From Pseudochrobactrum asaccharolyticum (GTDB taxonomy: Bacteria > Pseudomonadota > Alphaproteobacteria > Rhizobiales > Rhizobiaceae): 64,000 nt of DNA. The DNA lies in contig NZ_QNRH01000010.1 of NCBI RefSeq assembly GCF_003314995.1, forward strand, positions 1-64,000. Direction: 5' to 3'. Position 1 is the stretch's first letter. Each line of letters begins with the position of its first letter. The notes beneath the pieces were generated by a model. It had not been told where the DNA came from and ran no database searches. It worked only from the letters and a program-made list of their open reading frames with translations. Shown piece after piece: positions 1 through 64,000 of the stretch. Made by a program: the position numbers and the translations under genes.

Positions 1-2150
1 TTGTCCAGATACAGACCGTCATCGCCATACCACGTCAGCGTACCGCCAAAACCGTAGCCGTCTGAGCTGATGCGTCCGCGACCAAGATCGGAATCGTAAG
101 GCGACCAAACGCTGGCAACACCATGGGTGTAATGCACGGTAATGCCGCCGATCAGCTTGCCTGTTTCACCTTCATGCAACATGCCGTCAATACCAGCCTG
201 CATTTTATAGGCGCTGTAGTCATAGGTGGCATCGGACGTCGACGTGCGCGGCTGCATTTTGGAGTAGGAGCCTTCAATCCGCCCCCAAATGCCAGAAGTT
301 TCAATATAGCTGCCAGCCTCGCTGTTTGGAGCATAAGGCTCAATTGCATCTGCGCCTTGTGAGAGCATCAGATTACCGGCATGGCTCCAATAGCGATTGC
401 CCACACGCTGTTGAAGTGTTGGCAAAGTGTTCAACCCAAGCAGGAATTGCGGATAAATTTCATAGACAGGAGCACCCGGCTGATAATGCGGCTTCTTGTC
501 TTTCAGTTCAGAGCGCAGATACCAGTTACCGTCGGCACTATCATCTCCTAAGCCGTTGCGAAACAGTCGGTACGCATAGGCACCGCCGACAACAGCCTGA
601 TCACCTTTGTGAGTATAATCACCCAGCAATGTAAATGAAGCGCCTGATACACCATCAATCTCAATGATCCGGATACCATTAACGGTCTGCGCGCCCTGAC
701 CGCCAATATTGGTCACTTTTACAAAACCAGTCCCCGAAGTGTCACCTTTGACAAAAAATTTATCTGTCACGGAGCCATCCAAGCCGAGCTCGGTATCAAT
801 AAATAGCTGACCACCATCACTATGATAATCGCCTTCAAATTTTAGCTGATCTCCGGCCAAAGAGTTATTTGAAAGATTAATGGTTCCGGACAGATTATGA
901 AATTTGCCAGTCAGAGTATAATCAACCGGCAGCGCTCCCTGAGCTTTCAAAAATAAAGCCGCTTTATCCCGAAGAGTGACTTCCGAAAAACTGGAATTAT
1001 CACTTAAATACCAGGCACTGTTTTCGCCTGCTATATTTAAATTAAGAACGCCATTATCTCTAATTTGGGTTGCCCCATCGAAACGGCTGCCATTGCCCAT
1101 CCAAAGATCAATCACGCCCGATTTTGTGGCCAGCATATCTCCGGAAATTATATAGACTTTATCATCAACGATCGTATTCGTGTCGCTGTTAAATGATCTG
1201 ATGCTTGCAGTCTTGCCAACAGAATCTTTGCCATCCGCTGCACTATAACTATCAGCATAAAATGCATAAGATCCGGTACCGTTCACCTTTACACTGACAT
1301 TGCCCCGTAATTCCACATTACCGGAATAGTCTGTCACTCCGGTGTCATTCCGGTTATAATAATAATCAAGTAATTGTCGCTGAGCTGCCACGCCATGCGC
1401 GTTATCGCCATTTGTTACAACATTGATATTGTTGGCTGCTATACGTCCCCAGCCATTCGCGTATATACCGTAAGCGCCATCGCCGTTCGTAGTAATATTG
1501 TGACTATTAGCGGCTCCACCTAAAAGCTGTATTTCGCCAACACTAAGGGTTCGGCACGCATAAAATTTAAGTATTGACGGTCCACAACCATATGTCTGCG
1601 TACCGGCATACACTGCATGTCCGGCATCCCAGCTCCCGTCACCATGCGTCACTATATTTGAGTCACCATTGAATATAATAAGGTGCTTTTCAGGCCCCAT
1701 CTCAGACGAGACTGAGCGAATTCCCATTCCCTGCTGAACTTCAATATTAGCAGTATTATGGACTGTTAGGCGTCCACCAGAATTATCGCGCCCGACATTA
1801 ATACCATCGCCGCTTACACCTGAAGCAGATATTGTTAAATTATTGAAATCAACCGTTGGCCCATAATTACGCAAGGTTACACCGTCACTCTGTGAACCTT
1901 CAACGGTTATAAAGGCATCTTTAAATACAATCTGATTAGAAAATTGAGCATAGCCATGCTGATTATTGGCAGTTCTATGTAAATATACCGTTTCATATTC
2001 ATGAAGTTTTTTACCTCCATGATTAGCCGGTTCATATGTTTCGCCTGGAGCACAATTAACAGTATCACCAGAAACCGTACAGTCAGCAGCTTTTGCTGTA
2101 TTGGTATATCCTAATGCAATGAACGGCACTGCAAATAATAATACTCGCAT
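1..2150 (-). CDS. Autotransporter (type Va secretion), 5' part; 3' end beyond window edge
   Basis: About 716 codons are present and the frame stays open to position 1, so the C-terminal barrel is cut by the window edge. The start has a GGAGGG ribosome site and a signal peptide of about 20 residues ending AKA. The passenger is rich in NG/GDG beta-helix repeats (THGDGSWDAGHAVYAG, VVTNGDNAHGV). Near residue 500 comes the pertactin-type junction (NIGGQGAQTVNGIRIIEIDG, then NWYLRSEL), then YEIYPQFLLGLNTLPTLQQR, then the first barrel strands ending at GGTLTWYGDDGLYLD. These are the usual autotransporter hallmarks, seen for example in Brucella, Ochrobactrum and Bartonella surface proteins. It probably acts at the cell surface as an adhesin or similar; the substrate cannot be told. 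The passenger is A+T-rich. Whether it is host chromosome or cargo is open. Confidence 0.88.
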   Translation of the reverse strand, partial: MRVLLFAVPFIALGYTNTAKAADCTVSGDTVNCAPGETYEPANHGGKKLHEYETVYLHRTANNQHGYAQFSNQIVFKDAFITVEGSQSDGVTLRNYGPTVDFNNLTISASGVSGDGINVGRDNSGGRLTVHNTANIEVQQGMGIRSVSSEMGPEKHLIIFNGDSNIVTHGDGSWDAGHAVYAGTQTYGCGPSILKFYACRTLSVGEIQLLGGAANSHNITTNGDGAYGIYANGWGRIAANNINVVTNGDNAHGVAAQRQLLDYYYNRNDTGVTDYSGNVELRGNVSVKVNGTGSYAFYADSYSAADGKDSVGKTASIRSFNSDTNTIVDDKVYIISGDMLATKSGVIDLWMGNGSRFDGATQIRDNGVLNLNIAGENSAWYLSDNSSFSEVTLRDKAALFLKAQGALPVDYTLTGKFHNLSGTINLSNNSLAGDQLKFEGDYHSDGGQLFIDTELGLDGSVTDKFFVKGDTSGTGFVKVTNIGGQGAQTVNGIRIIEIDGVSGASFTLLGDYTHKGDQAVVGGAYAYRLFRNGLGDDSADGNWYLRSELKDKKPHYQPGAPVYEIYPQFLLGLNTLPTLQQRVGNRYWSHAGNLMLSQGADAIEPYAPNSEAGSYIETSGIWGRIEGSYSKMQPRTSTSDATYDYSAYKMQAGIDGMLHEGETGKLIGGITVHYTHGVASVWSPYDSDLGRGRISSDGYGFGGTLTWYGDDGLYLD

Positions 2151-2577
2151 CCTTCCCTCCTGCCATTATGACAACACGCTATCTCTGCAAAAACTCCACA
2201 CAACAAAAACAAAATATGCTTAATTATTGATTAAGCATATACTTTTAAAATAATACAATAAATTTTATAATTATAAATTACACTTCTATGTAAAAATTAT
2301 CTCTAACAAGGCAAAATATTCATCTAACTATTTGATCAAAATTGGTTTTTTATTATAGTTTAAATTTTAAAAGTGATTTTTAATCACTGAACAAAGGCAC
2401 AAATCATTGTTGTGCATTGAAAAAAATCAACTATCAACAGCAATTCACAGCGTCTATTAGCTCTTTCGAATCTGTCTTGACTCTTCCCTAAGAAGAGAAC
2501 AGATGTAGAACAGAATTGTAATTTGAAAGTTTATCGACCATTTTGCGCACTCGTTTGCGCCACGGATTTTTTGTGCC
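2151..2577. other. A+T-rich intergenic region between autotransporter and polY operon
   Basis: This 427-base stretch holds the divergent promoters of the autotransporter (leftward) and of the Y-family polymerase operon (rightward). It is very A+T-rich between 2200 and 2450. Short open frames here have no ribosome site or protein-like composition. The one recognisable element is the LexA box at 2497-2511. Confidence 0.6.
2497..2511 (+). promoter_or_regulatory. LexA (SOS) box GAAC-N7-GAAC
   Basis: GAAC AGATGTA GAAC is an exact match to the alphaproteobacterial LexA operator (GTTC-N7-GTTC on the other strand). It lies 66 bases before the polymerase start. A translesion polymerase directly downstream of such a box is the expected target, so the box and the gene support each other. 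Confidence 0.82.
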
Positions 2578-3852
2578 ATGCGTAAGCCAGAAACCATTGA
2601 ACGATTATATTTGGATTTTGACGGCTTCTTTGCGAGCGTTGAACAGCAATGTGACAAGCGCTTGCGCGGCAGGCCGGTTGGAGTAGTGCCGTTTGAAGGC
2701 ACAGATCGGACGGCCGTCATTGCCTGCTCAAAAGAAGCTAAAGCCTATGGCGTGAAAAACGTCATGAAGATTAAGGACGCAAAAGCACTGTGTCCGGATC
2801 TGATATTGGTGCCACAAAAGCCAGATCTATATCGCCGCGCTCATAACGCCCTGCTCTGCGAAATCGAATCCGTCATTGCAATCGATACAGCCAAGAGCAT
2901 CGACGAACTGACCTGCATTCTGGATGAGCGCGGTCGGCGCGATCCGGAGGGGCTCGCCCATAAAATCAAGGAAACAATCAAACTGAATGTCGGCGAGTTC
3001 ATCACCAGCTCTATTGGCTTTGCAGCGAACCGGCAGTTAGCAAAAATGGCCTGCAAAGCCGGCAAGGATGCCAGCAAAAGAGCCGGCCAATATGGCAACG
3101 GCTTAGCGATCTGGCACCCGAATATGATGCCGAACCCGTTATTTGAGGTGAAGCTGGCCGATGTGCCAGGCGTTGGCGACAACATGCGGATGCGCCTTGC
3201 CCATAGCCAAGTCATCACCACCGAGCAGCTTTATAATCTGCAGCCCAAGCACATGCGTAAAATCTGGCGCAGCGTGAATGGTGAGCGCCTTTGGTATGCC
3301 CTCCACGGCTATGATATCCAAGCCATACCGCAGAAACGCGGTATGTTTGGGCATGGGCGCGTATTGCCACCTGAAAGCCGCAGCATCAACGGAGCCTATG
3401 AGATTGCCCGCCTCTTGCTTGTGAAAGCTGGCAGACGCTTACGGCGTGAGGAATACTATGCCGAGGCTTTATGGCTTTGGCTGTCTGTCCGTGATGACTC
3501 ATGGTTTCGCATTGTGAAAATGCCAACGGTTAACGATGAGCAAGCCATTATGACAGCCCATAGAATGCTGTGGGATTATGTGCGCCGTGAGCTGCCGCGA
3601 AACACAACCATATTTCGTGTCGGGATAACGCTTGCCGATCTGAGCCAAGCCAATGCCCGCCAGCTGGATATCTTCAATAACGACGATGTAATCAGACAGA
3701 AATGGGAAAGAGCCAACGGCGCAATGGATGCGCTTAATGCCAAATACTCCAGCACGATCGTGCATATGGGAGAATGGAAGCCACCTGCAGGCGGTCATGT
3801 TGGCGGTAAGATCAGCTATGTCCGTATCCCATCTGCAGAGGACTTCTACTGA
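2578..3852 (+). CDS. Y-family (DinB/UmuC-type) translesion DNA polymerase
   Basis: A 424-aa protein opening with the Y-family motif YLDFDGFFASVEQ (metal-binding D13, aromatic steric gate F18), the second catalytic pair SIDE (D109/E110), the palm/thumb helix-hairpin segment LADVPGVGDNMRMRL, and a little-finger region. Near residue 360 RQLDIF fits the beta-clamp-binding consensus QLxLF. It should insert nucleotides opposite damaged bases. It is the first gene of an SOS-boxed operon with ATG/TGA overlaps to the next two genes. It differs from host DinB in lacking the usual opening residues and resembles mobile-element UmuC/DinB-like proteins; that comparison is from memory. The start is fixed by the motif position and by spacing to the LexA box. 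Confidence 0.85.
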   Translation: MRKPETIERLYLDFDGFFASVEQQCDKRLRGRPVGVVPFEGTDRTAVIACSKEAKAYGVKNVMKIKDAKALCPDLILVPQKPDLYRRAHNALLCEIESVIAIDTAKSIDELTCILDERGRRDPEGLAHKIKETIKLNVGEFITSSIGFAANRQLAKMACKAGKDASKRAGQYGNGLAIWHPNMMPNPLFEVKLADVPGVGDNMRMRLAHSQVITTEQLYNLQPKHMRKIWRSVNGERLWYALHGYDIQAIPQKRGMFGHGRVLPPESRSINGAYEIARLLLVKAGRRLRREEYYAEALWLWLSVRDDSWFRIVKMPTVNDEQAIMTAHRMLWDYVRRELPRNTTIFRVGITLADLSQANARQLDIFNNDDVIRQKWERANGAMDALNAKYSSTIVHMGEWKPPAGGHVGGKISYVRIPSAEDFY

Positions 3853-4106
3853 TGGGTAACTGGAAAACAAAATACAAAGTCGGTGATCTATCCGATGATC
3901 AAAAACTAGAAATGATCTGCAAAAAATGCAGTCGGCTTGTCTATATCACTAAGGCAACGATCTGCACGGCAAGAGGCCGTGAACAGCTGTATCTGGATGA
4001 AATTGAGAACCGTGCCCGATGTAAAGCGCAAGGCTGCAGAGGCCGCATGCGTATGGCCATGTACAGGCTCGATGAAATGTCAGGCTTTGTTGGAGGTCTG
4101 GCATGA
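3852..4106 (+). CDS. Small zinc-ribbon protein in polY operon
   Basis: An 84-aa protein whose ATG overlaps the polymerase stop codon by one base. It carries CKKC near residue 24 and CKAQGC near residue 57, the arrangement of a four-cysteine zinc ribbon. The function is unknown. Tight coupling to a LexA-controlled translesion polymerase suggests an accessory role in DNA damage tolerance, perhaps binding DNA or the polymerase. That is inference from position only. Confidence 0.7.
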   Translation: MGNWKTKYKVGDLSDDQKLEMICKKCSRLVYITKATICTARGREQLYLDEIENRARCKAQGCRGRMRMAMYRLDEMSGFVGGLA

Positions 4107-4264
4107 GTGACGAAACACAATCCCGCACATCGAAAGGTATGTATATTCATTATTGCATGCATAAAGGATGCAATAAGTGGGGAGCTTACGGATTCAAAGG
4201 TCGCTACGGCACTGAATGGTTTTGCTGTAAACACAAGCAGGATGGAGAGGACACGCCGAAATGA
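4103..4264 (+). CDS. Small Cys/His-rich protein, third gene of polY operon
   Basis: A 53-aa protein (starts MSDETQSR, ends GEDTPK) whose ATG overlaps the previous stop as ATGA, which points to translational coupling. It has a C-x4-C pair (CMHKGC) and a later CCKHK, another likely zinc site, around a WGAYGF...WFCC core. I recall similar tiny proteins in Hyphomicrobiales mobile elements but cannot name a family. It completes a three-gene SOS operon. Confidence 0.6.
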   Translation: MSDETQSRTSKGMYIHYCMHKGCNKWGAYGFKGRYGTEWFCCKHKQDGEDTPK

Positions 4265-4311
4265 ACCAAAATTTCAATCCAGTGTGTCATTCATTTTGTT
4301 AAAAATGCTCA

Positions 4312-5274
4312 TCAGTTAGTTTTGGTCATTAGTAAGTTCCATGTCGGAGAGAATATCTTTGCGACAAGAGGAATTAGAAGTGAGCCCAGAATAAAACCAA
4401 ACACACCATCCGAAAATGCAGTCACAAGCCAGTTAGCGGCCGATGTAAAGGCCTCAGAAACTTCGCTTGATGCTAACAATGCCAGGTACTCGATGTAACC
4501 ATAAGGTTGATGCACTCCCAACTCATGCATCCCGTGTATAAAGATATTTCCGCCTACCCAAAGCATAGCTGCGGTTCCGATTACAGTCAGTAGCCACAAT
4601 AGTTTAGGTACAGAGCGAACTGTCCAATGACCAAATGCACGCGTCCATGACAGCCTGCCTTTTTTGGCTAAAAGCACACCAAAGTCATCAAGCTTAACAA
4701 TTATCGCAACAACGCCATACACAAGCACCGTAACCATAATACCCACTAAGCATAGGGTTACAAACTCTATCCATAAAGACCGAGATTCAATCATTGAAAG
4801 AGCCAATGTCATAATTTCTGCAGATAATATGAAATCTGTCTTTACTGCACCTGAAACACGACTTTCTTCAAGTGCTGTAGGGTCTTGAGTGTCATTATTC
4901 TCATCACTATCGTGAGAGTTTGAAGGGAGTAACTTGTGCCAGATTTTTTCAGCACCTTCGTAACAAAGATAGGCGCCGCCAATCATAAGAAGTCCGGTCA
5001 CGCCTATCGGAAAATAATAATCCAAAGCCAATAAGCCGGGTATAAGGAAGGCTTTATTTCGTAAACTCCCCATAGCAATGCGGGCAATCATAGGGAGTTC
5101 GCGTGCTGCAGTTATTCCGACGACATAATTTGGAGTTACCGCTGCATCATCAATGATGACACCAAGTGTTTTTGTACCGGCTCGTGTTGCATTGGCGGCA
5201 ATATCATCGACCGAAGCTGCAGCCACCTTCGCGATGGCAGCTACATCATCCAAAAGAGCTAGCAAACCACTCAT
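4312..5274 (-). CDS. DUF808 / YedI-family inner membrane protein
   Basis: A 320-aa protein that opens with MSGLLALLDDVAAIAKVAA and continues DDIAANATRAGTKTLGVIIDD, the signature of the DUF808 (E. coli YedI) family. Hydrophobic segments follow near residues 95-125, 175-200, 225-255 and at the C terminus. The molecular role of the family is not established. It converges with the polY operon and has its own 115-base upstream gap. Full length for the family. Confidence 0.85.
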   Translation of the reverse strand: MSGLLALLDDVAAIAKVAAASVDDIAANATRAGTKTLGVIIDDAAVTPNYVVGITAARELPMIARIAMGSLRNKAFLIPGLLALDYYFPIGVTGLLMIGGAYLCYEGAEKIWHKLLPSNSHDSDENNDTQDPTALEESRVSGAVKTDFILSAEIMTLALSMIESRSLWIEFVTLCLVGIMVTVLVYGVVAIIVKLDDFGVLLAKKGRLSWTRAFGHWTVRSVPKLLWLLTVIGTAAMLWVGGNIFIHGMHELGVHQPYGYIEYLALLASSEVSEAFTSAANWLVTAFSDGVFGFILGSLLIPLVAKIFSPTWNLLMTKTN

Positions 5275-5401
5275 ATGATTATCTCCAATAAAATCGAAGA
5301 ACAGAAATAAAGTACAATAAATCCGTCTTATATATCGAGATTAATTCTACCAAAATGAACCAAAGGCACAATCCTGCGTTTCTGCTGAGATGGAGGATAG
5401 A

Positions 5402-6037
5402 ATGTGCAATCAATATAATCTTAAAATGAACAGTGCCCAGCTTAAACAAGCAGTCGGGTCATATATTGATCTGACAAACGGCGCGTCATTTGATGAAAAA
5501 ATCTATCCTGACTATCCGGCACCAATACTGCGCAATAATCTGGATGGTATAGAGCTGGGCTTAAGCCGTTGGGGGATGCCAACACCACCAATGTATGTCA
5601 AAGGCGAAACTGATAAAGGCATCACCAATGTGCGGAATATATCATCCCGCCACTGGCAGCGCTGGCTTGGCGTTGCAAGCCGGTGCCTTGTTCCGGCAAC
5701 TTCATTCAGTGAATATGCGCAGCATTCGGATCCAAAGACAGGGAAAAAACCGCTACATTGGTTTGCTATTGATAAATCAGAACCGCTGTTTTTCTTTGCA
5801 GGCATTTGGACAGAATGGATTGGCGTAAGAAAGCCATCAGAAGGCAAACAAAATCACACATTATTTGCTTTCCTGACAAGTGAACCGAATTCCGTTGTCG
5901 CGCCAATTCACCCGAAAGCGATGCCGGTCATCCTGACTGAGCCAGAGGAATATGATATGTGGATGACAGCGCCGTGGGATAATGCAAAGGAGCTGCAGCG
6001 GCCGCTGACATCAACAAAATTATGCATGCTACTTTGA
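5402..6037 (+). CDS. SRAP domain protein (YedK/HMCES type)
   Basis: The protein begins MCNQYN once the start is set so that Cys2 follows the initiator Met. Cys2 is the residue that HMCES/YedK proteins use to form a thiazolidine link to abasic sites in single-stranded DNA; an upstream in-frame ATG would bury it. Other family landmarks are RCLVPATSFSEY, the Glu in FAGIWTEW, and the His in APIHPKAMPVIL. It should protect abasic sites in ssDNA. At 211 aa the C terminus after LQRPL is short and departs from the usual ending, so it may be slightly truncated. No LexA box was found before it. Confidence 0.88.
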   Translation: MCNQYNLKMNSAQLKQAVGSYIDLTNGASFDEKIYPDYPAPILRNNLDGIELGLSRWGMPTPPMYVKGETDKGITNVRNISSRHWQRWLGVASRCLVPATSFSEYAQHSDPKTGKKPLHWFAIDKSEPLFFFAGIWTEWIGVRKPSEGKQNHTLFAFLTSEPNSVVAPIHPKAMPVILTEPEEYDMWMTAPWDNAKELQRPLTSTKLCMLL

Positions 6038-6065
6038 ATTAGCACACCTATCTCAGTGCAATAGT

Positions 6066-7211
6066 CTAACGATTATTCCGTGTGCCTGAAGAGTACAGCC
6101 TTCCCTCCTCCTGTATTTGCCGAAAAGGTGCAGTGAAAACTGCATACAATCCATCCTCTTTATAATACACGTTTGACGCGCCAATCCCCATCAGCCCCAT
6201 TTTAATCAATCGTGAACCAAATCCTTTAGATTTTGGCGGAACAACTTTCGGCCCATTACGCTCTTGCCATTCCAAAACGAGTGTAGGGGTATTGTCATCA
6301 TTTTTAATGAACCAATTAACTACAATAGACCCCTCAGGCACTGATAGGGCTCCGTATTTAATTGCATTTGTGGTTAGCTCATTAATAAGCAATGAAGTAG
6401 ACATAACCCCTTTAGGTCCAATTAGAATTTTGGGACCATTGAGCTCAACTCTACTTTTGCTTGCGACAGGCTCCAGAACAGCATTAATAACTTGTTCGAT
6501 AGTTCCGTTAGATGAACTACCTAACCTTAATACATCATGACCATTAGCAAGGGCATGTAACCTATTTGAAAAAACAGGTAGAGCATCCTTAACATCATTT
6601 TTCCGAAAAGTTTGGTTTGCCAAAGCCTGGATAACACTAAAAGTGTTTTTTATCCTGTGCGCCAGCTCGGAATTTATAACTTCAGCATTTTTAACTGCTT
6701 CTACCTTGGAGGTCATTTCAATAACTGTATCGATCATTCCTAAAACAGTGCCGTCACTTCCAAGTATTGGGCTGTAGCAAAATGTAAAATAGCATTGTTC
6801 AGGGTAACCATTGCGATTAATAATAAGCGGATAGTCTTCGATAAAGGTTGTCTTGCCTTTATAAGCATCCGCAACCATAGGTTCGATGCTGCTCCAAGCT
6901 TCACTCCAAATATCCCGAAAAGATTTTCCCATACAATTTTCTTTTGCGCCAAGAATTTGCGCAAATGCATCATTATAAAGAGTGGTGTAATCATCCCCCC
7001 AAATAATTGCCTTGGGAAAATGGGAAGACAACATAAGTTGCACTGCATTTTTAAGCTCACTCGGCCAACCCTCAAGGGGTCCAAGTGGATTTTTATGCCA
7101 GTCATAAGCTATAATTTCTGATGATGACTGCCCATTATTAGGTAGAAAGTAGAATTTATTTTTCAATTGAATCACCAAAGGGCGAAAGAGGCAGTGACAT
7201 AGCCTCTCCAT
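6066..7211 (-). CDS. PAS-domain HWE-family sensor histidine kinase
   Basis: A 381-aa soluble kinase with no membrane segment. A PAS-like sensor spans residues 45-170. The HWE phosphoacceptor motif ELAHRIKNTFSVIQALAN carries His185. The N box is LLINELTTNAIKYGAL (about 275-289) and the C-terminal WQE motif (315-317) defines the HWE class. HWE/HisKA2 kinases commonly feed the PhyR response regulator of the alphaproteobacterial general stress response. This gene follows ecfG on the same strand after 72 bases, so it probably serves the same circuit. No PhyR gene is present here, so it would have to signal through a PhyR encoded elsewhere. The exact start is uncertain: a GTG at residue 13 is an alternative. 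Confidence 0.88.
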   Translation of the reverse strand: MERLCHCLFRPLVIQLKNKFYFLPNNGQSSSEIIAYDWHKNPLGPLEGWPSELKNAVQLMLSSHFPKAIIWGDDYTTLYNDAFAQILGAKENCMGKSFRDIWSEAWSSIEPMVADAYKGKTTFIEDYPLIINRNGYPEQCYFTFCYSPILGSDGTVLGMIDTVIEMTSKVEAVKNAEVINSELAHRIKNTFSVIQALANQTFRKNDVKDALPVFSNRLHALANGHDVLRLGSSSNGTIEQVINAVLEPVASKSRVELNGPKILIGPKGVMSTSLLINELTTNAIKYGALSVPEGSIVVNWFIKNDDNTPTLVLEWQERNGPKVVPPKSKGFGSRLIKMGLMGIGASNVYYKEDGLYAVFTAPFRQIQEEGRLYSSGTRNNR

Positions 7212-7283
7212 TAATCACCATTCAGAGAAAATGTCTCATTAAAAAACAGATTTAAATCCGCTAAAAAAATCATTTAAAGTATT

Positions 7284-7835
7284 TTATGCAAAACTTCTTA
7301 GCGCAATATGCGCAGATGATACATCAGGTCCATAATGATAATGCCCATCCATATCCAGTAACTCTTGTAAACGCAGCCTCGCTCGGGAAACACGACTTTT
7401 AATTGTTCCAAGCGCGCATCCACAAATAGCTGCAGCTTCTTCATACGAAAAACCAGAGGCGCCTACCAGAATAATCGCCTCCCGTTGATCATCAGGGAGT
7501 AGATTGAGCGCCACACGAAAATCGTGTAAATCAAGTGAGCCGTACTGTGCTGGATGAATTGCAATATTATTACAATATATGCCTTCGCTATCTTGAACCT
7601 CACGGCCGCGTTTTCTCATCAAATTATAAAATTCATTGCGTAGAATAGTGAAGAGCCAGGCATTTATGTTTGTACCTTTTTCAAATAGGTCCTGTTTTGC
7701 CCATGCTTTTAAAACGGTCTCTTGTACCAAATCATCAGCTTTATCAGCATTTTTTATAAGAGACTTTGCAAAAGCTCTGAGATTGGGAATGGCTTCCATA
7801 AGACCGTCTTTAAAAGATGATGTGCTCTGACCCAT
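7284..7835 (-). CDS. ecfG: EcfG-type sigma factor (general stress response)
   Basis: A 183-aa sigma factor with region 2 (LRAFAKSL..ADDLVQETVLKAW, INAWLFTILRNEFYNLMRKR) and region 4 (LPDDQREAIILVGASGF, SYEEAAAICGCALGTIKSR). The VGASGFSYEEAAAICGCA segment is characteristic of the EcfG (ECF15) class, which directs transcription of the general stress regulon in alphaproteobacteria. It lies three bases after the NepR stop, the standard nepR-ecfG operon. A+T content looks higher than in the gcv region. Because it abuts phage lysis genes it is probably a second, accessory copy; whether the host has another cannot be seen here. Confidence 0.92.
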   Translation of the reverse strand: MGQSTSSFKDGLMEAIPNLRAFAKSLIKNADKADDLVQETVLKAWAKQDLFEKGTNINAWLFTILRNEFYNLMRKRGREVQDSEGIYCNNIAIHPAQYGSLDLHDFRVALNLLPDDQREAIILVGASGFSYEEAAAICGCALGTIKSRVSRARLRLQELLDMDGHYHYGPDVSSAHIALRSFA

Positions 7836-7838
7836 AAC

Positions 7839-8039
7839 TTACCTTCTCCCTTTTTCGTGGCGAGCATCAATTGAGAGAGCTTCCTGATGCTTCAACTTAT
7901 CCAATAAATTTAATAATCTATCGGGAATGCCTTCATCTTTAACTGAGTTATAATAAGACTTTAATTTAACACCGATTGCATTGCTTGAATCAAAGTGCAT
8001 AAACTCAGAATACTCTGTATTTTTATTTTCTTCATTCAT
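7839..8039 (-). CDS. nepR: NepR-type anti-sigma factor
   Basis: A 66-aa protein with the NepR core IGVKLKSYYNSVKDEGIPDRLLNLLDKL, matching the conserved IG-x2-L-x3-Y ... PDR-x2-LLD-x-L pattern. NepR binds and silences EcfG until phosphorylated PhyR sequesters it. The start chosen (MNEENKNTEY) gives the usual family size. The frame is open a further 55 codons upstream to 8204, but that extension is basic, unlike the family and probably untranslated. The stop lies three bases before the ecfG ATG, so the pair is one transcription unit. Confidence 0.86.
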   Translation of the reverse strand: MNEENKNTEYSEFMHFDSSNAIGVKLKSYYNSVKDEGIPDRLLNLLDKLKHQEALSIDARHEKGRR

Positions 8040-8125
8040 ACCAATTCTTTTCAATGTTCTGCTCACTTTAGCTTTTTGCAGCTTTACCGTTGCTACCTCC
8101 ATTTGCTTGTTCGCCTTCGTGAGAA

Positions 8126-8152
8126 TAAATGCACGAGGAGGCTTACGGTTCC
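8126..8152 (-). promoter_or_regulatory. Candidate EcfG-dependent promoter ahead of nepR-ecfG
   Basis: On the minus strand GGAAC (8152-8148) is followed after 16 bases by CATTTA (8131-8126). The EcfG consensus is GGAAC-N16/17-CGTT, so the -10 part has one mismatch. It is about 90 bases before the nepR start, where autoregulated nepR-ecfG promoters usually lie. The match is imperfect and could be chance. Confidence 0.35.
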
Positions 8153-8204
8153 TAAATATTCTAAAAAACAAAACGAAAGTTGGTAATTTAAATAGGCTAA
8201 GCAT

Positions 8205-8504
8205 CTATTTTCTCTCATAAACTAGGGCTGCCAACACCTGATCCAGACGCTTATTAGTCTCCTTTGTCCCATCTCTCAGCTCATCACGAATTTCTTTAAT
8301 GTTCTTTTTTATCTCATTCATTTGAGCATCATGATCGACACGCTTTACATATTCATCGCGCACCCTGTTGATGCGCTCATGTAGCTGATCGTCACCATCT
8401 TTCATTGTAGCTGACAAAGACCGGAATGAGCCAACAAGCGCAATCATGAACGATACACCTAAACTAGCCGATATCCCGATCAACCACTTAATATCATCTC
8501 CCAT
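8205..8504 (-). CDS. Small membrane-anchored coiled-coil phage protein (holin-like position)
   Basis: A 99-aa protein with one N-terminal membrane segment (WLIGISASLGVSFMIALVG) followed by a long charged helical region. The ATG at 8504 overlaps the outer-spanin stop by one base; a start three codons further upstream is less well placed. It is the last gene of the lysis cluster, so a holin or lysis accessory role is plausible, though only one membrane segment is seen. Function not proven. Confidence 0.6.
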   Translation of the reverse strand: MGDDIKWLIGISASLGVSFMIALVGSFRSLSATMKDGDDQLHERINRVRDEYVKRVDHDAQMNEIKKNIKEIRDELRDGTKETNKRLDQVLAALVYERK

Positions 8505-8716
8505 CACCAGCACCCCTGCCGTTTTCCATTTTGGTCATTACCTTCCACTCGCTCAGCAGCCTTCCGATCAGCTTTTGTCAGCGCCACCAGCCCAGCGGCT
8601 GAAAGATCATTCTTGCGCCAGCCCGCGCAGCTGCTCACAGTCTGCGGATTGCATCCCGCGACGGCGAAGAGACTGAATGCAAAAATCATAGTCCGAAAGA
8701 TTGCGTGTTTTCGCAT
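8504..8716 (-). CDS. Rz1-like outer-membrane lipoprotein (o-spanin)
   Basis: A 70-aa protein with a signal peptide and lipobox (FAVAGC, Cys22), giving a short lipoprotein ending GKRQGCW. It starts inside the i-spanin gene in another frame, the classic Rz/Rz1 overlapping arrangement. With the inner-membrane partner it should fuse inner and outer membranes in the last step of phage lysis. Confidence 0.72.
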   Translation of the reverse strand: MRKHAIFRTMIFAFSLFAVAGCNPQTVSSCAGWRKNDLSAAGLVALTKADRKAAERVEGNDQNGKRQGCW

Positions 8717-8873
8717 CGTCTTTCACCCTCTCCCGCTCAGCACGGATATCACTCTTTAATTGCTGAATTGCGCCCTCTTGGCGCTGTTTGTACTTACCAA
8801 GCTGAAAAGCACCGGTGAGCACCACAGCGCCCACCAGCAGCAAGGCTGCGATAGTTTTGAGCTGCCCCAACAT
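8607..8873 (-). CDS. Rz-like inner-membrane spanin (i-spanin)
   Basis: An 88-aa type II membrane protein: N-terminal membrane segment (TIAALLLVGAVVLTGAF) followed by a periplasmic coiled coil rich in Lys, Glu and Arg. Its ATG overlaps the endolysin stop at 8873, and 110 bases of its 3' part are shared with the o-spanin gene. Position, topology and overlap identify it as the Rz analogue. Confidence 0.75.
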   Translation of the reverse strand: MLGQLKTIAALLLVGAVVLTGAFQLGKYKQRQEGAIQQLKSDIRAERERVKDDAKTRNLSDYDFCIQSLRRRGMQSADCEQLRGLAQE

Positions 8874-9685
8874 CAGAGCGCCTCAACCAGTTCGGTGATT
8901 TTGTCTTTCACCTGTTTCATGGTGAGGATGGAATAGATTGAGATACCGATGATGCTGACAACAATCACCATCTGCACCCGCCAATCAAATGCTCCCATCA
9001 GAGCTGCAGGCGACATAGTGCCGATATAGCTCCACAACCATGCCCGCTTGGACTTCCAGACCGGCTTAGGCTTTTCAGGTTCAGACGGCAGGTTTTCGGC
9101 GTCCCGCTTTTCAGGAGCCAGTACCGGCAACTCATTGCCTGCAGCTTTGGCCTTGCGCAAAACCGCTTCAATGGCTTCCGGCCTCACCAGAGCCTTATTA
9201 AGCGCATCACCATCATAATAGGACTGACCACGCTTAAGCTGACCATGCGCCCCTTTGGTTGCAGCAATCACAGGAAAAGAAGCCCATTCCATTGCCAACC
9301 GCTTGGCAAACTCTGTTACGGTCATTTTGCCCGCCATGAATTCTTCATATCCACGGCGTTTCAACAGGTGATAACCAAGGCGGTCTTGCAGATCAGGTTC
9401 AAATACCTGCCGACCGTTCAGGCGAAGCTCACGCGACAAATCCTGCAAGGTTTTCCGCATGAACTGATAACCACCAGATGCAGAAGATTTGAAACGCTTG
9501 GTAAAGCTGGCCTGCTCATCAACCAACTCACCAATCGTCATGGCGGTAATCTGTTTTTTCAGCTTATGCTGGTTTTGACCATAGATGACATCATAAGACG
9601 CGCGATCAGTCCGCCCGACTTCAGTCTTACGAATGAAGTCAAGCAGGATCGCCGCGCCAGCTGGCACGGTTTTATCCATTTTCAA
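8873..9685 (-). CDS. Phage endolysin (muramidase/lysozyme-like) with C-terminal membrane segments
   Basis: A 270-aa protein. The N-terminal 150 residues look like a phage glycosidase: LLDFIRKTEVGRTDRASYDVIYG with a candidate catalytic Glu22, and SGGYQFMRKTLQDL, which resembles the substrate-cleft SGxYQ segment of phage muramidases. A Pro/Lys/Glu-rich linker near residues 190-215 leads to two hydrophobic segments (about 220-238 and 242-260), an unusual membrane-tethered C terminus. It should cleave peptidoglycan during lysis and leads the lysis cluster. The exact hydrolase family is not certain. The first 25 codons are duplicated upstream (9934-10009). Confidence 0.72.
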   Translation of the reverse strand: MKMDKTVPAGAAILLDFIRKTEVGRTDRASYDVIYGQNQHKLKKQITAMTIGELVDEQASFTKRFKSSASGGYQFMRKTLQDLSRELRLNGRQVFEPDLQDRLGYHLLKRRGYEEFMAGKMTVTEFAKRLAMEWASFPVIAATKGAHGQLKRGQSYYDGDALNKALVRPEAIEAVLRKAKAAGNELPVLAPEKRDAENLPSEPEKPKPVWKSKRAWLWSYIGTMSPAALMGAFDWRVQMVIVVSIIGISIYSILTMKQVKDKITELVEAL

Positions 9686-9830
9686 TTTTCCTGTGAAAAT
9701 GCCTTGTCGATTTTTTCGATCAACCTGTAGGCAATAAAAACCGCCTCAATGGCAGCTATAGGGGGATTTGCCTTCTGGACACATACATCCTAAGGGAAGG
9801 CTTCATTGTTAATCTTAGTGGGGTGAAGCT

Positions 9831-9914
9831 ATGAAACAATATGCCGGACTAATCACAATTACCGTGCTTTGCGTCGGCGCTATTGCATATGCTCTTTTCA
9901 GCAGAATGCTGTAA
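9831..9914 (+). CDS. Possible 27-aa membrane microprotein
   Basis: The frame encodes MKQYAGLITITVLCV and ends FSRML, one membrane-spanning segment. A GGGG-type ribosome site lies six bases upstream. It runs against the direction of the late genes and overlaps the endolysin relic. Composition is protein-like, but at this length chance cannot be excluded. Confidence 0.3.
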   Translation: MKQYAGLITITVLCVGAIAYALFSRML

Positions 9915-9992
9915 AATGAATGCCTGCTTGACCTCAGTACGAATACCGAAGTCAAGCAGGATCGCCGTGCCAGCTAGCACGGTTTTATCCAT
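9849..9992 (-). pseudogene. Endolysin 5' fragment (relic copy)
   Basis: The frame starts MDKTVLAGTAILLDF, nearly the same as the true endolysin MDKTVPAGAAILLDF, then diverges and stops after 47 codons. It has no lysozyme domain, so it is a leftover gene start rather than a functional product. Slight divergence shows the duplication is not very recent. Confidence 0.6.
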
Positions 9993-10047
9993 TTTCAATT
10001 TTCCTTGAAAAACCGCTTAAAAGCGACGAAGAGAAACAGGCCTCAGA

Positions 10048-10467
10048 TCAGGCCAGCCATGCTGTATCAATTTCAGCAGGCGATTTATCAAACATAGCGC
10101 CGATCATATCGACATACGGGTCGATGCGACTGATATAGGTGGAAACTTCCCAAGCGTTGAGTGCTTTTTGACGCTCGATATCAAACGGAATTTCATTGAT
10201 TTTCGCCGCCACCATATGAGGGAAAATTCCCATATCAGTGAGAATATCTCGAAACTCACGCGGAGTTTTATCCGCCATCTGCGCCCTCAGTTCCGCGGCC
10301 GTCGGTTGATGTGGCTCCACATAAACCCACTGATTACCTTGCCAGATGTGATTTTCACTTGGCTTGAATGGAACTTCGATTGTCCCTTCTGGATAATCAT
10401 CTAAAGAAGGATTTCCGCCTACAGTTTGCCAATAACCGATATCAGGATGATAAAAACCTTTTTCCAT
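10048..10467 (-). CDS. Tail fibre accessory / assembly-type protein
   Basis: A 139-aa protein starting MEKGFYHPDIGYWQTVGG. The ATG sits directly behind the fibre gene's TAA (TAATATG), which fixes the start; the frame is open further upstream only inside the fibre gene. A Trp/Pro-rich N terminus (IEVPFKPSENHIWQGNQW) and placement right after a fibre gene are typical of fibre chaperones or attachment proteins. The family is not named with confidence. Confidence 0.65.
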   Translation of the reverse strand: MEKGFYHPDIGYWQTVGGNPSLDDYPEGTIEVPFKPSENHIWQGNQWVYVEPHQPTAAELRAQMADKTPREFRDILTDMGIFPHMVAAKINEIPFDIERQKALNAWEVSTYISRIDPYVDMIGAMFDKSPAEIDTAWLA

Positions 10468-10468
10468 A

Positions 10469-12310
10469 TTAACGAAGCTCCCTGTAAGATCCACCGGTGG
10501 TAGTTTTATAGTAATAGCCGTTAGGAATTGGCATGCCCATGACCCACATACTGCCACCACCAATCTCTGAAGCAGTTGACCAGTTCACATTATCCGGCGA
10601 CATCTGAAAAGTTCCGTAGCCGCTTGAAATGTTGACAGTAATGAAAATCGTCCTACCTGTTGTGTTTTGGAAAACAGTATTAGCAGGGCGGCTAACAGAC
10701 TGCCAAACTTGACCATTCCCAAAGAACTGGTTTTTTAAGGCATCAACCTCAGTCTGCCACTGCACTGCCGTTTTATTGCCAAGCCTTGCGCTGTCTGCGG
10801 CCTGTGCGTTTGATGGTAGCTTTCCCTCCAAAGCATCGGCAATTGCTCCGCTCTCAACCATTTGTGCTTCGGACTTGTTGGCGACGTTGCCAAGGCCGAC
10901 CATTGCTTTTGTTAACCAGCTTTGTATCCAAGTTTTAACCGCACTGAAGCGGAATAGCTTTAGCCCTGTTCCTGTTGGGTCAAGGCCAGAAAGTCTATCA
11001 CCATCTGCGATTGTTTCGGTTGGTGTTGGCGTTGCAATAGCAGCCCCTACGCTCGCCGAATTGACAGGCTGCACACCAATATTATTGCGGGCTTGTGTCT
11101 GCTGCGCCACCGTCAATGTTTGTGGAACAAACTGAACGGCACTGATAAGGCCCCCCGCTGCTGCTGCTGCACGGTCAGCCTCTGTTTTTGCGCGATCTGC
11201 TTCATTTGTAGAGGTCGTTGCACTTGTCGCGGCTTGGTTCTTGCTGGTATTCGCTGACGAAGCGTGACTGGAAGCCGCCCCCGCATATGCAGCCGCATTA
11301 TTTTCACTGGCTGCTGCCGCTACTGCACTACGCCCCGAGCTCTCACTTGCTGAAACAGATTGGTTTTTTGCTGTAACGGATTGATCACGTGCTGCATCTG
11401 ACTGGTTCTTCGCAGTTACAGACTGATCACGCGCCGTTTCTGATGCTGTCTTTGCGTCCTCTGATTGGGTCTTGGCTACGACTGACTGATCACGTGCAGT
11501 CTCAGACAGTGTTTTCGCCGTAACAGACGCAGCCCGTGCACTGTCTGACGCAGTTGCTGACTGTGCCGCCGACAAAGCGGATGCCGGATCATTCATAATC
11601 CGATAACGCCCATCTGTTTCGCGCGTCAGCATCACGCGCCCAAGCCACTCACCGGCTGCCAATGGATTTCCGGCGACATTGAGTACAACACCCTGACCAA
11701 GCCCGACCACATTAAGTGTCACGCTGGCAGTGTTTGGCACTGTCACATCAACATAGAACACCAGTGGCGTTGACGGATTGACACCCTGCCCGACAGTTAC
11801 CGTTGGCGTGTTCACCGCGCCACCAGTGATAAACAATCGTGAGATTGTGTCCTGCAATGCGCGACCGAATATCCACCCCGTGCCGCTGTTAGTGTAATAG
11901 CCATTCTTGAGAGCATCAGGATCAGCTAACACTACGGCAGCAGCAGGATACGACAGCGGCACATATGCCGTCAGAGCCGTACCGTTCTGGAAATAAACCA
12001 CGCCAGAATTGAGATACTGCGCAAGGCTGTCAATATCATATTCCGCAGCCGTGCCGACCGGTACGAAAGGCCATGTTCGTTCCTGAGAACCGAATTCGGC
12101 TTTGATCGTATATGAGCCACCGGCAACAAAGAAAAACACTTGCCCATTTTCATCGGCATTAAATGGGTTTGCCTTTGGTGCGGAGCCATCACGAGCGCTG
12201 TACAATTTTGCAAGCGCTCCCGTTGATGTATTGCGAACGGTAATCTTTGCCATAGGGACAACAGCGCCGTTACCATCCTGAATAACGCTGTGCCAAGCTG
12301 AGTATTCCAT
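10469..12310 (-). CDS. Phage tail fibre protein with coiled-coil repeat shaft
   Basis: A 613-aa protein. Residues 1-230 form a tail-attachment region with beta-sandwich-like repeats. Residues about 245-390 are a low-complexity Ala/Ser/Thr/Lys/Asp/Gln shaft with repeated ARDQSV-TAKNQS heptad-like units, a trimeric coiled-coil pattern common in fibre shafts. The C terminus (MWVMGMPIPNGYYYKTTTGGSYREL) is the likely receptor-facing tip. The repeat shaft is coded by tandemly repeated DNA around 11340-11520, so shaft length may vary between relatives. Gene order places it after the tail tip protein. Confidence 0.82.
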   Translation of the reverse strand: MEYSAWHSVIQDGNGAVVPMAKITVRNTSTGALAKLYSARDGSAPKANPFNADENGQVFFFVAGGSYTIKAEFGSQERTWPFVPVGTAAEYDIDSLAQYLNSGVVYFQNGTALTAYVPLSYPAAAVVLADPDALKNGYYTNSGTGWIFGRALQDTISRLFITGGAVNTPTVTVGQGVNPSTPLVFYVDVTVPNTASVTLNVVGLGQGVVLNVAGNPLAAGEWLGRVMLTRETDGRYRIMNDPASALSAAQSATASDSARAASVTAKTLSETARDQSVVAKTQSEDAKTASETARDQSVTAKNQSDAARDQSVTAKNQSVSASESSGRSAVAAAASENNAAAYAGAASSHASSANTSKNQAATSATTSTNEADRAKTEADRAAAAAGGLISAVQFVPQTLTVAQQTQARNNIGVQPVNSASVGAAIATPTPTETIADGDRLSGLDPTGTGLKLFRFSAVKTWIQSWLTKAMVGLGNVANKSEAQMVESGAIADALEGKLPSNAQAADSARLGNKTAVQWQTEVDALKNQFFGNGQVWQSVSRPANTVFQNTTGRTIFITVNISSGYGTFQMSPDNVNWSTASEIGGGSMWVMGMPIPNGYYYKTTTGGSYRELR

Positions 12311-12319
12311 ATTTATACC

Positions 12320-14551
12320 TCAGTTTATGCGTGGGCCACGAACATCGCCTTGGCCGCTTGTGAATGTTAAAAATGAAAACCCATCAACTGCAGAACCGGC
12401 AGCCCCGCCAGTTGACCAGCTCTTACCGAGGCCATGTTTGCCGGGTTGACCTGCTGCGCCACCATAGGCACCATCGTTACCGCCGCCATTGCCTGCCCCT
12501 GGCCTTTCAGGTGTACCCGCAGCACCATCGCCCTGCCCCGTACCCCCTAGCCCCGCAGAAAACCCCTGTCCGCCTCCACCGCCACCGCCATATTTCCAAG
12601 TACCGGAACCACCGCCACCGCCGCCGCCCCAAATCTGGTTTGACTGCTCAATAATGACAGGCCTGCGTGCATAAAGTGCCGTTCCGCCTGCCTGACCATG
12701 TGTGGCGTACCCATCATTGCCAGCGCCATTGCCACCATTGCCGCCGCGCCCTTGAATGCGTCCACGGATAAAGAGTTTCAGAGGAATATCGGAAGGCCAG
12801 TCACCAACAATAAAGGCAGCCCGACCGAAAATCTGACTGCCTACATTTGCACCTTCATTAATGATGCAGATTATTTCATCTTCCGGCTTTGGCGGCGGAT
12901 AAAGCCGGTCATAAGCCTGCCGCCAGTTGAAATTATAAACGTCACCGTCAATGGTGATTGTGCGGTCATTCAGATCATCCTCAGAGAAGTCCAGAAAGCG
13001 CATTTCAAGAGCGCTCACGTCAAAGCCTTCCGCCTTCGGTACGACTTTCGTTACCTGAACCGGAACAAGATCAGACGCACCGGTTGCGTCCTGCAGAATG
13101 CGCGATGAAACCAGATAGCCGTCGCCTGCCATTGGCGGGATTGTATCGACACCTCTGAATGAGCTGAACTGAAACTCCCGTGGTGGATTTACAAACCGGC
13201 CAAGCAGAATTTCATTGATCCGCTTGGCAACCGGACGACCGAATGCTGGTATCCATGAGGCGTGAAGCGTCTTGATAATATCGCTGCCGTAATTGGTTTC
13301 TTCCTCAAGGTTCACATCCATCTGTAGGGAATGATAGCTCGTTGGCTCCGTATCCCGCTCCAATGGGCTACGTTTCCCATAATAAGTCATCACCTGAGAA
13401 AGACGCGTATCCGGCTTTTCCGTTTGTTTAAAGCTGCCTTTGAGCGTGTTCATGTCATCATAAACTCGAGCGTCAGTATCAATCGCCCTGATAACTTTAA
13501 GACGGATCAGCTTTGTATTTTCATCCCACCACACCATAAGTCCGGCCTGCTGAATGAGTTCCGATATGGCTTTTGCTACCCCCATAGGCTCTGCAATGAT
13601 GCGGAAATAACGCCGCCGTAAGAATGTTGCCGTTTCAACGCGCCAATCATCAATCGGGATATATTCAGTCGGTATTTTGGCAAATGAAACGAGCAGATCG
13701 CGAATAATGCCTGCAGGGTCTATACCGTCATAGACCTGGCAGACTTGCACTCGATCTTGCGATTTGTGCGTGACATTGAGCGAACCTTCAAGACCACGCT
13801 CCACCGTGAACACATCGCCGGAGCGGGTGAAGGTGCAAATCTCCTTACCCCCGATATTGATATATCCACTTTCAGGATATTCGAGATTACCAGCACCTGT
13901 CGGCCCGATAGTGAATGTCGTTTGCGCGGCATTGATATCTGATAAAAGATAACCCCGTGATGCAATTGGCACCTTCACACGGTCATCATCTGCCAGTTTC
14001 AAAACATCTTTGGCTGTGATATTAAAGCGGCCATCCAGTGTCGGCCCATTAAAATTATCAATGATGAAGTGGCGCACTTCCATTGCATCAATAGATTGCC
14101 CGACCTGCCCTTGTATCCATCGCATAGGGCGGCCACGCAAATAGCGTTGGCGTGCCGAGAACTTGCCCCAAAATGTGCCTTGTTTATACGGATCATAGCC
14201 ACGCTGAGCATGATACTTATCAAAGCCAAGACCGGCATCAGACCACAGAAAATCCGACATGGTGACGGATAGGCTTGCTCTGCGGCCAAGGTTTTCACCA
14301 ATAGATACCTCACCAGCTGAATAAGATACGCTCTCGATACAAGGTGCTGTGATTTCAATGCCAGATGATTGAAGATATGAAGCCCCGACCGCAAAGCGCA
14401 GTGTAACGGATTGCGGAGTAAATGATGTCCGTACCTGACAGGTCGATTTTGTATTGAAACACGGGCTTGAGCCGGTCGCGCCACAAGGCAGCACTCCATG
14501 ATTGAGACTGCAATATTCAATATCAATCTCAATAAATTCGAGACGCTGCAT
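12320..14551 (-). CDS. Tail tip/hub protein with glycine-rich C-terminal adhesin-like domain
   Basis: A 743-aa protein. The first 540 residues resemble a phage tail tip or baseplate hub (a Cys-rich start CNTKSTCQV-like region, then beta-rich domains). Residues about 585-735 are strongly Gly-rich (GGGGGGGSGTWKYGGGGGGGQGF and similar runs, 8 or fewer Gly at a time), like polyglycine-helix receptor-binding domains of T-even gp38-type adhesins. It probably forms the tail tip and contacts the host surface. The fusion of hub and Gly-rich tip in one chain is notable. The stop lies nine bases before the fibre gene. Confidence 0.72.
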   Translation of the reverse strand: MQRLEFIEIDIEYCSLNHGVLPCGATGSSPCFNTKSTCQVRTSFTPQSVTLRFAVGASYLQSSGIEITAPCIESVSYSAGEVSIGENLGRRASLSVTMSDFLWSDAGLGFDKYHAQRGYDPYKQGTFWGKFSARQRYLRGRPMRWIQGQVGQSIDAMEVRHFIIDNFNGPTLDGRFNITAKDVLKLADDDRVKVPIASRGYLLSDINAAQTTFTIGPTGAGNLEYPESGYINIGGKEICTFTRSGDVFTVERGLEGSLNVTHKSQDRVQVCQVYDGIDPAGIIRDLLVSFAKIPTEYIPIDDWRVETATFLRRRYFRIIAEPMGVAKAISELIQQAGLMVWWDENTKLIRLKVIRAIDTDARVYDDMNTLKGSFKQTEKPDTRLSQVMTYYGKRSPLERDTEPTSYHSLQMDVNLEEETNYGSDIIKTLHASWIPAFGRPVAKRINEILLGRFVNPPREFQFSSFRGVDTIPPMAGDGYLVSSRILQDATGASDLVPVQVTKVVPKAEGFDVSALEMRFLDFSEDDLNDRTITIDGDVYNFNWRQAYDRLYPPPKPEDEIICIINEGANVGSQIFGRAAFIVGDWPSDIPLKLFIRGRIQGRGGNGGNGAGNDGYATHGQAGGTALYARRPVIIEQSNQIWGGGGGGGSGTWKYGGGGGGGQGFSAGLGGTGQGDGAAGTPERPGAGNGGGNDGAYGGAAGQPGKHGLGKSWSTGGAAGSAVDGFSFLTFTSGQGDVRGPRIN

Positions 14552-14558
14552 TTAACAC

Positions 14559-15383
14559 CTATGCGATTGTCGATATATCCAGTGTGAAATTCACCTGAAT
14601 GCCACCGGCATAATGTGCAGCATCAGGATTAATGTCGGTGTTGAGCCAGCCGAACCCGACTTCATCCGGGTAAAGTTTTGGAAGCCATGAAAAGAAGAAC
14701 GGCTGCGTCAGTGAGGTTTTGGCAAACTCGCCAAATTCACGCTTGAACCAGCCATAATCAACCAGTTCGAAGCTATAGGATACGCTCTTAGACTGATCGG
14801 TAATGATGCGACCAAGGAAATCGCCGCTCTCTGCCCGACCGGTCGCAACCTCAGTTTTATAGGCGAAGTGCAGCGGCACCACTTCCTGAGCAATCCCGCG
14901 CTGCATCACCGTGAGCTTGCCGACATAGAGAATGGCAACCTGTGGCGGTGCATTCTGTGGCTTCAAATGTACTCTGATCCGCGTCGGGTAAATCTCACCG
15001 AACCGAATGATAACCGGCTCGTCAGTACCGAGAAACTGCCCCGCAATAAGTTCAACATAGCCGTCGCTCTCTTGACCGGATATAAGCGCCTCGACGCTGA
15101 TCTCGCAGAATGATGAGCCAAGATTATGACGGGCGACTGCGATATAATCAATCGGCGCACTACCGCCCAACTCCACATCAACGGTCTGCTCATCCAGTGA
15201 AGTAGAGCGCCACGACAAAGCGGTATTAGTGTTACCAAGATTGCTTGCCGGATGCAGCACATCCTCATACTGAGCAACCACATTGCCACGGGTCACATAG
15301 TTACGCCATGCAAACCACGGTTTGCCACTGGCACCGGATTGAACCGCCGTGACAACCATGTTTTGCGCGATAATGATTGCCAT
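14559..15383 (-). CDS. Distal tail / tail-tip associated protein
   Basis: A 274-aa protein (MAIIIAQNMVVTAVQSG...) between tape measure and tail hub, the place of the distal tail or lambda L-like protein. It starts directly after the tape-measure stop. No catalytic motif is seen. The first 130 residues look like a discoidin-type beta-sandwich (SWRSTSLDEQTVDVELG, YIAVARHNLG), as found in tail proteins that may bind carbohydrate. Confidence 0.65.
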   Translation of the reverse strand: MAIIIAQNMVVTAVQSGASGKPWFAWRNYVTRGNVVAQYEDVLHPASNLGNTNTALSWRSTSLDEQTVDVELGGSAPIDYIAVARHNLGSSFCEISVEALISGQESDGYVELIAGQFLGTDEPVIIRFGEIYPTRIRVHLKPQNAPPQVAILYVGKLTVMQRGIAQEVVPLHFAYKTEVATGRAESGDFLGRIITDQSKSVSYSFELVDYGWFKREFGEFAKTSLTQPFFFSWLPKLYPDEVGFGWLNTDINPDAAHYAGGIQVNFTLDISTIA

Positions 15384-17921
15384 TTAAATGCCTTTCCAAC
15401 TGATCACGTGGCCATCTTTCTGAACATCGTTGATCTTCTCGATCAGGCCAATGACCTGCTCACGGTTGAAAACTTCGCCATGCACGTTGATTTCAGCCAT
15501 TTGCCTGGGCGGGGCTTTTTCTTGAGGTGCTGCGGATTGGGTTGTGCCTGCTGAGCCGCCGCCGCCTGAGTTTGAGCCAGACTTAATCGCCCCAACAAGC
15601 GCCATGCCCTTGGCGAGAACTGCGGCAACAGCCGCAAATTTACCCCAAAACGGTACAGTTGGATCAGCAAGCGCCTGAGAAGCAGCCAAATAAGCGTTAA
15701 CCAATGCAGCAGCAGCAGCGAAGGTCTTCTGCACGCGTAGCAATTTATCGTTATTACCACCCATAACGCTTGCAAGTGCCCCGAAAAACTCGCCTGTAGC
15801 CGTCAGGCTATCCGAAAAACCTGCTGCCCGAATTTGCAGCATCTTTGCTTCATGATCACGAGTAACTCGCTCTTTCCACTCAAGGAATTCTTGTTCAGTT
15901 AGTTTTTTCTGATCAAGGTGCCATTGGAGTGTTTCAAGGTCTTTCTGATATTTGGCAAGCTGCACCTCCTCTTCATTGCGGTGCGCTTCTTTCAGGGCTT
16001 CGAGGCGCTTTTCCATATCACGGGCGAGCTTCTCAGCGGCTCGTGACTTTTCATCTTTCCCACCGCCCCCTTTCCCTTTCCCGCCTTTTCCACCGCTGCC
16101 GTCCCCCAGAGCGCCGCCCATTCCGGAGCCTGCATCGCCTTCAAGGGCAGCGTTCATATCTTTGATTTGATTGGTGGCATCGCCAGCTGCAGTCCAGACC
16201 TTACCGAGCCCGTCGACAATCCCACCAAGATGATCCTCACTAAAAGCTTTGGAATAAGCATCACTGATCAAATCACCAGTTTCTTTGGCTTGGTCAGACA
16301 ACTCAAATTTCAGCCCAGTCAGAACATTCTTCATCTTTCCTGCTGCGCGGGAAGCTACCATCGGAAGGTCGGCAATACCGGCGCCGATATCGACGCTGCC
16401 AAGCTCTTGCATCTGTATTCCCACTTGATCCAGCAACCACCTGACGCCAGAGAGCATCTTATTAAGTAGTGAAATAGCCTGGTTTACCATCCATGAAATG
16501 GCATCCACACCAAGCTTAACAGCACCACGCACAGCATTAGCGAAAATGATGGGAAAGTTTTCCATTGCGTCCCCGAGCATAGTAGGGATTTCAGCAAAAA
16601 ACACTTCAAGCTTTCCAGCCCACCAAATCATAACATCAAGAACAGAGTTGACGCCTGTTTTCCATGTAAGTTCAAAAGCAGCAGGAAAGTTATTCCACAC
16701 GGCCAGAACCGCATTATACGTCCCCACAAAGGCACCAAGAATATAGTTCCCGCCTGCGCGAGCTGCGTTGCCAACATCGAAGCCAAGTATCTGATTGATC
16801 TGGTCACCAAAGAGGTACAGTGCAGCTCCCGCCGCCGCCAATGCGCCTACTAACAAGCCAATAGGGTTTGCTAAAATTGCGGCGGTCATTGCAGCGAAAG
16901 CCCCAACAACCGGCCCCAAGATAATTGATGATAGGCCTACCAGTGCAGTGCCGACTAGCCCCACGCCTGCAATAATCATGGCGGAACCGGTATCAAAATC
17001 GCCAAACATTCCCGAAAAGGCTGTTGAAATAGCTTCAATAGCCTGACCGCCAATCATCTGCATTGCGACAAATGCCTGCGCGATAGTTCCCGCCTGCTCG
17101 GCAACCTGATAGCCAAGATCATATAGAGCTTGCCCGAGCGCACCACTTGCGCCTGTCGCCTGATCAACGGTTCCAACAATGGTTGTAAAGGCATTGGACC
17201 ACGCAGTAGCCGCATCCTGCATAGTAGCAGGCATACTGCCAGCCTTTTCGCGCAACTCCTCTAAGCGGTTGGTCAGAGCACTATAAATCACATCACCGGT
17301 GATTTTCCCTTCTTGTCCCATTTTGCGAAGTTGGATTTGAGATACGCCTAGTTCAGCAGCCAAAACGGCTGCTACTTCCCCACCTTTGGCAAGGACGGTA
17401 TTCAACTGGTCGCCTGACAGCTTCCCCAAAGCCATAGCACGAGACATTGCCTCTTGCACTGATGCGGCGGTCTCAGCCTTAGCGCCAGACACAACCAGAG
17501 CGTTATTCAGCGCTTCTGTATAATCAAGCGCCTGTGCAGTGGATTTACCAAGATCACGCAATACCCCTGCGTTGGCAATGAAGCTCTCGGTCGTCGTATT
17601 AATGTCAGAGTACGTATTCTTTGCCACACTCTGTAAGCGCTGCATAACAGCAGTTGCCTTATCAGCACTACCTACGGCCAGCCCGAGTCGAGCATTCATG
17701 TCTGACCAGCTATCCGCTGCATTTTTTACAGCCATGACGCCAAGTGAGATGCCGAGAGCGCCCAAGGCACCTGACAGCAAGCCAACCGTTGACGTTAAGC
17801 CTTTTGCACTCTTTTCAGCACGATCAGCGTTGCCGGTAAGCTTTTCTAAGCCTTCATTGGCTTCAGGAACACCTTTGGAATTAACAACAAGGTTTAAGAT
17901 TGCCTCTGACATCTGACTCAC
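15384..17921 (-). CDS. Tail tape measure protein
   Basis: An 845-aa protein, the longest in the prophage. The N-terminal 250 residues hold the tape-measure domain (NARLGLAVGSADKATAVMQRLQ..., ALGKLSGDQLNTVLAKGGEVAAVLA). Hydrophobic Gly/Ala segments follow around 315-375, then a Lys/Glu coiled coil near 625-690. It sets tail length and is delivered with the DNA; the size fits a siphovirus tail of roughly 120-130 nm by the usual 1.5 Angstrom per residue rule. It follows an accessory gene block rather than the tail chaperones, an unusual gap. Confidence 0.92.
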   Translation of the reverse strand: MSQMSEAILNLVVNSKGVPEANEGLEKLTGNADRAEKSAKGLTSTVGLLSGALGALGISLGVMAVKNAADSWSDMNARLGLAVGSADKATAVMQRLQSVAKNTYSDINTTTESFIANAGVLRDLGKSTAQALDYTEALNNALVVSGAKAETAASVQEAMSRAMALGKLSGDQLNTVLAKGGEVAAVLAAELGVSQIQLRKMGQEGKITGDVIYSALTNRLEELREKAGSMPATMQDAATAWSNAFTTIVGTVDQATGASGALGQALYDLGYQVAEQAGTIAQAFVAMQMIGGQAIEAISTAFSGMFGDFDTGSAMIIAGVGLVGTALVGLSSIILGPVVGAFAAMTAAILANPIGLLVGALAAAGAALYLFGDQINQILGFDVGNAARAGGNYILGAFVGTYNAVLAVWNNFPAAFELTWKTGVNSVLDVMIWWAGKLEVFFAEIPTMLGDAMENFPIIFANAVRGAVKLGVDAISWMVNQAISLLNKMLSGVRWLLDQVGIQMQELGSVDIGAGIADLPMVASRAAGKMKNVLTGLKFELSDQAKETGDLISDAYSKAFSEDHLGGIVDGLGKVWTAAGDATNQIKDMNAALEGDAGSGMGGALGDGSGGKGGKGKGGGGKDEKSRAAEKLARDMEKRLEALKEAHRNEEEVQLAKYQKDLETLQWHLDQKKLTEQEFLEWKERVTRDHEAKMLQIRAAGFSDSLTATGEFFGALASVMGGNNDKLLRVQKTFAAAAALVNAYLAASQALADPTVPFWGKFAAVAAVLAKGMALVGAIKSGSNSGGGGSAGTTQSAAPQEKAPPRQMAEINVHGEVFNREQVIGLIEKINDVQKDGHVISWKGI

Positions 17922-17931
17922 TTCTCATAAA

Positions 17932-17955
17932 AAAAGCGCCTCGAAAGGCGCTTTT
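17932..17955. terminator. Rho-independent terminator, bidirectional shape
   Basis: AAAAGCGCCT-CGAA-AGGCGCTTTT forms a ten-pair stem with a four-base loop and A/T runs on both sides. It would stop leftward transcripts from the cargo block before the tape measure gene, so the tape measure probably needs read-through or its own promoter. Confidence 0.75.
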
Positions 17956-17984
17956 GACATGCTCAAACTGTGCGGTATTCTTCG

Positions 17985-18383
17985 CTATTTCATGTTCTCA
18001 ATTTCAGGGAATGGGCTGTATTGAGCGTGAGCGCAATTGAACTCATCATACTGAGATGAGGTCTGTGACTTATTGCCGATTTCACCGTTATTAAACCAAT
18101 AGGCGGTAGGCGTGATCCCAGTGTATCCGCCCATTCGGTTCTTCGCATTCGACCGAACGCAGACAAACCACACTTCCCCGTGGCCAATCCGATTGACCGC
18201 AAAAGGCTTAGATATTGATGCGTCCCGAACAGTGTATGGGTCAAAATAGTTTTGCCGAACGTGCTGGATTACTTTCTGCTTATAGTTTGCTGGTGGCGGA
18301 GTTTTAGGCGCTGCTACCGGTATTTGTTCACTTGTACACCCTGCCAAGAACAAGGAAGAAGCGATAATAAGATACTTTTTCAA
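17985..18383 (-). CDS. Small lipoprotein of unknown function (tail-operon cargo)
   Basis: A 132-aa protein with a signal peptide and lipobox (KKYLIIASSLFLAGC). The TTG start was chosen because it gives a clean signal peptide and has an AGGGG ribosome site about 13 bases upstream; an in-frame ATG 16 codons earlier would add a poor N terminus. After a Pro-rich linker there is a compact domain (RQNYFDPYTVRDASISKP, FVCVRSNAKNRMGGYTG). Similar small lipoproteins occur in alphaproteobacterial chromosomes and phages. It may alter the surface of the lysogen. Confidence 0.65.
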   Translation of the reverse strand: MKKYLIIASSLFLAGCTSEQIPVAAPKTPPPANYKQKVIQHVRQNYFDPYTVRDASISKPFAVNRIGHGEVWFVCVRSNAKNRMGGYTGITPTAYWFNNGEIGNKSQTSSQYDEFNCAHAQYSPFPEIENMK

Positions 18384-18433
18384 AGATGTTTCCCAACCCC
18401 TACAGTGATGTGTCTTTGCATATAAAAGCAAGT

Positions 18434-19063
18434 CTAAACTGGTTTTCCCATTTTATGTGAAAGTCTAACCAGACGGCTATCCCAATCCCCTTGCCAGCCC
18501 TCTGCTTTAGCCTGCCGTGTAAGTAATATTGCTTTCGCAAAGTTACCGCGCTTTTCTTCGATTATTGCGTATTGTTTAAAGCAGTGATGGCTAGGGATGA
18601 TATCGAACTTTTCTTCGATTATAAATGCTTCCGCCGCCAGTTTACTAATAGCAAGAGACTTTTCACAGGCTTCAATTGCCCCACCGATCGCGAAATCATC
18701 TACATCTCTCCAACGATAATAGGAAATGCAAATTGCTTGGAAGGCAAAATGCCTTGATAATATAGGGATGGCTGGGGCATCTAAATCATACATTTTATCT
18801 ATGATCCTGAATGCTAAATGCCTTGTAGGCTCCTTATTCAGGTATCCAACTAGTCCTGATAGAAATTTTAACGGGTCGCCCGATGAATGAATTATTTCCC
18901 CCGCATCAAGTCTCACGATTCCAGTGGTTAGCGGGTTATATGCAGCGCGAATAATTTCTCTTTCATCTTCGGAGAAGCTCGAAAGCCACCAGTCACTCAA
19001 TCCCCAGTAAGCGATATCCCCGCCAACTATCGTCCCTTTATTTTTCTTTAAAAAGCCGAACAT
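18434..19063 (-). CDS. Unknown 209-aa protein (cargo in tail operon)
   Basis: It starts MFGFLKKNKGTIVGGDIAYWGLSDWW and has a C-terminal helical-repeat look (QYAIIEEKRGNFAKAILLTRQAKAEGW, a TPR-like helix pair). No membrane segment or catalytic motif is seen. It lies between two terminators with its own upstream region, so it is an independent transcription unit. A role as lysogenic conversion or defence gene is possible but unsupported. Confidence 0.6.
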   Translation of the reverse strand: MFGFLKKNKGTIVGGDIAYWGLSDWWLSSFSEDEREIIRAAYNPLTTGIVRLDAGEIIHSSGDPLKFLSGLVGYLNKEPTRHLAFRIIDKMYDLDAPAIPILSRHFAFQAICISYYRWRDVDDFAIGGAIEACEKSLAISKLAAEAFIIEEKFDIIPSHHCFKQYAIIEEKRGNFAKAILLTRQAKAEGWQGDWDSRLVRLSHKMGKPV

Positions 19064-19138
19064 TGCACCCCATCGCCATTTACTCGCTTAAGAATAATTG
19101 TCGATAGCGTAAAAATTGTCCAGTCCGCAGTAATAGAA

Positions 19139-19158
19139 AAGGCGGCTTAGGCCGCCTT
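19139..19158 (-). terminator. Terminator after the antirepressor operon
   Basis: AAGGCGGC-TTAG-GCCGCCTT is an eight-pair hairpin. Read leftward it is followed by TTTTC. It lies about 115 bases past the last gene of the ant operon. Confidence 0.65.
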
Positions 19159-19273
19159 CTTTTGTTGCTGCTGAGATCACGGTAGTTTGACACAAACATA
19201 ATTATCTCTGTCGGATAAACCCACATCTTACTTTGTGGTCAATAAAGGAATCCCATCGACCACCGTGAAGCTT

Positions 19274-19411
19274 TTACATTGCTTCGCAGAGTTTTTCGAT
19301 GTGGTAATCGCAGAGTTCCTCAAGTGTCATTGGGCTTGATGCATCCAACGCCGGAGCCGCCATTACAGCGCCTGCCACCGGTGCAGCACGGAGGAAAGAG
19401 CGACGGTTCAT
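19274..19411 (-). CDS. Small Tat-signal-like protein, last gene of ant operon
   Basis: A 45-aa protein: NRRSFLRAAPVAGAVMAAPA is a twin-arginine-like leader followed by a 25-residue tail (MTLEELCDYHIEKLCEAM). Its ATG overlaps the antirepressor stop as ATGA, so the two are translationally coupled. Too short for a known enzyme. Function unknown. Confidence 0.55.
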   Translation of the reverse strand: MNRRSFLRAAPVAGAVMAAPALDASSPMTLEELCDYHIEKLCEAM

Positions 19412-20148
19412 GCTGCGCCCCTCATTCTCAAATCATCAGGAACGCGCTCATTAAGGTATTTCAACCCTTTAGGCGTGATAAATGCCTGCGGACGCACCTT
19501 ATCATCCACAATGGAAGTCTTTACCTCAAAGATGCCCATCTGGATGAACTGAACACGAGCCACCAGATTGCCACCCTGATAAAACAGGTAGTGCTCTTTC
19601 AGCCAGCGGATAAACAAGTTCGGGCGGCAATTAAATGCCCGTGCCGCATTTTGAAGCCCATAGAGGCCATCGGCATTCATGAACTGATCGAAGAACTGAG
19701 TTTTCGGCTTATCCGCTTCAATCCGGCTCTCAAGTTCGATAACCTTCTCGCTGTACGAAAGAAGCAAACCCCGCATTGCAGCCGGATTATTAAGAACTGC
19801 AACCGGATCAACCGCATTTTTAGCTCGACGCTCACATTCGATGAAATACTGACGAGCCTGCTTGCCCTTCTCATTGCGTTCAACCATGGCAAGCTCTTTC
19901 GCCATGTCTAACGAGATATAGTACTCGCGGCTTGGACGCCCACCAGATGAAGTTTTACTCAATTCTGAGTAAAAGTCCTTTCCCTCTTCAAAGGCATATT
20001 CAGTGATCCGGCGAGACACCCAATCATTGAAGCGAACTCCAACTTCAAGAAATGAATACAACTCACGTGCATTAACCGTCTGGATTGTCTCTGATCCGAT
20101 AGCCCCTTCCATAACGGCAGGGAATACAGTATTGTCATTGGTAGACAT
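19408..20148 (-). CDS. Phage antirepressor (AntA/AntB domain plus C-terminal ANT/KilA-C domain)
   Basis: A 246-aa protein. The N-terminal AntA/AntB region (VNARELYSFLEVGVRFNDWVSRRI...YYISLDMAKELAMVERNEKG) is followed by a KilA-C-type DNA-binding region (GLQNAARAFNCRPNLFIRWLKEHYLFYQGG). Such proteins disable a phage repressor to trigger lytic growth. The start at the second ATG was chosen for its GAGG ribosome site. It is preceded by a ribbon-helix-helix gene on the same strand and faced by a divergent one, as in the P22 immI locus (arc-ant with mnt). Confidence 0.88.
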   Translation of the reverse strand: MSTNDNTVFPAVMEGAIGSETIQTVNARELYSFLEVGVRFNDWVSRRITEYAFEEGKDFYSELSKTSSGGRPSREYYISLDMAKELAMVERNEKGKQARQYFIECERRAKNAVDPVAVLNNPAAMRGLLLSYSEKVIELESRIEADKPKTQFFDQFMNADGLYGLQNAARAFNCRPNLFIRWLKEHYLFYQGGNLVARVQFIQMGIFEVKTSIVDDKVRPQAFITPKGLKYLNERVPDDLRMRGAA

Positions 20149-20187
20149 TTGATACCTCATCGTTTCATTTGTTATGAAAAAGCTGGA

Positions 20188-20367
20188 TTATGCTGTGAGA
20201 GGCGATCCGGCTTTTTCGTTTTCTATGGCTTGAAGCCCTTTTTCGACAAGCGCTCTAACAGCCGCAGCCCTTGCCCCTATTCTCTGTTCAAAGCGATAGT
20301 CATCAATCTTTTTTATCAGTGATGGCTCCCACATGATGGGAACGCGCTCAGTCTTAGCTTCAGTCAA
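20188..20367 (-). CDS. Ribbon-helix-helix repressor, first gene of ant operon (Arc-like position)
   Basis: A 59-aa protein from a TTG start with sequence TEAKTERVPIMWEPSLIKKIDDYRF...[18 protein letters not shown] short beta strand followed by two helices fits the ribbon-helix-helix fold. An ATG just upstream reads into a stop at once, so TTG is the only sensible start; GGAGATATGA supplies the ribosome site. It precedes the antirepressor by 40 bases, as Arc does with Ant in P22, and probably tunes ant expression. Confidence 0.7.
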   Translation of the reverse strand: MTEAKTERVPIMWEPSLIKKIDDYRFEQRIGARAAAVRALVEKGLQAIENEKAGSPLTA

Positions 20368-20397
20368 TCATATCTCCTTTAAGTGCCTTGCAATTAA

Positions 20398-20480
20398 AGT
20401 ATGGCCTAGTGCCATATTGTCGTCAAGCCAATATATGGCTTAAGGCCAATATTTATTTATGGCACAAGGCCACATATGAT
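20398..20480. promoter_or_regulatory. Divergent promoters with three TGGC-N5-GCCA operators
   Basis: Three copies of TGGC-N5-GCCA occur at 20402-20414, 20436-20448 and 20460-20472, with a further palindrome AAGCCA-ATATA-TGGCTT at 20425-20441. A leftward promoter TTGACG-N17-CATACT (20426 to 20398) has operator one inside its spacer. A rightward -10 TATGAT (20475-20480) lies seven bases before the rightward ATG, and operator three sits just upstream of it. These are the obvious binding sites for the two flanking ribbon-helix-helix proteins. Confidence 0.75.
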
Positions 20481-20486
20481 ATTGAC

Positions 20487-20783
20487 ATGACTCAAGACAC
20501 GCCAAGCCGCTCTTTAGATAAAGTTATTGTACGTTTGCCTGATGGCATGCGTGACCGTATCCGCGAGGCTGCGGAAAAGAATAATCGTTCAATGAATGCT
20601 GAGATTGTTTCTCGCCTTGATAATTCATTCATACAAGAATTCTGGGATGCTAAAGCTCCATTCCAACTTGCGAAAGAGCGTTCATTACAGGAAGATGCAA
20701 TTCAACAAATTATTGAACAAACAGTCCTTCAGCTTTCAGATGTATTAGGTCTTGATAAAAGCAAACTCAATTTAAAAAAGTAA
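20487..20783 (+). CDS. Ribbon-helix-helix repressor (Arc/Mnt family), divergent from ant
   Basis: A 98-aa protein. Residues 10-45 (DKVIVRLPDGMRDRIREAAEKNNRSMNAEIVSRL) match the Arc/Mnt DNA-binding domain closely, especially RSMNAEIVSRL. The C-terminal half is a helical oligomerisation region. The ATG at 20487 follows a TATGAT -10 by seven bases, so the message may be leaderless. A frame extends upstream through the operators but is not likely to be translated. Role by position: Mnt-like keeper of ant repression in the lysogen. Confidence 0.8.
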   Translation: MTQDTPSRSLDKVIVRLPDGMRDRIREAAEKNNRSMNAEIVSRLDNSFIQEFWDAKAPFQLAKERSLQEDAIQQIIEQTVLQLSDVLGLDKSKLNLKK

Positions 20784-20817
20784 AGACGCCGAGGCGCCTT
20801 TTGAATATGCGTCGGTC

Positions 20818-21429
20818 TTACTTTAAGATGCCAATATTTTCGCCTATTCCGGATCGAGGATCTTTAGGCATACTCGCCTTTGATGCTGCTCGAGCTTGCT
20901 CTTTGAGTATTTGATTAATTTCTTTTTCTATATTTTCAGCATGTATTTTAAATAACACGCGCACCCCATGAATAAACCCTATCATTTGCATCAATATTAA
21001 TAATATTAAAGACACCGAAATGCCGCCAATTATTCGTGTTAGCGGCATTTTAAAGGCGTAACTCACGTCTCCAACAGGAAATTTAATTGGAATATATATT
21101 TCAACCCACTGCAACAATGAGCCGAATATCAATATAAATCCAAGTGTTAATGTCCATAGAAACAGTCCAGAGAAAAATGAAATGAGTTGATCAATTGCAC
21201 CCCTAAGCCTATTAAATTCGTTTTTACCTTTAACCATAGGGCTCAAAATCGTAGCTGCTAAGATCATAGTTGGAACGAGCGCAGCAACTATAATCCCCGC
21301 AAAACTAGCTATTGTCGAAGTTGTATCTCTGTATGCCGATGCGGGTAAGAAGCAGCCAGCCGCAACTCCCGCTGCAACAATAAAACTAATCTTTAAAACT
21401 CTGATTAATTTTTCCCAATTCTTCTTCAT
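20818..21429 (-). CDS. Four-TM membrane protein, second gene of a RexAB-like pair
   Basis: A 203-aa protein with four clear membrane segments (about 12-33, 40-62, 82-108, 133-158) and a basic, charged C-terminal cytoplasmic tail. Its ATG overlaps the stop of the partner as ATGA. A soluble protein translationally coupled to a small four-TM protein, carried as prophage cargo, is the arrangement of lambda RexA/RexB. No sequence identity with RexB is claimed. It could be a membrane effector of superinfection exclusion. Confidence 0.65.
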   Translation of the reverse strand: MKKNWEKLIRVLKISFIVAAGVAAGCFLPASAYRDTTSTIASFAGIIVAALVPTMILAATILSPMVKGKNEFNRLRGAIDQLISFFSGLFLWTLTLGFILIFGSLLQWVEIYIPIKFPVGDVSYAFKMPLTRIIGGISVSLILLILMQMIGFIHGVRVLFKIHAENIEKEINQILKEQARAASKASMPKDPRSGIGENIGILK

Positions 21430-22412
21430 TCTATTTCCAATGGAGATCCATCAATGTGTCCATTACTCCGAAAGAAATTATAAGCTTCCATTAGAACCCG
21501 ACGGCAATCATCCGGCTCTAAAAAGTCACCCAATGTTTTCACTTTTGCGCCGGGATAACGCACTCGTGTAAGCGATCCATGATATTTCCCATTTTCACCA
21601 TAAAACGATATAGTGTCGTTTTCTTGGTTAGTCATGAGATCACTAGCTTTAATCCTATCAAACTTTACAGTCTTACCGTCCTTAACTAGCTTAAGTCGCA
21701 AATCAGCGACAAGCTCCCCATCTTCCGATAGGCTGGCAAGCAGTTGTAAATCACTTGGCCCCATGCCCGCGGCTCTCGCCATATCTAAAGCCATAGAAGT
21801 AGTGGCGGAAGTAGCTCTCCCCGCTTCTTTGACATCCTTAACGCTCTCCATTCTCATGGTGGGACTTGAATCTGAGGAAAGTTCACTACGAGCCTTAACT
21901 TGAATCGCCTCTACCTTCGGTGCATGCTCACCAGAGGCCTCCACTAGAGCCTCTAAATTTAACGGCGCTCCAAGCTTCGGTCCATTTGCACAAAGCAACC
22001 ATTCAAAATATGAGCGCAAAATGCCAACAGACACGTTAGGGGGCTGAATAAAAACGACATGCTCGTCGCAATTAATATAATAAAGGACACCTTTTATGAG
22101 ATGCTGCCCATTTTGCAGTGACATCTCTTTCAAATCAAGAACATTCGAATCTGCTTTATCGATAAGAACTGGGACACCTTGGCCAGGGTTGAATAATGCA
22201 ACCTCACCAAACGTCCAATTACTAAACTCATCAATTCTGTTTAGAACTGCATGCCCTTTATCATCAATTTCAGCTGTTCGACATTTAGGAACATCTCTTC
22301 TTAATTTGCCTTCTACGATTTCGCCTAATGCTGCAACTATTGCCTCATGCAGGTTACAACTGGCACCACTTTCAGGAACAAATTGGCGATACTGGATATT
22401 AACAGACCTCAT
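21426..22412 (-). CDS. Soluble partner of the four-TM protein, RexA-like by layout
   Basis: A 328-aa protein without signal or membrane segment. The N-terminal 150 residues look alpha/beta (HEAIVAALGEIVEGKLRRD; GVLYYINCDEHVVFIQPPN), a Ser/Ala/Met-rich linker spans about 180-215, and a C-terminal domain (LRLKLVKDGKTVKFDRI ... DDCRRVLMEAYNFF) follows. This layout, sensor part then second domain, plus a coupled membrane gene, recalls RexA. It has a strong GGTGGGG ribosome site and AATATTCTC direct repeats upstream. I cannot assign a family; a defence or exclusion role is inference. Confidence 0.6.
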   Translation of the reverse strand: MRSVNIQYRQFVPESGASCNLHEAIVAALGEIVEGKLRRDVPKCRTAEIDDKGHAVLNRIDEFSNWTFGEVALFNPGQGVPVLIDKADSNVLDLKEMSLQNGQHLIKGVLYYINCDEHVVFIQPPNVSVGILRSYFEWLLCANGPKLGAPLNLEALVEASGEHAPKVEAIQVKARSELSSDSSPTMRMESVKDVKEAGRATSATTSMALDMARAAGMGPSDLQLLASLSEDGELVADLRLKLVKDGKTVKFDRIKASDLMTNQENDTISFYGENGKYHGSLTRVRYPGAKVKTLGDFLEPDDCRRVLMEAYNFFRSNGHIDGSPLEIE

Positions 22413-22428
22413 TACCCCACCTTTTTTA

Positions 22429-22460
22429 AATATTCTCGCTGAAATAAAGCGAATATTCTC
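22429..22460 (-). promoter_or_regulatory. Direct repeats AATATTCTC before the RexA-like gene
   Basis: AATATTCTC occurs at 22429-22437 and 22452-22460, 23 bases apart, about two helical turns, just upstream of the pair's ribosome site. A repressor site is plausible; the binding protein is unknown. Confidence 0.4.
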
Positions 22461-22514
22461 ATAAAAGGCGAGTCCTTTAATCTTTCCTTTAACTAAAGGC
22501 TAACATCAGGTTCA

Positions 22515-23311
22515 TTACCGCCTGCCCTTGCTTGTCTCAAAGGCCTTTTGTTGCTCTTCCTGCCTCTTACGGTTATTTGCCATTTCAGACCGGAATGCCT
22601 CGACAAACTTGCCGTCCATTGACGCGATAAGTTCAAATTCAAATGGCGTAAGATTTGTACCGGACAGTCGAGACCAAGCGTCAATTTCAGAGTATTGCAG
22701 ACGCTTTTCACAATCATGTCGGGCATTCGACAATTCAAAGAACCATTCCCAGAGATAGAAAGCTTCATGAGGAAAAACTATCTCTGGAGTGTTATCTTCC
22801 CACCCCGCAAGCTTGTTGCGCTCCCGTCGCGTCACGCCCTTATGATCTGGGGTATCATATTTGACATGATTGAATACGGAAGTGCAAAGGTCAGCTTTTA
22901 GGGTTTCATAAAATTTTGGATTTTATTCGCCTGCTCATTAAGCTGCTCAAACACCCACGCCACGCGAACGATAATGAGCTTGTTTTCCAGGGTGAGTTCA
23001 GGCGTTCCCATAATGCCCGGCATAAATTCCTGATCTTCCGGAACGGACAGACCAACGATACAGGCCGCAATGCGTTCTTCTGAAAGCTTTTCAGCTTTAT
23101 TGATCCGCGCTTCGTCAGTGATCTTCTGATTTGGCGAAATCTCAGCAAACTGCTTGCGCACCACGCCTTTGATAGTTTCGGAGCCTTGCGATACCAGATC
23201 AAAGATAACGCCGAGGCCTTCGCCGGTGGCAGGATGCTTCAATTCATATTTAATTGTGCGGTCGTAATCGACAAGATTGAGCGTCGCCACGGTTGATTTT
23301 TTCTGTGTCAT
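22515..23311 (-). CDS. Tail assembly chaperone GT, made by -1 ribosomal frameshift
   Basis: The upstream chaperone frame (23311 to 22898) and the downstream frame (open from before the slip down to 22515) are joined by a -1 shift at A-AAT-TTT (22916-22910, minus strand). Read through, 134 codons are followed by TAT GAA ACC CTA AAA and so on with no stop, giving a 265-aa fusion. The joined part (FYETLKADLCTSVFNHVKYD, then RRERNKLAGW) is continuous and protein-like, while a separate GTG start at 22835 would lose it. G/GT pairs of this kind between tail tube and tape measure are universal in lambda-like siphoviruses. Confidence 0.82.
22898..23311 (-). CDS. Tail assembly chaperone G (zero-frame product)
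   Basis: A 137-aa protein (MTQKKSTVATLNLVDYDRTI...), the product made when no frameshift occurs. It is helical and acidic toward the C terminus, ends NFMKP, and lies directly after the tail tube gene. With the frameshifted GT form it should bind the tape measure protein and guide tube polymerisation. Confidence 0.82.
   Translation of the reverse strand: MTQKKSTVATLNLVDYDRTIKYELKHPATGEGLGVIFDLVSQGSETIKGVVRKQFAEISPNQKITDEARINKAEKLSEERIAACIVGLSVPEDQEFMPGIMGTPELTLENKLIIVRVAWVFEQLNEQANKIQNFMKP
22910..22916 (-). promoter_or_regulatory. Slippery heptamer A-AAT-TTT for -1 frameshifting
   Basis: The zero-frame codons are CAA AAT TTT ATG, which fits X-XXY-YYZ with X=A, Y=T, Z=T. It lies four codons before the zero-frame stop, the usual place in tail chaperone genes. 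Confidence 0.8.
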
Positions 23312-23341
23312 GCTCTGCCTTTCAAATGATGGAAATAAAAA

Positions 23342-23359
23342 AGCGCCTCGATGGGCGCT
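23342..23359 (-). terminator. Hairpin between tail tube and tail chaperone genes
   Basis: AGCGCC-TCGATG-GGCGCT forms a six-pair stem, followed leftward by a T-rich run. Probably a partial terminator or processing site that lowers chaperone expression relative to the tail tube. Confidence 0.5.
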
Positions 23360-23362
23360 GTA

Positions 23363-23839
23363 TTAAGTGGCTGGAACCCAGAACGGTTGCTGAGTAAAGC
23401 CGCCGGTGAAGGTTTCGGTTACAAAGTCCTCAACCCCACCGTTAGAGCGCAATGGCCCTGTTACGATGCCACGGTTGTATTCAATGCTGCCGGTTCCGGT
23501 CGGTGTTTTCTTATCGTCCAGTTCAAATTTGAAGGCGTAAGTCATATTGGTTTTGCCAAAATCACGCAGCAGCTTTTGCCCTACGTCACCCTGATCAAAG
23601 CGGACGGTAATCGCCACATCACCGGCATCAGAGATACCTTTGCCCTTTTCCGTGAATTTGGTGTCCATCACAGGCAAGGAAACAATGTTTGTATTAACAC
23701 CGGACTCGCCGATTTCAGTCACAAACCGAACCTCTGTCCAGTCTGTAATGCCCTCAAAGGCATCCAAATCCATTTCTTCGGGGTGCGCTGTGGCACTGAC
23801 ATAAGTTTTCCGCCCCATATTGGTGAGAGCTTGAGACAT
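23363..23839 (-). CDS. Major tail tube protein
   Basis: A 158-aa protein (MSQALTNMGRKTYVSATAHPEEMDL...). Size, beta-rich composition and place just upstream of the frameshifted chaperones identify the tube subunit. It ends FGGFTQQPFWVPAT-like, acidic overall. No sheath gene is present, which supports a non-contractile tail. Confidence 0.8.
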   Translation of the reverse strand: MSQALTNMGRKTYVSATAHPEEMDLDAFEGITDWTEVRFVTEIGESGVNTNIVSLPVMDTKFTEKGKGISDAGDVAITVRFDQGDVGQKLLRDFGKTNMTYAFKFELDDKKTPTGTGSIEYNRGIVTGPLRSNGGVEDFVTETFTGGFTQQPFWVPAT

Positions 23840-23880
23840 CGTATGACCTCATGAGTTGTCGTTGAAATATTGAAAACTGA

Positions 23881-24306
23881 TTAACCACCAGCCTGCCAGT
23901 AGATTGAAACCGGCAGCGTGACTTGAGAAGGCTCGGAAAAGATCGGGCCTAATTCTGGTATCTGGCTGATGCGGACTTGTGCCGCGCCGTGCCACAAGGT
24001 GAGATCAGCAGGGAAATGCTCGACCAGCTTTTCGCCAAGTGCGAGATAATCGCCCTCTGACTTAATCCAGTCGGCTTGTGTGGGAATGTGGGTGATTGTG
24101 CATTGCAGAATGCCTTTATGCAGGCTGACATTGCCCTCTCCCATCGTTAAGCGTTCCGGCCTGTTGCGATACAGGTTGACCCGAATGAACGGCTCTCTAC
24201 CGCCGTTTAAAGGCGAATAGCGCTTTAGCTGGTAGACGATTGGAATTTCAGCATTGAGCAACGACAACCGCGTGTAAAGTGCGGCCATAATGTCTTTGTA
24301 AATCAT
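23881..24306 (-). CDS. Tail terminator / tail completion protein
   Basis: A 141-aa protein (MIYKDIMAALYTRLSLLNAEIPIVYQ...). It sits between the HK97 gp10-like protein and the tail tube, the standard place of the tail terminator. The alpha-beta pattern with a late Trp (SIYWQAGG) fits. The start overlaps the previous stop by one base. Confidence 0.7.
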   Translation of the reverse strand: MIYKDIMAALYTRLSLLNAEIPIVYQLKRYSPLNGGREPFIRVNLYRNRPERLTMGEGNVSLHKGILQCTITHIPTQADWIKSEGDYLALGEKLVEHFPADLTLWHGAAQVRISQIPELGPIFSEPSQVTLPVSIYWQAGG

Positions 24307-24716
24307 TAGACTGCACCGGCCTTTCTAAATGCTTTCTCGACATAGCTGTTCCAGTTTTGCGCAGCACCGCGCACCCAGAACCGGCCAGACTGATTGTAAA
24401 GCCTTCCCGCGCTGTCCATACCTTCAAACCCGTATTCGAGGCGCATTGCATAGGAAGCTGTGAAGCTCAGATAAACCGTGTCGGACAGTTTGATGCCAGC
24501 CACCGCGCCTGATACTCCGGCAATACCAATCCCGTTATCGCCAAGGTTCGGCAGGCTGTTCAGCGTGATATTGAAGCTATTACGGAGAAAACCAGTATCA
24601 ACCGGCGAAGTCTTCACAATATCCTCGGCCATGAACTGCACACTTGTCTGAAACACCGCGAGAATGAGCTTCATCACATCCTTGTGGAAGCCTCCAACCT
24701 GATCTGCAAAGCTCAT
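24306..24716 (-). CDS. HK97 gp10-like head-tail connection protein
   Basis: A 136-aa protein starting MSFADQVGGFHKDVMKLI. The ATG overlaps the MuF-like gene's stop as ATGA, which fixes the start. VKTSPVDTGFLRNSFNITLN and YAMRLEYGFEGMD are the hallmarks of the HK97 gp10 family, which joins head to tail. Confidence 0.82.
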   Translation of the reverse strand: MSFADQVGGFHKDVMKLILAVFQTSVQFMAEDIVKTSPVDTGFLRNSFNITLNSLPNLGDNGIGIAGVSGAVAGIKLSDTVYLSFTASYAMRLEYGFEGMDSAGRLYNQSGRFWVRGAAQNWNSYVEKAFRKAGAV

Positions 24717-25768
24717 CGATCTTTCCTCGCAAAGAAATTCAGCCTGACGAAATAGGTGCAACGGCAGTTGATTGTCTGACCAGCACCAGCCCCTAAACTG
24801 CTATCCATTGGATATTGCATCTGCGTACCGTCCGGCATGGTGAATGGCGTATCCATACCAACCACTGAAACCCCGTTCATATGCAAGTGCTGATCGCGTG
24901 TGCGGTTATCGAGTGTTGCAATCCAAACCTTTTCTGCTTGGTCTGGGTCAACTCCGGCCTGTTCTGCCGCCTGATAACCGGCCTCCATTCGGGCAGAGTT
25001 CAAAGCCTCCATGACTTCGGTCTGACCGATGGTGTTTGCCCGTGTGATTAGCAAACGATCTGCATAGCGCGTTGCCAGCTTGTTAATCTGGGCTTGCGAT
25101 AGTTCAATCTCGCCCCGCATGGCCTTCATGACCGTTCCATCAAACCGCTTATCACGGCGCGTTCGGGTCAAATAATTCGCCAATGCCTGCGGGTTGCCTG
25201 ATGAAAGCTCAGCTTTTGCTCGCTGCACATATTCAGCCTGATTGCGATTGAGTACCAGTGCGCCACCGATGCGCTTACGCTGTGCCGGATCGTAAACCCC
25301 GATCAATTCTTGTGCGATCTGTCGCGGGTTGCGCCCAGCCTTCAATCCTGCAGTCAAGGTTGCCCGTGTGGCGGCTTCGGCCTCTTTGGTGAAATCCTGT
25401 ATCAAGCCGCTCAAATAACTGCTCAGGCGGCGCTCTGCGCGAAGATTGGGGGCATTGAACTGGAAGTTTACTTTGAAGCCACGCGCATCGCGTACAAGCG
25501 GCAGCATTGCCATAGCCGCAGTACCGGATGCAGCATAGGCCACCGCCATCGCATCACCCAACGCATTGAACGAACCGGCCTGAATACCGATAGACCGGAG
25601 AACATCGCGGACATTTCCCGCCTCAATCGCTATCATCAGCCTGGTAAAGTCAGCGTCGCGAATGATCTGATCAGCTACAGCGAGAAAGGCATCGCGCACA
25701 ACCGGCTCAAACCGCGCTGTCAACGCCTCAAGCTGTCGGCGCTGCTTTGCGGATAGCCGATATGTCAT
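24713..25768 (-). CDS. MuF-like minor head protein
   Basis: A 351-aa protein. The C-terminal part ANTIGQTEVMEALNSAR ... DNRTRDQHLHMNG ... GAGAGQTINCRCTYF is the Mu gpF/SPP1 gp7 (phage minor head, DUF-type HxH...CRC) signature. Such proteins are packed in the capsid or act in head morphogenesis. Here it lies among the connector genes, downstream of the capsid gene rather than next to the portal, which is less usual. The N-terminal half is helical. Confidence 0.82.
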   Translation of the reverse strand: MTYRLSAKQRRQLEALTARFEPVVRDAFLAVADQIIRDADFTRLMIAIEAGNVRDVLRSIGIQAGSFNALGDAMAVAYAASGTAAMAMLPLVRDARGFKVNFQFNAPNLRAERRLSSYLSGLIQDFTKEAEAATRATLTAGLKAGRNPRQIAQELIGVYDPAQRKRIGGALVLNRNQAEYVQRAKAELSSGNPQALANYLTRTRRDKRFDGTVMKAMRGEIELSQAQINKLATRYADRLLITRANTIGQTEVMEALNSARMEAGYQAAEQAGVDPDQAEKVWIATLDNRTRDQHLHMNGVSVVGMDTPFTMPDGTQMQYPMDSSLGAGAGQTINCRCTYFVRLNFFARKDR

Positions 25769-25771
25769 GAA

Positions 25772-26179
25772 TTACGCCTTAGCTGCGAATGAGTAATAGA
25801 CCGGCGTACCGGCTGGGTTGAGGTCACGGGAACCGATGACAACCAGTTCCTCGCCGTTCACACTGATGATATCGGTAGGCTGCGGCTGAATACTCTCTGC
25901 ACCGGTGCCGCTAATTTTCTTCATCTGCACAGCCATGTAGCCAAATCTGGCTTGCTGCATTGTGAAGTTGCCTTCAAACTTGAGGTCGAAGTTATCGGCC
26001 TTGCCAACGCTGACCGGCAACATAACAACTGTAACCTCATAGATTGACTGAGTGGCGCCAGATGATTGCCAGTCACTTGGATCATCTGCATCAACTCTTG
26101 TGAGTGTCGCTTGAGTTCCGAATTCAGTAAGAAGCTCGAGCGCAGTATCGCTCATCATCCCATAATCAAACGCTGCCAT
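25772..26179 (-). CDS. Head closure / head-tail adaptor protein
   Basis: A 135-aa protein (MAAFDYGMMSDTALELLTEFG...). It has a mixed beta structure with a late IISVNGEELVVIGSRDLNPAGTP segment, like head closure proteins, and lies between the DnaT-like connectors and the MuF-like gene. Its start overlaps the previous gene by 14 bases. Confidence 0.6.
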   Translation of the reverse strand: MAAFDYGMMSDTALELLTEFGTQATLTRVDADDPSDWQSSGATQSIYEVTVVMLPVSVGKADNFDLKFEGNFTMQQARFGYMAVQMKKISGTGAESIQPQPTDIISVNGEELVVIGSRDLNPAGTPVYYSFAAKA

Positions 26180-26591
26180 GCTGCACCCTCGCTACAGAGC
26201 CAAAGACAGATGCGCCTGCTTGTTCAGGCTGGATCAGTCCGGACAAGATATTTTCAATCACTGATAGTTCTTGATCCTCGCCCACCCCTGCAAGGGACGC
26301 AAAAGCAGCCTCACAAGACGCAGTTATAATTTTCTCGGGAATTTCGTTGTCAGGAAAAAAGCGTCCTTGAAACTTTGCCCGTTTGCGCGGCCATGCAAGC
26401 GATTGCCCGAATGTTGCAGTCTCACCGATAAAGCGAGAGCCATATGTTGCGTCTAAATATTCCGAAGCATTGCGCAGAGCATAGTGAATATCGCTGTCGG
26501 TAAACTCGACCAAGCTATGCCCGAGCGCTTCACAGTGAGCTTTAAATTGCTCCGTACTGGCGTAACTGCTTATTGTCGAAGTTATCGGCAT
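26166..26591 (-). CDS. DnaT-like connector-type protein, copy 2
   Basis: A 141-aa protein sharing the pattern STEQFKAHCEALG...LRNASEYLDATYGSRFIGETATFGQSLAWPR with its upstream neighbour. This is the DnaT-like/putative head-tail connector family found after capsid genes in many alphaproteobacterial phages. It is two bases downstream of its paralogue, a local gene duplication. Confidence 0.7.
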   Translation of the reverse strand: MPITSTISSYASTEQFKAHCEALGHSLVEFTDSDIHYALRNASEYLDATYGSRFIGETATFGQSLAWPRKRAKFQGRFFPDNEIPEKIITASCEAAFASLAGVGEDQELSVIENILSGLIQPEQAGASVFGSVARVQHGSV

Positions 26592-26592
26592 A

Positions 26593-27081
26593 TCAGCCCA
26601 CCGATCTGACTAGCAGGCCGTTAGCGGTTTCATTGCGAAGATATGGGGCAAGCATCCCGTCAACAGTCGATATGAGTGGAGTCAAAAATGACGCCGTTCC
26701 ATCACTCTGTGCGCCCGAATACTGAACCTCAAGCTCCCCAACCTTCTTGCGCACGACCGAGCCAGACGCAGAGCCAACAGCATTCAAACCGCCTTGATTA
26801 CGCGCCTCCTGATACGCCGCTTCGAATGAGGCGTAAATAACCGCCTGTGGCACAACATTGTCGGGAATAGTCGCCCCTCGCAACGATGCACCAATGCGCG
26901 GCCACACACGTTCCTGATCAAATGTCACAACGCGCCCGATAAACCGATCACCATATACAGCATCGATATACTGACTGCCTCTCTGACGCAGAACAGCGGG
27001 TGCCGGTGCATCCGATGCCAGCGTATAGCCGTTATCAGTCAACCACAGCTGAAACTGTTCGTCTGTTCCGTAACCCGCCAT
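26593..27081 (-). CDS. DnaT-like connector-type protein, copy 1
   Basis: A 162-aa protein: GTDEQFQLWLTDNG...LRQRGSQYIDAVYGDRFIGRVVTFDQERVWPR, clearly related to the next gene. It carries a longer C terminus (SVVRKKVGELEVQYSGAQ) that in connector adaptors reaches toward the portal. It is probably the main adaptor; the second copy may have a divergent role. Confidence 0.72.
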   Translation of the reverse strand: MAGYGTDEQFQLWLTDNGYTLASDAPAPAVLRQRGSQYIDAVYGDRFIGRVVTFDQERVWPRIGASLRGATIPDNVVPQAVIYASFEAAYQEARNQGGLNAVGSASGSVVRKKVGELEVQYSGAQSDGTASFLTPLISTVDGMLAPYLRNETANGLLVRSVG

Positions 27082-27086
27082 ATCCG

Positions 27087-27347
27087 CTATTCCGCCAGTT
27101 TCGCGTCAATGAGTTCTTGCAGCTTCTCGTTTGAGATATTTTTCGCATACTCAATACCAAGCTCGTCGGCCTGCTTTTTCAGCTCATCGCGGTTCGCAGT
27201 GATGGCAGCCTTACCATCATCATCGCCCTGAATGACTTCATAACGCCCTTCCCAACCCTTAGGTTCAGCCTTGAGCGTCAGTTCGGTGCCGACTTCGACT
27301 TCGCCAGATGCACCATAAATGCCCGGTTTCGTGATTTTCACACGCAT
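27087..27347 (-). CDS. Small head-associated protein with HeH/SAP-like C terminus
   Basis: An 86-aa protein. The N terminus (MRVKITKPGIYGASGEVEVGTELTLKA) is a small beta domain and the C terminus (RDELKKQADELGIEYAKNISNEKLQELIDAKL) is a helix-extended-loop-helix motif of the HeH/LEM type. Such proteins are frequent between capsid and connector genes. Role unknown. Confidence 0.62.
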   Translation of the reverse strand: MRVKITKPGIYGASGEVEVGTELTLKAEPKGWEGRYEVIQGDDDGKAAITANRDELKKQADELGIEYAKNISNEKLQELIDAKLAE

Positions 27348-27365
27348 GATTTAATCCTTTCCAAA

Positions 27366-27391
27366 TGAAAAGCCCGGCGCCAAGGCCGGGC
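27366..27391 (-). terminator. Terminator after the major capsid gene
   Basis: GCCCGGC-GCCAAG-GCCGGGC is a seven-pair hairpin followed leftward by TTTTCATTT. It would cut down expression of connector and tail genes relative to capsid. Confidence 0.65.
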
Positions 27392-27398
27392 AGTTTCA

Positions 27399-28442
27399 TC
27401 AATTGACTTGTGTGGAATAGAAAACACCAGACTTACCGTTAAAGTCGGCACGGATTTCCAAGCCCATCGCCCCTATGACCAAGAACTGGTAATTATCAGT
27501 CGGGTTCAAGCGAACCTTGGCCGTGGTGTTCACCGCCATACCGATCAGCGGACGGATGAATTCAGCATCAGGCACGAAACCGAAGAATTCATTGCCTTTC
27601 AGCTCAAAGGTCACCACGATTTTGTTAATTCGGCGGTTGGTCAGCAGATACGACAGCAGTGTACCGCCCTTGAAGCCGGTTGAACCGGAATATGACTTAT
27701 CGAAGTTGCGGCCAATCTCCGGCGAGATATAAAGATTGACCTTACCTGTGATCAGGTTGGCATCCAGCATCGCGCCAAGTGTCTGTGTGATGAATGTATC
27801 AACCGCGTCGGAACCGGCAGTGGTCAGATCAATATTAGCCCCACCCGCAGCTGAACCGAGATTGATAGCCTTGGAGTATGGTGAGGTACGGATACCGTAA
27901 GCGGTGTAGCCACTCACTGCAATCGTGGCGTCACCATCCAGAGCATACCGTGCCATATCACGGCGGATTTTGGCGGTATGCGCCTCCTGATCATCCGACA
28001 GAGCATCAAAATTTTCAGACTGCAGAGTATTCCACTCCCGCCATTCACGACCATAAGCGGTCGAGAAGATTGGCACCGGAGTACCGCGATAGTCATAGGT
28101 GACCTTATCGACCGGCGTTGGCACTTGACCAGATAGAGAGCGGGTAACCGCACCTGCATCCGAAGACACACGGTTCAGATGCACCAGCTTACCGATATTA
28201 ACCGCCTTCGCCAATGGCATCAGATCAGCCATATAAGCCTGACCTTCATCGTTACGCATCACGCGACGGGTAATGCCGTCAAGCTCCAGCCATGCATCAC
28301 GCGGCAAGATGGCGGCTTGATTGCGAACCGCGGCAAGTTGATCTTCGGCATTATGAAACCATTCACGGTCTGCCGAAACTTCATTCCACCAGCCAGCGTG
28401 AACACGCGAACTGTTGAGAAGTTGAGAGGAAAAATAGCGCAT
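27399..28442 (-). CDS. Major capsid protein
   Basis: A 347-aa protein (MRYFSSQLLNSSRVHAGWW...). Position between decoration protein and connectors, length and composition fit a HK97-fold major capsid protein. It has the long helix ALSDDQEAHTAKIRRDMARYALDG and a late beta-rich A-domain (GAMGLEIRADFNGKSGVFYST). No separate delta-domain is needed because a protease-scaffold gene lies upstream. Confidence 0.78.
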   Translation of the reverse strand: MRYFSSQLLNSSRVHAGWWNEVSADREWFHNAEDQLAAVRNQAAILPRDAWLELDGITRRVMRNDEGQAYMADLMPLAKAVNIGKLVHLNRVSSDAGAVTRSLSGQVPTPVDKVTYDYRGTPVPIFSTAYGREWREWNTLQSENFDALSDDQEAHTAKIRRDMARYALDGDATIAVSGYTAYGIRTSPYSKAINLGSAAGGANIDLTTAGSDAVDTFITQTLGAMLDANLITGKVNLYISPEIGRNFDKSYSGSTGFKGGTLLSYLLTNRRINKIVVTFELKGNEFFGFVPDAEFIRPLIGMAVNTTAKVRLNPTDNYQFLVIGAMGLEIRADFNGKSGVFYSTQVN

Positions 28443-28456
28443 GTCGTGAAACTCCC

Positions 28457-28909
28457 TTATGCCGCGGCCAGATGGCTTTTAGCTGCACGCACGCGCACAA
28501 GCTGATCCGATCCTGTTGTATTGTTGAATGCTTCCTCCGCAGTTGCGATGATACGATCACCAGAAGCAGCGAGGACAAAGCGCCCTGTTGCATTGGTGGT
28601 CAGCTTCGCGCCCTTAGCGATGTTCTGACCAGTTGGCACGCGAACATTAAAAAGCTGCACATCCAGCATTGCCATGCCAATCATGCGGTCACCGGCTTTC
28701 CATTCATCATCCACGCCTTTCAGCGTCAGATAATTGTCCTGAGCGATGAAAACAGCATCATTGGTTGAGGCACCAGCAATGGAAAAACCACCAGTTGTAT
28801 TGAAAACAACGGCCAGCCCCGGCAAAGTCGCAGCGGCGACAATGCTTTCATGTACCTGTGGTGTAGCCTCAGTGAACGGACCTGCAAAAATCTTGTTATA
28901 TCGAGCCAT
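28457..28909 (-). CDS. Capsid decoration protein (DUF2190-like)
   Basis: A 150-aa protein, Gly/Ala-rich and beta-structured (GLAVVFNTTGGFSIAGAS, DRMIGMAMLDVQLFNVRVP, GAKLTTNATGRFV), between protease-scaffold and capsid genes. This is where head decoration proteins lie. Confidence 0.68.
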   Translation of the reverse strand: MARYNKIFAGPFTEATPQVHESIVAAATLPGLAVVFNTTGGFSIAGASTNDAVFIAQDNYLTLKGVDDEWKAGDRMIGMAMLDVQLFNVRVPTGQNIAKGAKLTTNATGRFVLAASGDRIIATAEEAFNNTTGSDQLVRVRAAKSHLAAA

Positions 28910-28911
28910 GC

Positions 28912-29271
28912 TTATTCTCCTTCCGGAACTTTAAAGCCCTGCTTTTCAGCGTTTGGCTTGTACTGACTGTTGAGTGGCGCGGCCTTGCCCGGCTCTGCTC
29001 TTGGAGCTAGTTCTTTAAGCGCTTCAATACTCAGGCTGTTTGCCACGGCTTCTGTCAGCAGATTGGCCTTAACCACCTTTTCAACCAGACCCGCTTTTTC
29101 GGCGTCGTCCTTGGCCTTCTGGTTTTCCAGTGCCGTATTTTGCGCATCTACCAATGGCTTAACGGCATTTGCCACTGCATCACCTACGGTAGTGCCAATA
29201 TTGGCAAATCCTTCCGAGAGGGTTTCAACCTTCGCGGAAAGTGCGTCAAACTGCTCTTTAGAGACAGACAT
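28912..29271 (-). CDS. Nested scaffold protein from an internal start
   Basis: Within the protease gene an in-frame ATG (MSVSKEQFDALSAKVET) has a good GGAAG ribosome site six bases upstream and opens exactly at the start of the scaffold region, giving 119 aa. This mirrors lambda Nu3 nested in gene C. The region just before it (NRKEDD) is a linker. Confidence 0.6.
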   Translation of the reverse strand: MSVSKEQFDALSAKVETLSEGFANIGTTVGDAVANAVKPLVDAQNTALENQKAKDDAEKAGLVEKVVKANLLTEAVANSLSIEALKELAPRAEPGKAAPLNSQYKPNAEKQGFKVPEGE

Positions 29272-30027
29272 GTCGTCTTCCTTTCTGTTTGTAGAGGGTT
29301 CCCGCTCAGTAAAGCCAAAGGCTTCCATGATGACGGATTTCATACGATCCAGAACTGTCGCCTTTTGGCGGCGTTCCAATGCACGGGCGAGTGAATCCAC
29401 TGCCCAATCGAGTTCAATGTCGGCCTGATCGACGGCAGAGTTGATAACTTCGATTTCCTGCGCTTCACCATTGGAGTTAACGAGCATTCCAACGCCTTGC
29501 TCAGGCGTGGCCGCTCCCGGCTCATCGAGCAGGATAGCGTCATGGTCGAACTCAAGGGAGCGGGCGATATGCTTGTATGCGACATCACCATTGGCGGCTG
29601 CGAGGAGCGCCAGCAGACCGGTTGATGTGTGAACCGGCTCGCCTTTATCAATCGCCTCCAGAACACGCTTGCCGCCCTCTGAACGGTTGGCAACCTCAAT
29701 ATCGATCACCTTATCCAGCAGTACGCGCCCATTCTCACGGCGGACATTCTCATTCCAAGCCCCGATATGACCGAGGTTGATGCCTTCCGGATCACGCGCA
29801 GAGACAAACTTACCATTGATAGTAGGGTGACCGAGCGGTGCAGGCGTTCTTTCAAGGCCGGAGAAGCTCTTTTCGATTTCTTCTGCCGGATACATGATGC
29901 TGTTCATCACGATATTGTCCGGCAGGGTTGCGGACGGCACGATCACAACATCACGACCGTTCCTTTTCTCACGTCTAATCGCACCGGCGTTAGCCAGTGT
30001 GCGGATATTCACCCGAACTGTTTTCAT
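28912..30027 (-). CDS. Prohead protease-scaffold fusion (DUF2213-like)
   Basis: A 371-aa protein. Residues 1-190 are protease-like (LERTPAPLGHPTING with a candidate catalytic His; GEPVHTSTGLLAL with a candidate Ser; LEFDHDAILLDEPGAATPEQGVG). Residues 240-371 are an acidic, helical scaffold (SKEQFDALSAKVETLSEGFANIG..., then a Pro-rich tail). It should cut scaffold and capsid precursors during head maturation. An internal start at 29271 may express the scaffold part alone. Confidence 0.78.
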   Translation of the reverse strand: MKTVRVNIRTLANAGAIRREKRNGRDVVIVPSATLPDNIVMNSIMYPAEEIEKSFSGLERTPAPLGHPTINGKFVSARDPEGINLGHIGAWNENVRRENGRVLLDKVIDIEVANRSEGGKRVLEAIDKGEPVHTSTGLLALLAAANGDVAYKHIARSLEFDHDAILLDEPGAATPEQGVGMLVNSNGEAQEIEVINSAVDQADIELDWAVDSLARALERRQKATVLDRMKSVIMEAFGFTEREPSTNRKEDDMSVSKEQFDALSAKVETLSEGFANIGTTVGDAVANAVKPLVDAQNTALENQKAKDDAEKAGLVEKVVKANLLTEAVANSLSIEALKELAPRAEPGKAAPLNSQYKPNAEKQGFKVPEGE

Positions 30028-30030
30028 TAA

Positions 30031-31425
30031 TTAGTCCTCGATTTCAGTATCAACCGGCGGGACAACTATTGGAGGTGTATCAAACTCATCGTTGTCATTG
30101 CCGCCAACGGGGTCGGGATAGCGCTGCTCATCTGTCAAAGGCTCTTTGCCAAGCACTTCGCGCATTTCGTCGCCGGTAAATACCAGTTCGCCTGTTCCCT
30201 GCATTTTCTGGTTGGTATCGGCCATCTTAGTCACACGGTCGATCTTTTCAGACATGGACGCCTCAGTCAGATCCGACCAATCAAGATACCAGTCGCGCTC
30301 AGGAAGAATCCGGAACCGTTCAAGGCGGTTCACAAGCTCCATAATGTTCGGCCGAACAGTGTTATTACGCCGTGCCATATTGGTCTGTGACCATTCGGTC
30401 GCGTCCTCAGTGCTGGCACGCTCGCCGGTCTGCGAACCAACAAGGATTTTAACCGGCATCGTGATCGAGGCAGCAAAGGATTGCAGAGCAATGGCAAAGA
30501 AATGTTCAGGACTTGGTAGCGTCACACTCAGGCTCTTGGCCTGCATGCCTTGAATCATCAGAAGCTTGTCAAAGCCCTTCTGCCAATCTTCGACCTGCTC
30601 ATTCATGCGGTCTACAAGTTCCTCAACCGGCAACCCCATTGCCCGTGCCATTTCGTCAATTTTTGCTTCCGGATCAACTTCCAGCACCGGTGCGGATTTG
30701 GCATTCTTCCAGAAACCTTCACCGCCTGCACCGCTAACCTTTTCCAAAGTCATCAAGTCATTATAGCCGGCTTCGAGAAGTGACTTGCAGTCAAATGTGC
30801 CATCCCGAGACCAGATGATCACACGATCCGGATGCAGCATGAATTGTCTTGGCTGGCGGATATCATCGCCGACGCTGGCTTCATTGAACTGAAACATCTT
30901 CGATTCGCCGTAGGTGCCACTGGTTTGATCTGTGTCCCATTCGGATACAGCCAGCTGGCCTTCCCAAGCAGGGATAACCTCAACCAGTCCTGCAAGTCCT
31001 CCCGGCACACGGTCAACCGGCATATCGAAAGTCTTGCCGTCAGCAAGCCGCAAGATCAGACCGGAATACGATCCGACCAGTGAACGCCGGTCAGTCTCGG
31101 CAATACGCGACCATAGCCGCAGATCTTCAAATCGTTGCCGGATCTCTCCTTCAGCTTTCGTCTCCTTGGTATGTGCGCCTTGTGTGCCATCACGCTGCTG
31201 CTCCTGTAGAAACGGAACATCCTGCCATGTTTTCAGAATGGTCTTATCAACGGCAGCTGCTGCAATGCCATTGCGTGTATACATGGCATAGAGCATGTCG
31301 AAGGTGACTTTATCCGGATAGCCGAAATCCCTGTAGTGATTATGTTTGGCCGCCATAAAGTATCCGGGAAACATCACATCAAGGCGTCGTGCTGCAGCAT
31401 TTGCCATAGCTCGGATTACATTCAT
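30031..31425 (-). CDS. Portal protein (DUF1073 family)
   Basis: A 464-aa protein following the terminase. Family landmarks include YMYTRNGIAAAAVDKTILKTW-like start region, RPRQFMLHPDRVIIW, LPSPEHFFAIALQSFAASITMPVKILVGSQTGERAS and SMSEKIDRVTKMADTNQ. The segment KILVGSQTGERASTEDATEWSQ is strongly conserved in DUF1073 portals, a family database entries often label Acb1-like. It forms the DNA channel at one capsid vertex. It overlaps the terminase 3' end by four bases. Confidence 0.85.
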   Translation of the reverse strand: MNVIRAMANAAARRLDVMFPGYFMAAKHNHYRDFGYPDKVTFDMLYAMYTRNGIAAAAVDKTILKTWQDVPFLQEQQRDGTQGAHTKETKAEGEIRQRFEDLRLWSRIAETDRRSLVGSYSGLILRLADGKTFDMPVDRVPGGLAGLVEVIPAWEGQLAVSEWDTDQTSGTYGESKMFQFNEASVGDDIRQPRQFMLHPDRVIIWSRDGTFDCKSLLEAGYNDLMTLEKVSGAGGEGFWKNAKSAPVLEVDPEAKIDEMARAMGLPVEELVDRMNEQVEDWQKGFDKLLMIQGMQAKSLSVTLPSPEHFFAIALQSFAASITMPVKILVGSQTGERASTEDATEWSQTNMARRNNTVRPNIMELVNRLERFRILPERDWYLDWSDLTEASMSEKIDRVTKMADTNQKMQGTGELVFTGDEMREVLGKEPLTDEQRYPDPVGGNDNDEFDTPPIVVPPVDTEIED

Positions 31426-32815
31426 CGGTGCCTCTTAGTCAGGAACATGCCAGCGGACGGAGCCTTATCACGAGGTGCGAAGGCCATTACAAATGCATCT
31501 GCCTTATTGGGAGAAGGCACATCGCGTTTCTCGAGATCCTTCTTACTCTCAACCTTTGACCGGCCGGAGTTATCAAAATCTTTGCGCGGGATAGAAAGTT
31601 CATCAATGAGACCGTCCAGATGCTCACAATCGCTCGAGATCGCGATCAGGTCGTCCTCATCAAAGACCTCTCCTTTGGTCACCGCGTTATAAGTATTGCG
31701 AAACCTCTTTGAGACGCTCCACCACGCCTGTGCTTTAAGGTTGGCATAGAAGTCTTTGTTCTTCGACGATTTAGGATCATCCGGATCAACCTGCGCATCA
31801 GGATTTAAAACAGCGGCGCCGGCATTAAACCGGAAATAACCGATCCTCACCTCATGCTCAGTATTCAGTGCCTGAAAATGCGCACCGGCGAAGGCTCCGA
31901 CCCCGATACTGTCATAGTCAATTTCGGCATCTAGCTCTCGTGCCAGGGCATGAACACGGCCGGCAGATTTGAGAAGTTCATCCTCTCTCGCCTTCCATTC
32001 GTCCACCTGCATGGCCAGAAAGCCATCAGCTGCCACCGTCGCGCATTTATCATTGCCGCTGTCAGCAACGTCAAAACCAATACGCCGTATACCCTTAGGC
32101 TCAATGCCCAGTTTCTTATGAGCATCAACTGCTGCCAGTATCCAGGAACGACGGATGATAACCGCCTCGTCATCCTCTAACGGCTCACCCAGATAGATAT
32201 GCCGGAACTCTTCTTCATCCTCTGCCTGCTTAGCCTCAATGACCTTGAGAATGGTCTGAGACAGAAACGGGTTTTCGTTGAAGTTGATGTGCCGCTTAAT
32301 CGTATCCGGCGGAGTATTGCGTACAAACCGCTTATAGACAAAATCTGTTGTCAGCGTGGATTGAAGATGATCCAGAACTGTGAGCCTTCCTTACGAAGCG
32401 TCGGCTCCAGAATGTCCCACTGTTCTTGCGTGAGATTATGTGCTTCCTCGATCCAACATATGTCGATGCTTTCCAGCGACTTGATTTCATCGATATGACG
32501 CCAAAGACCATAGAACATGAACTCCGCACCGGTCACTTTATGCCGGATGGTGTTCTCAGTGATGACGAACTGATTAGTCAGACCAAAGCGGCTGATCTGA
32601 ATTTTGAGAAGCGTATAGACGCTCTCTGCAATCTTGTTCTGAAACTGGCGGGCACACAGAACACGGATATTACACTGTGTGGCCAGATAGACTGCAAACC
32701 CTGCGGCATCCCATGACTTAGAACTTGAACGCCCGCCATAGAGAACACGGTTACGTGCCGGTGTCAGCCAGAAATCACGAAGTGCCGGATTGAGGGTTGG
32801 TGTAGAAGTCTGCAA
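31422..32815 (-). pseudogene. Terminase large subunit, split by a single-base frameshift
   Basis: The N-terminal half (32815 to 32351) carries the ATPase: VLYGGRSSSKSWDAA is the Walker A variant and IDICWIEEAHNL the Walker B. It stops at TGA right after FNPR. In another frame the protein continues without a gap as TDFVYKRFVRNTPPDTI...EEFRHIYLGEP...RRIGFDVADSGNDKCA to the nuclease half ending at 31422. Inserting one C after CGC near 32354 restores a full-length enzyme, and no slippery heptamer is present. So this is a deletion mutation or a sequencing error. If real, DNA packaging is lost. Confidence 0.85.
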
Positions 32816-33332
32816 GTGTCTTAACCTCTATCGGCTTGCCATCCTTGCCGGTGTGTTCATGCTTCTCGACCATGAAGCCAAGCATCTTGGCCAGATCAAC
32901 CAAGGCTGATTTTTTATCGTGTAGCTTGATCTTGACGCCTTCACGGGTGTTAGCAACCTCAGAGACAGCGGCAGCGGTATCATCGTCTATCTCATTGCTA
33001 TCAATCAGCGTAACGCCGGATGAAACAACGACAGTACCATCGATCATCTCTTTCGTGTTTTGTGTAGGGCCCCATTTTACCGCTTTGCGCATGTCAGCAA
33101 ACGCAATCTTTGCCAATTCCTCGATTATACGCTCTTTGGTGATTTCGAGCTTAGTGGCAGTCTTGTTTTGGGCTTTTGAAATTGCTTCTGCGACTGAAGT
33201 TTTCTGAAGTAGCTGATAACCCTGCTGCTCTGCCGTCCTCTCACTGTATCCGGCGCGTATCGCTGCCTGTGTCGCGTTTAAGTCAATCAGATATTCTGAG
33301 ACGAAACGCTCTTGCTTAGCTGTCAGTTTCAC
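32775..33332 (-). CDS. Terminase small subunit
   Basis: A 185-aa protein with the Terminase_2-type start KLTAKQERFVSEYLIDLNATQAAIRAGYSERTAEQQGYQLLQ, a helix-turn-helix DNA-recognition region, then a helical body. It binds the packaging site and recruits the large subunit. It overlaps the large-subunit gene by 41 bases, so the two are coupled. It is the first late gene. Confidence 0.9.
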   Translation of the reverse strand: MKLTAKQERFVSEYLIDLNATQAAIRAGYSERTAEQQGYQLLQKTSVAEAISKAQNKTATKLEITKERIIEELAKIAFADMRKAVKWGPTQNTKEMIDGTVVVSSGVTLIDSNEIDDDTAAAVSEVANTREGVKIKLHDKKSALVDLAKMLGFMVEKHEHTGKDGKPIEVKTLADFYTNPQSGTS

Positions 33333-33364
33333 AGTTCAATTCCTAAACAAACAGGGAGGTTAAA

Positions 33365-33754
33365 ATGAACCATTTCACCGGAGGTTGTCTTTGCGGGAAT
33401 GTAAGGCTTGAAGCATCAGGCACTCCGTACCGTGTAGGCATCTGCCACTGTATGGACTGCCGTAAACATCATGGTGCGCTGTTTCATGCTTCTGCGATAT
33501 TTCCGGTTGAAGCAGTTACAGTTACCGGCAACACGAAACACTATAACGGACGACACTTCTGCCCTCAGTGCGGTTCTTCTGTATTTGGAATAAGCAATGA
33601 TGAGATCGAAGTGAACTTAGGCTCATTCGATGCACCAGATCAGTTCACACCAGGCTATGAGTTATGGACGATAAGACGTGAATCTTGGCTGCCAGTCTTC
33701 CCAGACCTTAAACAATACGAGCGAAACCGTGATGATACATCTCGCTCTGAATAA
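33365..33754 (+). CDS. GFA / CENP-V-fold zinc protein
   Basis: A 129-aa protein with the zinc ligands CLCG (about 9-12), CHCMDCRK (28-35) and CPQCGS (67-72), the arrangement of the glutathione-dependent formaldehyde-activating (GFA) family. Full length for the family. It runs opposite to the late operon and starts 33 bases from the terminase start, so it is cargo with its own promoter. A role in formaldehyde or thiol chemistry is possible, but many family members have no known substrate. Confidence 0.86.
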   Translation: MNHFTGGCLCGNVRLEASGTPYRVGICHCMDCRKHHGALFHASAIFPVEAVTVTGNTKHYNGRHFCPQCGSSVFGISNDEIEVNLGSFDAPDQFTPGYELWTIRRESWLPVFPDLKQYERNRDDTSRSE

Positions 33755-33859
33755 ACGTTAAGCCACAATCTGTTTAACGCGATCCGGCGTCATGAGTTAT
33801 CCTTTTGCCGGTGAAGGCTGGCGTTTGTCAACTCGGCATTTAGATGCAAATATGTACCC

Positions 33860-34192
33860 ATGAAAAATATTCAGATTATAGACGGTGCAATTAACGCCAC
33901 TTACAGCATCTTCCAAGCAACCGAGGAAGAGTACCGCTCAATATTCCCTAACGAGCAAGATATAGAACTGGTTGAGGATTTCTTTGCTCGACTTGGCGAT
34001 GATCCCGCCAGCTTGATACTAGGGCGCATCTGGGAGCGCCCAGTCCGAAAGCGCGATGCAATGGGAATTCACGGAACCTTATTTTTCGACAACGATCATC
34101 GTAAGGAATACATACCACAATCCAAAAGAGAAACCGATTGGGATGAAACACTGATCAATCAGGCACAGAGAAATCTCTTTTCAAACCGCTGA
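33860..34192 (+). CDS. Unknown 110-aa protein
   Basis: It starts MKNIQIIDGAINATYSIFQATEEEYRSIFP. Soluble, acidic, no Cys motif or membrane segment. RIWERPVRKRDAMGIHGTLFFD suggests a compact alpha/beta fold. It sits on the plus strand between the GFA gene and the MgtC-like gene. I do not recognise the family. Confidence 0.6.
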   Translation: MKNIQIIDGAINATYSIFQATEEEYRSIFPNEQDIELVEDFFARLGDDPASLILGRIWERPVRKRDAMGIHGTLFFDNDHRKEYIPQSKRETDWDETLINQAQRNLFSNR

Positions 34193-34376
34193 TAACGAAA
34201 TGCATTCCCTTACATCAATCCCCTCTGCTGAGGAGATAGAAATGGGCATATGCTACATACCATAAAGAACAGCAGCATAACCCGGCCATTTGGAGGAACT
34301 TCGCCTACTACCATTTTGGAACATATGTTGTCGTTCAACGTTTTCATCCTCAAGTGATAGTTACAAGAGGCAAAGT

Positions 34377-34871
34377 ATGGAAACATTTCAAGCCGCGCTT
34401 ACGTCAACTCTGAGCGCCGACAATTTTAATGTATGGCCGCATATTATCGCTTTGGCTGCAGCATATATTTTAGCATTACCTATAGGCTGGCACCGTGAGC
34501 AAGAGGAACGAAGTGCCGGGCTTCGAACATTTCCTTTAGTCGCGGTAGCTAGTTGTGGTTTTGTTCAAGCAACCGAGGGAATTGCAAATGGCAATCCTGA
34601 AGCCCAAGCAAGGATTATTGAAGGGGTCATTACCGGCATGGGCTTTATTGGTGGCGGTGCTATTCTGCGATTAAGCACTTCAGTTAAAGGCACGGCAACA
34701 GCTGCAAGTCTATGGGCAACCGGCGCAGTTGGTATTGCATGTGCCATGGGAACTTTTGATGTTGCGATAATAATCGTGATTTTTGCCCTGCTCACTTTGT
34801 GGATGTTCTCTAACGGAAAATCTCACACCGATATTGATGCAGGCGGTTCTAATCCTAAAACCTTGGATTAA
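34377..34871 (+). CDS. MgtC/SapB-family membrane protein
   Basis: A 164-aa protein starting METFQAALTST with an AGAGG ribosome site. MgtC-family landmarks: IGWHREQEERSAGLRTFPLVAVASCGF and GVITGMGFIGGGAILR, then three further membrane segments. MgtC proteins aid growth in low Mg2+ and survival inside phagocytes; this short form lacks the C-terminal ACT-like domain of Salmonella MgtC. It is prophage cargo. Confidence 0.86.
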   Translation: METFQAALTSTLSADNFNVWPHIIALAAAYILALPIGWHREQEERSAGLRTFPLVAVASCGFVQATEGIANGNPEAQARIIEGVITGMGFIGGGAILRLSTSVKGTATAASLWATGAVGIACAMGTFDVAIIIVIFALLTLWMFSNGKSHTDIDAGGSNPKTLD

Positions 34872-35071
34872 ACAGGCAATAAAAAAGGCCGGGGCAACTC
34901 TGCACCGACCTTCCTACTCATCATTTAATTTCCAGTGCCAGTACATCCGTGGTCAAAGGTTTAAATTGATGAAGACGTTTGCGAGCGCTGTGAGAAACGC
35001 GCTGCATAGCAACGTCTATGAAATCTATATAGATAGCGATTGTGTTCTAAACAAGGATACAGGCAAATTTC

Positions 35072-35608
35072 TTAATTCTGCTGTACCCACTTCAGATTGC
35101 CAGACACTACTCCTACCTCTGAAGCAACCTTAATCGCTCGCTCCTTCAATTCCTCTGGAACCTCTGCTGTGCGTGATAAAACCCAAAAATATTTAGGGCT
35201 TGAGCCAACGATAATAGCCCAGCGATAATCCTCATCCAGATCTACGATATTATAACCACCATAGAACGGACCGAAGAAAGAAACTTTGAGCGCCCCCTCG
35301 TGCTCATTTCGCACAAAAACGGCAGTTCCTGAAGCTCGTTTATGTCTGCCTGATATCTCGTCGATACCGCTATTCAATACATTCACAGTGCCATCGCCGT
35401 TAAGCGTGTATTCGGCCGTGGTTTTAATCAAGCCTTTTTCAAAACGGTTATCTACACGAGCAACCTCAAACCACTTCCCGAGATATCGGTTTAGCTCGAA
35501 ACCCGTGACAGGCGTTACATTGTCAGGAATTTGAGGATTACCTGCTTTATATAACTTATATCCTGCGAATATACCAAGTGCAGCCAGTAATAGCTTTTTA
35601 GCGCTCAT
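35072..35608 (-). CDS. Lipocalin (Blc-type)
   Basis: A 178-aa protein. The GxW motif lies in NRYLGKWFEVARVDNRFEKGL, followed by the strands NGDGTVNVLNSG, LKVSFFGPFYGGYNIVDLD and YRWAIIVGSSPKYFWVLSRT, all landmarks of bacterial Blc lipocalins. The N terminus is one hydrophobic segment without a lipobox cysteine, so it is probably membrane-anchored or exported, not a true lipoprotein. Stress-related lipid binding is the usual role. Confidence 0.86.
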   Translation of the reverse strand: MSAKKLLLAALGIFAGYKLYKAGNPQIPDNVTPVTGFELNRYLGKWFEVARVDNRFEKGLIKTTAEYTLNGDGTVNVLNSGIDEISGRHKRASGTAVFVRNEHEGALKVSFFGPFYGGYNIVDLDEDYRWAIIVGSSPKYFWVLSRTAEVPEELKERAIKVASEVGVVSGNLKWVQQN

Positions 35609-35867
35609 AACAAACTCCTGTCAGTTATATTGTGAACGCATATGGGTGTTGAGAGTTCCGCAATCTACATTTGGAAATAAAAAAGAAAGCATTATTTCTG
35701 TGTGATTTATTCGTATTGAATCGCGCTGCGAACAGATTGAACCAATGACAACGGACACTCTCAGGAATGTGTTTTTTAGTGTTCATCCAGGCATTTGTCG
35801 TCGTCATTTTGTTATTCAAATAGAAACCCCGCCATAGCGGGGCTTCTTTCAAGCGTTTGATGATCAT

Positions 35868-36119
35868 TTACGATCTGATTAGCCTGCCGCCCCAAATGAG
35901 TATGCAGGCGCCTACAAAACCAGCTACAAGATAGCCAAGCCAACCACCGAATGAAACTCCGACGAGCCCAAACAGAAAACTGGCTATAGAAGCGCCAATT
36001 ATTCCCAATATGATATTGAGAAAAATACCTGTATCGCTCTTCATAAAGTTTGAAGCGATCCAACCAGCCAAGCCGCCGATAATAATTGCAGCAATCCAAC
36101 CAATTCCCGCGTCGCCCAT
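35868..36119 (-). CDS. YeaQ/YmgE (GlsB)-family small membrane protein
   Basis: An 83-aa protein with three membrane segments and the conserved GGLAGWIASNFMKSDTGIFLNIILGIIGA. The start at the second Met is favoured by the GGAGGG site five bases before it. Family members are transglycosylase-associated or stress-induced; function not established. It is near the lipocalin on the same strand, a stress-flavoured pair. Confidence 0.82.
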   Translation of the reverse strand: MGDAGIGWIAAIIIGGLAGWIASNFMKSDTGIFLNIILGIIGASIASFLFGLVGVSFGGWLGYLVAGFVGACILIWGGRLIRS

Positions 36120-36195
36120 ATAACCCTCCATTCTATTAGGTGATATCTAACGAATTAGGGCGATAAGTTCTTCCATCAAGTAGTGAGGTTTAGTA

Positions 36196-36261
36196 ATGGA
36201 TATATTAGATATTCTAGTCGCCTTTTATTGGCTGCTTCGCATTGTGACAGGGATGCCCTAG
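36196..36261 (+). CDS. Possible 21-aa microprotein
   Basis: MDILDILVAFYWLLRIVTGMP from an ATG with a GAGG site eight bases upstream. Hydrophobic, perhaps membrane-inserted. Could be chance at this size. The rest of the gap from 36120 to 36387 holds only the terminator at 36291-36311. Confidence 0.25.
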   Translation: MDILDILVAFYWLLRIVTGMP

Positions 36262-36290
36262 CTTATTGATTCAATCAGCCTATAACAAAA

Positions 36291-36311
36291 AAGGCAGCCT
36301 TTAAGCTGCCT
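36291..36311 (-). terminator. Terminator of the leftward early operon
   Basis: AGGCAGC-CTTTAA-GCTGCCT, a seven-pair stem followed leftward by TTTTTTG. It closes the early operon that runs from the cro-like gene, and separates it from the cargo block and late genes. Confidence 0.78.
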
Positions 36312-36387
36312 CACAAATCGGATTTCGCGTTAAACGCAAATCACCATAATACAAAATATAGTATATTCCGCTTAAGCGGGCAACTAC

Positions 36388-36927
36388 TTAGTGTGTTTTA
36401 TATCCCCAATGCACAGCCAGCGCATCAAGACCGTCTTTCACATAGTCGCTATAGGTGGTCTTCTCGCGCTGTGTCGTAGCTATGTCTGAAATCTCCATGC
36501 CCTGCCCGACGACCTTGATCATCAGATCGAAGGCTTTTCGGCCAAGCACCGGCTTACACTCATTGAGCCGCTGCACCGCATCAATCATGCTGTCCGGCAG
36601 CGGGTCGATGCCCCTGCCGCCGTCGACCTGCTCACGACCATAATCGATAGCAACCGTACCTTTCGCACCTGAGCGCTCCCAATATTGCCGGAACCGCCCT
36701 GCTGCCGCCCATTGCGCATCATTTATGTGGCCACGTGAATAAAGAGTGCCCACAGCGCTCTCCTTGATATTCACATAGGCTTTGATCTTCGGTGGATTCC
36801 AGCTCTCGCCTGAATGATCTGGCGAGTAAAACGGGTTCGGAACACGATGCACTCGAATATCAGATTTAAGGGTTCCCACCTCCCCGCGGGAGATAGCTTT
36901 TCGCTGTTCTTTAGATGGTGCAGCCAT
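36388..36927 (-). CDS. Likely late-gene regulator (DUF6456-like)
   Basis: A 179-aa soluble protein. The C-terminal half (AGRFRQYWERSGAKGTVAIDYGREQVDGG...AVQRLNECKPVLGRKAFDLMIKVVGQGMEI) resembles the DUF6456 domain common in alphaproteobacterial phages and regulators. It is the last gene of the early operon, the place of a Q-like or ArpU-like late activator. That role is inference. Confidence 0.6.
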   Translation of the reverse strand: MAAPSKEQRKAISRGEVGTLKSDIRVHRVPNPFYSPDHSGESWNPPKIKAYVNIKESAVGTLYSRGHINDAQWAAAGRFRQYWERSGAKGTVAIDYGREQVDGGRGIDPLPDSMIDAVQRLNECKPVLGRKAFDLMIKVVGQGMEISDIATTQREKTTYSDYVKDGLDALAVHWGYKTH

Positions 36928-36936
36928 TTTGTTTCC

Positions 36937-37200
36937 TTAAGCCATTCCCAACGCGTCCATATAAAGCTGGATCATCGCTTCTTCTTCCTGACGTTCATGG
37001 GCTTCTTTCTTACGAGCGCGGATGATTGCGCGAACAGCTTTTGTGTCAAAGCCAGAACCTTTCAGCTCTGCGAAAACCTCTTTGATATCATCACTGATAG
37101 TGCCCTTTTCTTCTTCAAGGCGTTCAATACGCTCGATGAAAGCACGCAACTGTCCAACAGCTATCGCTTGTGCGCTGTCACCTGTAATGTCATCATTCAT
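36937..37200 (-). CDS. DUF2312 / GapR-family DNA-binding protein
   Basis: An 87-aa protein: [49 protein letters not shown] is the GapR (DUF2312) signature. GapR encircles overtwisted DNA ahead of replication forks. Phage copies are frequent in this class of bacteria and probably help phage replication or transcription. Full length. Confidence 0.92.
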
Positions 37201-37310
37201 TATGATAATTCTCCATTATATTTAATGATTTCAATTTATTAGGAATATTTCAAAACGGAGGTTGATTAATCCATTCATTTTGATTGAGTAGATCTAACGG
37301 GGGTGGAATC

Positions 37311-38117
37311 ATGTCGTGGAATTACGAACGCGGCCGCATTTACAATCGACGCACTGATATTCACGGTCGCTATCAAGGCCAACAGCAGGGAGGGATCATT
37401 ACCCCTGCTAAACATGCGCTTGTAATTATTATCACCGGCGAAGCTGGTGAGGAGCATGGTTATGCGGATCGCTGGCGCACGGATGGTGTTTTCGAGTACT
37501 TTGGCGAAGGCCAAATTGGAAACATGCAGATGCATAAAGGCAATGCAGCTATTGCCAACCACTCGTCGAATGGCAAAAGTCTGCTGCTTTTCGCGAAAAC
37601 AAAACAGGGACTGCGTTTTGAGGATGAGTTTATTTGCGAGGCTCACCACACCGAAAAAGCACCAGATCGTGAAGGCACACTTAGGGATGCAATAGTGTTC
37701 GAGCTCCGCCCTATGAGCAACGTTCTTGAAACTGTTGAACTTCAAGAATTGCAAACATTGAACATAGAAGAGTTGCGAAAAAAAGCGTTCGCTTCTGCGA
37801 GTATGGCTCCCAGCAAAAGCAGCACTACCACAACTGTTTATGAACGTAGCCGTCATGTGAGAGACTATGTTGTAGCCAGATCTAATGGTAATTGCGAAGG
37901 TTGTGGTCTTCCTGCTCCATTTAAGCGCCCTAATGGTATTCCATACCTGGAGCCACATCATATTAGACGCCTTACGGACGGCGGCCCCGATAACCCAAAA
38001 TACGTTATCGCACTTTGTCCGAACTGTCATAGACGTGTTCATTCTGGGGCAGATGGAATTACCTATAACGATAGGCTCGCCGTTAAAATGAAAGCAATCG
38101 AGGTTGCGAAAAGTTAA
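37311..38117 (+). CDS. HNH endonuclease with N-terminal SRA-like domain (ScoMcrA/type IV restriction-like)
   Basis: A 268-aa protein; the ATG at 37311 has a GGGGG ribosome site. Residues 25-150 look like the SRA-type domain of ScoMcrA-like proteins (EEHGYADRWRTDGVFEYFGEG, GNMQMHKGNAAIANHS, GKSLLLFAKT). Residues 185-255 form an HNH domain with zinc pairs CEGCG and CPNCH and the catalytic motif PHHIRRLTDGGPDN. This combination cuts DNA with modified bases. It runs against the early operon, so it is an independent cargo gene, probably defending the lysogen. Specificity is unknown. Confidence 0.8.
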   Translation: MSWNYERGRIYNRRTDIHGRYQGQQQGGIITPAKHALVIIITGEAGEEHGYADRWRTDGVFEYFGEGQIGNMQMHKGNAAIANHSSNGKSLLLFAKTKQGLRFEDEFICEAHHTEKAPDREGTLRDAIVFELRPMSNVLETVELQELQTLNIEELRKKAFASASMAPSKSSTTTTVYERSRHVRDYVVARSNGNCEGCGLPAPFKRPNGIPYLEPHHIRRLTDGGPDNPKYVIALCPNCHRRVHSGADGITYNDRLAVKMKAIEVAKS

Positions 38118-38623
38118 CATGGGGCACCATTGACTGATTGTTTAGGTCCATAAATTGTGCCTGTCTTAGCTTCCCACAGTGAACCATCTGGGAATGTTCG
38201 CTTGCCCGTGGTTGTCCATGTGCCGTGATCGATATTCACCGCGAGAATGTCTCGGTTTCTGGTCGCATCAACCGGACTGCTGTGCTTACGGCCTTTAGCT
38301 TCTGCCCTTGCCTGATCAACTTCTCGTACATATCGCGCACTGTCATTGATGGGCTTCATCACTCGCTCGCACTCACGGCGAAGCTCTGGCGGTGACGGCA
38401 TAAAACCATGCTCAAGGCTCGAATGGCCTTTGATGATGTTATCAGTGGCAACTTCCAGACTGTGACGGGTCACGCCTTCCAGCGCCTTGAGATAAACACC
38501 ACGGGTCAGGTTCGGATCAGTAGCGCCCCGAGCTGGCAATACGGAGAGGATGTACATTGCTTTCTTGATGTCGGTTTCCGTAACCTTCATCGAGTATGTC
38601 TGTGCTGTGGCTAACTGGTTCAT
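38114..38623 (-). CDS. Replication accessory protein (replisome loader-like position)
   Basis: A 169-aa protein starting MNQLATAQTYSMKVTETDIKKAM. It overlaps the 3' end of the replication-initiator gene by 107 bases in another frame and follows it like lambda P follows O. Helical N terminus, PSPPELRRECERVMKP in the middle. No Walker motif. Function inferred from position. Confidence 0.6.
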   Translation of the reverse strand: MNQLATAQTYSMKVTETDIKKAMYILSVLPARGATDPNLTRGVYLKALEGVTRHSLEVATDNIIKGHSSLEHGFMPSPPELRRECERVMKPINDSARYVREVDQARAEAKGRKHSSPVDATRNRDILAVNIDHGTWTTTGKRTFPDGSLWEAKTGTIYGPKQSVNGAPC

Positions 38624-39374
38624 TCGGGAGGATCCCTTCTTCACGCAGGGCATCAGCCCAGATATCGGTGTGGGTTAATTTGCGGCTGGCCGGACTGGCG
38701 CGCTGTTGCGCTGCCTGCTGCCGGTTCTGCAGCCATTCAGGCTTGAAGCCCTGCCAACAGTTCTCGATCATTGCATCAGCTGCAGCGTTCGGATCTGGGC
38801 ATTTGAAAAATTGAGCTGCCAAAAGTTTGGCGGCATGCGGAGTGAGCGGTTTCTTGAGCGCTTTGCGGTGATCGATAACAGCCTTGGCGTGATCCTGATC
38901 TAAGACCTTCATCAATTCGCTTTGAGCAGATGCTTTTTCGGGCGCTCGCGCCTTAACTTCTGAACGTAGTGAAGAAGTAATATCTGTATCTGTATCTGTA
39001 TCTTGGGGCGTTACTGTAACGTTACATGATGTTTCATTACGGTTGCGCTTTGTTTTCTCTCGATATTTTCTAACTCGATCTGTGCTGCTATCGCTACGAT
39101 ACTGCAATTCATCCCAAGCCATCGGGCTCATGTTTTCGTCAACTAAGCCAACCTCAAAAAGACGACGTTTGATCTCATCCAGTTCACGCGCTTGCACGCC
39201 GAGCTTAACAGCAATCTTGCGCTGCTTTAGGCTGCTTTCCTCATCATCCAGCAGGCCATCAGCCTTAAGACACATCAATGCAACGAAGTGCCAACGATCT
39301 TCAAAGGCCAGAAGACGGATTTTCTCGTCATCGATAACCCGATGATAAAGACGGAACCATTGAAGGTTACTCAT
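38517..39374 (-). CDS. Phage replication initiation protein (O-like)
   Basis: A 285-aa protein. The N-terminal winged-helix-like domain begins SNLQWFRLYHRVIDDEKIRLLAFEDRWHFVAL, typical of phage replication proteins in this group. A DTDTDTDI run near residue 127 is coded by a hexamer repeat at about 38980-39002, where phage O genes often carry origin iterons. The C-terminal part is variable. It should bind the phage origin, probably inside its own gene. Confidence 0.75.
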   Translation of the reverse strand: MSNLQWFRLYHRVIDDEKIRLLAFEDRWHFVALMCLKADGLLDDEESSLKQRKIAVKLGVQARELDEIKRRLFEVGLVDENMSPMAWDELQYRSDSSTDRVRKYREKTKRNRNETSCNVTVTPQDTDTDTDITSSLRSEVKARAPEKASAQSELMKVLDQDHAKAVIDHRKALKKPLTPHAAKLLAAQFFKCPDPNAAADAMIENCWQGFKPEWLQNRQQAAQQRASPASRKLTHTDIWADALREEGILPNEPVSHSTDILDEGYGNRHQESNVHPLRIASSGRY

Positions 39375-39790
39375 TCTATGCTGGCTCCTTTAGCTATATT
39401 GCAGGGCGCGCAAAGGGTTTGAAGGTTTTCTAATACGGCCTTACCCCCTCTGCTTTCCGGGAATATGTGATCAACGTGGAGATCATGATGGCTGCCGCAT
39501 TTTTTGCAGCGATAGGCGTCTCGCTCCAAAATTTCTTTGCGCAATTTGGACGGGATTGGTGATTTTCTGTAATGAGGGGTCATCCGCTTACTGTGCTCGG
39601 CCATCTCGTCATCCGTTGAGAAGCCAAAAACAGGGACGCCAGAGTGCGCCATCGAATACTCATGAGCCAATCGCCTCACACAGGAACCGCAAGCGCCCCT
39701 AAAATGGTAAACAAACTCAGCGATGACTTCCTTGCCGCATATACGACATTCCATTCTATCGCCTATAGATGCCATTGCCTGAAAACTCAT
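39371..39790 (-). CDS. HNH endonuclease domain protein
   Basis: A 139-aa protein. An N-terminal zinc knuckle (CRICGKEV ... CGSCVRRL) is followed by an HNH nuclease: LRKEILERDAYRCKKCGSHHDLHVDHIFPESRGGKAVLENLQTLCAPCN. The start overlaps an upstream stop and its own stop overlaps the replication gene's ATG, so it is well placed in the operon. Confidence 0.8.
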   Translation of the reverse strand: MSFQAMASIGDRMECRICGKEVIAEFVYHFRGACGSCVRRLAHEYSMAHSGVPVFGFSTDDEMAEHSKRMTPHYRKSPIPSKLRKEILERDAYRCKKCGSHHDLHVDHIFPESRGGKAVLENLQTLCAPCNIAKGASIE

Positions 39791-39912
39791 GCCGCGCTCC
39801 TGTCTCTGGAAGCCGCAGCAGAGTAATCGGACACAGCTTGCCGTAGAGCATCACAAAGGCTGCGCTGCTCCTCGACTTCATGCGAAGGACGCGGAGCTTT
39901 ACCTGCTCCATG
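39787..39912 (-). CDS. Small phage protein, 41 aa
   Basis: MEQVKAPRPSHEVEEQRSLC and a Ser/Ala/Arg tail. Its stop overlaps the HNH start (ATGA). Acidic/basic mix, no motif. Supported by coupling only. Confidence 0.45.
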   Translation of the reverse strand, partial: HGAGKAPRPSHEVEEQRSLCDALRQAVSDYSAAASRDRSAA

Positions 39913-39921
39913 CGTTTTCAC

Positions 39922-39993
39922 TCATAGCTCCTTGCTGTACAGCATCTTCTGCATAGCAAAGGCCATATCAGAGTGAGATATGCGTTCAGACAT
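39922..39993 (-). CDS. Small phage protein, 23 aa
   Basis: The frame starts MSERISHSDMAFAMQKMLY and overlaps the stop of the upstream 50-aa gene. Protein-like composition, but very short. May be a coupled microprotein. Confidence 0.35.
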   Translation of the reverse strand: MSERISHSDMAFAMQKMLYSKEL

Positions 39994-40138
39994 GCGGCAC
40001 CCGATAAGTTTGAGTGCCACCGAACAGATCATCACCCGATGGAATAACCATCGCGTTGGCAATAAGCCAAAGCGCAGATGCAAAGCTAACTGCCTTACCA
40101 TCAGGATGTGTGAAATAGATGTATCCATTACCCTTCAC
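39986..40138 (-). CDS. Small phage protein, 50 aa
   Basis: From a GTG start with a GGAGG site eight bases upstream: KGNGYIYFTHPDGKAVSFAS, then LWLIANAMVIPSGDDLFGG. Beta-rich and clearly protein-like. The GTG overlaps the previous stop (GTGA). Unknown function. Confidence 0.55.
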   Translation of the reverse strand: MKGNGYIYFTHPDGKAVSFASALWLIANAMVIPSGDDLFGGTQTYRVPHV

Positions 40139-40245
40139 CGCTGCTTCCTCCGAAGTCGAGGATTGTCGAACGAGCGCCCCCCCCCCTGACTGAGACGGGT
40201 AAGAGCTGGCTTAACGAAATGCGGTATTTTCAATTCCTCTGTCAT
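40135..40245 (-). CDS. Small phage protein, 36 aa, with a G10 tract in the coding sequence
   Basis: The frame reads MTEELKIPHFVKPALTRLSQ, then GGG and RSFDNPRLRRKQR. The three glycines come from a run of ten G on the minus strand. A change of tract length by one would shift the frame. Coupled to the next gene by TGA/GTG overlap. Confidence 0.45.
   Translation of the reverse strand: MTEELKIPHFVKPALTRLSQGGGRSFDNPRLRRKQR
40177..40186. repeat. Homopolymer C10/G10
   Basis: Ten consecutive C on the plus strand, by far the longest G/C run noticed in the window. Such tracts slip during replication and also cause sequencing errors. Confidence 0.8.
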
Positions 40246-40293
40246 TCTCTCAACTCCGGGCAAATCCATTCAGCTGCACCTGCAGCCCAAGTT

Positions 40294-40602
40294 CTAAAAC
40301 TGACGGCGATCTTGTGCCGCCGGCTGAATGACAGCCATCGCAGCAATACGGGCGGTTTCGGCGCGATATGCGGCTTGTTTTCTTCTCCCATCGAGGATTG
40401 CCTTCATTTCTTCGATTTCTCTGTTTTCAATCCTGCTAGCTTCTTTGTTGAAGACAGCCCTCACTCTGCGGCGCGTCCACGCACCGTTGCGCTTACTCAA
40501 ATCTGAATACGCCCGTTCCAGCATGGACTTGATCGTTTCGCGAACACCGCGCTGACCAATGATTTCGTCCAGCAGAGAAGCGGCCATATCGACATCAGTC
40601 AT
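40294..40602 (-). CDS. Small helical phage protein of early operon
   Basis: A 102-aa protein starting MTDVDMAASLLDEIIGQRGVRETIK with an AAGGAG site. Arg-rich, all-helical (RRRVRAVFNKEASRIENREIEEMKAIL). The start was chosen because the upstream gene ends seven codons... within its first bases, giving a coupled overlap. Possibly DNA-binding; family unknown. Confidence 0.6.
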   Translation of the reverse strand: MTDVDMAASLLDEIIGQRGVRETIKSMLERAYSDLSKRNGAWTRRRVRAVFNKEASRIENREIEEMKAILDGRRKQAAYRAETARIAAMAVIQPAAQDRRQF

Positions 40603-40903
40603 CGTCGGCTCCTTGGCTGAAAAATCCACGTTCTTGGATGAAATTCCCACGTTCATGGGTGGCTCCTTTGTTACGTTTCAAATCAGTGACGACTTGAGAC
40701 GAAACCGGAGCAACCAGTGCATGGAGCCAGTGGGAAAGATTGCGCTGCGCATATTGAACAAAAACAGGCATGCGCAGATACACCGCCAAAGGACGGGAAT
40801 TGATGGCCGAGACGATCAGAGGGAAGAGAAAAACCGCCTCGGCCTCACCGGTGGGAGGAGTAACCGGTGATATGAAACTGATTAATGGGGTCGCGGGGCT
40901 CAT
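40595..40903 (-). CDS. Early-operon protein of unknown function, 102 aa
   Basis: It starts MSPATPLISFISPVTPPTGE; the ATG overlaps the cro-like stop (ATGA) and its own stop lies within the next gene's start. A Pro/Ser-rich N terminus is followed by a hydrophobic middle. Weakly supported by sequence, better by its coupling on both sides. Confidence 0.5.
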   Translation of the reverse strand: MSPATPLISFISPVTPPTGEAEAVFLFPLIVSAINSRPLAVYLRMPVFVQYAQRNLSHWLHALVAPVSSQVVTDLKRNKGATHERGNFIQERGFFSQGADDD

Positions 40904-41118
40904 GCTGCGCGATCCTTTTTCTTTGGATGTGACAGTTTATCTCGCTCCAGTCGCATATATGCGCGGACTTCGATTTCTGTTTCTGGCCACACTCTGCCGC
41001 CTGCACGGAGCCTTTCAATTAGACGTCCGTTTTTGGCCGCTTTGATCCCAAAGCGAAAGGTGCCAGTTCCGGTCTCAGATAGAAAAGCTTCAATTTCTTC
41101 GAGAAGTTTCTTGCTCAT
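40900..41118 (-). CDS. Cro-like DNA-binding protein
   Basis: A 72-aa protein starting MSKKLLEEIEAFLSETGTGTF. FGIKAAKNGRLIERLRAGGRVWPETEIEVRAYM is a helix-turn-helix of the Cro kind. The upstream in-frame ATG at 41172 would read through the operators and promoter; the promoter TTGCAT-N17-TATATC ends about seven bases before the chosen ATG, implying a nearly leaderless message. Divergent from the CI-like gene with shared operators, as expected for Cro. Confidence 0.75.
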   Translation of the reverse strand: MSKKLLEEIEAFLSETGTGTFRFGIKAAKNGRLIERLRAGGRVWPETEIEVRAYMRLERDKLSHPKKKDRAA

Positions 41119-41124
41119 AAATAC

Positions 41125-41193
41125 GATATACACGCAATCGCGTGCATATGCAATACACGCAACTACGTGCACACGCTTTTCCGTGCATATGAT
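41125..41193. promoter_or_regulatory. Repressor/cro divergent promoter region with three operators
   Basis: Palindromes of form CACGC-N4-GCGTG: O1 41131-41144 (perfect), O2 41156-41169 and O3 41172-41185 (one mismatch each). The leftward promoter is TTGCAT (41153-41148), 17 bases, TATATC (41130-41125), with O1 filling the spacer. The rightward repressor promoter has -10 TATGAT (41188-41193), 11 bases before the repressor ATG, and a poor -35, with O3 in its spacer. The same palindrome recurs at 43256 and 43285. Confidence 0.85.
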
Positions 41194-41204
41194 AAAAACA
41201 AGAC

Positions 41205-41606
41205 ATGGTAGAAAACTGGAAAACCCGCCTATTAAAGGCTGTTGATGAAGACCCTAGATCCGACCGAGCCATCAGCTTGGCGGTTGGCCTTGGCGTGAAC
41301 ACAGTTAACGAGCTGCGCAATACCGATAAATCCCCCAGTATTGATAAAGTTCTCAAGTTGGCAGCGGAGCTTGGTCTGAATCTTGGATATGTACTGTGGG
41401 GTGGCGATCAAGATAAATCGCCCATCCGCGGGGATAAAGAAATCCTCCAAACCCTGCACCGGATTGAAGGTCTGGATCAGCGCGGCGTGGAAGTTGTGTT
41501 CTCGGTGATCGATACAGTCATCAATCGTCAGCCTTCCAAACAAGAACAGTCATCCTCTGGTGATCAACTTGAGCTCGCCACTCCCCACCGTGAGCCAAAG
41601 CCATAG
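41205..41606 (+). CDS. CI-like prophage repressor, short form without peptidase domain
   Basis: A 133-aa protein. The N-terminal helix-turn-helix is SDRAISLAVGLGVNTVNELRNTDKSPSIDKVLKLAAELGL. The C-terminal 60 residues are helical (KEILQTLHRIEGLDQRGVEVVFSVIDTVIN) and show no LexA/S24-type Ser-Lys peptidase, so RecA-stimulated self-cleavage is not expected. Its ATG follows the -10 by about 11 bases, so the message is nearly leaderless. Induction should depend on an antirepressor; two candidates are in this window (the ant gene at 19.4-20.1 kb and the LexA-boxed gene at 41521-41739). Confidence 0.85.
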   Translation: MVENWKTRLLKAVDEDPRSDRAISLAVGLGVNTVNELRNTDKSPSIDKVLKLAAELGLNLGYVLWGGDQDKSPIRGDKEILQTLHRIEGLDQRGVEVVFSVIDTVINRQPSKQEQSSSGDQLELATPHREPKP

Positions 41607-41739
41607 ATTCAGCTAACTCCTTAGCTTGGAAATCGACCTTTCTCATAGCCGCCAGCAGGCCGCCATTGAGCGTAGCTACACGGAGCAATTCCAGCTTATC
41701 AGCTTCTTTTCCTTTTTGGATGCGAGCAAACTTAATCAT
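41521..41739 (-). CDS. LexA-controlled small protein, convergent with the repressor (candidate antirepressor)
   Basis: A 72-aa protein: MIKFARIQKGKEADKLELLR, then a helical middle and the tail GGEWRAQVDHQRMTVLVWK. A GGAG site lies eight bases before the ATG and a perfect LexA box 91 bases upstream. Its 3' end overlaps the last 86 bases of the repressor gene on the other strand. Small LexA-controlled antirepressors beside non-cleavable repressors are known in coliphage 186 (Tum) and Gifsy-type prophages. This gene fits that role by position; antisense transcription across the repressor is a second route. Confidence 0.65.
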   Translation of the reverse strand: MIKFARIQKGKEADKLELLRVATLNGGLLAAMRKVDFQAKELAESMALAHGGEWRAQVDHQRMTVLVWKADD

Positions 41740-41829
41740 TCACCAACTCCGTGGATAACCTCTCACAACACGCTAACTGCACTTGCAAGAATCTCGCTTC
41801 CCGCAAGCGCTTATCATTTCACAAAATGA

Positions 41830-41844
41830 GAACATAGCAAGAAC
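41830..41844 (-). promoter_or_regulatory. LexA (SOS) box GAAC-N7-GAAC
   Basis: GAAC ATAGCAA GAAC, an exact match to the alphaproteobacterial LexA operator, 91 bases upstream of the leftward gene at 41739. It is the second such box in the window; no other exact match was noticed in the intergenic regions checked. Confidence 0.8.
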
Positions 41845-41972
41845 GATTTAACACAAGCGAACAGATTTTTAACGGACTATTAAGGACGCACTAGATGTGG
41901 TGGAGTTGAGGTTTGGGGAGCACAAATAGACGCCATGCACTCAATTGTGACGGTTCATATACGATAGGATAC

Positions 41973-42185
41973 CTAGGCGGCTTTAAAGCGTCGAAAGCCA
42001 AACACAGCAATTACAATACCGATCAGCGCTAATACAGCGCCGCCGACACCAACAAACATCGCATCACTGCACTGAATGCCCGGACAGCGATAAGAAGCAT
42101 CGGAAAGCGCAACCAATGCTATCAATAACGCAGCGCCAGTCACAAATAGGCCGGTAGCGATTACAGCGATATAAAGCTTCTTCAT
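41973..42185 (-). CDS. Small two-TM membrane protein
   Basis: A 70-aa protein: IAVIATGLFVTGAALLIALVAL and MFVGVGGAVLALIGIVIAVFGF are two membrane segments separated by a short loop with two cysteines (CPGIQCSD) that may form a disulfide in the periplasm. The RBS is GGAGATATG. Probably a lysogenic conversion or host-type small protein; unknown function. Confidence 0.6.
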   Translation of the reverse strand: MKKLYIAVIATGLFVTGAALLIALVALSDASYRCPGIQCSDAMFVGVGGAVLALIGIVIAVFGFRRFKAA

Positions 42186-42302
42186 ACATATCTCCGCAGG
42201 GGATTAACGCCTAACATCCGATCTCGGAGTATAGTGAAATACGTCAGTGGTTTGTGTCGCACACAGTCCAAGCCTGCGCTGTCTTACACCCTGCTAGTAC
42301 CG

Positions 42303-42512
42303 CTAAAACCCAAATAAATTCAGTATCTCACCCACCGCCTCTATCAAAGCCTGACCAGCTACCAGCAAGTAGATAAGACCAGCAGCCAATAAAAACAGCA
42401 AAACCCGCCCACCGGTGCGCAATGGGCACAAAGCTCCTGCACCTATAAGTGCGATTATAACAATGATCGTAATCTCTGGATAAAACGCCGGGGTCAGTAA
42501 AATAAATTCCAT
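42303..42512 (-). CDS. Small two-TM membrane protein
   Basis: A 69-aa protein with membrane segments ITIIVIIALIGAGALC and VLLFLLAAGLIYLLVAG. No motif. It lies between the previous small membrane gene and a candidate RNA gene. Weak support beyond composition and length. Confidence 0.5.
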   Translation of the reverse strand: MEFILLTPAFYPEITIIVIIALIGAGALCPLRTGGRVLLFLLAAGLIYLLVAGQALIEAVGEILNLFGF

Positions 42513-42699
42513 ACAGCGTTTTTAGCAACCTCTATGACTGAAACAAGAGAGATCACAGTGCCGGCCACCTAGTTTTTTTCATTTGCACTCACATTGCAGA
42601 TATTTGCAAAATGCCAAGGCTCTCTAATTAGCAACACCGCTGATCACAAACTTGTGATTATTTCTGGACTCTTAAAATCGACTGAATTAGAGTTGGATT

Positions 42700-42820
42700 A
42701 GGTTACGCACTCTCTCATCTTAGCATTCAGAGGGGGCTCTGTAAGGTGGTTAGATTGAGCTGCGTAACCTGCAAAACCTACCCCATAAAACGAAGCCTCG
42801 GGTAATACCGAGGCTTTTTA
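42700..42820 (+). ncRNA. Candidate structured small RNA
   Basis: AGGTTACGCA (42700-42709) pairs perfectly with TGCGTAACCT (42761-42770). Inside lies CAGAG-GGGG-CTCTG (about 42728-42741). A strong rho-independent terminator follows at 42793-42819. A possible promoter TTGTGA-N15-TAAAAT lies just upstream (42653-42679), with a short spacer. No open frame fits. The gap from 42513 to 42830 holds nothing else. It resembles a terminator-ended sRNA; no family recognised. Confidence 0.45.
42793..42819 (+). terminator. Rho-independent terminator
   Basis: AAGCCTCGG-GTAATA-CCGAGGCTT, nine pairs, followed by TTTTT. Ends the candidate RNA and any rightward transcript from the repressor region. Confidence 0.82.
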
Positions 42821-42830
42821 TTATGGCGTC

Positions 42831-43082
42831 TTACCGCCCAAGTATACGCTCTCGTTTACGTTTTAGCTTATCAGCCATGTGTATCCGCTTGAGCATGACA
42901 TCTACCAACTTCTTTTGATCATACTGGCCAGTCATATATTCGCGAACAGCGGAATTCGCCAAGGCCTGCCCTTCATCGCTTTTTAGCTGAATGAGGGTGG
43001 CAGCGCAGATTTGGGAAAGCGCATTATTAATAATCGAGATATCTTTTGGATCGATTACATTCCTCTGAGTAGATTTTAACAA
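42831..43082 (-). CDS. Small protein of unknown function, divergent from the Bet operon
   Basis: An 83-aa protein from a TTG start with a GGAGG site eight bases upstream. All-helical, basic C terminus (KLVDVMLKRIHMADKLKRKRERILGR). The upstream operator at 43256-43269 could also control it, making it a third unit of the repressor regulon. Confidence 0.5.
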   Translation of the reverse strand: MLKSTQRNVIDPKDISIINNALSQICAATLIQLKSDEGQALANSAVREYMTGQYDQKKLVDVMLKRIHMADKLKRKRERILGR

Positions 43083-43187
43083 TGTAGTATCCTCCAGCCC
43101 TCTTAATCGGAGTAGTCCGAAGAGAGCCTAATGAGAGTAACATAGTTAACACCTCAACCCTAATTTTCATTTTCTCTAAAATATCAC

Positions 43188-43210
43188 AGCCCGCCTCGTG
43201 CGGGCTTTTT
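43188..43210 (+). terminator. Rho-independent terminator
   Basis: AGCCCGC-CTCGT-GCGGGCT followed by TTTT. It lies just upstream of the Bet-operon promoter and would insulate it from rightward read-through. Confidence 0.75.
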
Positions 43211-43255
43211 CCTGCCCTGATTCTGGTATGGTTGGGGTTTGGCTCAATTAAAATA

Positions 43256-43304
43256 CACGCTATTGCGTTTATTGTATTGCAATGCACGCAGTAGCGTGTA
43301 TATT
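43256..43304 (+). promoter_or_regulatory. Promoter of the rightward recombination operon with two repressor operators
   Basis: Operators of the same form as at the repressor: O4 43256-43269 (last base off) and O5 43285-43298 (perfect). The promoter TTGCAA (43277-43282), 16 bases, TATATT (43299-43304) has O5 filling its spacer exactly, the same design as the cro promoter. So the repressor should silence this operon in the lysogen. Confidence 0.82.
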
Positions 43305-43361
43305 CAACTCATCAACAGCGCGAAGAAGCACCCGCCGATCCGCTAACCGATGGAGAGAAAC

Positions 43362-43637
43362 ATGCGATACCCGTTTTGCACTGATCTGAGCGACAAAGCT
43401 CTCGGCATTACACTGTTTCAGGATTTTGAATGTGAAGTCGATGTGTCCCTGATCTGGGATAACGGCGAGCCAGTTCTTGAAGTGAACGCGGTCTATGTTG
43501 ACAGTGAAAACCTGTCCAAAGGCGAAAGCGCATCGCAGTTTCTCGTTCACATGATCGCAGACAAAGCAGAGCGTGACGACGACCTCCTCACACGCCTCAT
43601 TGAAGATGAAGAAGCCCGTTTTCCGAGGGCTGCATGA
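43362..43637 (+). CDS. First gene of the rightward operon, unknown function
   Basis: A 91-aa acidic protein starting MRYPFCTDLSDKALGITLFQDFECEVDVSLIW; the GGAGAG site fits this ATG better than the one four codons earlier. Beta-rich N terminus, helical C terminus (LVHMIADKAERDDDLLTRLIEDEEARF). Early phage gene of a kind often seen before recombination genes. Family unknown. Confidence 0.68.
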   Translation: MRYPFCTDLSDKALGITLFQDFECEVDVSLIWDNGEPVLEVNAVYVDSENLSKGESASQFLVHMIADKAERDDDLLTRLIEDEEARFPRAA

Positions 43638-43807
43638 TGGACGAGGAACTCATGACACTCGTCTGGTACGCCTATTGGGATGAAGGCAATACCAAAACTG
43701 CTTTGGAGCGCGTCGTTCAAGTTGTGCGTGATTACGACAAGGCCGCCTTGGCATCAGCTCAAGCTTCATCCGTTACGAAACTCTCTCAGCGCAGAAAGGC
43801 AGCATAA
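43637..43807 (+). CDS. Small early phage protein, 56 aa
   Basis: MDEELMTLVWYAYWDEGNTK, then a helical tail. Its ATG overlaps the previous stop (TGATG). Clear protein-like composition; unknown function. Confidence 0.6.
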   Translation: MDEELMTLVWYAYWDEGNTKTALERVVQVVRDYDKAALASAQASSVTKLSQRRKAA

Positions 43808-43896
43808 TGGAAGGCATTATTCAGGATCTCTGCGCTCTGGTCTCAATCATCATCTTCGTAACAGTCATAGTCATCTATATCGGAGCTTTGACGTGA
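43807..43896 (+). CDS. 29-aa membrane microprotein
   Basis: MEGIIQDLCALVSIIIFVTV ... GALT, one membrane segment. The ATG overlaps the previous TAA and its stop overlaps the next GTG, so it is embedded in the operon. Confidence 0.5.
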   Translation: MEGIIQDLCALVSIIIFVTVIVIYIGALT

Positions 43897-44204
43897 ATGC
43901 GGATTATCAATGGTGGAGCAATCTGCTCGACGGCCGGCAAATGCCAATTCACGAAGGCGAGCCACAGTGCGGGTACTTCAAAATCCGTAACCGTCGCGGA
44001 CTGAATAAAGATCTGGCGCCAATCAAGCGCCCGTTCATTGCGGCAGCCATCTGGAAAGCGCCGGACGGAACTTTCAAAGCAGAGATAGCAGGCCAACCTG
44101 TCGAGATCGATCAGGCATGGCCGTATGTCGCCAAATATCCAATCACCTATCACGAATATGCCTACTGGCACACCAATGAAAAATGGCCGGAGAAAGCAGC
44201 ATGA
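43893..44204 (+). CDS. Early phage protein of unknown function, 103 aa
   Basis: From a GTG overlapping the previous stop: NADYQWWSNLLDGRQMPIHEGEPQCGYFKIRN and AAIWKAPDGTFKAEIAGQPVEID. Compact beta-rich protein, typical of those next to phage recombination genes. Family not named. Confidence 0.65.
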   Translation: MNADYQWWSNLLDGRQMPIHEGEPQCGYFKIRNRRGLNKDLAPIKRPFIAAAIWKAPDGTFKAEIAGQPVEIDQAWPYVAKYPITYHEYAYWHTNEKWPEKAA

Positions 44205-45001
44205 CACAAGTCACAACTATTCCTGCAGCCAAACAATCACTGATTACTTCTATGGCCTCTCAGTACGGGATGGAGCCTAAGGCTTTCGCAGATACTGTAA
44301 AAGCCACTTGTATGCCGAACACCGCAAGCAATGAAGAGTTTGCAGCGTTTCTGATGGTGGCCAAAGAATACGGGCTCAATCCGATCACCCGCGAGATTTA
44401 TGCCTTCCCAAAGAAGGGTGGCGGTGTTCAGCCAATCGTTGGCGTGGATGGCTGGTTCAACTTGATCAACTCACACCCGCAGTGTGACGGTATCGATTTT
44501 GAGGATGAGTTTGACGACAAGCGTAATCTGATCGCGGTCAAATGCTCCATCTACCGTAAAGACCGCAATCGTCCGACAGTCGTCACCGAATATATGGATG
44601 AATGTAAGCGACCAACCGAGCCATGGCAAAAGTGGCCAAAGCGTATGCTTCGCCACAAAGCTGCAATTCAGTGTGCTCGCTACGCTTTCGGCTTTGCAGG
44701 GATCATTGATCCGGATGAAGCTGAGCGCTCGCCGGAAGTCATCACTCACGCAGTCGTTATGGCTCCTCCACCAACCATGTCGACCGATCATGAAGCCCCA
44801 ACAGTTCCATTCGATAGCACAGCTTTCCTCACCGAGCTCGAAGAAGCACTGACTGTGGCCGGTGACATTGAAACACTCGAGGATATCTGGTCGTCACATG
44901 ACCCATTGTCAGTTCTCGAAGGTGATGATCATGCACAGGACGTCGCTCTTAAAATCAAAGAGCGCTGCCTTGCTGCAATCGATACGGGAGCCGCAGCATG
45001 A
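44201..45001 (+). CDS. bet: Phage recombination protein Bet (RecT-family annealase)
   Basis: A 266-aa protein; the ATG overlaps the previous stop. FAAFLMVAKEYGLNPITREIYAFPKKGGGVQPIVGVDGWFNLIN is the conserved RecT/Bet core, followed by KRMLRHKAAIQCARYAFGFAGI. It anneals complementary single strands in phage recombination. No partner exonuclease gene is visible in the operon, so it may work with host nucleases or an unrecognised neighbour. Confidence 0.9.
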   Translation: MTQVTTIPAAKQSLITSMASQYGMEPKAFADTVKATCMPNTASNEEFAAFLMVAKEYGLNPITREIYAFPKKGGGVQPIVGVDGWFNLINSHPQCDGIDFEDEFDDKRNLIAVKCSIYRKDRNRPTVVTEYMDECKRPTEPWQKWPKRMLRHKAAIQCARYAFGFAGIIDPDEAERSPEVITHAVVMAPPPTMSTDHEAPTVPFDSTAFLTELEEALTVAGDIETLEDIWSSHDPLSVLEGDDHAQDVALKIKERCLAAIDTGAAA

Positions 45002-45393
45002 GCAGATGGACACTCATTCTCCATAATGACCTGACTGTTCAAAAGGCCATCAACTGGTTACGCAAAGCACCACGAGGTATGCGTATTGAGTTCAAAATGC
45101 CAAAGCGCACCACACCACAAAATGACCGCATGTGGGCAATGCTCACGGATATCGCAGCAGAAATGCGCAAGCGCGGCACTGATTACACAACTGACGAATG
45201 GAAAGTCATTTTCATGCATGCTTGTGGCCGTGAAATGCGACTACTGCCGGCGCTCGATGGCCATGGCTTCATTCCATATGGGCAATCATCATCCGATCTC
45301 AGTAAGCAAGAAATGACCGATCTGATTGAATTCATGTCGGCCTGGGGTGCTGAGAAAAGTGTGGTTTTCAATGATGAAAGGAGAGCAGCATGA
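44998..45393 (+). CDS. NinB (lambda Orf-like) recombination mediator
   Basis: A 131-aa protein. RIEFKMPKRTTPQNDRMWAMLTDIAAEM and GRDMRLLP-like/LSKQEMTDLIEFMSAWGAE match the NinB family, which in lambda replaces RecFOR. Translationally coupled to bet (ATGA). Confidence 0.88.
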   Translation: MSRWTLILHNDLTVQKAINWLRKAPRGMRIEFKMPKRTTPQNDRMWAMLTDIAAEMRKRGTDYTTDEWKVIFMHACGREMRLLPALDGHGFIPYGQSSSDLSKQEMTDLIEFMSAWGAEKSVVFNDERRAA

Positions 45394-45602
45394 TACAGAC
45401 AGTTCCTCTTACTGCTCCTTATGAGTTTCGACGGAGCAAAAAGCTGGCGCAGGCTCATATCCGCTCAACAACTGAATTGATGAACGCACCGGAAGTATTG
45501 GCCAACCGTCAAAAGCGCCTGAACGACCGGATCTCCGATATTCTGGCTGATGAACTGGCAGCAGCTTTATCGACCCTCAACTTCAATGAGGTGCAGGCAT
45601 GA
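45390..45602 (+). CDS. Small helical protein between ninB and HNH
   Basis: A 70-aa protein (MIQTVPLTAPYEFRRSKKLAQAH...), basic N terminus and long helix. Overlaps both neighbours by four bases. Unknown function. Confidence 0.58.
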   Translation: MIQTVPLTAPYEFRRSKKLAQAHIRSTTELMNAPEVLANRQKRLNDRISDILADELAAALSTLNFNEVQA

Positions 45603-45982
45603 GCAAGCGCATAGAGTTTTCCCGCAAAGACAAGGCAAAGATCATCGCCCGTGCAAACGGCAAGTGTGAAAAATGCTATGCAATGCTGAAGACCGGCGAG
45701 GGCGAAGTCGATCATATTCTGCCCTGCGCACTCGGTGGCGAGGCGACAATGGCCAATGGCCGCCTGCTCTGCCGTGTTTGCCATGTTGAAAAGACGGCCG
45801 GAGATATCAAGGCCATTCGCAAGTCAGACCGGCAGCGTGACAAGGCCAGTGGCGCGGTACGGCCAAAGTCTGCACTGGCAGGCCGGAAACGGCCAAAGCC
45901 GGCACTAACGAAAACACTGCCACCTCGCGCGATGTTTGTACCTACTAACAACGTAGTATCTGCGAAAGGAGGAAAGTTATGA
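45599..45982 (+). CDS. HNH endonuclease
   Basis: A 127-aa protein: IARANGKCEKCYAMLKTGEGEVDHILPCALGGEATMANGRLLCRVCHVEKT is a complete HNH with CxxC pairs and DH. The C terminus is a basic, repeated RPKSALAGRKRPKPAL tail likely to bind DNA. Common in phage recombination operons. Confidence 0.85.
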   Translation: MSKRIEFSRKDKAKIIARANGKCEKCYAMLKTGEGEVDHILPCALGGEATMANGRLLCRVCHVEKTAGDIKAIRKSDRQRDKASGAVRPKSALAGRKRPKPALTKTLPPRAMFVPTNNVVSAKGGKL

Positions 45983-46167
45983 CCGAAAATTTATCGGACG
46001 ACGTACTAATTGGCGCAAAATCGATTAGCAAATTTAGCGGCTTTCCGGAGCGAACAATTTATCATTTGTGCGCAAAAGGTGCCTTTCCTCATTTTAAAGC
46101 CGGTGATTTGTTGTGTGCACGCAAATCAACAATCATCCGATGGATATCTCAACAAGAAGTCGCTTGA
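45979..46167 (+). CDS. AlpA/excisionase-like winged-helix protein
   Basis: A 62-aa protein: LIGAKSISKFSGFPERTIYHLCAKGAFPHFKAGDLLCARKSTIIRWI is a MerR/AlpA-type winged helix used by excisionases and integrase activators. It is the last gene before the tRNA, the usual place for xis, and repeats that could be its sites follow. No integrase accompanies it. Confidence 0.72.
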   Translation: MTENLSDDVLIGAKSISKFSGFPERTIYHLCAKGAFPHFKAGDLLCARKSTIIRWISQQEVA

Positions 46168-46204
46168 TTCTGGAACTACCAGAACTGCGTAGGCCAAATA
46201 ATAA

Positions 46205-46226
46205 AAGCCGCCCTTAATGGCGGCTT
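46205..46226. terminator. Terminator after the rightward operon
   Basis: AAGCCGCC-CTTAAT-GGCGGCTT, eight pairs. The leftward face has the better T-run; on the plus strand it is followed by a short CATC. Confidence 0.6.
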
Positions 46227-46240
46227 CATCGCTTTAATAT

Positions 46241-46322
46241 GTTGCATCCGTGTTGCATGGAGTAATTTGCAATACGTTGAAAACCCTAGAAATCCGCGCT
46301 TTTGCATGCAACTCATTGCAAC
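46241..46322. promoter_or_regulatory. GTTGCAW repeats: candidate attachment-site arm
   Basis: GTTGCAT at 46241-46247 and 46252-46258, TTGCAA at 46267-46272, and inverted copies ATGCAAC at 46306-46312 and TTGCAAC at 46316-46322. Clustered direct and inverted heptamers between an AlpA/Xis-like gene and the 3' end of a tRNA are what integrase arm-type and Xis sites look like. The core would be the tRNA-Phe 3' end. Confidence 0.5.
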
Positions 46323-46387
46323 ACGCCAGCAACTAAGAACGTTCATTTAATTGCGATGTATGTAATTGATTTAATTGAATTTTTAAG

Positions 46388-46463
46388 TGGTGCCCGGAGA
46401 CGGATTTGAACCGCCGACACGCGGATTTTCAATCCGCTGCTCTACCAACTGAGCTATCCGGGC
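46388..46463 (-). tRNA. tRNA-Phe (GAA)
   Basis: A complete 76-base tRNA with encoded CCA: acceptor GCCCGGA, D-stem AGCTCAGTTGGTAGAGC, anticodon loop TTGAAAA (GAA), T-arm GGTTCAAATCC. Its 3' end points to the prophage, so integration at this end leaves the tRNA intact. Confidence 0.97.
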
Positions 46464-47019
46464 ATCCCTGCGAGCCTGTCTGGCTGCTTGGCGGTGTTGG
46501 TTGTCCGCCTGATGTGAGCGCTTTATAGCATTAAATTTTCGCCTGTCCAGCACCCAAAACAGAAATTATGCACAGAACCACCAATTTTTTTCAAAAAGCC
46601 CAGATTTCCTTGATTTTTAACGAGTATTTTCTTTTTGCCATGCACCTGTCATATGTGGAAATGTGAAAATTTTCCTCTTCAGATATGCATTTATGCGTGA
46701 ATCATCAGAATCCACAGCCTCCAGATTCTGGTGCGTATCGCGTTTATTCGTATCTACTGCACCCACTCAGGTTTTTTTTGATCGTCGGACGTTGACGGAA
46801 GCTCAAATGAAGCCCTTTGAGTCAGACATGCCTGATCTGGTTCAGGTTCTTTTCAAAGAAAAATCATACATTGTCTTATATGGTGCAGTGCGTGTCGTCA
46901 CTGAAGGCGACTTTTATAAAAGACGCGACATTCAATCGCTGCGCAAAGAGCCGCATTATAATAATTCCAGATGACTTCACCAGCCAGCTACGATAAAAGG
47001 CACGCATGTCGAGGAGAGG
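46464..47019. other. Intergenic region upstream of the glycine riboswitch
   Basis: About 550 bases without a convincing gene. It should hold the tRNA-Phe promoter on the minus strand and the gcv promoter on the plus strand. A 103-codon open frame at 46663-46974 lacks a ribosome site and has poor composition. Confidence 0.5.
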
Positions 47020-47041
47020 ATCATATCCTGATTCCTGTTTG

Positions 47042-47214
47042 TCTGCGGGAGAGAGCCGGTAACGGCCACCGAAGGGGAAATCGCCCGAAATCTCTCAGGT
47101 ACCAAGAACCGCAGATCAGCAAGGCAACTCTGGAAAGTCGGGGGAAACTCCGCGCCGAAGGTGTAAGTAAGTCTCTACAGGCTTGCGAGTCTCTCAGGCT
47201 TCCGACAGAGGGGT
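47042..47214 (+). promoter_or_regulatory. Tandem glycine riboswitch
   Basis: Two consecutive aptamers: the first about 47042-47115 (GCGGGAGAG, CACCGAAGGGG, TCTCAGGTACC), the second about 47126-47214 (CTCTGGAAAG, GCGCCGAAGG, TCTCAGGC, ACAGAGG). These are the conserved features of the gcvT element. A small hairpin (CTCCGC-TTTC-GCGGA, near 47227-47241) before the gcvT ribosome site may be the expression switch. Glycine binding should turn on the cleavage operon. Confidence 0.94.
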
Positions 47215-47269
47215 ACATTCATAGCTCTCCGCTTTCGCGGAAGGCTGACGTGTGTCTCTGGAGTGAAAA

Positions 47270-48385
47270 ATGGGCGATACAACTTCTTTAAAAACGCTTC
47301 CGTTGGAAGAACTACATATTGCATCCGGCGCCCGCTTTGGCGGCTTTGCCGGTTGGAACATGCCGCTGACCTATCCGCTCGGCGTGATGAAAGAGCATGT
47401 TCATACACGTGAACAGGCTGGTCTGTTTGACATCTCGCATATGAAACTCATTGAAGTTTCAGGTAGCGATGCTGCTGCTTTGTTTGCAAAGCTGTGCCCG
47501 ATTGATGTTACCAAGCTCAATGAAGGCCAGTCGAAATATACATTCCTGATGAATGATGACGCAGGCATTATTGATGACCTGATCGTAACCCGTCTGGGTG
47601 ACGAGCGTTTCATGATCGTCGCCAATGCCGGTAATGCCGATATTGATGTTGCGCATTTCCAGAAAGCAGCAAGCGCGCTGAACTGCACTGTTACGCCGCT
47701 TGACCGCGTTCTGCTGGCCATTCAGGGCCCGCAGGCTGCTGATGTCATGAAGAGCCTCGCTTCTGATCTCGGTTTCAGCGTTGAAGAGCTGAAATTCATG
47801 CACGGTTTTGAACCGAAACAGGGCTGGTTCGTTACCCGCTCCGGTTATACCGGCGAAGACGGTTTTGAAATTGCTGCCCCGATCGGCGATGCACAGTTTC
47901 TGGCAAAAGCACTGCTGGGCGATGCCCGCGTTGCATGGATCGGCCTTGCTGCCCGCGATAGCTTGCGTCTTGAAGCCGGTCTTTGCCTGCATGGTCAGGA
48001 CATTACTGAGACCATTGATCCGGTTTCTGCCGGTCTGACATGGGCAATCACCAAAGCAGTGCGCGAAACGGCCGCTTTCCCTGCCGCCGCTAAAGTTCTG
48101 GAACTGATTGCTAACGGCCCTGAAAAGCGCCGCGTCGGCATCAAGCCGGAAGGCCGTCAGCCGGTTCGCGCCGGTACCAAACTGTTTGATGAAGCCGGCA
48201 GCGAAGTCGGTGAAATCACATCCGGCGGCTTCGGCCCTTCAGCCGGTTTCCCTGTTGCCATGGGTTATGTCAGAGCTGATCTGAAAGAACCGGGCACACG
48301 TCTTTTTGCGGAAGTCCGCGGCAATAAAGTGCCTGTAGACGTCCATACACTTCCATTTACCCAACCTCGCTATCACAAAGGATAA
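47270..48385 (+). CDS. gcvT: Aminomethyltransferase, glycine cleavage T protein
   Basis: A 371-aa cytoplasmic enzyme that takes the aminomethyl group from lipoyl-H protein, releasing ammonia and giving methylene-THF. Landmarks are [50 protein letters not shown] and [16 protein letters not shown]. It has a GGAG ribosome site and starts just after the riboswitch. First gene of gcvTHP, four bases before gcvH. Full length. Confidence 0.97.
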
Positions 48386-48389
48386 TCGC

Positions 48390-48758
48390 ATGCCTAAAAT
48401 CTTTTTTACCGAAGATCATGAATGGCTCAGCGTTGAAGGCGACATTGCAACTGTCGGCATCACCAACCACGCTCAGGAACAGCTCGGCGACCTCGTTTTC
48501 GTAGAACTGCCTGAAGTTGAGCGCGTTGTGGAAAAAGGCGAAGCCATTGTTGTGGTTGAGTCTGTGAAAGCTGCATCCGATGTGTATGCACCGCTTAACG
48601 GTGAAGTCATTGAAATCAACGAAGAACTCAATGGCAATCCAGCGCTCGTCAACAGCGCGGCAGAAGGTGAAGGCTGGCTGTGGAAGATGAAAATCTCCGA
48701 TGCAGGTCAGCTCGAAGGTCTGCTCGACGCTGCCGGTTATCAGGCACTGGTTGGCTAA
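48390..48758 (+). CDS. gcvH: Glycine cleavage H protein
   Basis: A 122-aa lipoyl carrier. Lipoylation Lys60 sits in [32 protein letters not shown] opens the protein and [10 protein letters not shown] is near the end. It shuttles the aminomethyl intermediate between the P, T and L proteins. Coupled closely to gcvT and gcvP. Confidence 0.97.
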
Positions 48759-48761
48759 ATC

Positions 48762-51566
48762 ATGGCAGCATCATCACTTCCGTTTGTAGAGCGCCATATC
48801 GGCCCTCGCGCCAGTGAACAGCAGGAAATGCTGTCGGCGCTTGGTCTGCCGTCGCTGGACGCTCTGATCAGTCAGGCCGTGCCGCAGTCAATTCGTCTTG
48901 ACCGCGCACTCAACCTGCCTGCTCCGCTCGATGAAGCCGCAGCTCTCAGTGAGCTGTCCGGCATTATGGGTCACAACGTGGTTGCCAAAAGCTTCTACGG
49001 TGCGGGCTATCACGGCACCCATGTGCCGCCGGTTATTCAGCGCAACCTGTTTGAAAATCCGGCATGGTACACAGCCTATACACCATATCAGGCTGAAATC
49101 AGTCAGGGCCGCCTTGAGTTGCTGTTCAACTTCCAAACGCTGGTAACAGAGCTGACCGGCCTGCCGGTTGCCTGCGCATCGCTGCTGGATGAAGCAACTG
49201 CCGTTGCTGAAGCTGTTGGCATTGCTTACCGTCATCACCGCGAAAAGCGTCCGAAAATGGTGATTGCCGGTGAGTTGCACCCGCAGACGCTGGATGTTCT
49301 GAACACCCGTGCGGAACCGCATGGTATGATCATTGAAGTTGGCGGCGAAGTGGATACCACAACCGCTGCGGTGATCATTCCTTGGCCGGATACACGCGGC
49401 GTTTACGGTGATTTCACCCGTATTATCGCCAGCGCCAAACAGACCGGCGCTCTGGTTGTGGCCGTTGCCGATCCTCTGGCACTGACCATCACCCAGTCTC
49501 CGGGCTCATGGGGCGCCGATATTGCTGTCGGTTCCATGCAGCGCTACGGCGTACCAATGGGTAATGGTGGTCCTCACGCTGCTTATCTCGGCGTGAAAGA
49601 AAACCTCACCCGTATCATTCCGGGCCGGATCGTTGGTCAGTCGCTCGATGCGCATGGCCGTCCGGCCTATCGTCTGGCACTGCAGACCCGCGAACAGCAT
49701 ATTCGTCGTGATAAAGCGACATCGAATATCTGTACCGCTCAGGCACTGCTGGCCAATATGGCTGCATCTTATGCAATCTGGCACGGTCCTAAAGGCCTGC
49801 AGGCTATTGCTGATGCCGTTCATGCGATCACTGCCCGCTTTGCAGCCTCGCTGAAAGCTGCCGGTTTTGAACTGGCCGGTGAACAGCTGTTTGATACAGT
49901 GACTGTAACTGTTAAAGGCAAAGCACAGGATTATGCTGACAAGGCTCTGGCAGGCGACCGCCTGATCCGCGTCATTGATGCTGATACTGTGTCTGTCACT
50001 TTCGATGAAACCTCGCTGGAAGATGATTATCTGGCTCTGGTTGCATTGTTTGGTGCGAAGCCTGTTGAAAAAGCTGCCCGTCTGTTGCCGGATGCCCCGC
50101 GTGACGAACATTTCCTGACACAGGCTGCATTCCACAGCTATCGTTCAGAAACCGAAATGATGCGTTTCCTGCGCAAATTGGCAGACAAGGATCTGGCGCT
50201 TGACCGTGCGATGATCCCGCTCGGTTCCTGCACCATGAAGCTCAATGCTGCTGCTGAAATGATGCCGGTCTCATGGCCGACAGTCGGTGGTCTGCATCCT
50301 TTTGCGCCACAGGCGCATCTGGAAGGCTACAAGGTTCTGACCGATAACCTCGAAGCATGGCTTTGCGAAGTAACCGGTTTTGACGCTGTATCCCTGCAGC
50401 CAAATGCCGGTAGTCAGGGCGAATATGCCGGTCTTCTGGCAATCCGCCGCTATCACCGCGCCAATGGCGATGAGAACCGCAATATCTGCCTTATCCCGTC
50501 TTCCGCACACGGTACTAATCCGGCCAGTGCGCAGATGGCAGGCATGAAAGTGGTTGTCGTCAACTGTCTCGAAGACGGTGACATTGATGTGGCCGATCTG
50601 AAAGCCAAGGCAGAACAGTATCGTGATACGCTGTCAGCGCTGATGATCACCTATCCGTCCACCCACGGTGTGTTTGAAGAAACCATCCGTGAAATCTGCA
50701 CAATCATTCATGCGAATGGCGGTCAGGTTTACTTCGACGGTGCCAACCTCAATGCGCTGGTTGGTCTGGCACGTCCTGCCGATATCGGTGCTGACGTTTG
50801 CCATATGAACCTGCATAAAACTTTCTGCATTCCGCATGGCGGCGGCGGTCCGGGCATTGGTCCGATCGGCGTTGGCGCACATCTGGCACCATTCCTGCCA
50901 GGTCACGTGAATGCAGGCAGCGACAATGCGGTTTCCGCTGCACCATTCGGCAGTGCGTCTATCCTCGTTATCACATGGATGTATATCCGTATGATGGGCG
51001 GCGCCGGTCTGAAAAATGCAACAGAAGTGGCCATTCTCAATGCGAACTACATTGCTGAGCGCCTGAAGGATCATTATCCGATCCTTTATACCGGTGCGAA
51101 CAATCGCGTTGCGCATGAGTGCATCGTTGACACCCGCGTGTTGAAAGACAAAGCCGGTGTGACCGTTGAAGATGTTGCCAAGCGTCTGATCGACTATGGC
51201 TTCCACGCCCCGACCATGTCATGGCCGGTTGCCGGTACGCTGATGGTTGAACCGACTGAATCCGAATCCAAGGCTGAAGTGGATCGTCTTTGTGACGCTA
51301 TGATCTCCATCGCCAAAGAAGCGGCTAAGGTTGAAGCCGGTGAGTGGCCGCAGGACGACAATCCGCTGGCGAATGCACCGCATACCGTTGCTGACACCAT
51401 GCTCGACGACTGGAAACATCCGTATTCCCGCAAGGAAGCAGCCTTCCCTGCGAAAAATATGGATCCGGCCTCCAAATATTGGGCTCCGGTATCGCGCATC
51501 GACAACGTAGGCGGCGACCGCAATCTGGTTTGCTCCTGCCCGCCGATGGATGCTTATACAGACTAA
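48762..51566 (+). CDS. gcvP: Glycine dehydrogenase (decarboxylating), P protein
   Basis: A 934-aa PLP enzyme, the single-chain form. The PLP lysine is K686 in [20 protein letters not shown]. Both homologous halves are present ([15 protein letters not shown] in the N-terminal half; [16 protein letters not shown] in the C-terminal half). It decarboxylates glycine and passes aminomethyl to GcvH. Last gene of the operon, closed by a strong terminator. Confidence 0.97.
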
Positions 51567-51573
51567 AATAATC

Positions 51574-51606
51574 AAAAGGCCCTGATGAAAATCAGGGCCT
51601 TTTTTG
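51574..51606 (+). terminator. Terminator of gcvTHP
   Basis: AGGCCCTGAT-GAAA-ATCAGGGCCT, ten pairs, followed by TTTTTT. Confidence 0.93.
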
Positions 51607-51772
51607 TTGCCTGCCCAGCCATGGGAAGCAAATTCAACTCACAGCTTATGCGACATTAGTCTAACCTTATGCAAATTTTGCTTTCACTCGCAAGCACACA
51701 GGAGTAATCGCTCAGGGTGTTTGTCTGTGCGAAGGAATCATTGCGCACCGGCACACATGCAGAAAACAAAAA

Positions 51773-51810
51773 CAGAATATTTTCTTGGATTTAGGAGGGG
51801 AAATATTCTG
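51773..51810 (+). promoter_or_regulatory. Leader hairpin upstream of cycA-like gene
   Basis: CAGAATATTT (51773-51782) and AAATATTCTG (51801-51810) form a perfect ten-base inverted repeat with AGGAGGGG in the loop. A six-codon frame (MNCEAY, 51814-51834) ends two bases before the permease ATG. It could be a protein-binding site or a leader that affects translation. Confidence 0.4.
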
Positions 51811-51835
51811 GCAGATGAATTGTGAGGCATACTGA

Positions 51836-53227
51836 ATGGATACTGCATCCGGGCGCACGCATTCCCACGAGGAAGAGCCCCATCTCGCCCGTAATCTCAA
51901 AAACCGCCACTTGCAGCTGATCGCCATCGGCGGCGCTATCGGTACCGGTCTTTTCATGGGGTCGGGCAAAACAATTTCACTCGCAGGCCCTTCGATCCTG
52001 CTCGTCTATGCGATTATCGGCTTTATGCTGTTTTTCGTTATGCGTGCATTGGGCGAATTGCTGCTGTCCAATCTGAACTACCGTTCTTTTGCTGATTTTG
52101 CCGGTGACTATCTCGGCTCATGGGCACAGTTTTTTACCGGCTGGACCTATTGGCTATGCTGGATCGTAACCGGTATTGCCGATGTGGTGGCCGTTGCAGG
52201 CTATATGTCGTTCTGGTTCCCTGAACTGGCATTGTGGGTTCCTGCCCTCGGCCTGATTATTGCTCTGGTAGCACTCAACCTGCCAAATGTGCGCAATTTC
52301 GGTGAAATTGAATTCTGGTTTGCACTGATCAAGATCGTGGCGATTGTCGCGCTGATCATCACCGGCGTTATCATGCTGACATCCGGCTATACATCGCCAA
52401 ACGGCACAGCGGCTTCTGTCTCCCATTTGTGGGATCAGGGCGGCTTCTTCCCGAACGGTTTCTTCGGCTTTGTCGCCGGTTTCCAGATCGCGGTTTTTGC
52501 TTTTGTTGGTATTGAGCTTGTTGGCACTGCGGCCGCAGAAACCGAAAATCCGGAACGCAACCTGCCAAAGGCGATCAACTCGATCCCTGTGCGCATTGTT
52601 CTGTTTTATCTCGGTTCGCTCTTCGTCATCATGACCGTGATGCCGTGGAACCAGGTTGACCCGTCAAGCAGTCCGTTTGTGGCTATGTTCTCGCTGGCAG
52701 GCCTCGGCATTGCCGCGCATGTTGTGAACTTCGTGGTACTGACCTCTGCGGCTTCCAGTGCAAACTCCGGAATCTACTCGACATCGCGTATGATTTTTGG
52801 TCTGGCAAGCTATGCGCTGGCACCAAAAACACTGGGCAAGCTGAACCATCGTAAAGTGCCGGTCAATGCGCTGTTTTTCTCCTGCACATTCCTGCTCGCA
52901 GGTGTTGTGCTGCTTTATGCAGGACAGAGCATTATTGAAGCTTTCACGATTGTAACCACAATTTCGGCACTGCTGTTTATCTTTGTCTGGTCGATCATTT
53001 TGGCATCTTACGTGCAGTATCGCCGTAAGCGTCCTGATCTCCATGCAAAATCAAACTTCAAAATGCCGGGTGGTTATGCCGCTGTGGCTATGGTGTTTGC
53101 GTTCTTTGCTTTCATCCTCTGGGCACTGGCACAGCAGGCTGATACGGCACAGGCTTTGCTGATTACACCGGTCTGGTTCGTCCTGCTGGCCGTGATCTAT
53201 TTCTTCATCGCGAAGAAAAGAGCTTAA
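51836..53227 (+). CDS. cycA: D-serine/D-alanine/glycine-type amino acid permease
   Basis: A 463-aa APC-family transporter with about 12 membrane segments. LKNRHLQLIAIGGAIGTGLFMGSGKTI is the family entry motif, and FVGIELVGTAAAETENPERNLPKAI the conserved loop. Sequence is closest in memory to CycA, and its place after the glycine cleavage operon fits glycine uptake. Symbol is likely, substrate not proven. Own promoter region with a leader hairpin. Confidence 0.85.
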   Translation: MDTASGRTHSHEEEPHLARNLKNRHLQLIAIGGAIGTGLFMGSGKTISLAGPSILLVYAIIGFMLFFVMRALGELLLSNLNYRSFADFAGDYLGSWAQFFTGWTYWLCWIVTGIADVVAVAGYMSFWFPELALWVPALGLIIALVALNLPNVRNFGEIEFWFALIKIVAIVALIITGVIMLTSGYTSPNGTAASVSHLWDQGGFFPNGFFGFVAGFQIAVFAFVGIELVGTAAAETENPERNLPKAINSIPVRIVLFYLGSLFVIMTVMPWNQVDPSSSPFVAMFSLAGLGIAAHVVNFVVLTSAASSANSGIYSTSRMIFGLASYALAPKTLGKLNHRKVPVNALFFSCTFLLAGVVLLYAGQSIIEAFTIVTTISALLFIFVWSIILASYVQYRRKRPDLHAKSNFKMPGGYAAVAMVFAFFAFILWALAQQADTAQALLITPVWFVLLAVIYFFIAKKRA

Positions 53228-53236
53228 AGAAACTGA

Positions 53237-53264
53237 AAAGGCCACTCATCAGAGTGGCCTTTTT
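53237..53264. terminator. Bidirectional terminator between cycA and lrgB
   Basis: AAAGGCCACTC-ATCA-GAGTGGCCTTT, eleven pairs, with A and T runs on both sides, between convergent genes. Confidence 0.9.
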
Positions 53265-53266
53265 CA

Positions 53267-53980
53267 TTACAGCAAAATCCAGCGAATCATCGGCGCGGCA
53301 AAAACATTGACCAGCCCGACCAGCACCATCACCAATCCGGCAATAGTACCCTCTTCCTGACCGATCTGCTGGGCTTTGGCCACGCCTGCGCCATGGGCAC
53401 CCATGCCAAACAAGGCACCACGTGCAAGACCGGACTTCAATGGCAGAAAGCGCCATAAAGTATCGCCGAGCGCTGCACCGATAACACCGGTGACCACCAC
53501 AAACAGAGCTGTCAGGTTGGGAATACCGCCAATATCTTCCGACAAAGCCATCGCAAAAGGTGATGTCACCGAGCGCGGCAGCAGGCTGAGACGTAGGCTG
53601 CCATCAAGACTGAGCAGACTTGCCAAGCCCCATGCCGAGAAAATGGCAACGGAACTACCGACCAGAACACCAAACATCAGGACCGGCCAATATTGCCGGA
53701 TTGTCGCTCTCTGTTCATAAATCGGCACCGCAAAAGCTACAGTTGCCGGTCCCAGCAGCATCACCAGCCAATGGGTCGCGCTGTTATATTCGGCATAAGA
53801 TGTGCGGAACAGCAGAACAGCAGCGATCAGCAAAATCGGCGCAGCAATGAGTGGTGAGAACCAGAAACGCGGCCAGCGGCGATAGAGCTTCTTCGCCAGC
53901 AGATAGAACAGGATTGTGGCTGTAGACCAAAGCAACATCATCCAAAGTGCAGGTGTTAAATAATCCTCTAATCCGCTCAT
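53267..53980 (-). CDS. lrgB: LrgB/CidB-family membrane protein
   Basis: A 237-aa protein with six to seven membrane segments. LLPRSVTSPFAMALSEDIGGIPNLTA and ARGALFGMGAHGAGVAKAQQIGQEEGTIAGL are family signatures. With LrgA it forms the holin-like CidAB/LrgAB system linked to murein hydrolase export and, in other bacteria, to organic acid transport. It overlaps lrgA by four bases. Confidence 0.92.
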   Translation of the reverse strand: MSGLEDYLTPALWMMLLWSTATILFYLLAKKLYRRWPRFWFSPLIAAPILLIAAVLLFRTSYAEYNSATHWLVMLLGPATVAFAVPIYEQRATIRQYWPVLMFGVLVGSSVAIFSAWGLASLLSLDGSLRLSLLPRSVTSPFAMALSEDIGGIPNLTALFVVVTGVIGAALGDTLWRFLPLKSGLARGALFGMGAHGAGVAKAQQIGQEEGTIAGLVMVLVGLVNVFAAPMIRWILL

Positions 53981-54396
53981 GATGAATGCCTCATTTTCTG
54001 CAAATGACGGCTCAGACGCAAACCTGCTTCAACGGCTAATGCGGTAGAAATCATCACGATTACAGTACCAAACAAAATAACGGCCAGAATTTTCAAACCC
54101 AACAGGCCGAAAAACTCATGATGATCAAGCACCGCAAGAACTGCGGGAATAAAGAACAGCAGCATTTCTGCCAGATACCACTGCGCACCGCGGCGTACAG
54201 TCAGCAGGTTCATGCCGCCGGTTATCAGCAATATAAATAACAAGAACAGACCAACTACACTGCCGGGCACCGGCATATGAGTTACTCTGACAATACCCTC
54301 ACCCAAAGCCCAGAAACCGGCGATCAATGCGATCTGGCCGATCCGGCTGCTTTGCACCCAATGACGGACTCCTCCCGACAGTTGAGCTGGAGACAT
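53977..54396 (-). CDS. lrgA: LrgA/CidA-family membrane protein
   Basis: A 139-aa protein with four membrane segments: IALIAGFWALGEGIVRVTHMPVPGSVVGLFLL, then a loop and WYLAEMLLFFIPAVLAVLDH. Holin-like partner of LrgB. Transcribed away from the LysR gene across a 100-base gap. Confidence 0.9.
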   Translation of the reverse strand: MSPAQLSGGVRHWVQSSRIGQIALIAGFWALGEGIVRVTHMPVPGSVVGLFLLFILLITGGMNLLTVRRGAQWYLAEMLLFFIPAVLAVLDHHEFFGLLGLKILAVILFGTVIVMISTALAVEAGLRLSRHLQKMRHSS

Positions 54397-54503
54397 TTTA
54401 TGGGACTCTTTTCATGCAAAATTAATTTCCTCTCTTATACGCCATGATCAATCATGATAAAAATGAATTGATTGAATAGAAATAAGTCCAAAAGGGAATG
54501 GCA

Positions 54504-55382
54504 ATGGAGCTACGCACATTACGGATCTTCACTGAGGTTGTCCGGCAAGGCGGGTTCACGCAGGCCGCCAAAACGGTTTTTCTGACCCAGTCTGCCGTGA
54601 GTAAGGCCGTGCGTCAGCTTGAGGACGAACTCGGCCTGACATTGCTCGACCGCAACGGCCATAAATCTGTGATGACTGATGCGGGGCAAGTCGTTTATCA
54701 GCGTGCTTTACGCATACTGGCTGAGCAGGATGATCTCAAAACCGAACTTGCGGAACTGCAAGGTCTGACCAAAGGCGCATTGCGCCTCGGCCTGCCGCCA
54801 ATCGGCAGTGATGCACTGTTTGCACCAATGTTTGCGATTTACCGTCGTCTTTATCCCGGCATTGATATTCATCTGGTCGAGCATGGCAGTAAAAAACTCG
54901 AAGATATGGTGCTGAGCGGCGAGGTTGATCTTGGCGCATCCCTGCTGCCAGCACCCGATGAATTCGACTGGCAGAATGTACGCAAAGAACCGATTGACGT
55001 GCTGATACCGGCATCCCATGAACTTGCCGGTCAACCGCAGATCGCGATCAAACAATTACAGGATATGCCGTTCATCTTGTTTGACAGTGCCTTTGCGCTC
55101 AATCCGATTATTATCAATGCCTGTCAAAGTCAGGGCTTTATGCCGTCAGTGACCGCGCGTTCCAGCCAGATCAATTTTATCATTGAACTGGTTCATGCGG
55201 GGCTGGGAATCGGTTTTCTCCCGCGCCTCATTGCCGAGCAGCGGGTACGCGACGGTGTCCGGCATATTACGCTGACAGAACCCGATCTGTCATGGGACAT
55301 GGCATGGGTCTGGCGGCGGGGTGCTTATCTGTCTCATGCCGCGCGCGCATGGCTTGAACTCGCAGCCCGTTTTCAGCACTAA
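54504..55382 (+). CDS. LysR-family regulator (CidR-like)
   Basis: A 292-aa LTTR. The helix-turn-helix is LRTLRIFTEVVRQGGFTQAAKTVFLTQSAVSKAVRQLEDELGL; the effector domain includes LGLPPIGSDALFAPMFAIYRR. It is divergent from lrgAB, the arrangement of CidR, and is the likely activator of that pair. The next gene downstream, gcdH, is also on the same strand, so a GcdR role is an alternative. An ATG two codons earlier (54498) is possible. Confidence 0.88.
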   Translation: MELRTLRIFTEVVRQGGFTQAAKTVFLTQSAVSKAVRQLEDELGLTLLDRNGHKSVMTDAGQVVYQRALRILAEQDDLKTELAELQGLTKGALRLGLPPIGSDALFAPMFAIYRRLYPGIDIHLVEHGSKKLEDMVLSGEVDLGASLLPAPDEFDWQNVRKEPIDVLIPASHELAGQPQIAIKQLQDMPFILFDSAFALNPIIINACQSQGFMPSVTARSSQINFIIELVHAGLGIGFLPRLIAEQRVRDGVRHITLTEPDLSWDMAWVWRRGAYLSHAARAWLELAARFQH

Positions 55383-55570
55383 GGTTGCGAACCAAGGATT
55401 ATTGTCAGGAAATTCAGGCTCATTCTCAGCATATATTGCTCAAAACAGTCCGCATATCAAAGAGCCTGAAACCAAGTTCATGCATAAAATTCATGACTAA
55501 AGTGCAAATAAGGGTTTGCAGTCTTTGGTCAATGGGCTGAGTATATGGCAACTTTATCGGGAGATACTAA

Positions 55571-56758
55571 ATGAGTGATATGACAAAATTTTCATGGAGC
55601 GATCCGTTCCTGCTCGATGATCAGCTGTCTGACGATGAACGTATGATCCGCGACTCTGCCGCGGCTTTCGCCAAGAGCGAATTGCTGCCACGCATTGAAG
55701 AAGCCTATCTGGAAGAAGCCGTTCAGCCTGAATTGTTCCGCATGATGGGACAGGCCGGCCTTCTCGGCGTTACCCTGCCGGAAAAATACGGCGCAGCAGA
55801 AGCCAACTACGTTTCCTACGGTCTGGTCGCGCGCGAAGTCGAGCGCATCGACTCCGGCTATCGTTCGATGATGAGCGTGCAGTCCTCCCTCGTAATCTAT
55901 CCGATTTTTGCCTATGGTTCGGAAGAGCAGAAAGACAAATATCTGCCGGGTCTGGTTTCCGGCGAGCTGATCGGTTGCTTTGGTCTGACCGAACCGGATG
56001 CCGGTTCTGATCCTGCGGGCATGAAAACCCGTGCGGAAAAAACCGCAACCGGTTACAAGCTGCACGGTTCGAAAATGTGGATTTCCAACTCCCCGATCGC
56101 CGATGTATTCGTGGTCTGGGCGAAATCCGTTGCTCATGACAATCAGATCCGTGGCTTCGTGCTGGAAAAAGGCATGAAAGGTCTGAGCGCACCGAAAATC
56201 GGTGGCAAGCTTTCCCTGCGTGCATCTGTCACCGGTGAAATCGTTATGGATGGTGTGGAAGTCGGCGAAGATGCACTGCTGCCAAATGTGTCCGGTCTTA
56301 AAGGTCCGTTCGGCTGCCTTAACCGCGCCCGCTATGGTATTTCATGGGGTGTGCTGGGTGCGGCAGAAGATTGCTGGCACCGTGCGCTGCAATATGGTCT
56401 GGATCGCAAGCAGTTCAATCGTCCGCTGGCACAGACACAGCTTTTCCAGAAGAAGCTGGCTGACATGCAGACAGAAATCACGCTCGGTCTTCAGGGCTCG
56501 CTGCGTGTTGGCCGTCTGATGGACGATCATAAATTTGCGCCGGAAATGATTTCGCTGATGAAGCGTAACAACTGCGGTAAAGCGCTCGACATCGCCCGTC
56601 AGGCGCGCGACATGCACGGCGGTAATGGTATTCAGATCGAATATCACGTGATGCGTCATTCGCAGAATCTGGAAACAGTGAATACCTATGAAGGTACGCA
56701 TGATGTTCACGCGCTGATCCTCGGCCGTGCGCAGACCGGTCTTCAGGCATTCTTTTAA
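55571..56758 (+). CDS. gcdH: Glutaryl-CoA dehydrogenase
   Basis: A 395-aa acyl-CoA dehydrogenase. [21 protein letters not shown] and [18 protein letters not shown] bind FAD and substrate; the catalytic base is E374 in [20 protein letters not shown], the GCDH-type placement. It oxidises and decarboxylates glutaryl-CoA to crotonyl-CoA in lysine/tryptophan breakdown. It has a 188-base upstream region and pairs with the CoA-transferase downstream. Confidence 0.94.
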
Positions 56759-56857
56759 TATTCCATAATTGCCCGTTTTCACAGCCTGTACCGGTACGGA
56801 TTACTCGTCCGGTACAGGCGCGATGAAAGCGGGTTTTTCATATCCGGAGCAAATCTG

Positions 56858-58000
56858 ATGCAGGCGCCGCTGGAAGGCATTAAAGTTGTTGAACTGGCAC
56901 GTATTCTTGCAGGGCCGTGGATCGGCCAGACATTGGCGGATCTCGGTGCCGATGTCATTAAGGTAGAAAGCCCTGAGGGCGATGATACCCGCCAATGGGG
57001 ACCGCCTTATATTGATGACGGCGCAGAACAATCTGCTGCCTATTATCATGCCTGCAATCGTGGCAAGCGCTCGATCACCTGCGATTTTCGTGAAGATGCA
57101 GGGCGTGAAACCGTTATCAAACTCATCAAAGACGCCGATATCGTTATTGAGAATTTCAAACTCGGCGGTTTGAAGAAATACGGCCTTGATTATGAAACTC
57201 TCAAAGCGATCAATCCGCGACTGATCTATTGTTCCGTCACCGGCTTCGGCCATGACGGGCCTTATGCAGCCCGCGCCGGTTATGATTTCATGATTCAGGG
57301 TATGAGCGGCATCATGGATATTACCGGTGACCCAAAGGGCGAGCCGCAGAAAATCGGTGTAGCACTGGTTGATATTATCACGGGCCTTTACGGTGTTATC
57401 GGTATCCAGTCCGCGCTGTTACATCGCCAAGCCACCGGCCTCGGTCAGCATATTGATATGTCGCTGTTCGATTGCATGACTGGCGTTCTCGCCAATCAGG
57501 CCATGAATTTCCTTGCCTCCGGCGTTGCACCAAAACGCCTCGGTAATGCCCATCCGAATATCGCACCCTATCAGACATTACCGGTGAAAGACGGCTATTT
57601 CATTATCGCTTGCGGGAATGACGGGCAGTTTGCCAAGCTCGCTGGCGTCCTTGGCCTGTCTGAACTGGCAGAGGATGAGAAATTCCGCACCAATGCCGCG
57701 CGTGTTCGCAACCGCGATGAACTGACAGCACTGCTGGAAGCAAAGACCAGTCTCTGGCTGCGGGATGATCTGTTAGCGACATTGGAAAAAATTGCGGTTC
57801 CAGCAGGGCCGATCAATACGATTGCTGATGTTTTCAGCGATCCGCAATTTATCGCTCGTCAGATGCGCGTGGATAATCAGGGGGTTCCGGGGTTACGCAC
57901 ACCGCTGAAATTCTCCAATGCAGAGCTTAAAACAGGTCTGCGCTCCCCGCGTTTAGGTGAGCATACAGAGGAAATTCTGGCGGAATTAAACGCAAAATAA
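56858..58000 (+). CDS. CaiB/BaiF-family CoA-transferase (likely glutarate CoA-transferase)
   Basis: A 380-aa class III CoA-transferase: LEGIKVVELARILAGPWIGQTLADLGADVIKVE, RGKRSITCDFREDAGRE and YNPRLIYCSVTGFGHDGPY-like KAINPRLIYCSVTGFGHDG carry the family fold; the catalytic Asp should lie in the following YDFMIQGMSGIMD region. Next to gcdH, so it probably activates glutarate with succinyl-CoA. Substrate is inferred from context. Confidence 0.88.
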   Translation: MQAPLEGIKVVELARILAGPWIGQTLADLGADVIKVESPEGDDTRQWGPPYIDDGAEQSAAYYHACNRGKRSITCDFREDAGRETVIKLIKDADIVIENFKLGGLKKYGLDYETLKAINPRLIYCSVTGFGHDGPYAARAGYDFMIQGMSGIMDITGDPKGEPQKIGVALVDIITGLYGVIGIQSALLHRQATGLGQHIDMSLFDCMTGVLANQAMNFLASGVAPKRLGNAHPNIAPYQTLPVKDGYFIIACGNDGQFAKLAGVLGLSELAEDEKFRTNAARVRNRDELTALLEAKTSLWLRDDLLATLEKIAVPAGPINTIADVFSDPQFIARQMRVDNQGVPGLRTPLKFSNAELKTGLRSPRLGEHTEEILAELNAK

Positions 58001-58022
58001 TCCCCTCGAATGCCGCATTCAG

Positions 58023-58047
58023 AAGGCCGCTTTCAGCGGCCTTTTTT
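58023..58047 (+). terminator. Terminator after the gcdH operon
   Basis: AAGGCCGCT-TTC-AGCGGCCTT followed by TTTT. Confidence 0.88.
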
Positions 58048-58420
58048 ATTGCCCCGTAAAACTGACTCGCAATCCGGCAATTTTCACTGTTTAATCCTGA
58101 TATCAACCGTCAAAATAACGGAATTATCAGACACATTCTTGATATTTTTTTGCAGGACAATTCCATCATGATAAGCTTAAATACTCAAAGAGGAATAATC
58201 AATCTATCCCATTGAATAGTAATAATTTTCATAATTTGTTTTATTTTTGTTCTGCGCAACATTATTTTAAAAAAACTCATATATTGTTGCAATTTATAAC
58301 AGTGTTTCTTTTTGGCATTCTTATTTTCAGACAGACCGCTCAAAGTGAAAAATAAGATGTTTGACTTTAACGTAAAAATTCATACTAGAATCCAGACTGT
58401 ACTTTAACAGGGAGGGTTAT
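58048..58420. other. A+T-rich upstream region of oppA
   Basis: About 370 bases without a gene; strongly A+T-rich from 58150 to 58320. It should carry the promoter and regulatory sites of the peptide transporter. A GGGAGGG ribosome site precedes oppA. No clear operator was recognised. Confidence 0.5.
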
Positions 58421-60013
58421 ATGTATCGTAAAATTTTGCTCGCAGGTGTCTGCGCATTGACACTAACCGGCGCACTTGCAAGCGTCGCTTCTGCCGAAGT
58501 GGTTCTGAACCGCGGCAATGACACAGATCCGGCAACATTGGATCACCACCGCACATCCACCATTTCTGAACGTAACGTACTGCAAGATCTCTATGAGGGT
58601 CTGGTCACACAGGACGCCGATGGTGAAGTTATTCCGGGTGCCGCCAAATCATGGGATATTTCCGAAGACGGTCTGGTCTATACATTCCATCTGCGCGATG
58701 ACGGAAAATGGTCCAACGGCGATAAAGTGACCGCTGGCGATTTCCTGTTTACGTTCCGCCGCATTATGGATCCAAAGACTGCAGCCGGCTATGCCAGCAT
58801 TTTGTTCCCGATCAAAAATTCCGAAGATGTTGTCGGTGGCAAGAAACCGCTTGAAGAACTCGGCGTAGAAGCCGTTGACGACGCAACACTGAAAATTACC
58901 CTCAACACGCCGACACCATATTTCCTTGAATTGCTGACCCATCAGACCGGTCTGCCAATGAATAAGAAGAGCGTTGAGGAAAACGGTGATAAATTCACAA
59001 CACCGGGTAAAATGGTCACCAACGGCGCCTATGAACTGGTAAGCTTTACGCCGAACGACAAAATCGTCATGAAGAAAAACCCGCATTATTATGATGCTGG
59101 CAATGTCAAAATTGACGTCATTAACTGGATTCCGTTTGAAGACCGCGCCAGCTGTATGCGCCGCTTTGAAGCGAAAGAAGTGCAGATTTGCTCCGACGTA
59201 CCGGCTGAGCAGCTCGGTTATGTTAAAAAGAACCTTGCCAGTGAATTCCGTCTCGCACCTTATCTCGGCTCCTACTATCTGCCGGTTAAAGGCAAGACCG
59301 CTGACAGCAAGCTGAAAGACCCGCGCGTTCGTGAAGCCATTTCCATGGCGATTGACCGTGAATTCATGGCTGAGCAGGTCTGGCAGGGCACTATGCTGCC
59401 TGGTTATTCCGTTGTTCCTCCGGGCATTGCCAATTATGTTGAAGGCGGTGTGAAAGCTGAATATGCCGGTGAAGATATGCTGGAGCGCGAAGACAAGGCT
59501 AAAGCCCTGTTGAAAGAAGCCGGTGTAGAGCCAAATACGCTGTCTATTGAGCTGCTTTATAACACCTCGGAAAACAACAAGAATACAATGGCAGCTATTG
59601 CTGACATGCTGAGCAATATCGGCATCAAAGCCACACTGAACGAAACCGAAGGTGCCACATATTTCAACTTCCTGCGTGAAGACGGGCCGTTTGATATCGC
59701 CCGCGCAGGCTGGATCGGTGATTATAACGATCCGCAGAACTTCCTGTTCCTGTCAGAAAGCAATGTCAGCTTTAACTATTCCAAGTGGAAGAACAAAGAT
59801 TACGACGCTCTGATGGCTAAAGCGGCTGTCACCACCGACCTGAAGGAACGCGCAAATATTCTGGCCGATGCGGAACGTCTGTTGCTTAAAGAAACAGCCG
59901 TTATTCCGTTGCTTTACTACTCCTCACGCGCTCTGGTTTCAGAGAAGGTTGAGGGCTGGAATGACAACCTGCTGGATACTCATAAAACCCGCTGGCTGTC
60001 ACTGAAACAGTAA
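58421..60013 (+). CDS. oppA: Oligopeptide ABC transporter, periplasmic binding protein
   Basis: A 530-aa SBP_bac_5 protein. Signal peptide of 25 residues ends SVASA. Family landmarks: LNRGNDTDPATLDHHRTST, DLYEGLVTQDADGEVIPGAAKSW and VREAISMAIDREFMAEQVW. It binds peptides in the periplasm. A hairpin follows the gene, typical of binding-protein genes that are expressed more than the rest. Confidence 0.92.
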   Translation: MYRKILLAGVCALTLTGALASVASAEVVLNRGNDTDPATLDHHRTSTISERNVLQDLYEGLVTQDADGEVIPGAAKSWDISEDGLVYTFHLRDDGKWSNGDKVTAGDFLFTFRRIMDPKTAAGYASILFPIKNSEDVVGGKKPLEELGVEAVDDATLKITLNTPTPYFLELLTHQTGLPMNKKSVEENGDKFTTPGKMVTNGAYELVSFTPNDKIVMKKNPHYYDAGNVKIDVINWIPFEDRASCMRRFEAKEVQICSDVPAEQLGYVKKNLASEFRLAPYLGSYYLPVKGKTADSKLKDPRVREAISMAIDREFMAEQVWQGTMLPGYSVVPPGIANYVEGGVKAEYAGEDMLEREDKAKALLKEAGVEPNTLSIELLYNTSENNKNTMAAIADMLSNIGIKATLNETEGATYFNFLREDGPFDIARAGWIGDYNDPQNFLFLSESNVSFNYSKWKNKDYDALMAKAAVTTDLKERANILADAERLLLKETAVIPLLYYSSRALVSEKVEGWNDNLLDTHKTRWLSLKQ

Positions 60014-60026
60014 GTATTTTTACTGG

Positions 60027-60054
60027 CAGGCTGCATATTCACCTATGCAGCCTG
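60027..60054 (+). promoter_or_regulatory. Intercistronic hairpin between oppA and oppB
   Basis: CAGGCTGCATA-TTCACC-TATGCAGCCTG, eleven pairs, no T-run. Likely stabilises the oppA message and limits downstream expression. Confidence 0.7.
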
Positions 60055-60123
60055 TTGCATATCAAGCGATTTTAACTTTGCCGCAGCCATTGTTTTTATG
60101 AAGGCTGCAGTCAGGAAAATTAT

Positions 60124-61047
60124 ATGTTGAGCTATACGCTACGGCGGCTGGCCAGCGCGATCCCGACGATATTTATTATCATCACGCTGACCTTCTTCAT
60201 GATCCGGCTTGTTCCGGGCGGCCCGTTTGATCTTGAGCGCCCGATTGATCCGTTGATCCTCGAAAACCTGAAAAAAGCCTATAATATGGATGCGCCTTTA
60301 TGGCAGCAATATCTGATCTATTTAGGCAATCTGCTCAAAGGCGATCTGGGGCCAAGCTTTGCCCGCCGTGACTTTACGGTCAATGATCTGTTTGCATCAG
60401 GTTTACCGGTTTCCATTCTGCTCGGCAGTCTTGCCCTCACACTCGCTGCGGTACTCGGCACTCTGCTCGGTGCGCTTGCAGCGCTGCGTCAGAATTCATG
60501 GCTCGATTATACGATTGTTGCTGTCGCAACATTCGGCATTACCACACCGAATTTTGTTGTAGCTCCGCTGCTCAGCCTGTTCTTCGGTGTTATTCTCGGC
60601 TGGGTGCCTGCTGGTGGCTGGTCATCTGCCAATATGCTGTATTGGATATTACCGATCACTACACTGGCGCTACCGCAGGTCGCGGTGATTGCCCGTCTCG
60701 TCCGTGGCTCAACTATTGAGGCTTTGCGTGCCAACCATGTGCGCACAGCACGCGCCTATGGTCTGCCTGCCCGCATTGTTGTTGGTGTTCACGCATTACG
60801 TGCCGCTTTGCTTCCCGCTGTTTCCTATCTCGGGCCGACAGCGGCAGCTTTGCTCACCGGTTCCGTCGTCGTGGAAACCATTTTCGGTATTCCGGGCATC
60901 GGACGCTATTTCGTGCAAGGCGCGTTGGGGCGTGACTATACGCTGGTTATGGGCACTGTTGTGGTCATCTCGGTCTTTGTCGTGCTGTTCAACTTAATTG
61001 TTGATCTGATCTATGCTTATCTTGATCCGCGGGTGCGCTATGACTGA
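60124..61047 (+). CDS. oppB: Oligopeptide ABC transporter permease
   Basis: A 307-aa permease with six membrane segments. MLSYTLRRLASAIPTIFIIITLTFFMIRLVPGGPF opens it; EALRANHVRTARAYGLP is the EAA loop that contacts the ATPase. Overlaps oppC by eight bases. Confidence 0.93.
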   Translation: MLSYTLRRLASAIPTIFIIITLTFFMIRLVPGGPFDLERPIDPLILENLKKAYNMDAPLWQQYLIYLGNLLKGDLGPSFARRDFTVNDLFASGLPVSILLGSLALTLAAVLGTLLGALAALRQNSWLDYTIVAVATFGITTPNFVVAPLLSLFFGVILGWVPAGGWSSANMLYWILPITTLALPQVAVIARLVRGSTIEALRANHVRTARAYGLPARIVVGVHALRAALLPAVSYLGPTAAALLTGSVVVETIFGIPGIGRYFVQGALGRDYTLVMGTVVVISVFVVLFNLIVDLIYAYLDPRVRYD

Positions 61048-62191
61048 TATTTCAACCAATCTGCCGTCTCACGGCGCACCGGAAGGCAATGCAGCCGTTG
61101 CCGGACGATCACTCTGGCAGGATGCATGGATCCGTCTGCGCCGCAACCGTGCAGCAGTAGCCAGTGCAATTGTGCTGATTACTCTGTCTCTCGTCGGGAT
61201 TTTCGGACCAATGGTCAGCCCGCATCCTTATGAGAAAATCTATCCGCAATTTGTCCGTGTGGCACCAAGCCTTGAAGCCTATCCGCGTGCGGATACAATC
61301 ATTCCGGGTTTAGAGCGGGAAATGGCACGCGCCCGTATACAAGGCGGGGAGCCGGAACTTGCCGGTTCAAAACTGACTGTTGATGTCACATCAAGCGCAG
61401 GCCGTGAACTGGATGAGCGCCTGCTACGTTATTTTGAACGCTCAGACCTGTTCAGCAATCCGAAAATTGAACTGGCAGCCGATAAATTGAGCGGCAAACT
61501 TTCGCTGGATGTATCTCGTAATTACTTCTTCTTCGGCACCGATAATCTCGGTCGCGATATGATGACCCGTACCTTTATCGGGGTGCGTATTTCACTCGCG
61601 ATCGGTCTGCTGGCTTCTGTGATGGCACTGGTGCTCGGCGTCGGCTATGGCGCGATTTCCGGTTATCTCGGCGGTCGTGCTGACAATATCATGATGCGTA
61701 TTGTCGATATTCTCTATTCCCTGCCCTTCATCTTCTTCGTCATTTTGATGCTGGTGTTTTTCGGGCGGTCGATCATCATCATCTTCATTGCCATCGGGGC
61801 AACGGAATGGCTGGATATGGCACGTATTGTGCGCGGTCAGACCCTCTCTCTTAAACGGCAGGAATTTGTGCAGGCGGCAGAAGCGCTTGGAGCTACGCGG
61901 CGGGGCATCATCACCCGTCATATCATTCCGAATGCTCTGGGGCCGGTGATTGTTTTCGTTACCCTGCTGGTACCAAAAGCCATTCTGCTTGAAAGTCTTT
62001 TGTCTTTCCTCGGTCTTGGTGTTCAGGATCCGATGACATCGCTCGGCTTGCTGATCTCTGAAGGGGCGCAGAATATGCGCGGTGCTTCATGGCAGCTGAT
62101 TTTCCCTGCGGTCACCCTGACACTCATTCTTTTTGCGCTGAACTTCCTGGGCGACGGCCTGCGTGACAGCCTTGATCCGAAGGACCGTTAA
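61040..62191 (+). CDS. oppC: Oligopeptide ABC transporter permease with long periplasmic insert
   Basis: A 383-aa permease; the ATG at 61040 overlaps the oppB stop. After the first membrane segment (VASAIVLITLSLVGIFGPMV) there is an insert of roughly 80-100 residues (GLEREMARARIQGGEPELAGSK ... RYFERSDLFSNPKIELAADK) before NYFFFGTDNLGRDMMTR and the EAA loop QAAEALGATRRGIITRH. OppC is usually about 300 aa, so this insert is a family variant. Confidence 0.92.
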   Translation: MTDISTNLPSHGAPEGNAAVAGRSLWQDAWIRLRRNRAAVASAIVLITLSLVGIFGPMVSPHPYEKIYPQFVRVAPSLEAYPRADTIIPGLEREMARARIQGGEPELAGSKLTVDVTSSAGRELDERLLRYFERSDLFSNPKIELAADKLSGKLSLDVSRNYFFFGTDNLGRDMMTRTFIGVRISLAIGLLASVMALVLGVGYGAISGYLGGRADNIMMRIVDILYSLPFIFFVILMLVFFGRSIIIIFIAIGATEWLDMARIVRGQTLSLKRQEFVQAAEALGATRRGIITRHIIPNALGPVIVFVTLLVPKAILLESLLSFLGLGVQDPMTSLGLLISEGAQNMRGASWQLIFPAVTLTLILFALNFLGDGLRDSLDPKDR

Positions 62192-62192
62192 G

Positions 62193-63794
62193 ATGGCAGA
62201 AACAGTACTCTCTGTACGCGATCTGCGCGTGACATTTGAAACCAATGACGGACCAGTTCATGCGGTGCGCGGTATTAATCTGGATGTTAAATCCGGTGAA
62301 ACTGTTGCCATCGTCGGGGAATCCGGCTCCGGCAAAAGCCAGACCACCATGGCAATCATGGGTTTGCTATCCTCAAATGGTAAAGCCACCGGTCAGGCGC
62401 TCTATCGCGGTCAGGATCTGGTCGGCATGTCCGACAAAGAGCTGAATAAAATCCGTGGTGCGAAAATCACCATGATTTTTCAGGAGCCCATGACTTCGCT
62501 CGATCCGCTCTATAAAATCGGTGATCAGCTGGCAGAGCCTTTGCGTTTTCACCGTGGTATGAGCAAAGCACAGGCACGTCCGCGTATTCTGGAATTGCTG
62601 AAACTGGTCGGGATTCCCGAACCGGAACGCCGGATCGATAGCTATCCTTATGAACTATCCGGCGGTCAGCGCCAGCGCGTCATGATTGCCATGGCACTGG
62701 CGAATGATCCGGATATTCTGATTGCGGATGAGCCGACAACCGCTCTGGACGTGACCATTCAGGCGCAAATTCTGGAGCTGCTGGCCGATTTGCAGAAACG
62801 CCTCGGCATGGCCATCGTTTTCATCACCCATGATCTGGGGATTGTGAAACGTTTTGCTGATCAGGTCTGCGTCATGCGTTCCGGTGAAGTGGTTGAAAGC
62901 GGTACAACGGAGAAGATTTTCTCTGCACCCGAACATGCCTATACCAAAATGCTGCTTGATGCAGAGCCGGAAGGCACCAAAGCCGCACCGCCGGAAACAG
63001 CTCCCTTGCTGATTGAGGCAGATGATGTCTCCGTTACGTTTAATCTGGCAAAAGGCTGGCTGAAACCGCAAACCGTTCTGCGGGCAGTCGATGGCATATC
63101 GCTCAACCTTAAACAGGGGCAGACGATTGGTATTGTGGGTGAATCCGGCTCCGGTAAATCCACACTAGGTCGTGCTATTCTGCGCCTGCTGAAATCTGAG
63201 GGGCGTATTGCTTATCTCGGCAAGGAGCTTCCTACCGATCCGCAGGAAATGCGCCCTAAGCGCCGTGAGTTGCAATTGGTGTTTCAGGACCCGTTCGGCT
63301 CGCTCAGCCCGCGTATGACGGTGGGGCGGATCATCACAGAAGGGCTGCTGATCCATGAGCCGGAACTTTCAGCCAAAGAGCGTGATCAGCGTGCAGGTGA
63401 AGCACTCAAAGAGGTTGGCCTTGAGCCTTCGATGCGCAACCGCTATCCGCACGAATTCTCCGGCGGTCAGCGTCAGCGTATTGCCATTGCCCGCACTATG
63501 ATCCTGAAACCGAAGGTCATTGTGCTGGACGAGCCGACCAGTGCGCTAGACCGCTCGGTGCAAAAACAAGTCGTCACTTTGCTGCGTGATCTGCAGGAAA
63601 AATACGGCCTGTCCTATTTGTTCATCAGCCATGATCTGGCGGTTGTGCGCGCCCTTTCCGACTATATTCTGGTGATGAAAACCGGAAAAGTGGTTGAAGA
63701 AGGCCAGACCGAGCAGATTTTTGATGCACCGCGTGAAGAATACACCAAAGCGCTGATGCAGGCCTCGATGAGTGAAAAACGCTTCGGAGCGTAA
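62193..63794 (+). CDS. Fused OppD-OppF ABC ATPase
   Basis: A 533-aa protein with two complete ATPase domains. First: [42 protein letters not shown]. Second: [42 protein letters not shown]. It supplies energy for the transporter as one chain instead of separate OppD and OppF. The ATG at 62193 follows the oppC stop directly. Confidence 0.94.
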
Positions 63795-63799
63795 AACAT

Positions 63800-63829
63800 T
63801 AAAGGCCGGAGTTGAAGCTCCGGCCTTTT
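63800..63829. terminator. Terminator after opp operon
   Basis: AAAGGCCGGAG-TTGAAG-CTCCGGCCTTTT, about eleven pairs, with A/T runs on both sides, between convergent genes. Confidence 0.9.
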
Positions 63830-63834
63830 CCATT

Positions 63835-64000
63835 TCAGTCCAGAACTTTGCCCGGATTGAGAATATTATGCGGATCAAGTGCCGCTTTCAGTGTCTTCAA
63901 AACCTGTAATTCGGCTTCGCTGCGGCTATAATGCAGCCAGGGCTTTTTATGCAGACCAATGCCATGTTCTGCGGAAACCGAACCTTTGAATGAACGGATA
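63835..64000 (-). CDS. FAD-linked oxidase (GlcD/DLD type), 3' end only
   Basis: The visible C-terminal 54 codons read GSVSAEHGIGLHKKPWLHYS, then LKTLKAALDPHNILNPGKVLD before the stop. GxxSxEHGxG and DPxxxLNPGK are the hallmarks of the FAD-linked oxidase C-terminal domain (D-lactate, glycolate or D-2-hydroxyglutarate dehydrogenases). The rest lies beyond the right edge. Confidence 0.9.
   Translation of the reverse strand, partial: IRSFKGSVSAEHGIGLHKKPWLHYSRSEAELQVLKTLKAALDPHNILNPGKVLD

Follow-up and report, generated by a model that had tools for sequence, protein, structure and literature searches.

A candidate SOS-controlled antirepressor gene convergent with the gene of a short prophage repressor in Pseudochrobactrum asaccharolyticum

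How could a prophage sense DNA damage when its repressor carries no self-cleavage domain? The question is raised by two overlapping genes in a window of 64,000 nucleotides of Pseudochrobactrum asaccharolyticum (contig NZ_QNRH01000010.1). The element that carries them is a tailed-phage prophage, with family matches for portal, head morphogenesis, tape measure, small terminase, RecT and replication initiation; an attachment repeat was searched for around tRNA-Phe and none was found. An earlier note on this DNA had described a 133-aa helix-turn-helix (HTH) repressor lacking an S24 region, with a 72-aa gene on the opposite strand lying over its last 86 bases. The open reading frames agree with this description. 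The CI-type repressor gene occupies 41205-41606 (+; ORF list, Pfam, AlphaFold) and does encode 133 aa. The 72-aa candidate antirepressor gene, which carries the motif HGGxW....DH, occupies 41521-41739 (-; ORF list, PHROG profile, AlphaFold). The two are convergent and share 86 nt at their 3' ends (41521-41606).

A LexA-type box lies upstream of the 72-aa gene at 41830-41844 (-; pattern search and homologue comparison). Its forward-strand letters are GAACATAGCAAGAAC, read as GTTCTTGCTATGTTC on the strand of the small gene. The exact GAAC-N7-GAAC box announced earlier is therefore present, while its distance from the start codon has to be corrected from 91 to 90 nt. GGAG at 41747-41750 (-), read from the sequence, is the probable ribosome-binding site of the small gene. 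A search of 40800-42000 for sigma-70-like promoters gave none. On the other side of the repressor gene stands a divergent gene in the cro position (40900-41118, -; ORF list; MSKKLLEE...). It has no Pfam family at E up to 1 and its best PHROG match is phrog_13097, of unknown function (E 0.00079). Three ACACGCAATCGCGTGCATATG-type repeats, probably operators, are located between this gene and the repressor gene (41130-41150, 41155-41175 and 41171-41191).

The repressor matches HTH families only in Pfam at E up to 1, the best being HTH_3 (E 0.0017, 18.8 bits for a Pfam cut-off of 23). Neither Pfam nor the AlphaFold model reveals an S24 peptidase domain. The RstR family (CTXphi repressor, NCBIfam NF041951) reaches 24.8 bits (E 2.1e-5), below its 80-bit cut-off. 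In the model, the HTH helices fall within residues 5-65 and are followed by a two-helix C-terminal hairpin (76-85 and 92-108); from about residue 110 on, the model shows a low-confidence tail, which is nearly the part overlapped by the small gene. The homologous repressors are also short (62 proteins of 113-162 aa, median 137, with starts set by rule). HTH_3 was found in 45 of 60 repressors of a first set and in 17 of 29 candidate ORFs of a second. S24 was absent among the matches listed for the first set (25 of 32 families) and among all 15 matched families of the second.

The 72-aa protein matches PHROG 32610, a family of unknown function (E 2.1e-28). No Pfam family, the AntA/ANT domain included, was found for it at E up to 1, no NCBIfam model fitted, and the sequence comparison with solved structures returned nothing convincing (best E 0.075). 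AlphaFold predicts a helix (13-50) followed by a beta hairpin (54-59/64-69) with a mean pLDDT of 79. Block means are 92-97 for residues 31-70 and 52-65 for residues 1-30, the helix being of low confidence before residue 31. Members of the family share the invariant residues M46, A47, H50, G51, G52, W54, D59 and H60.

Homologues of the small protein were collected at 97 loci, reduced to 75 groups after removal of near-copies (grouping by common 12-mers). Not counted are the copies L009, L010 and L017, duplicates from places already sampled (L001, L019-L036, L083-L109, L125-L132 and similar ones), two weak copies from this genome (C15; window 19208-19351) and G436. Alignment A3 excludes L158, which lies at a contig end, and L164. 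Start codons were picked by a length rule. With single-protein queries the family was detected in 19 of 297 genomes (E up to 0.001) and 23 of 394 (E up to 0.0001), this genome counted; an order-level profile search, in which at most 14 candidates were scored per genome, retained 5 of 397, again including this one. Among 50,697 phage records, tblastn with the window protein (E up to 0.01) returned RHph_N3_2 only, and its relatives used as queries added two records labelled Synechococcus phages and one chance-level match. Neither an enterobacterial phage nor a record of Rhizobium phage 16-3 was among these matches, in a collection that may or may not include 186, N15, Gifsy and 16-3. Plasmid records gave no match to the small protein.

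A few host labels in this sample call for caution. In the two records labelled Synechococcus phages, OM868082.1 (L124) and PP438429.1, the small protein is 70% identical to a rhizobial one; L124 additionally has the repressor and the box, and the host label looks doubtful. A record labelled Bacillus subtilis (JAHREI010000013.1, L007) encodes a small protein 93% identical to that of the window, perhaps through contamination.

Is the box more than a chance match? If it were not, the gene pair would be unrelated to the SOS response. The window alone could not reject this explanation: GTTC-N7-GTTC occurs there twice for 1.55 expected, a count equalled in 46 of 100 shuffles, and the 93 matches of the whole genome are not a clear enrichment over the 80 obtained with the reversed control. 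The significance of the box is drawn instead from the comparison of homologues, in which boxes were scored only when exact, in gene orientation and within 500 nt. Of the 75 groups, 51 have such a box before the small gene, compared with a mean of 0.64 and a maximum of 3 of 75 for control 500-nt windows elsewhere in the same loci (200 draws), and the opposite orientation was observed in a single group. GTTC-N7-GTTC is the commonest tetramer pair at spacer 7 (the next occurs in 25 groups), and when all tetramer pairs at spacers 3-12 were counted no other reached 51 groups. In 12 aligned upstream regions, picked among box-bearing loci, 11 of the 12 invariant columns fall in the box. The exact box is absent within 500 nt in the other 24 groups, which include the isolated phage RHph_N3_2 (gene pair EVB98_045/046). 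A chance origin, in whose favour these 24 groups count, was rejected by the homologue test and appears highly improbable.

The rest of the genome offers points of comparison. The other box of the window (2497-2511) lies just upstream of a gene for a Y-family (impB/mucB/samB) polymerase (2578-3852, +; Pfam). GTTC-N7-GTTC also stands upstream of lexA, recognised by its Pfam LexA DNA-binding domain match, and before apparent recA, uvrA and Y-family polymerase genes, whose identities were read from the translations. At the level of motifs, the small gene would belong to the LexA regulon: the box is present in the window and in the majority of groups, and lexA itself has it.

The association with a repressor gene is recurrent as well. 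A homologous HTH repressor gene, convergent with the small gene, was found in 67 of 75 groups, an uncorrected count that has to be read against the rate at which other small phage genes face an HTH gene. The overlap ranges from 4 to 134 nt (median 89) and reaches at least 30 nt in 64 of the 67. By locus, the partner is present in 62 of 64 from the window and the related-locus search, one of the misses being a contig end, and in 26 of 32 of the genome and named-phage set, where only ORFs of 95-185 aa were considered in the genome loci. The 8 groups without the repressor include 5 that also lack the box. The indirect SOS switch proposed in the earlier note, a LexA-controlled small gene facing a non-cleavable repressor, is supported in so far as sequences can support it, since the arrangement recurs in diverged phages and prophages.

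The position beside a repressor gene might nevertheless be that of a cargo gene. The small protein could be an SOS-induced effector acting on a host target, such as a cell-division factor, or an adaptor sending the repressor to a protease. The repressor alignment has no invariant column, and the invariant motif of the small protein is more conserved than the repressor, which could reflect another, more constant partner. Moreover, in 14 of 75 groups (e.g. L008, L013, L043, L045, L172) the small gene is immediately preceded by a gene of about 85 aa without Pfam match, and in 11 of these 14 the box stands before that gene, suggesting that the operon can carry other functions. The frequent company of a convergent homologous repressor, and the joint absence of box and repressor in 5 of 8 groups, are difficult to reconcile with such roles, which we consider unlikely.

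Relatives of the 85-aa gene also occur in other settings. A solitary chromosomal one is found in this genome (L057:783-1034, -; E 1.2e-7) with a box 17 nt before its start. At L005:3600-5230, an apparent outer-membrane protein gene has a truncated copy of the 85-aa gene on one side and the small gene on the other, each of these two having a box. Apart from this family, three loci of the present genome, L062, L068 and L069 (G000 C2, C19 and C1), have similar ORFs, one of them integrase-like by eye, and GTTC-N7-GTTC at the start of a small gene, possibly corresponding to another SOS-linked mobile element.

A second palindrome, AGGA[AC]N4[GT]TCCT, was observed in front of the small genes: upstream windows totalling 37.5 kb contain 30 sites, compared with 1 in 846 kb elsewhere (examples are the promoters of L044, L124 and L133). 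It is present in 12 of 24 groups without the box and in 13 of 51 with it. In 12 site pairs its first base is 29-31 nt beyond that of the box, and in 4 the two overlap. The palindrome is absent from the promoter region of the window itself and is not clearly enriched in host genomes (sets of five and six), and no common neighbour gene emerged from the comparison of ten other sites.

The convergent overlap raises the question of whether the transcript or the protein is active, and the earlier note had left room for both. An SOS transcript running through the repressor gene into the cro-position gene could lower repressor synthesis by antisense or transcriptional interference, the peptide being incidental. 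The convergent layout of most groups would allow this, as would the common strand of the small gene and the cro-position gene. Codon comparisons, expressed as pairwise sums that are not independent, point to the protein. In the small gene, the summed dN/dS over 12 distinct colinear relatives is 0.06 for codons 1-44, which are free of overlap, and 0.17 for codons 46-61, which lie within it. The first value indicates strong purifying selection on the non-overlapping part of the small protein. The repressor frame (sums without L018 and L037) behaves differently, with 0.045 in the C-terminal part just outside the overlap (10 distinct sequences) and 1.58 inside (7 distinct sequences). This contrast, together with the low-confidence modelled tail, suggests that the small frame is the constrained one over the overlap and that the repressor tail is a passenger.

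The purifying selection outside the overlap, and the coherence of a family whose members are only 19-35% identical to the window protein and of which all 53 members of alignment A3 match PHROG 32610, require a function of the protein. In addition, L050 and L053 have overlaps of no more than 4 and 8 nt, so that antisense is hardly the whole mechanism. Of the two mechanisms proposed earlier, the protein antirepressor is therefore favoured and antisense alone disfavoured; as sole mechanism the latter seems very unlikely, while convergent transcription may have an added effect.

Which part of the repressor might the small protein contact? The repressor was split by position, the C-terminal part being defined as the last 38 residues before the overlap. 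Similarity between small proteins is correlated with that of the C-terminal parts (rho 0.27, p 0.002; 500 permutations, 60 rows) and not with that of the HTH (rho 0.03, p 0.22). Among 26 pairs of small proteins at least 85% identical, the HTH parts are less than 40% identical in 12. In this genome, the small protein encoded by a second copy on contig C8 shares 90% identity with that of the window along 63 aligned residues, and the copy stands beside a repressor with a different HTH. In 20 loci compared by eye, related repeats were kept with the HTH type of the window and not with other HTH types. The correlations and the comparison of repeats suggest that the exchanged unit consists of the HTH and the operators, and the retained unit of the C-terminal part, the small gene and the box. 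This pattern fits, as support rather than proof, an antirepressor that would touch the C-terminal hairpin; the correlation is weak, and physical linkage alone could give it.

We consider it likely that the 72-aa gene encodes an SOS-induced antirepressor that inactivates the 133-aa repressor, most probably through its C-terminal hairpin. This reading builds on the observed gene pair, box, conservation, selection, linkage and operator-like repeats. In the lysogen, host LexA bound to the box would keep the 72-aa gene off, and the 133-aa repressor, devoid of a self-cleavage domain, would occupy the repeats beside the cro-position gene. Upon DNA damage, cleavage of LexA would allow the 72-aa protein to be made. 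This protein would then inactivate the repressor; the most likely way is that its helix docks on the two-helix C-terminal hairpin, a presumed dimerisation element. The repressor would leave its operators and the early genes would be expressed. The small protein is thus probably the wake-up signal of the prophage.

The prophage has another potential source of antirepression. An AntA/KilAC antirepressor gene is located at 19408-20157 (-) of the window, with no GTTC-N7-GTTC nearby. It is followed by a small ORF (19208-19351, -) with a twin-arginine-like start, the same HGG motif and one in-frame stop. A similar small ORF exists on G000:C15 (28711-28845; L074), where the preceding AntA/KilAC-like gene was read by eye only. 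Since the prophage encodes this distant antirepressor, two antirepression inputs may coexist. The 72-aa protein, for which the same kind of activity is proposed, has no Pfam match to AntA/KilAC antirepressors.

Several known systems resemble the proposed one. Coliphage 186, with Tum, and N15 possess an SOS-controlled antirepressor directed against a repressor that RecA does not cleave, as proposed here; their genome layout differs from that of the window. In the pairs SinI/SinR and CI/Mor, a small partner protein acts on an HTH repressor. SinR is found among the PDB matches through HTH similarity, whereas the 72-aa protein matches no solved chain by sequence.

A close parallel comes from the Gifsy prophages. 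According to the available part of Lemire et al. (2011, PMC3121763), Gifsy-1, -2 and -3 produce LexA-controlled antirepressors (GfoA, GftA, GfhA) against short non-cleavable repressors such as GfoR/GtgR, a common antirepressor can inactivate heteroimmune repressors, and coliphage 186 and N15 are named as similar. As far as that text goes, both systems have a short repressor without cleavage motif (136 aa in Gifsy, 133 aa here) and an antirepressor gene under LexA, represented here by the box. They differ in the site of the antirepressor gene, which in Gifsy is away from the immunity region, whereas here it forms part of that region and runs convergently into the repressor gene, with an overlap. 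The best reading is that the candidate would work like the Gifsy and 186 antirepressors, but in a family represented in the databases used as PHROG 32610 alone, for which no link to the known antirepressors was found, and with another gene layout.

Other reports, each taken from the part of the source available to us, touch on single aspects. In linear plasmid phages, a phage small protein acts on the phage repressor and leads to lysis, as is proposed here, but independently of SOS; the repressors surveyed there were all autoproteolytic (Silpe et al. 2023, PMC10432266). The immX region of Rhizobium phage 16-3, cited in PMC10460002 as having two overlapping repressor cistrons, is likewise a rhizobial phage immunity region with overlapping genes; phage AP-16-3 is mentioned in the same paper. 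Rhizoviticin of Allorhizobium is recA-dependent and was assigned to a LexA-family repressor (PMC10811719). A Bro-domain antirepressor occurs in phages of related bacteria (PMC8631192), and the use of LexA by phages in general has been treated (PMC9437464). Sinorhizobium prophages have CI/Cro-like pairs (PMC5537653), phiLM21-like prophages were not induced in preliminary UV and mitomycin tests (PMC12429752), and a mitomycin-inducible Brucella phage has a pair formed by a repressor and a divergent gene (PMC4729917). No published description of this family or arrangement was found in the literature covered, largely papers outside subscription and partly seen.

The locus offers a concrete candidate answer as to how Rhizobiaceae prophages with short non-cleavable repressors could sense DNA damage, and a testable function can be proposed for an unnamed phage protein family. 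It also provides a natural set of swapped repressor heads on one common effector module. A single conserved antirepressor could work across many immunity specificities, since the HTH and operators are swapped while the small gene remains linked to the C-terminal part. More tentatively, and with the balance somewhat against it, a single LexA-wired antirepressor family might recognise the common C-terminal hairpin of repressors whose DNA-binding heads are often swapped, such that one SOS signal, or the protein of one prophage, would release several heteroimmune Rhizobiaceae prophages at once. If this were true, the present genome, with its copies in the window and on C8, would be an example of multi-prophage release, and the convergent overlap would keep the antirepressor and the C-terminal domain together as a single heritable cassette.
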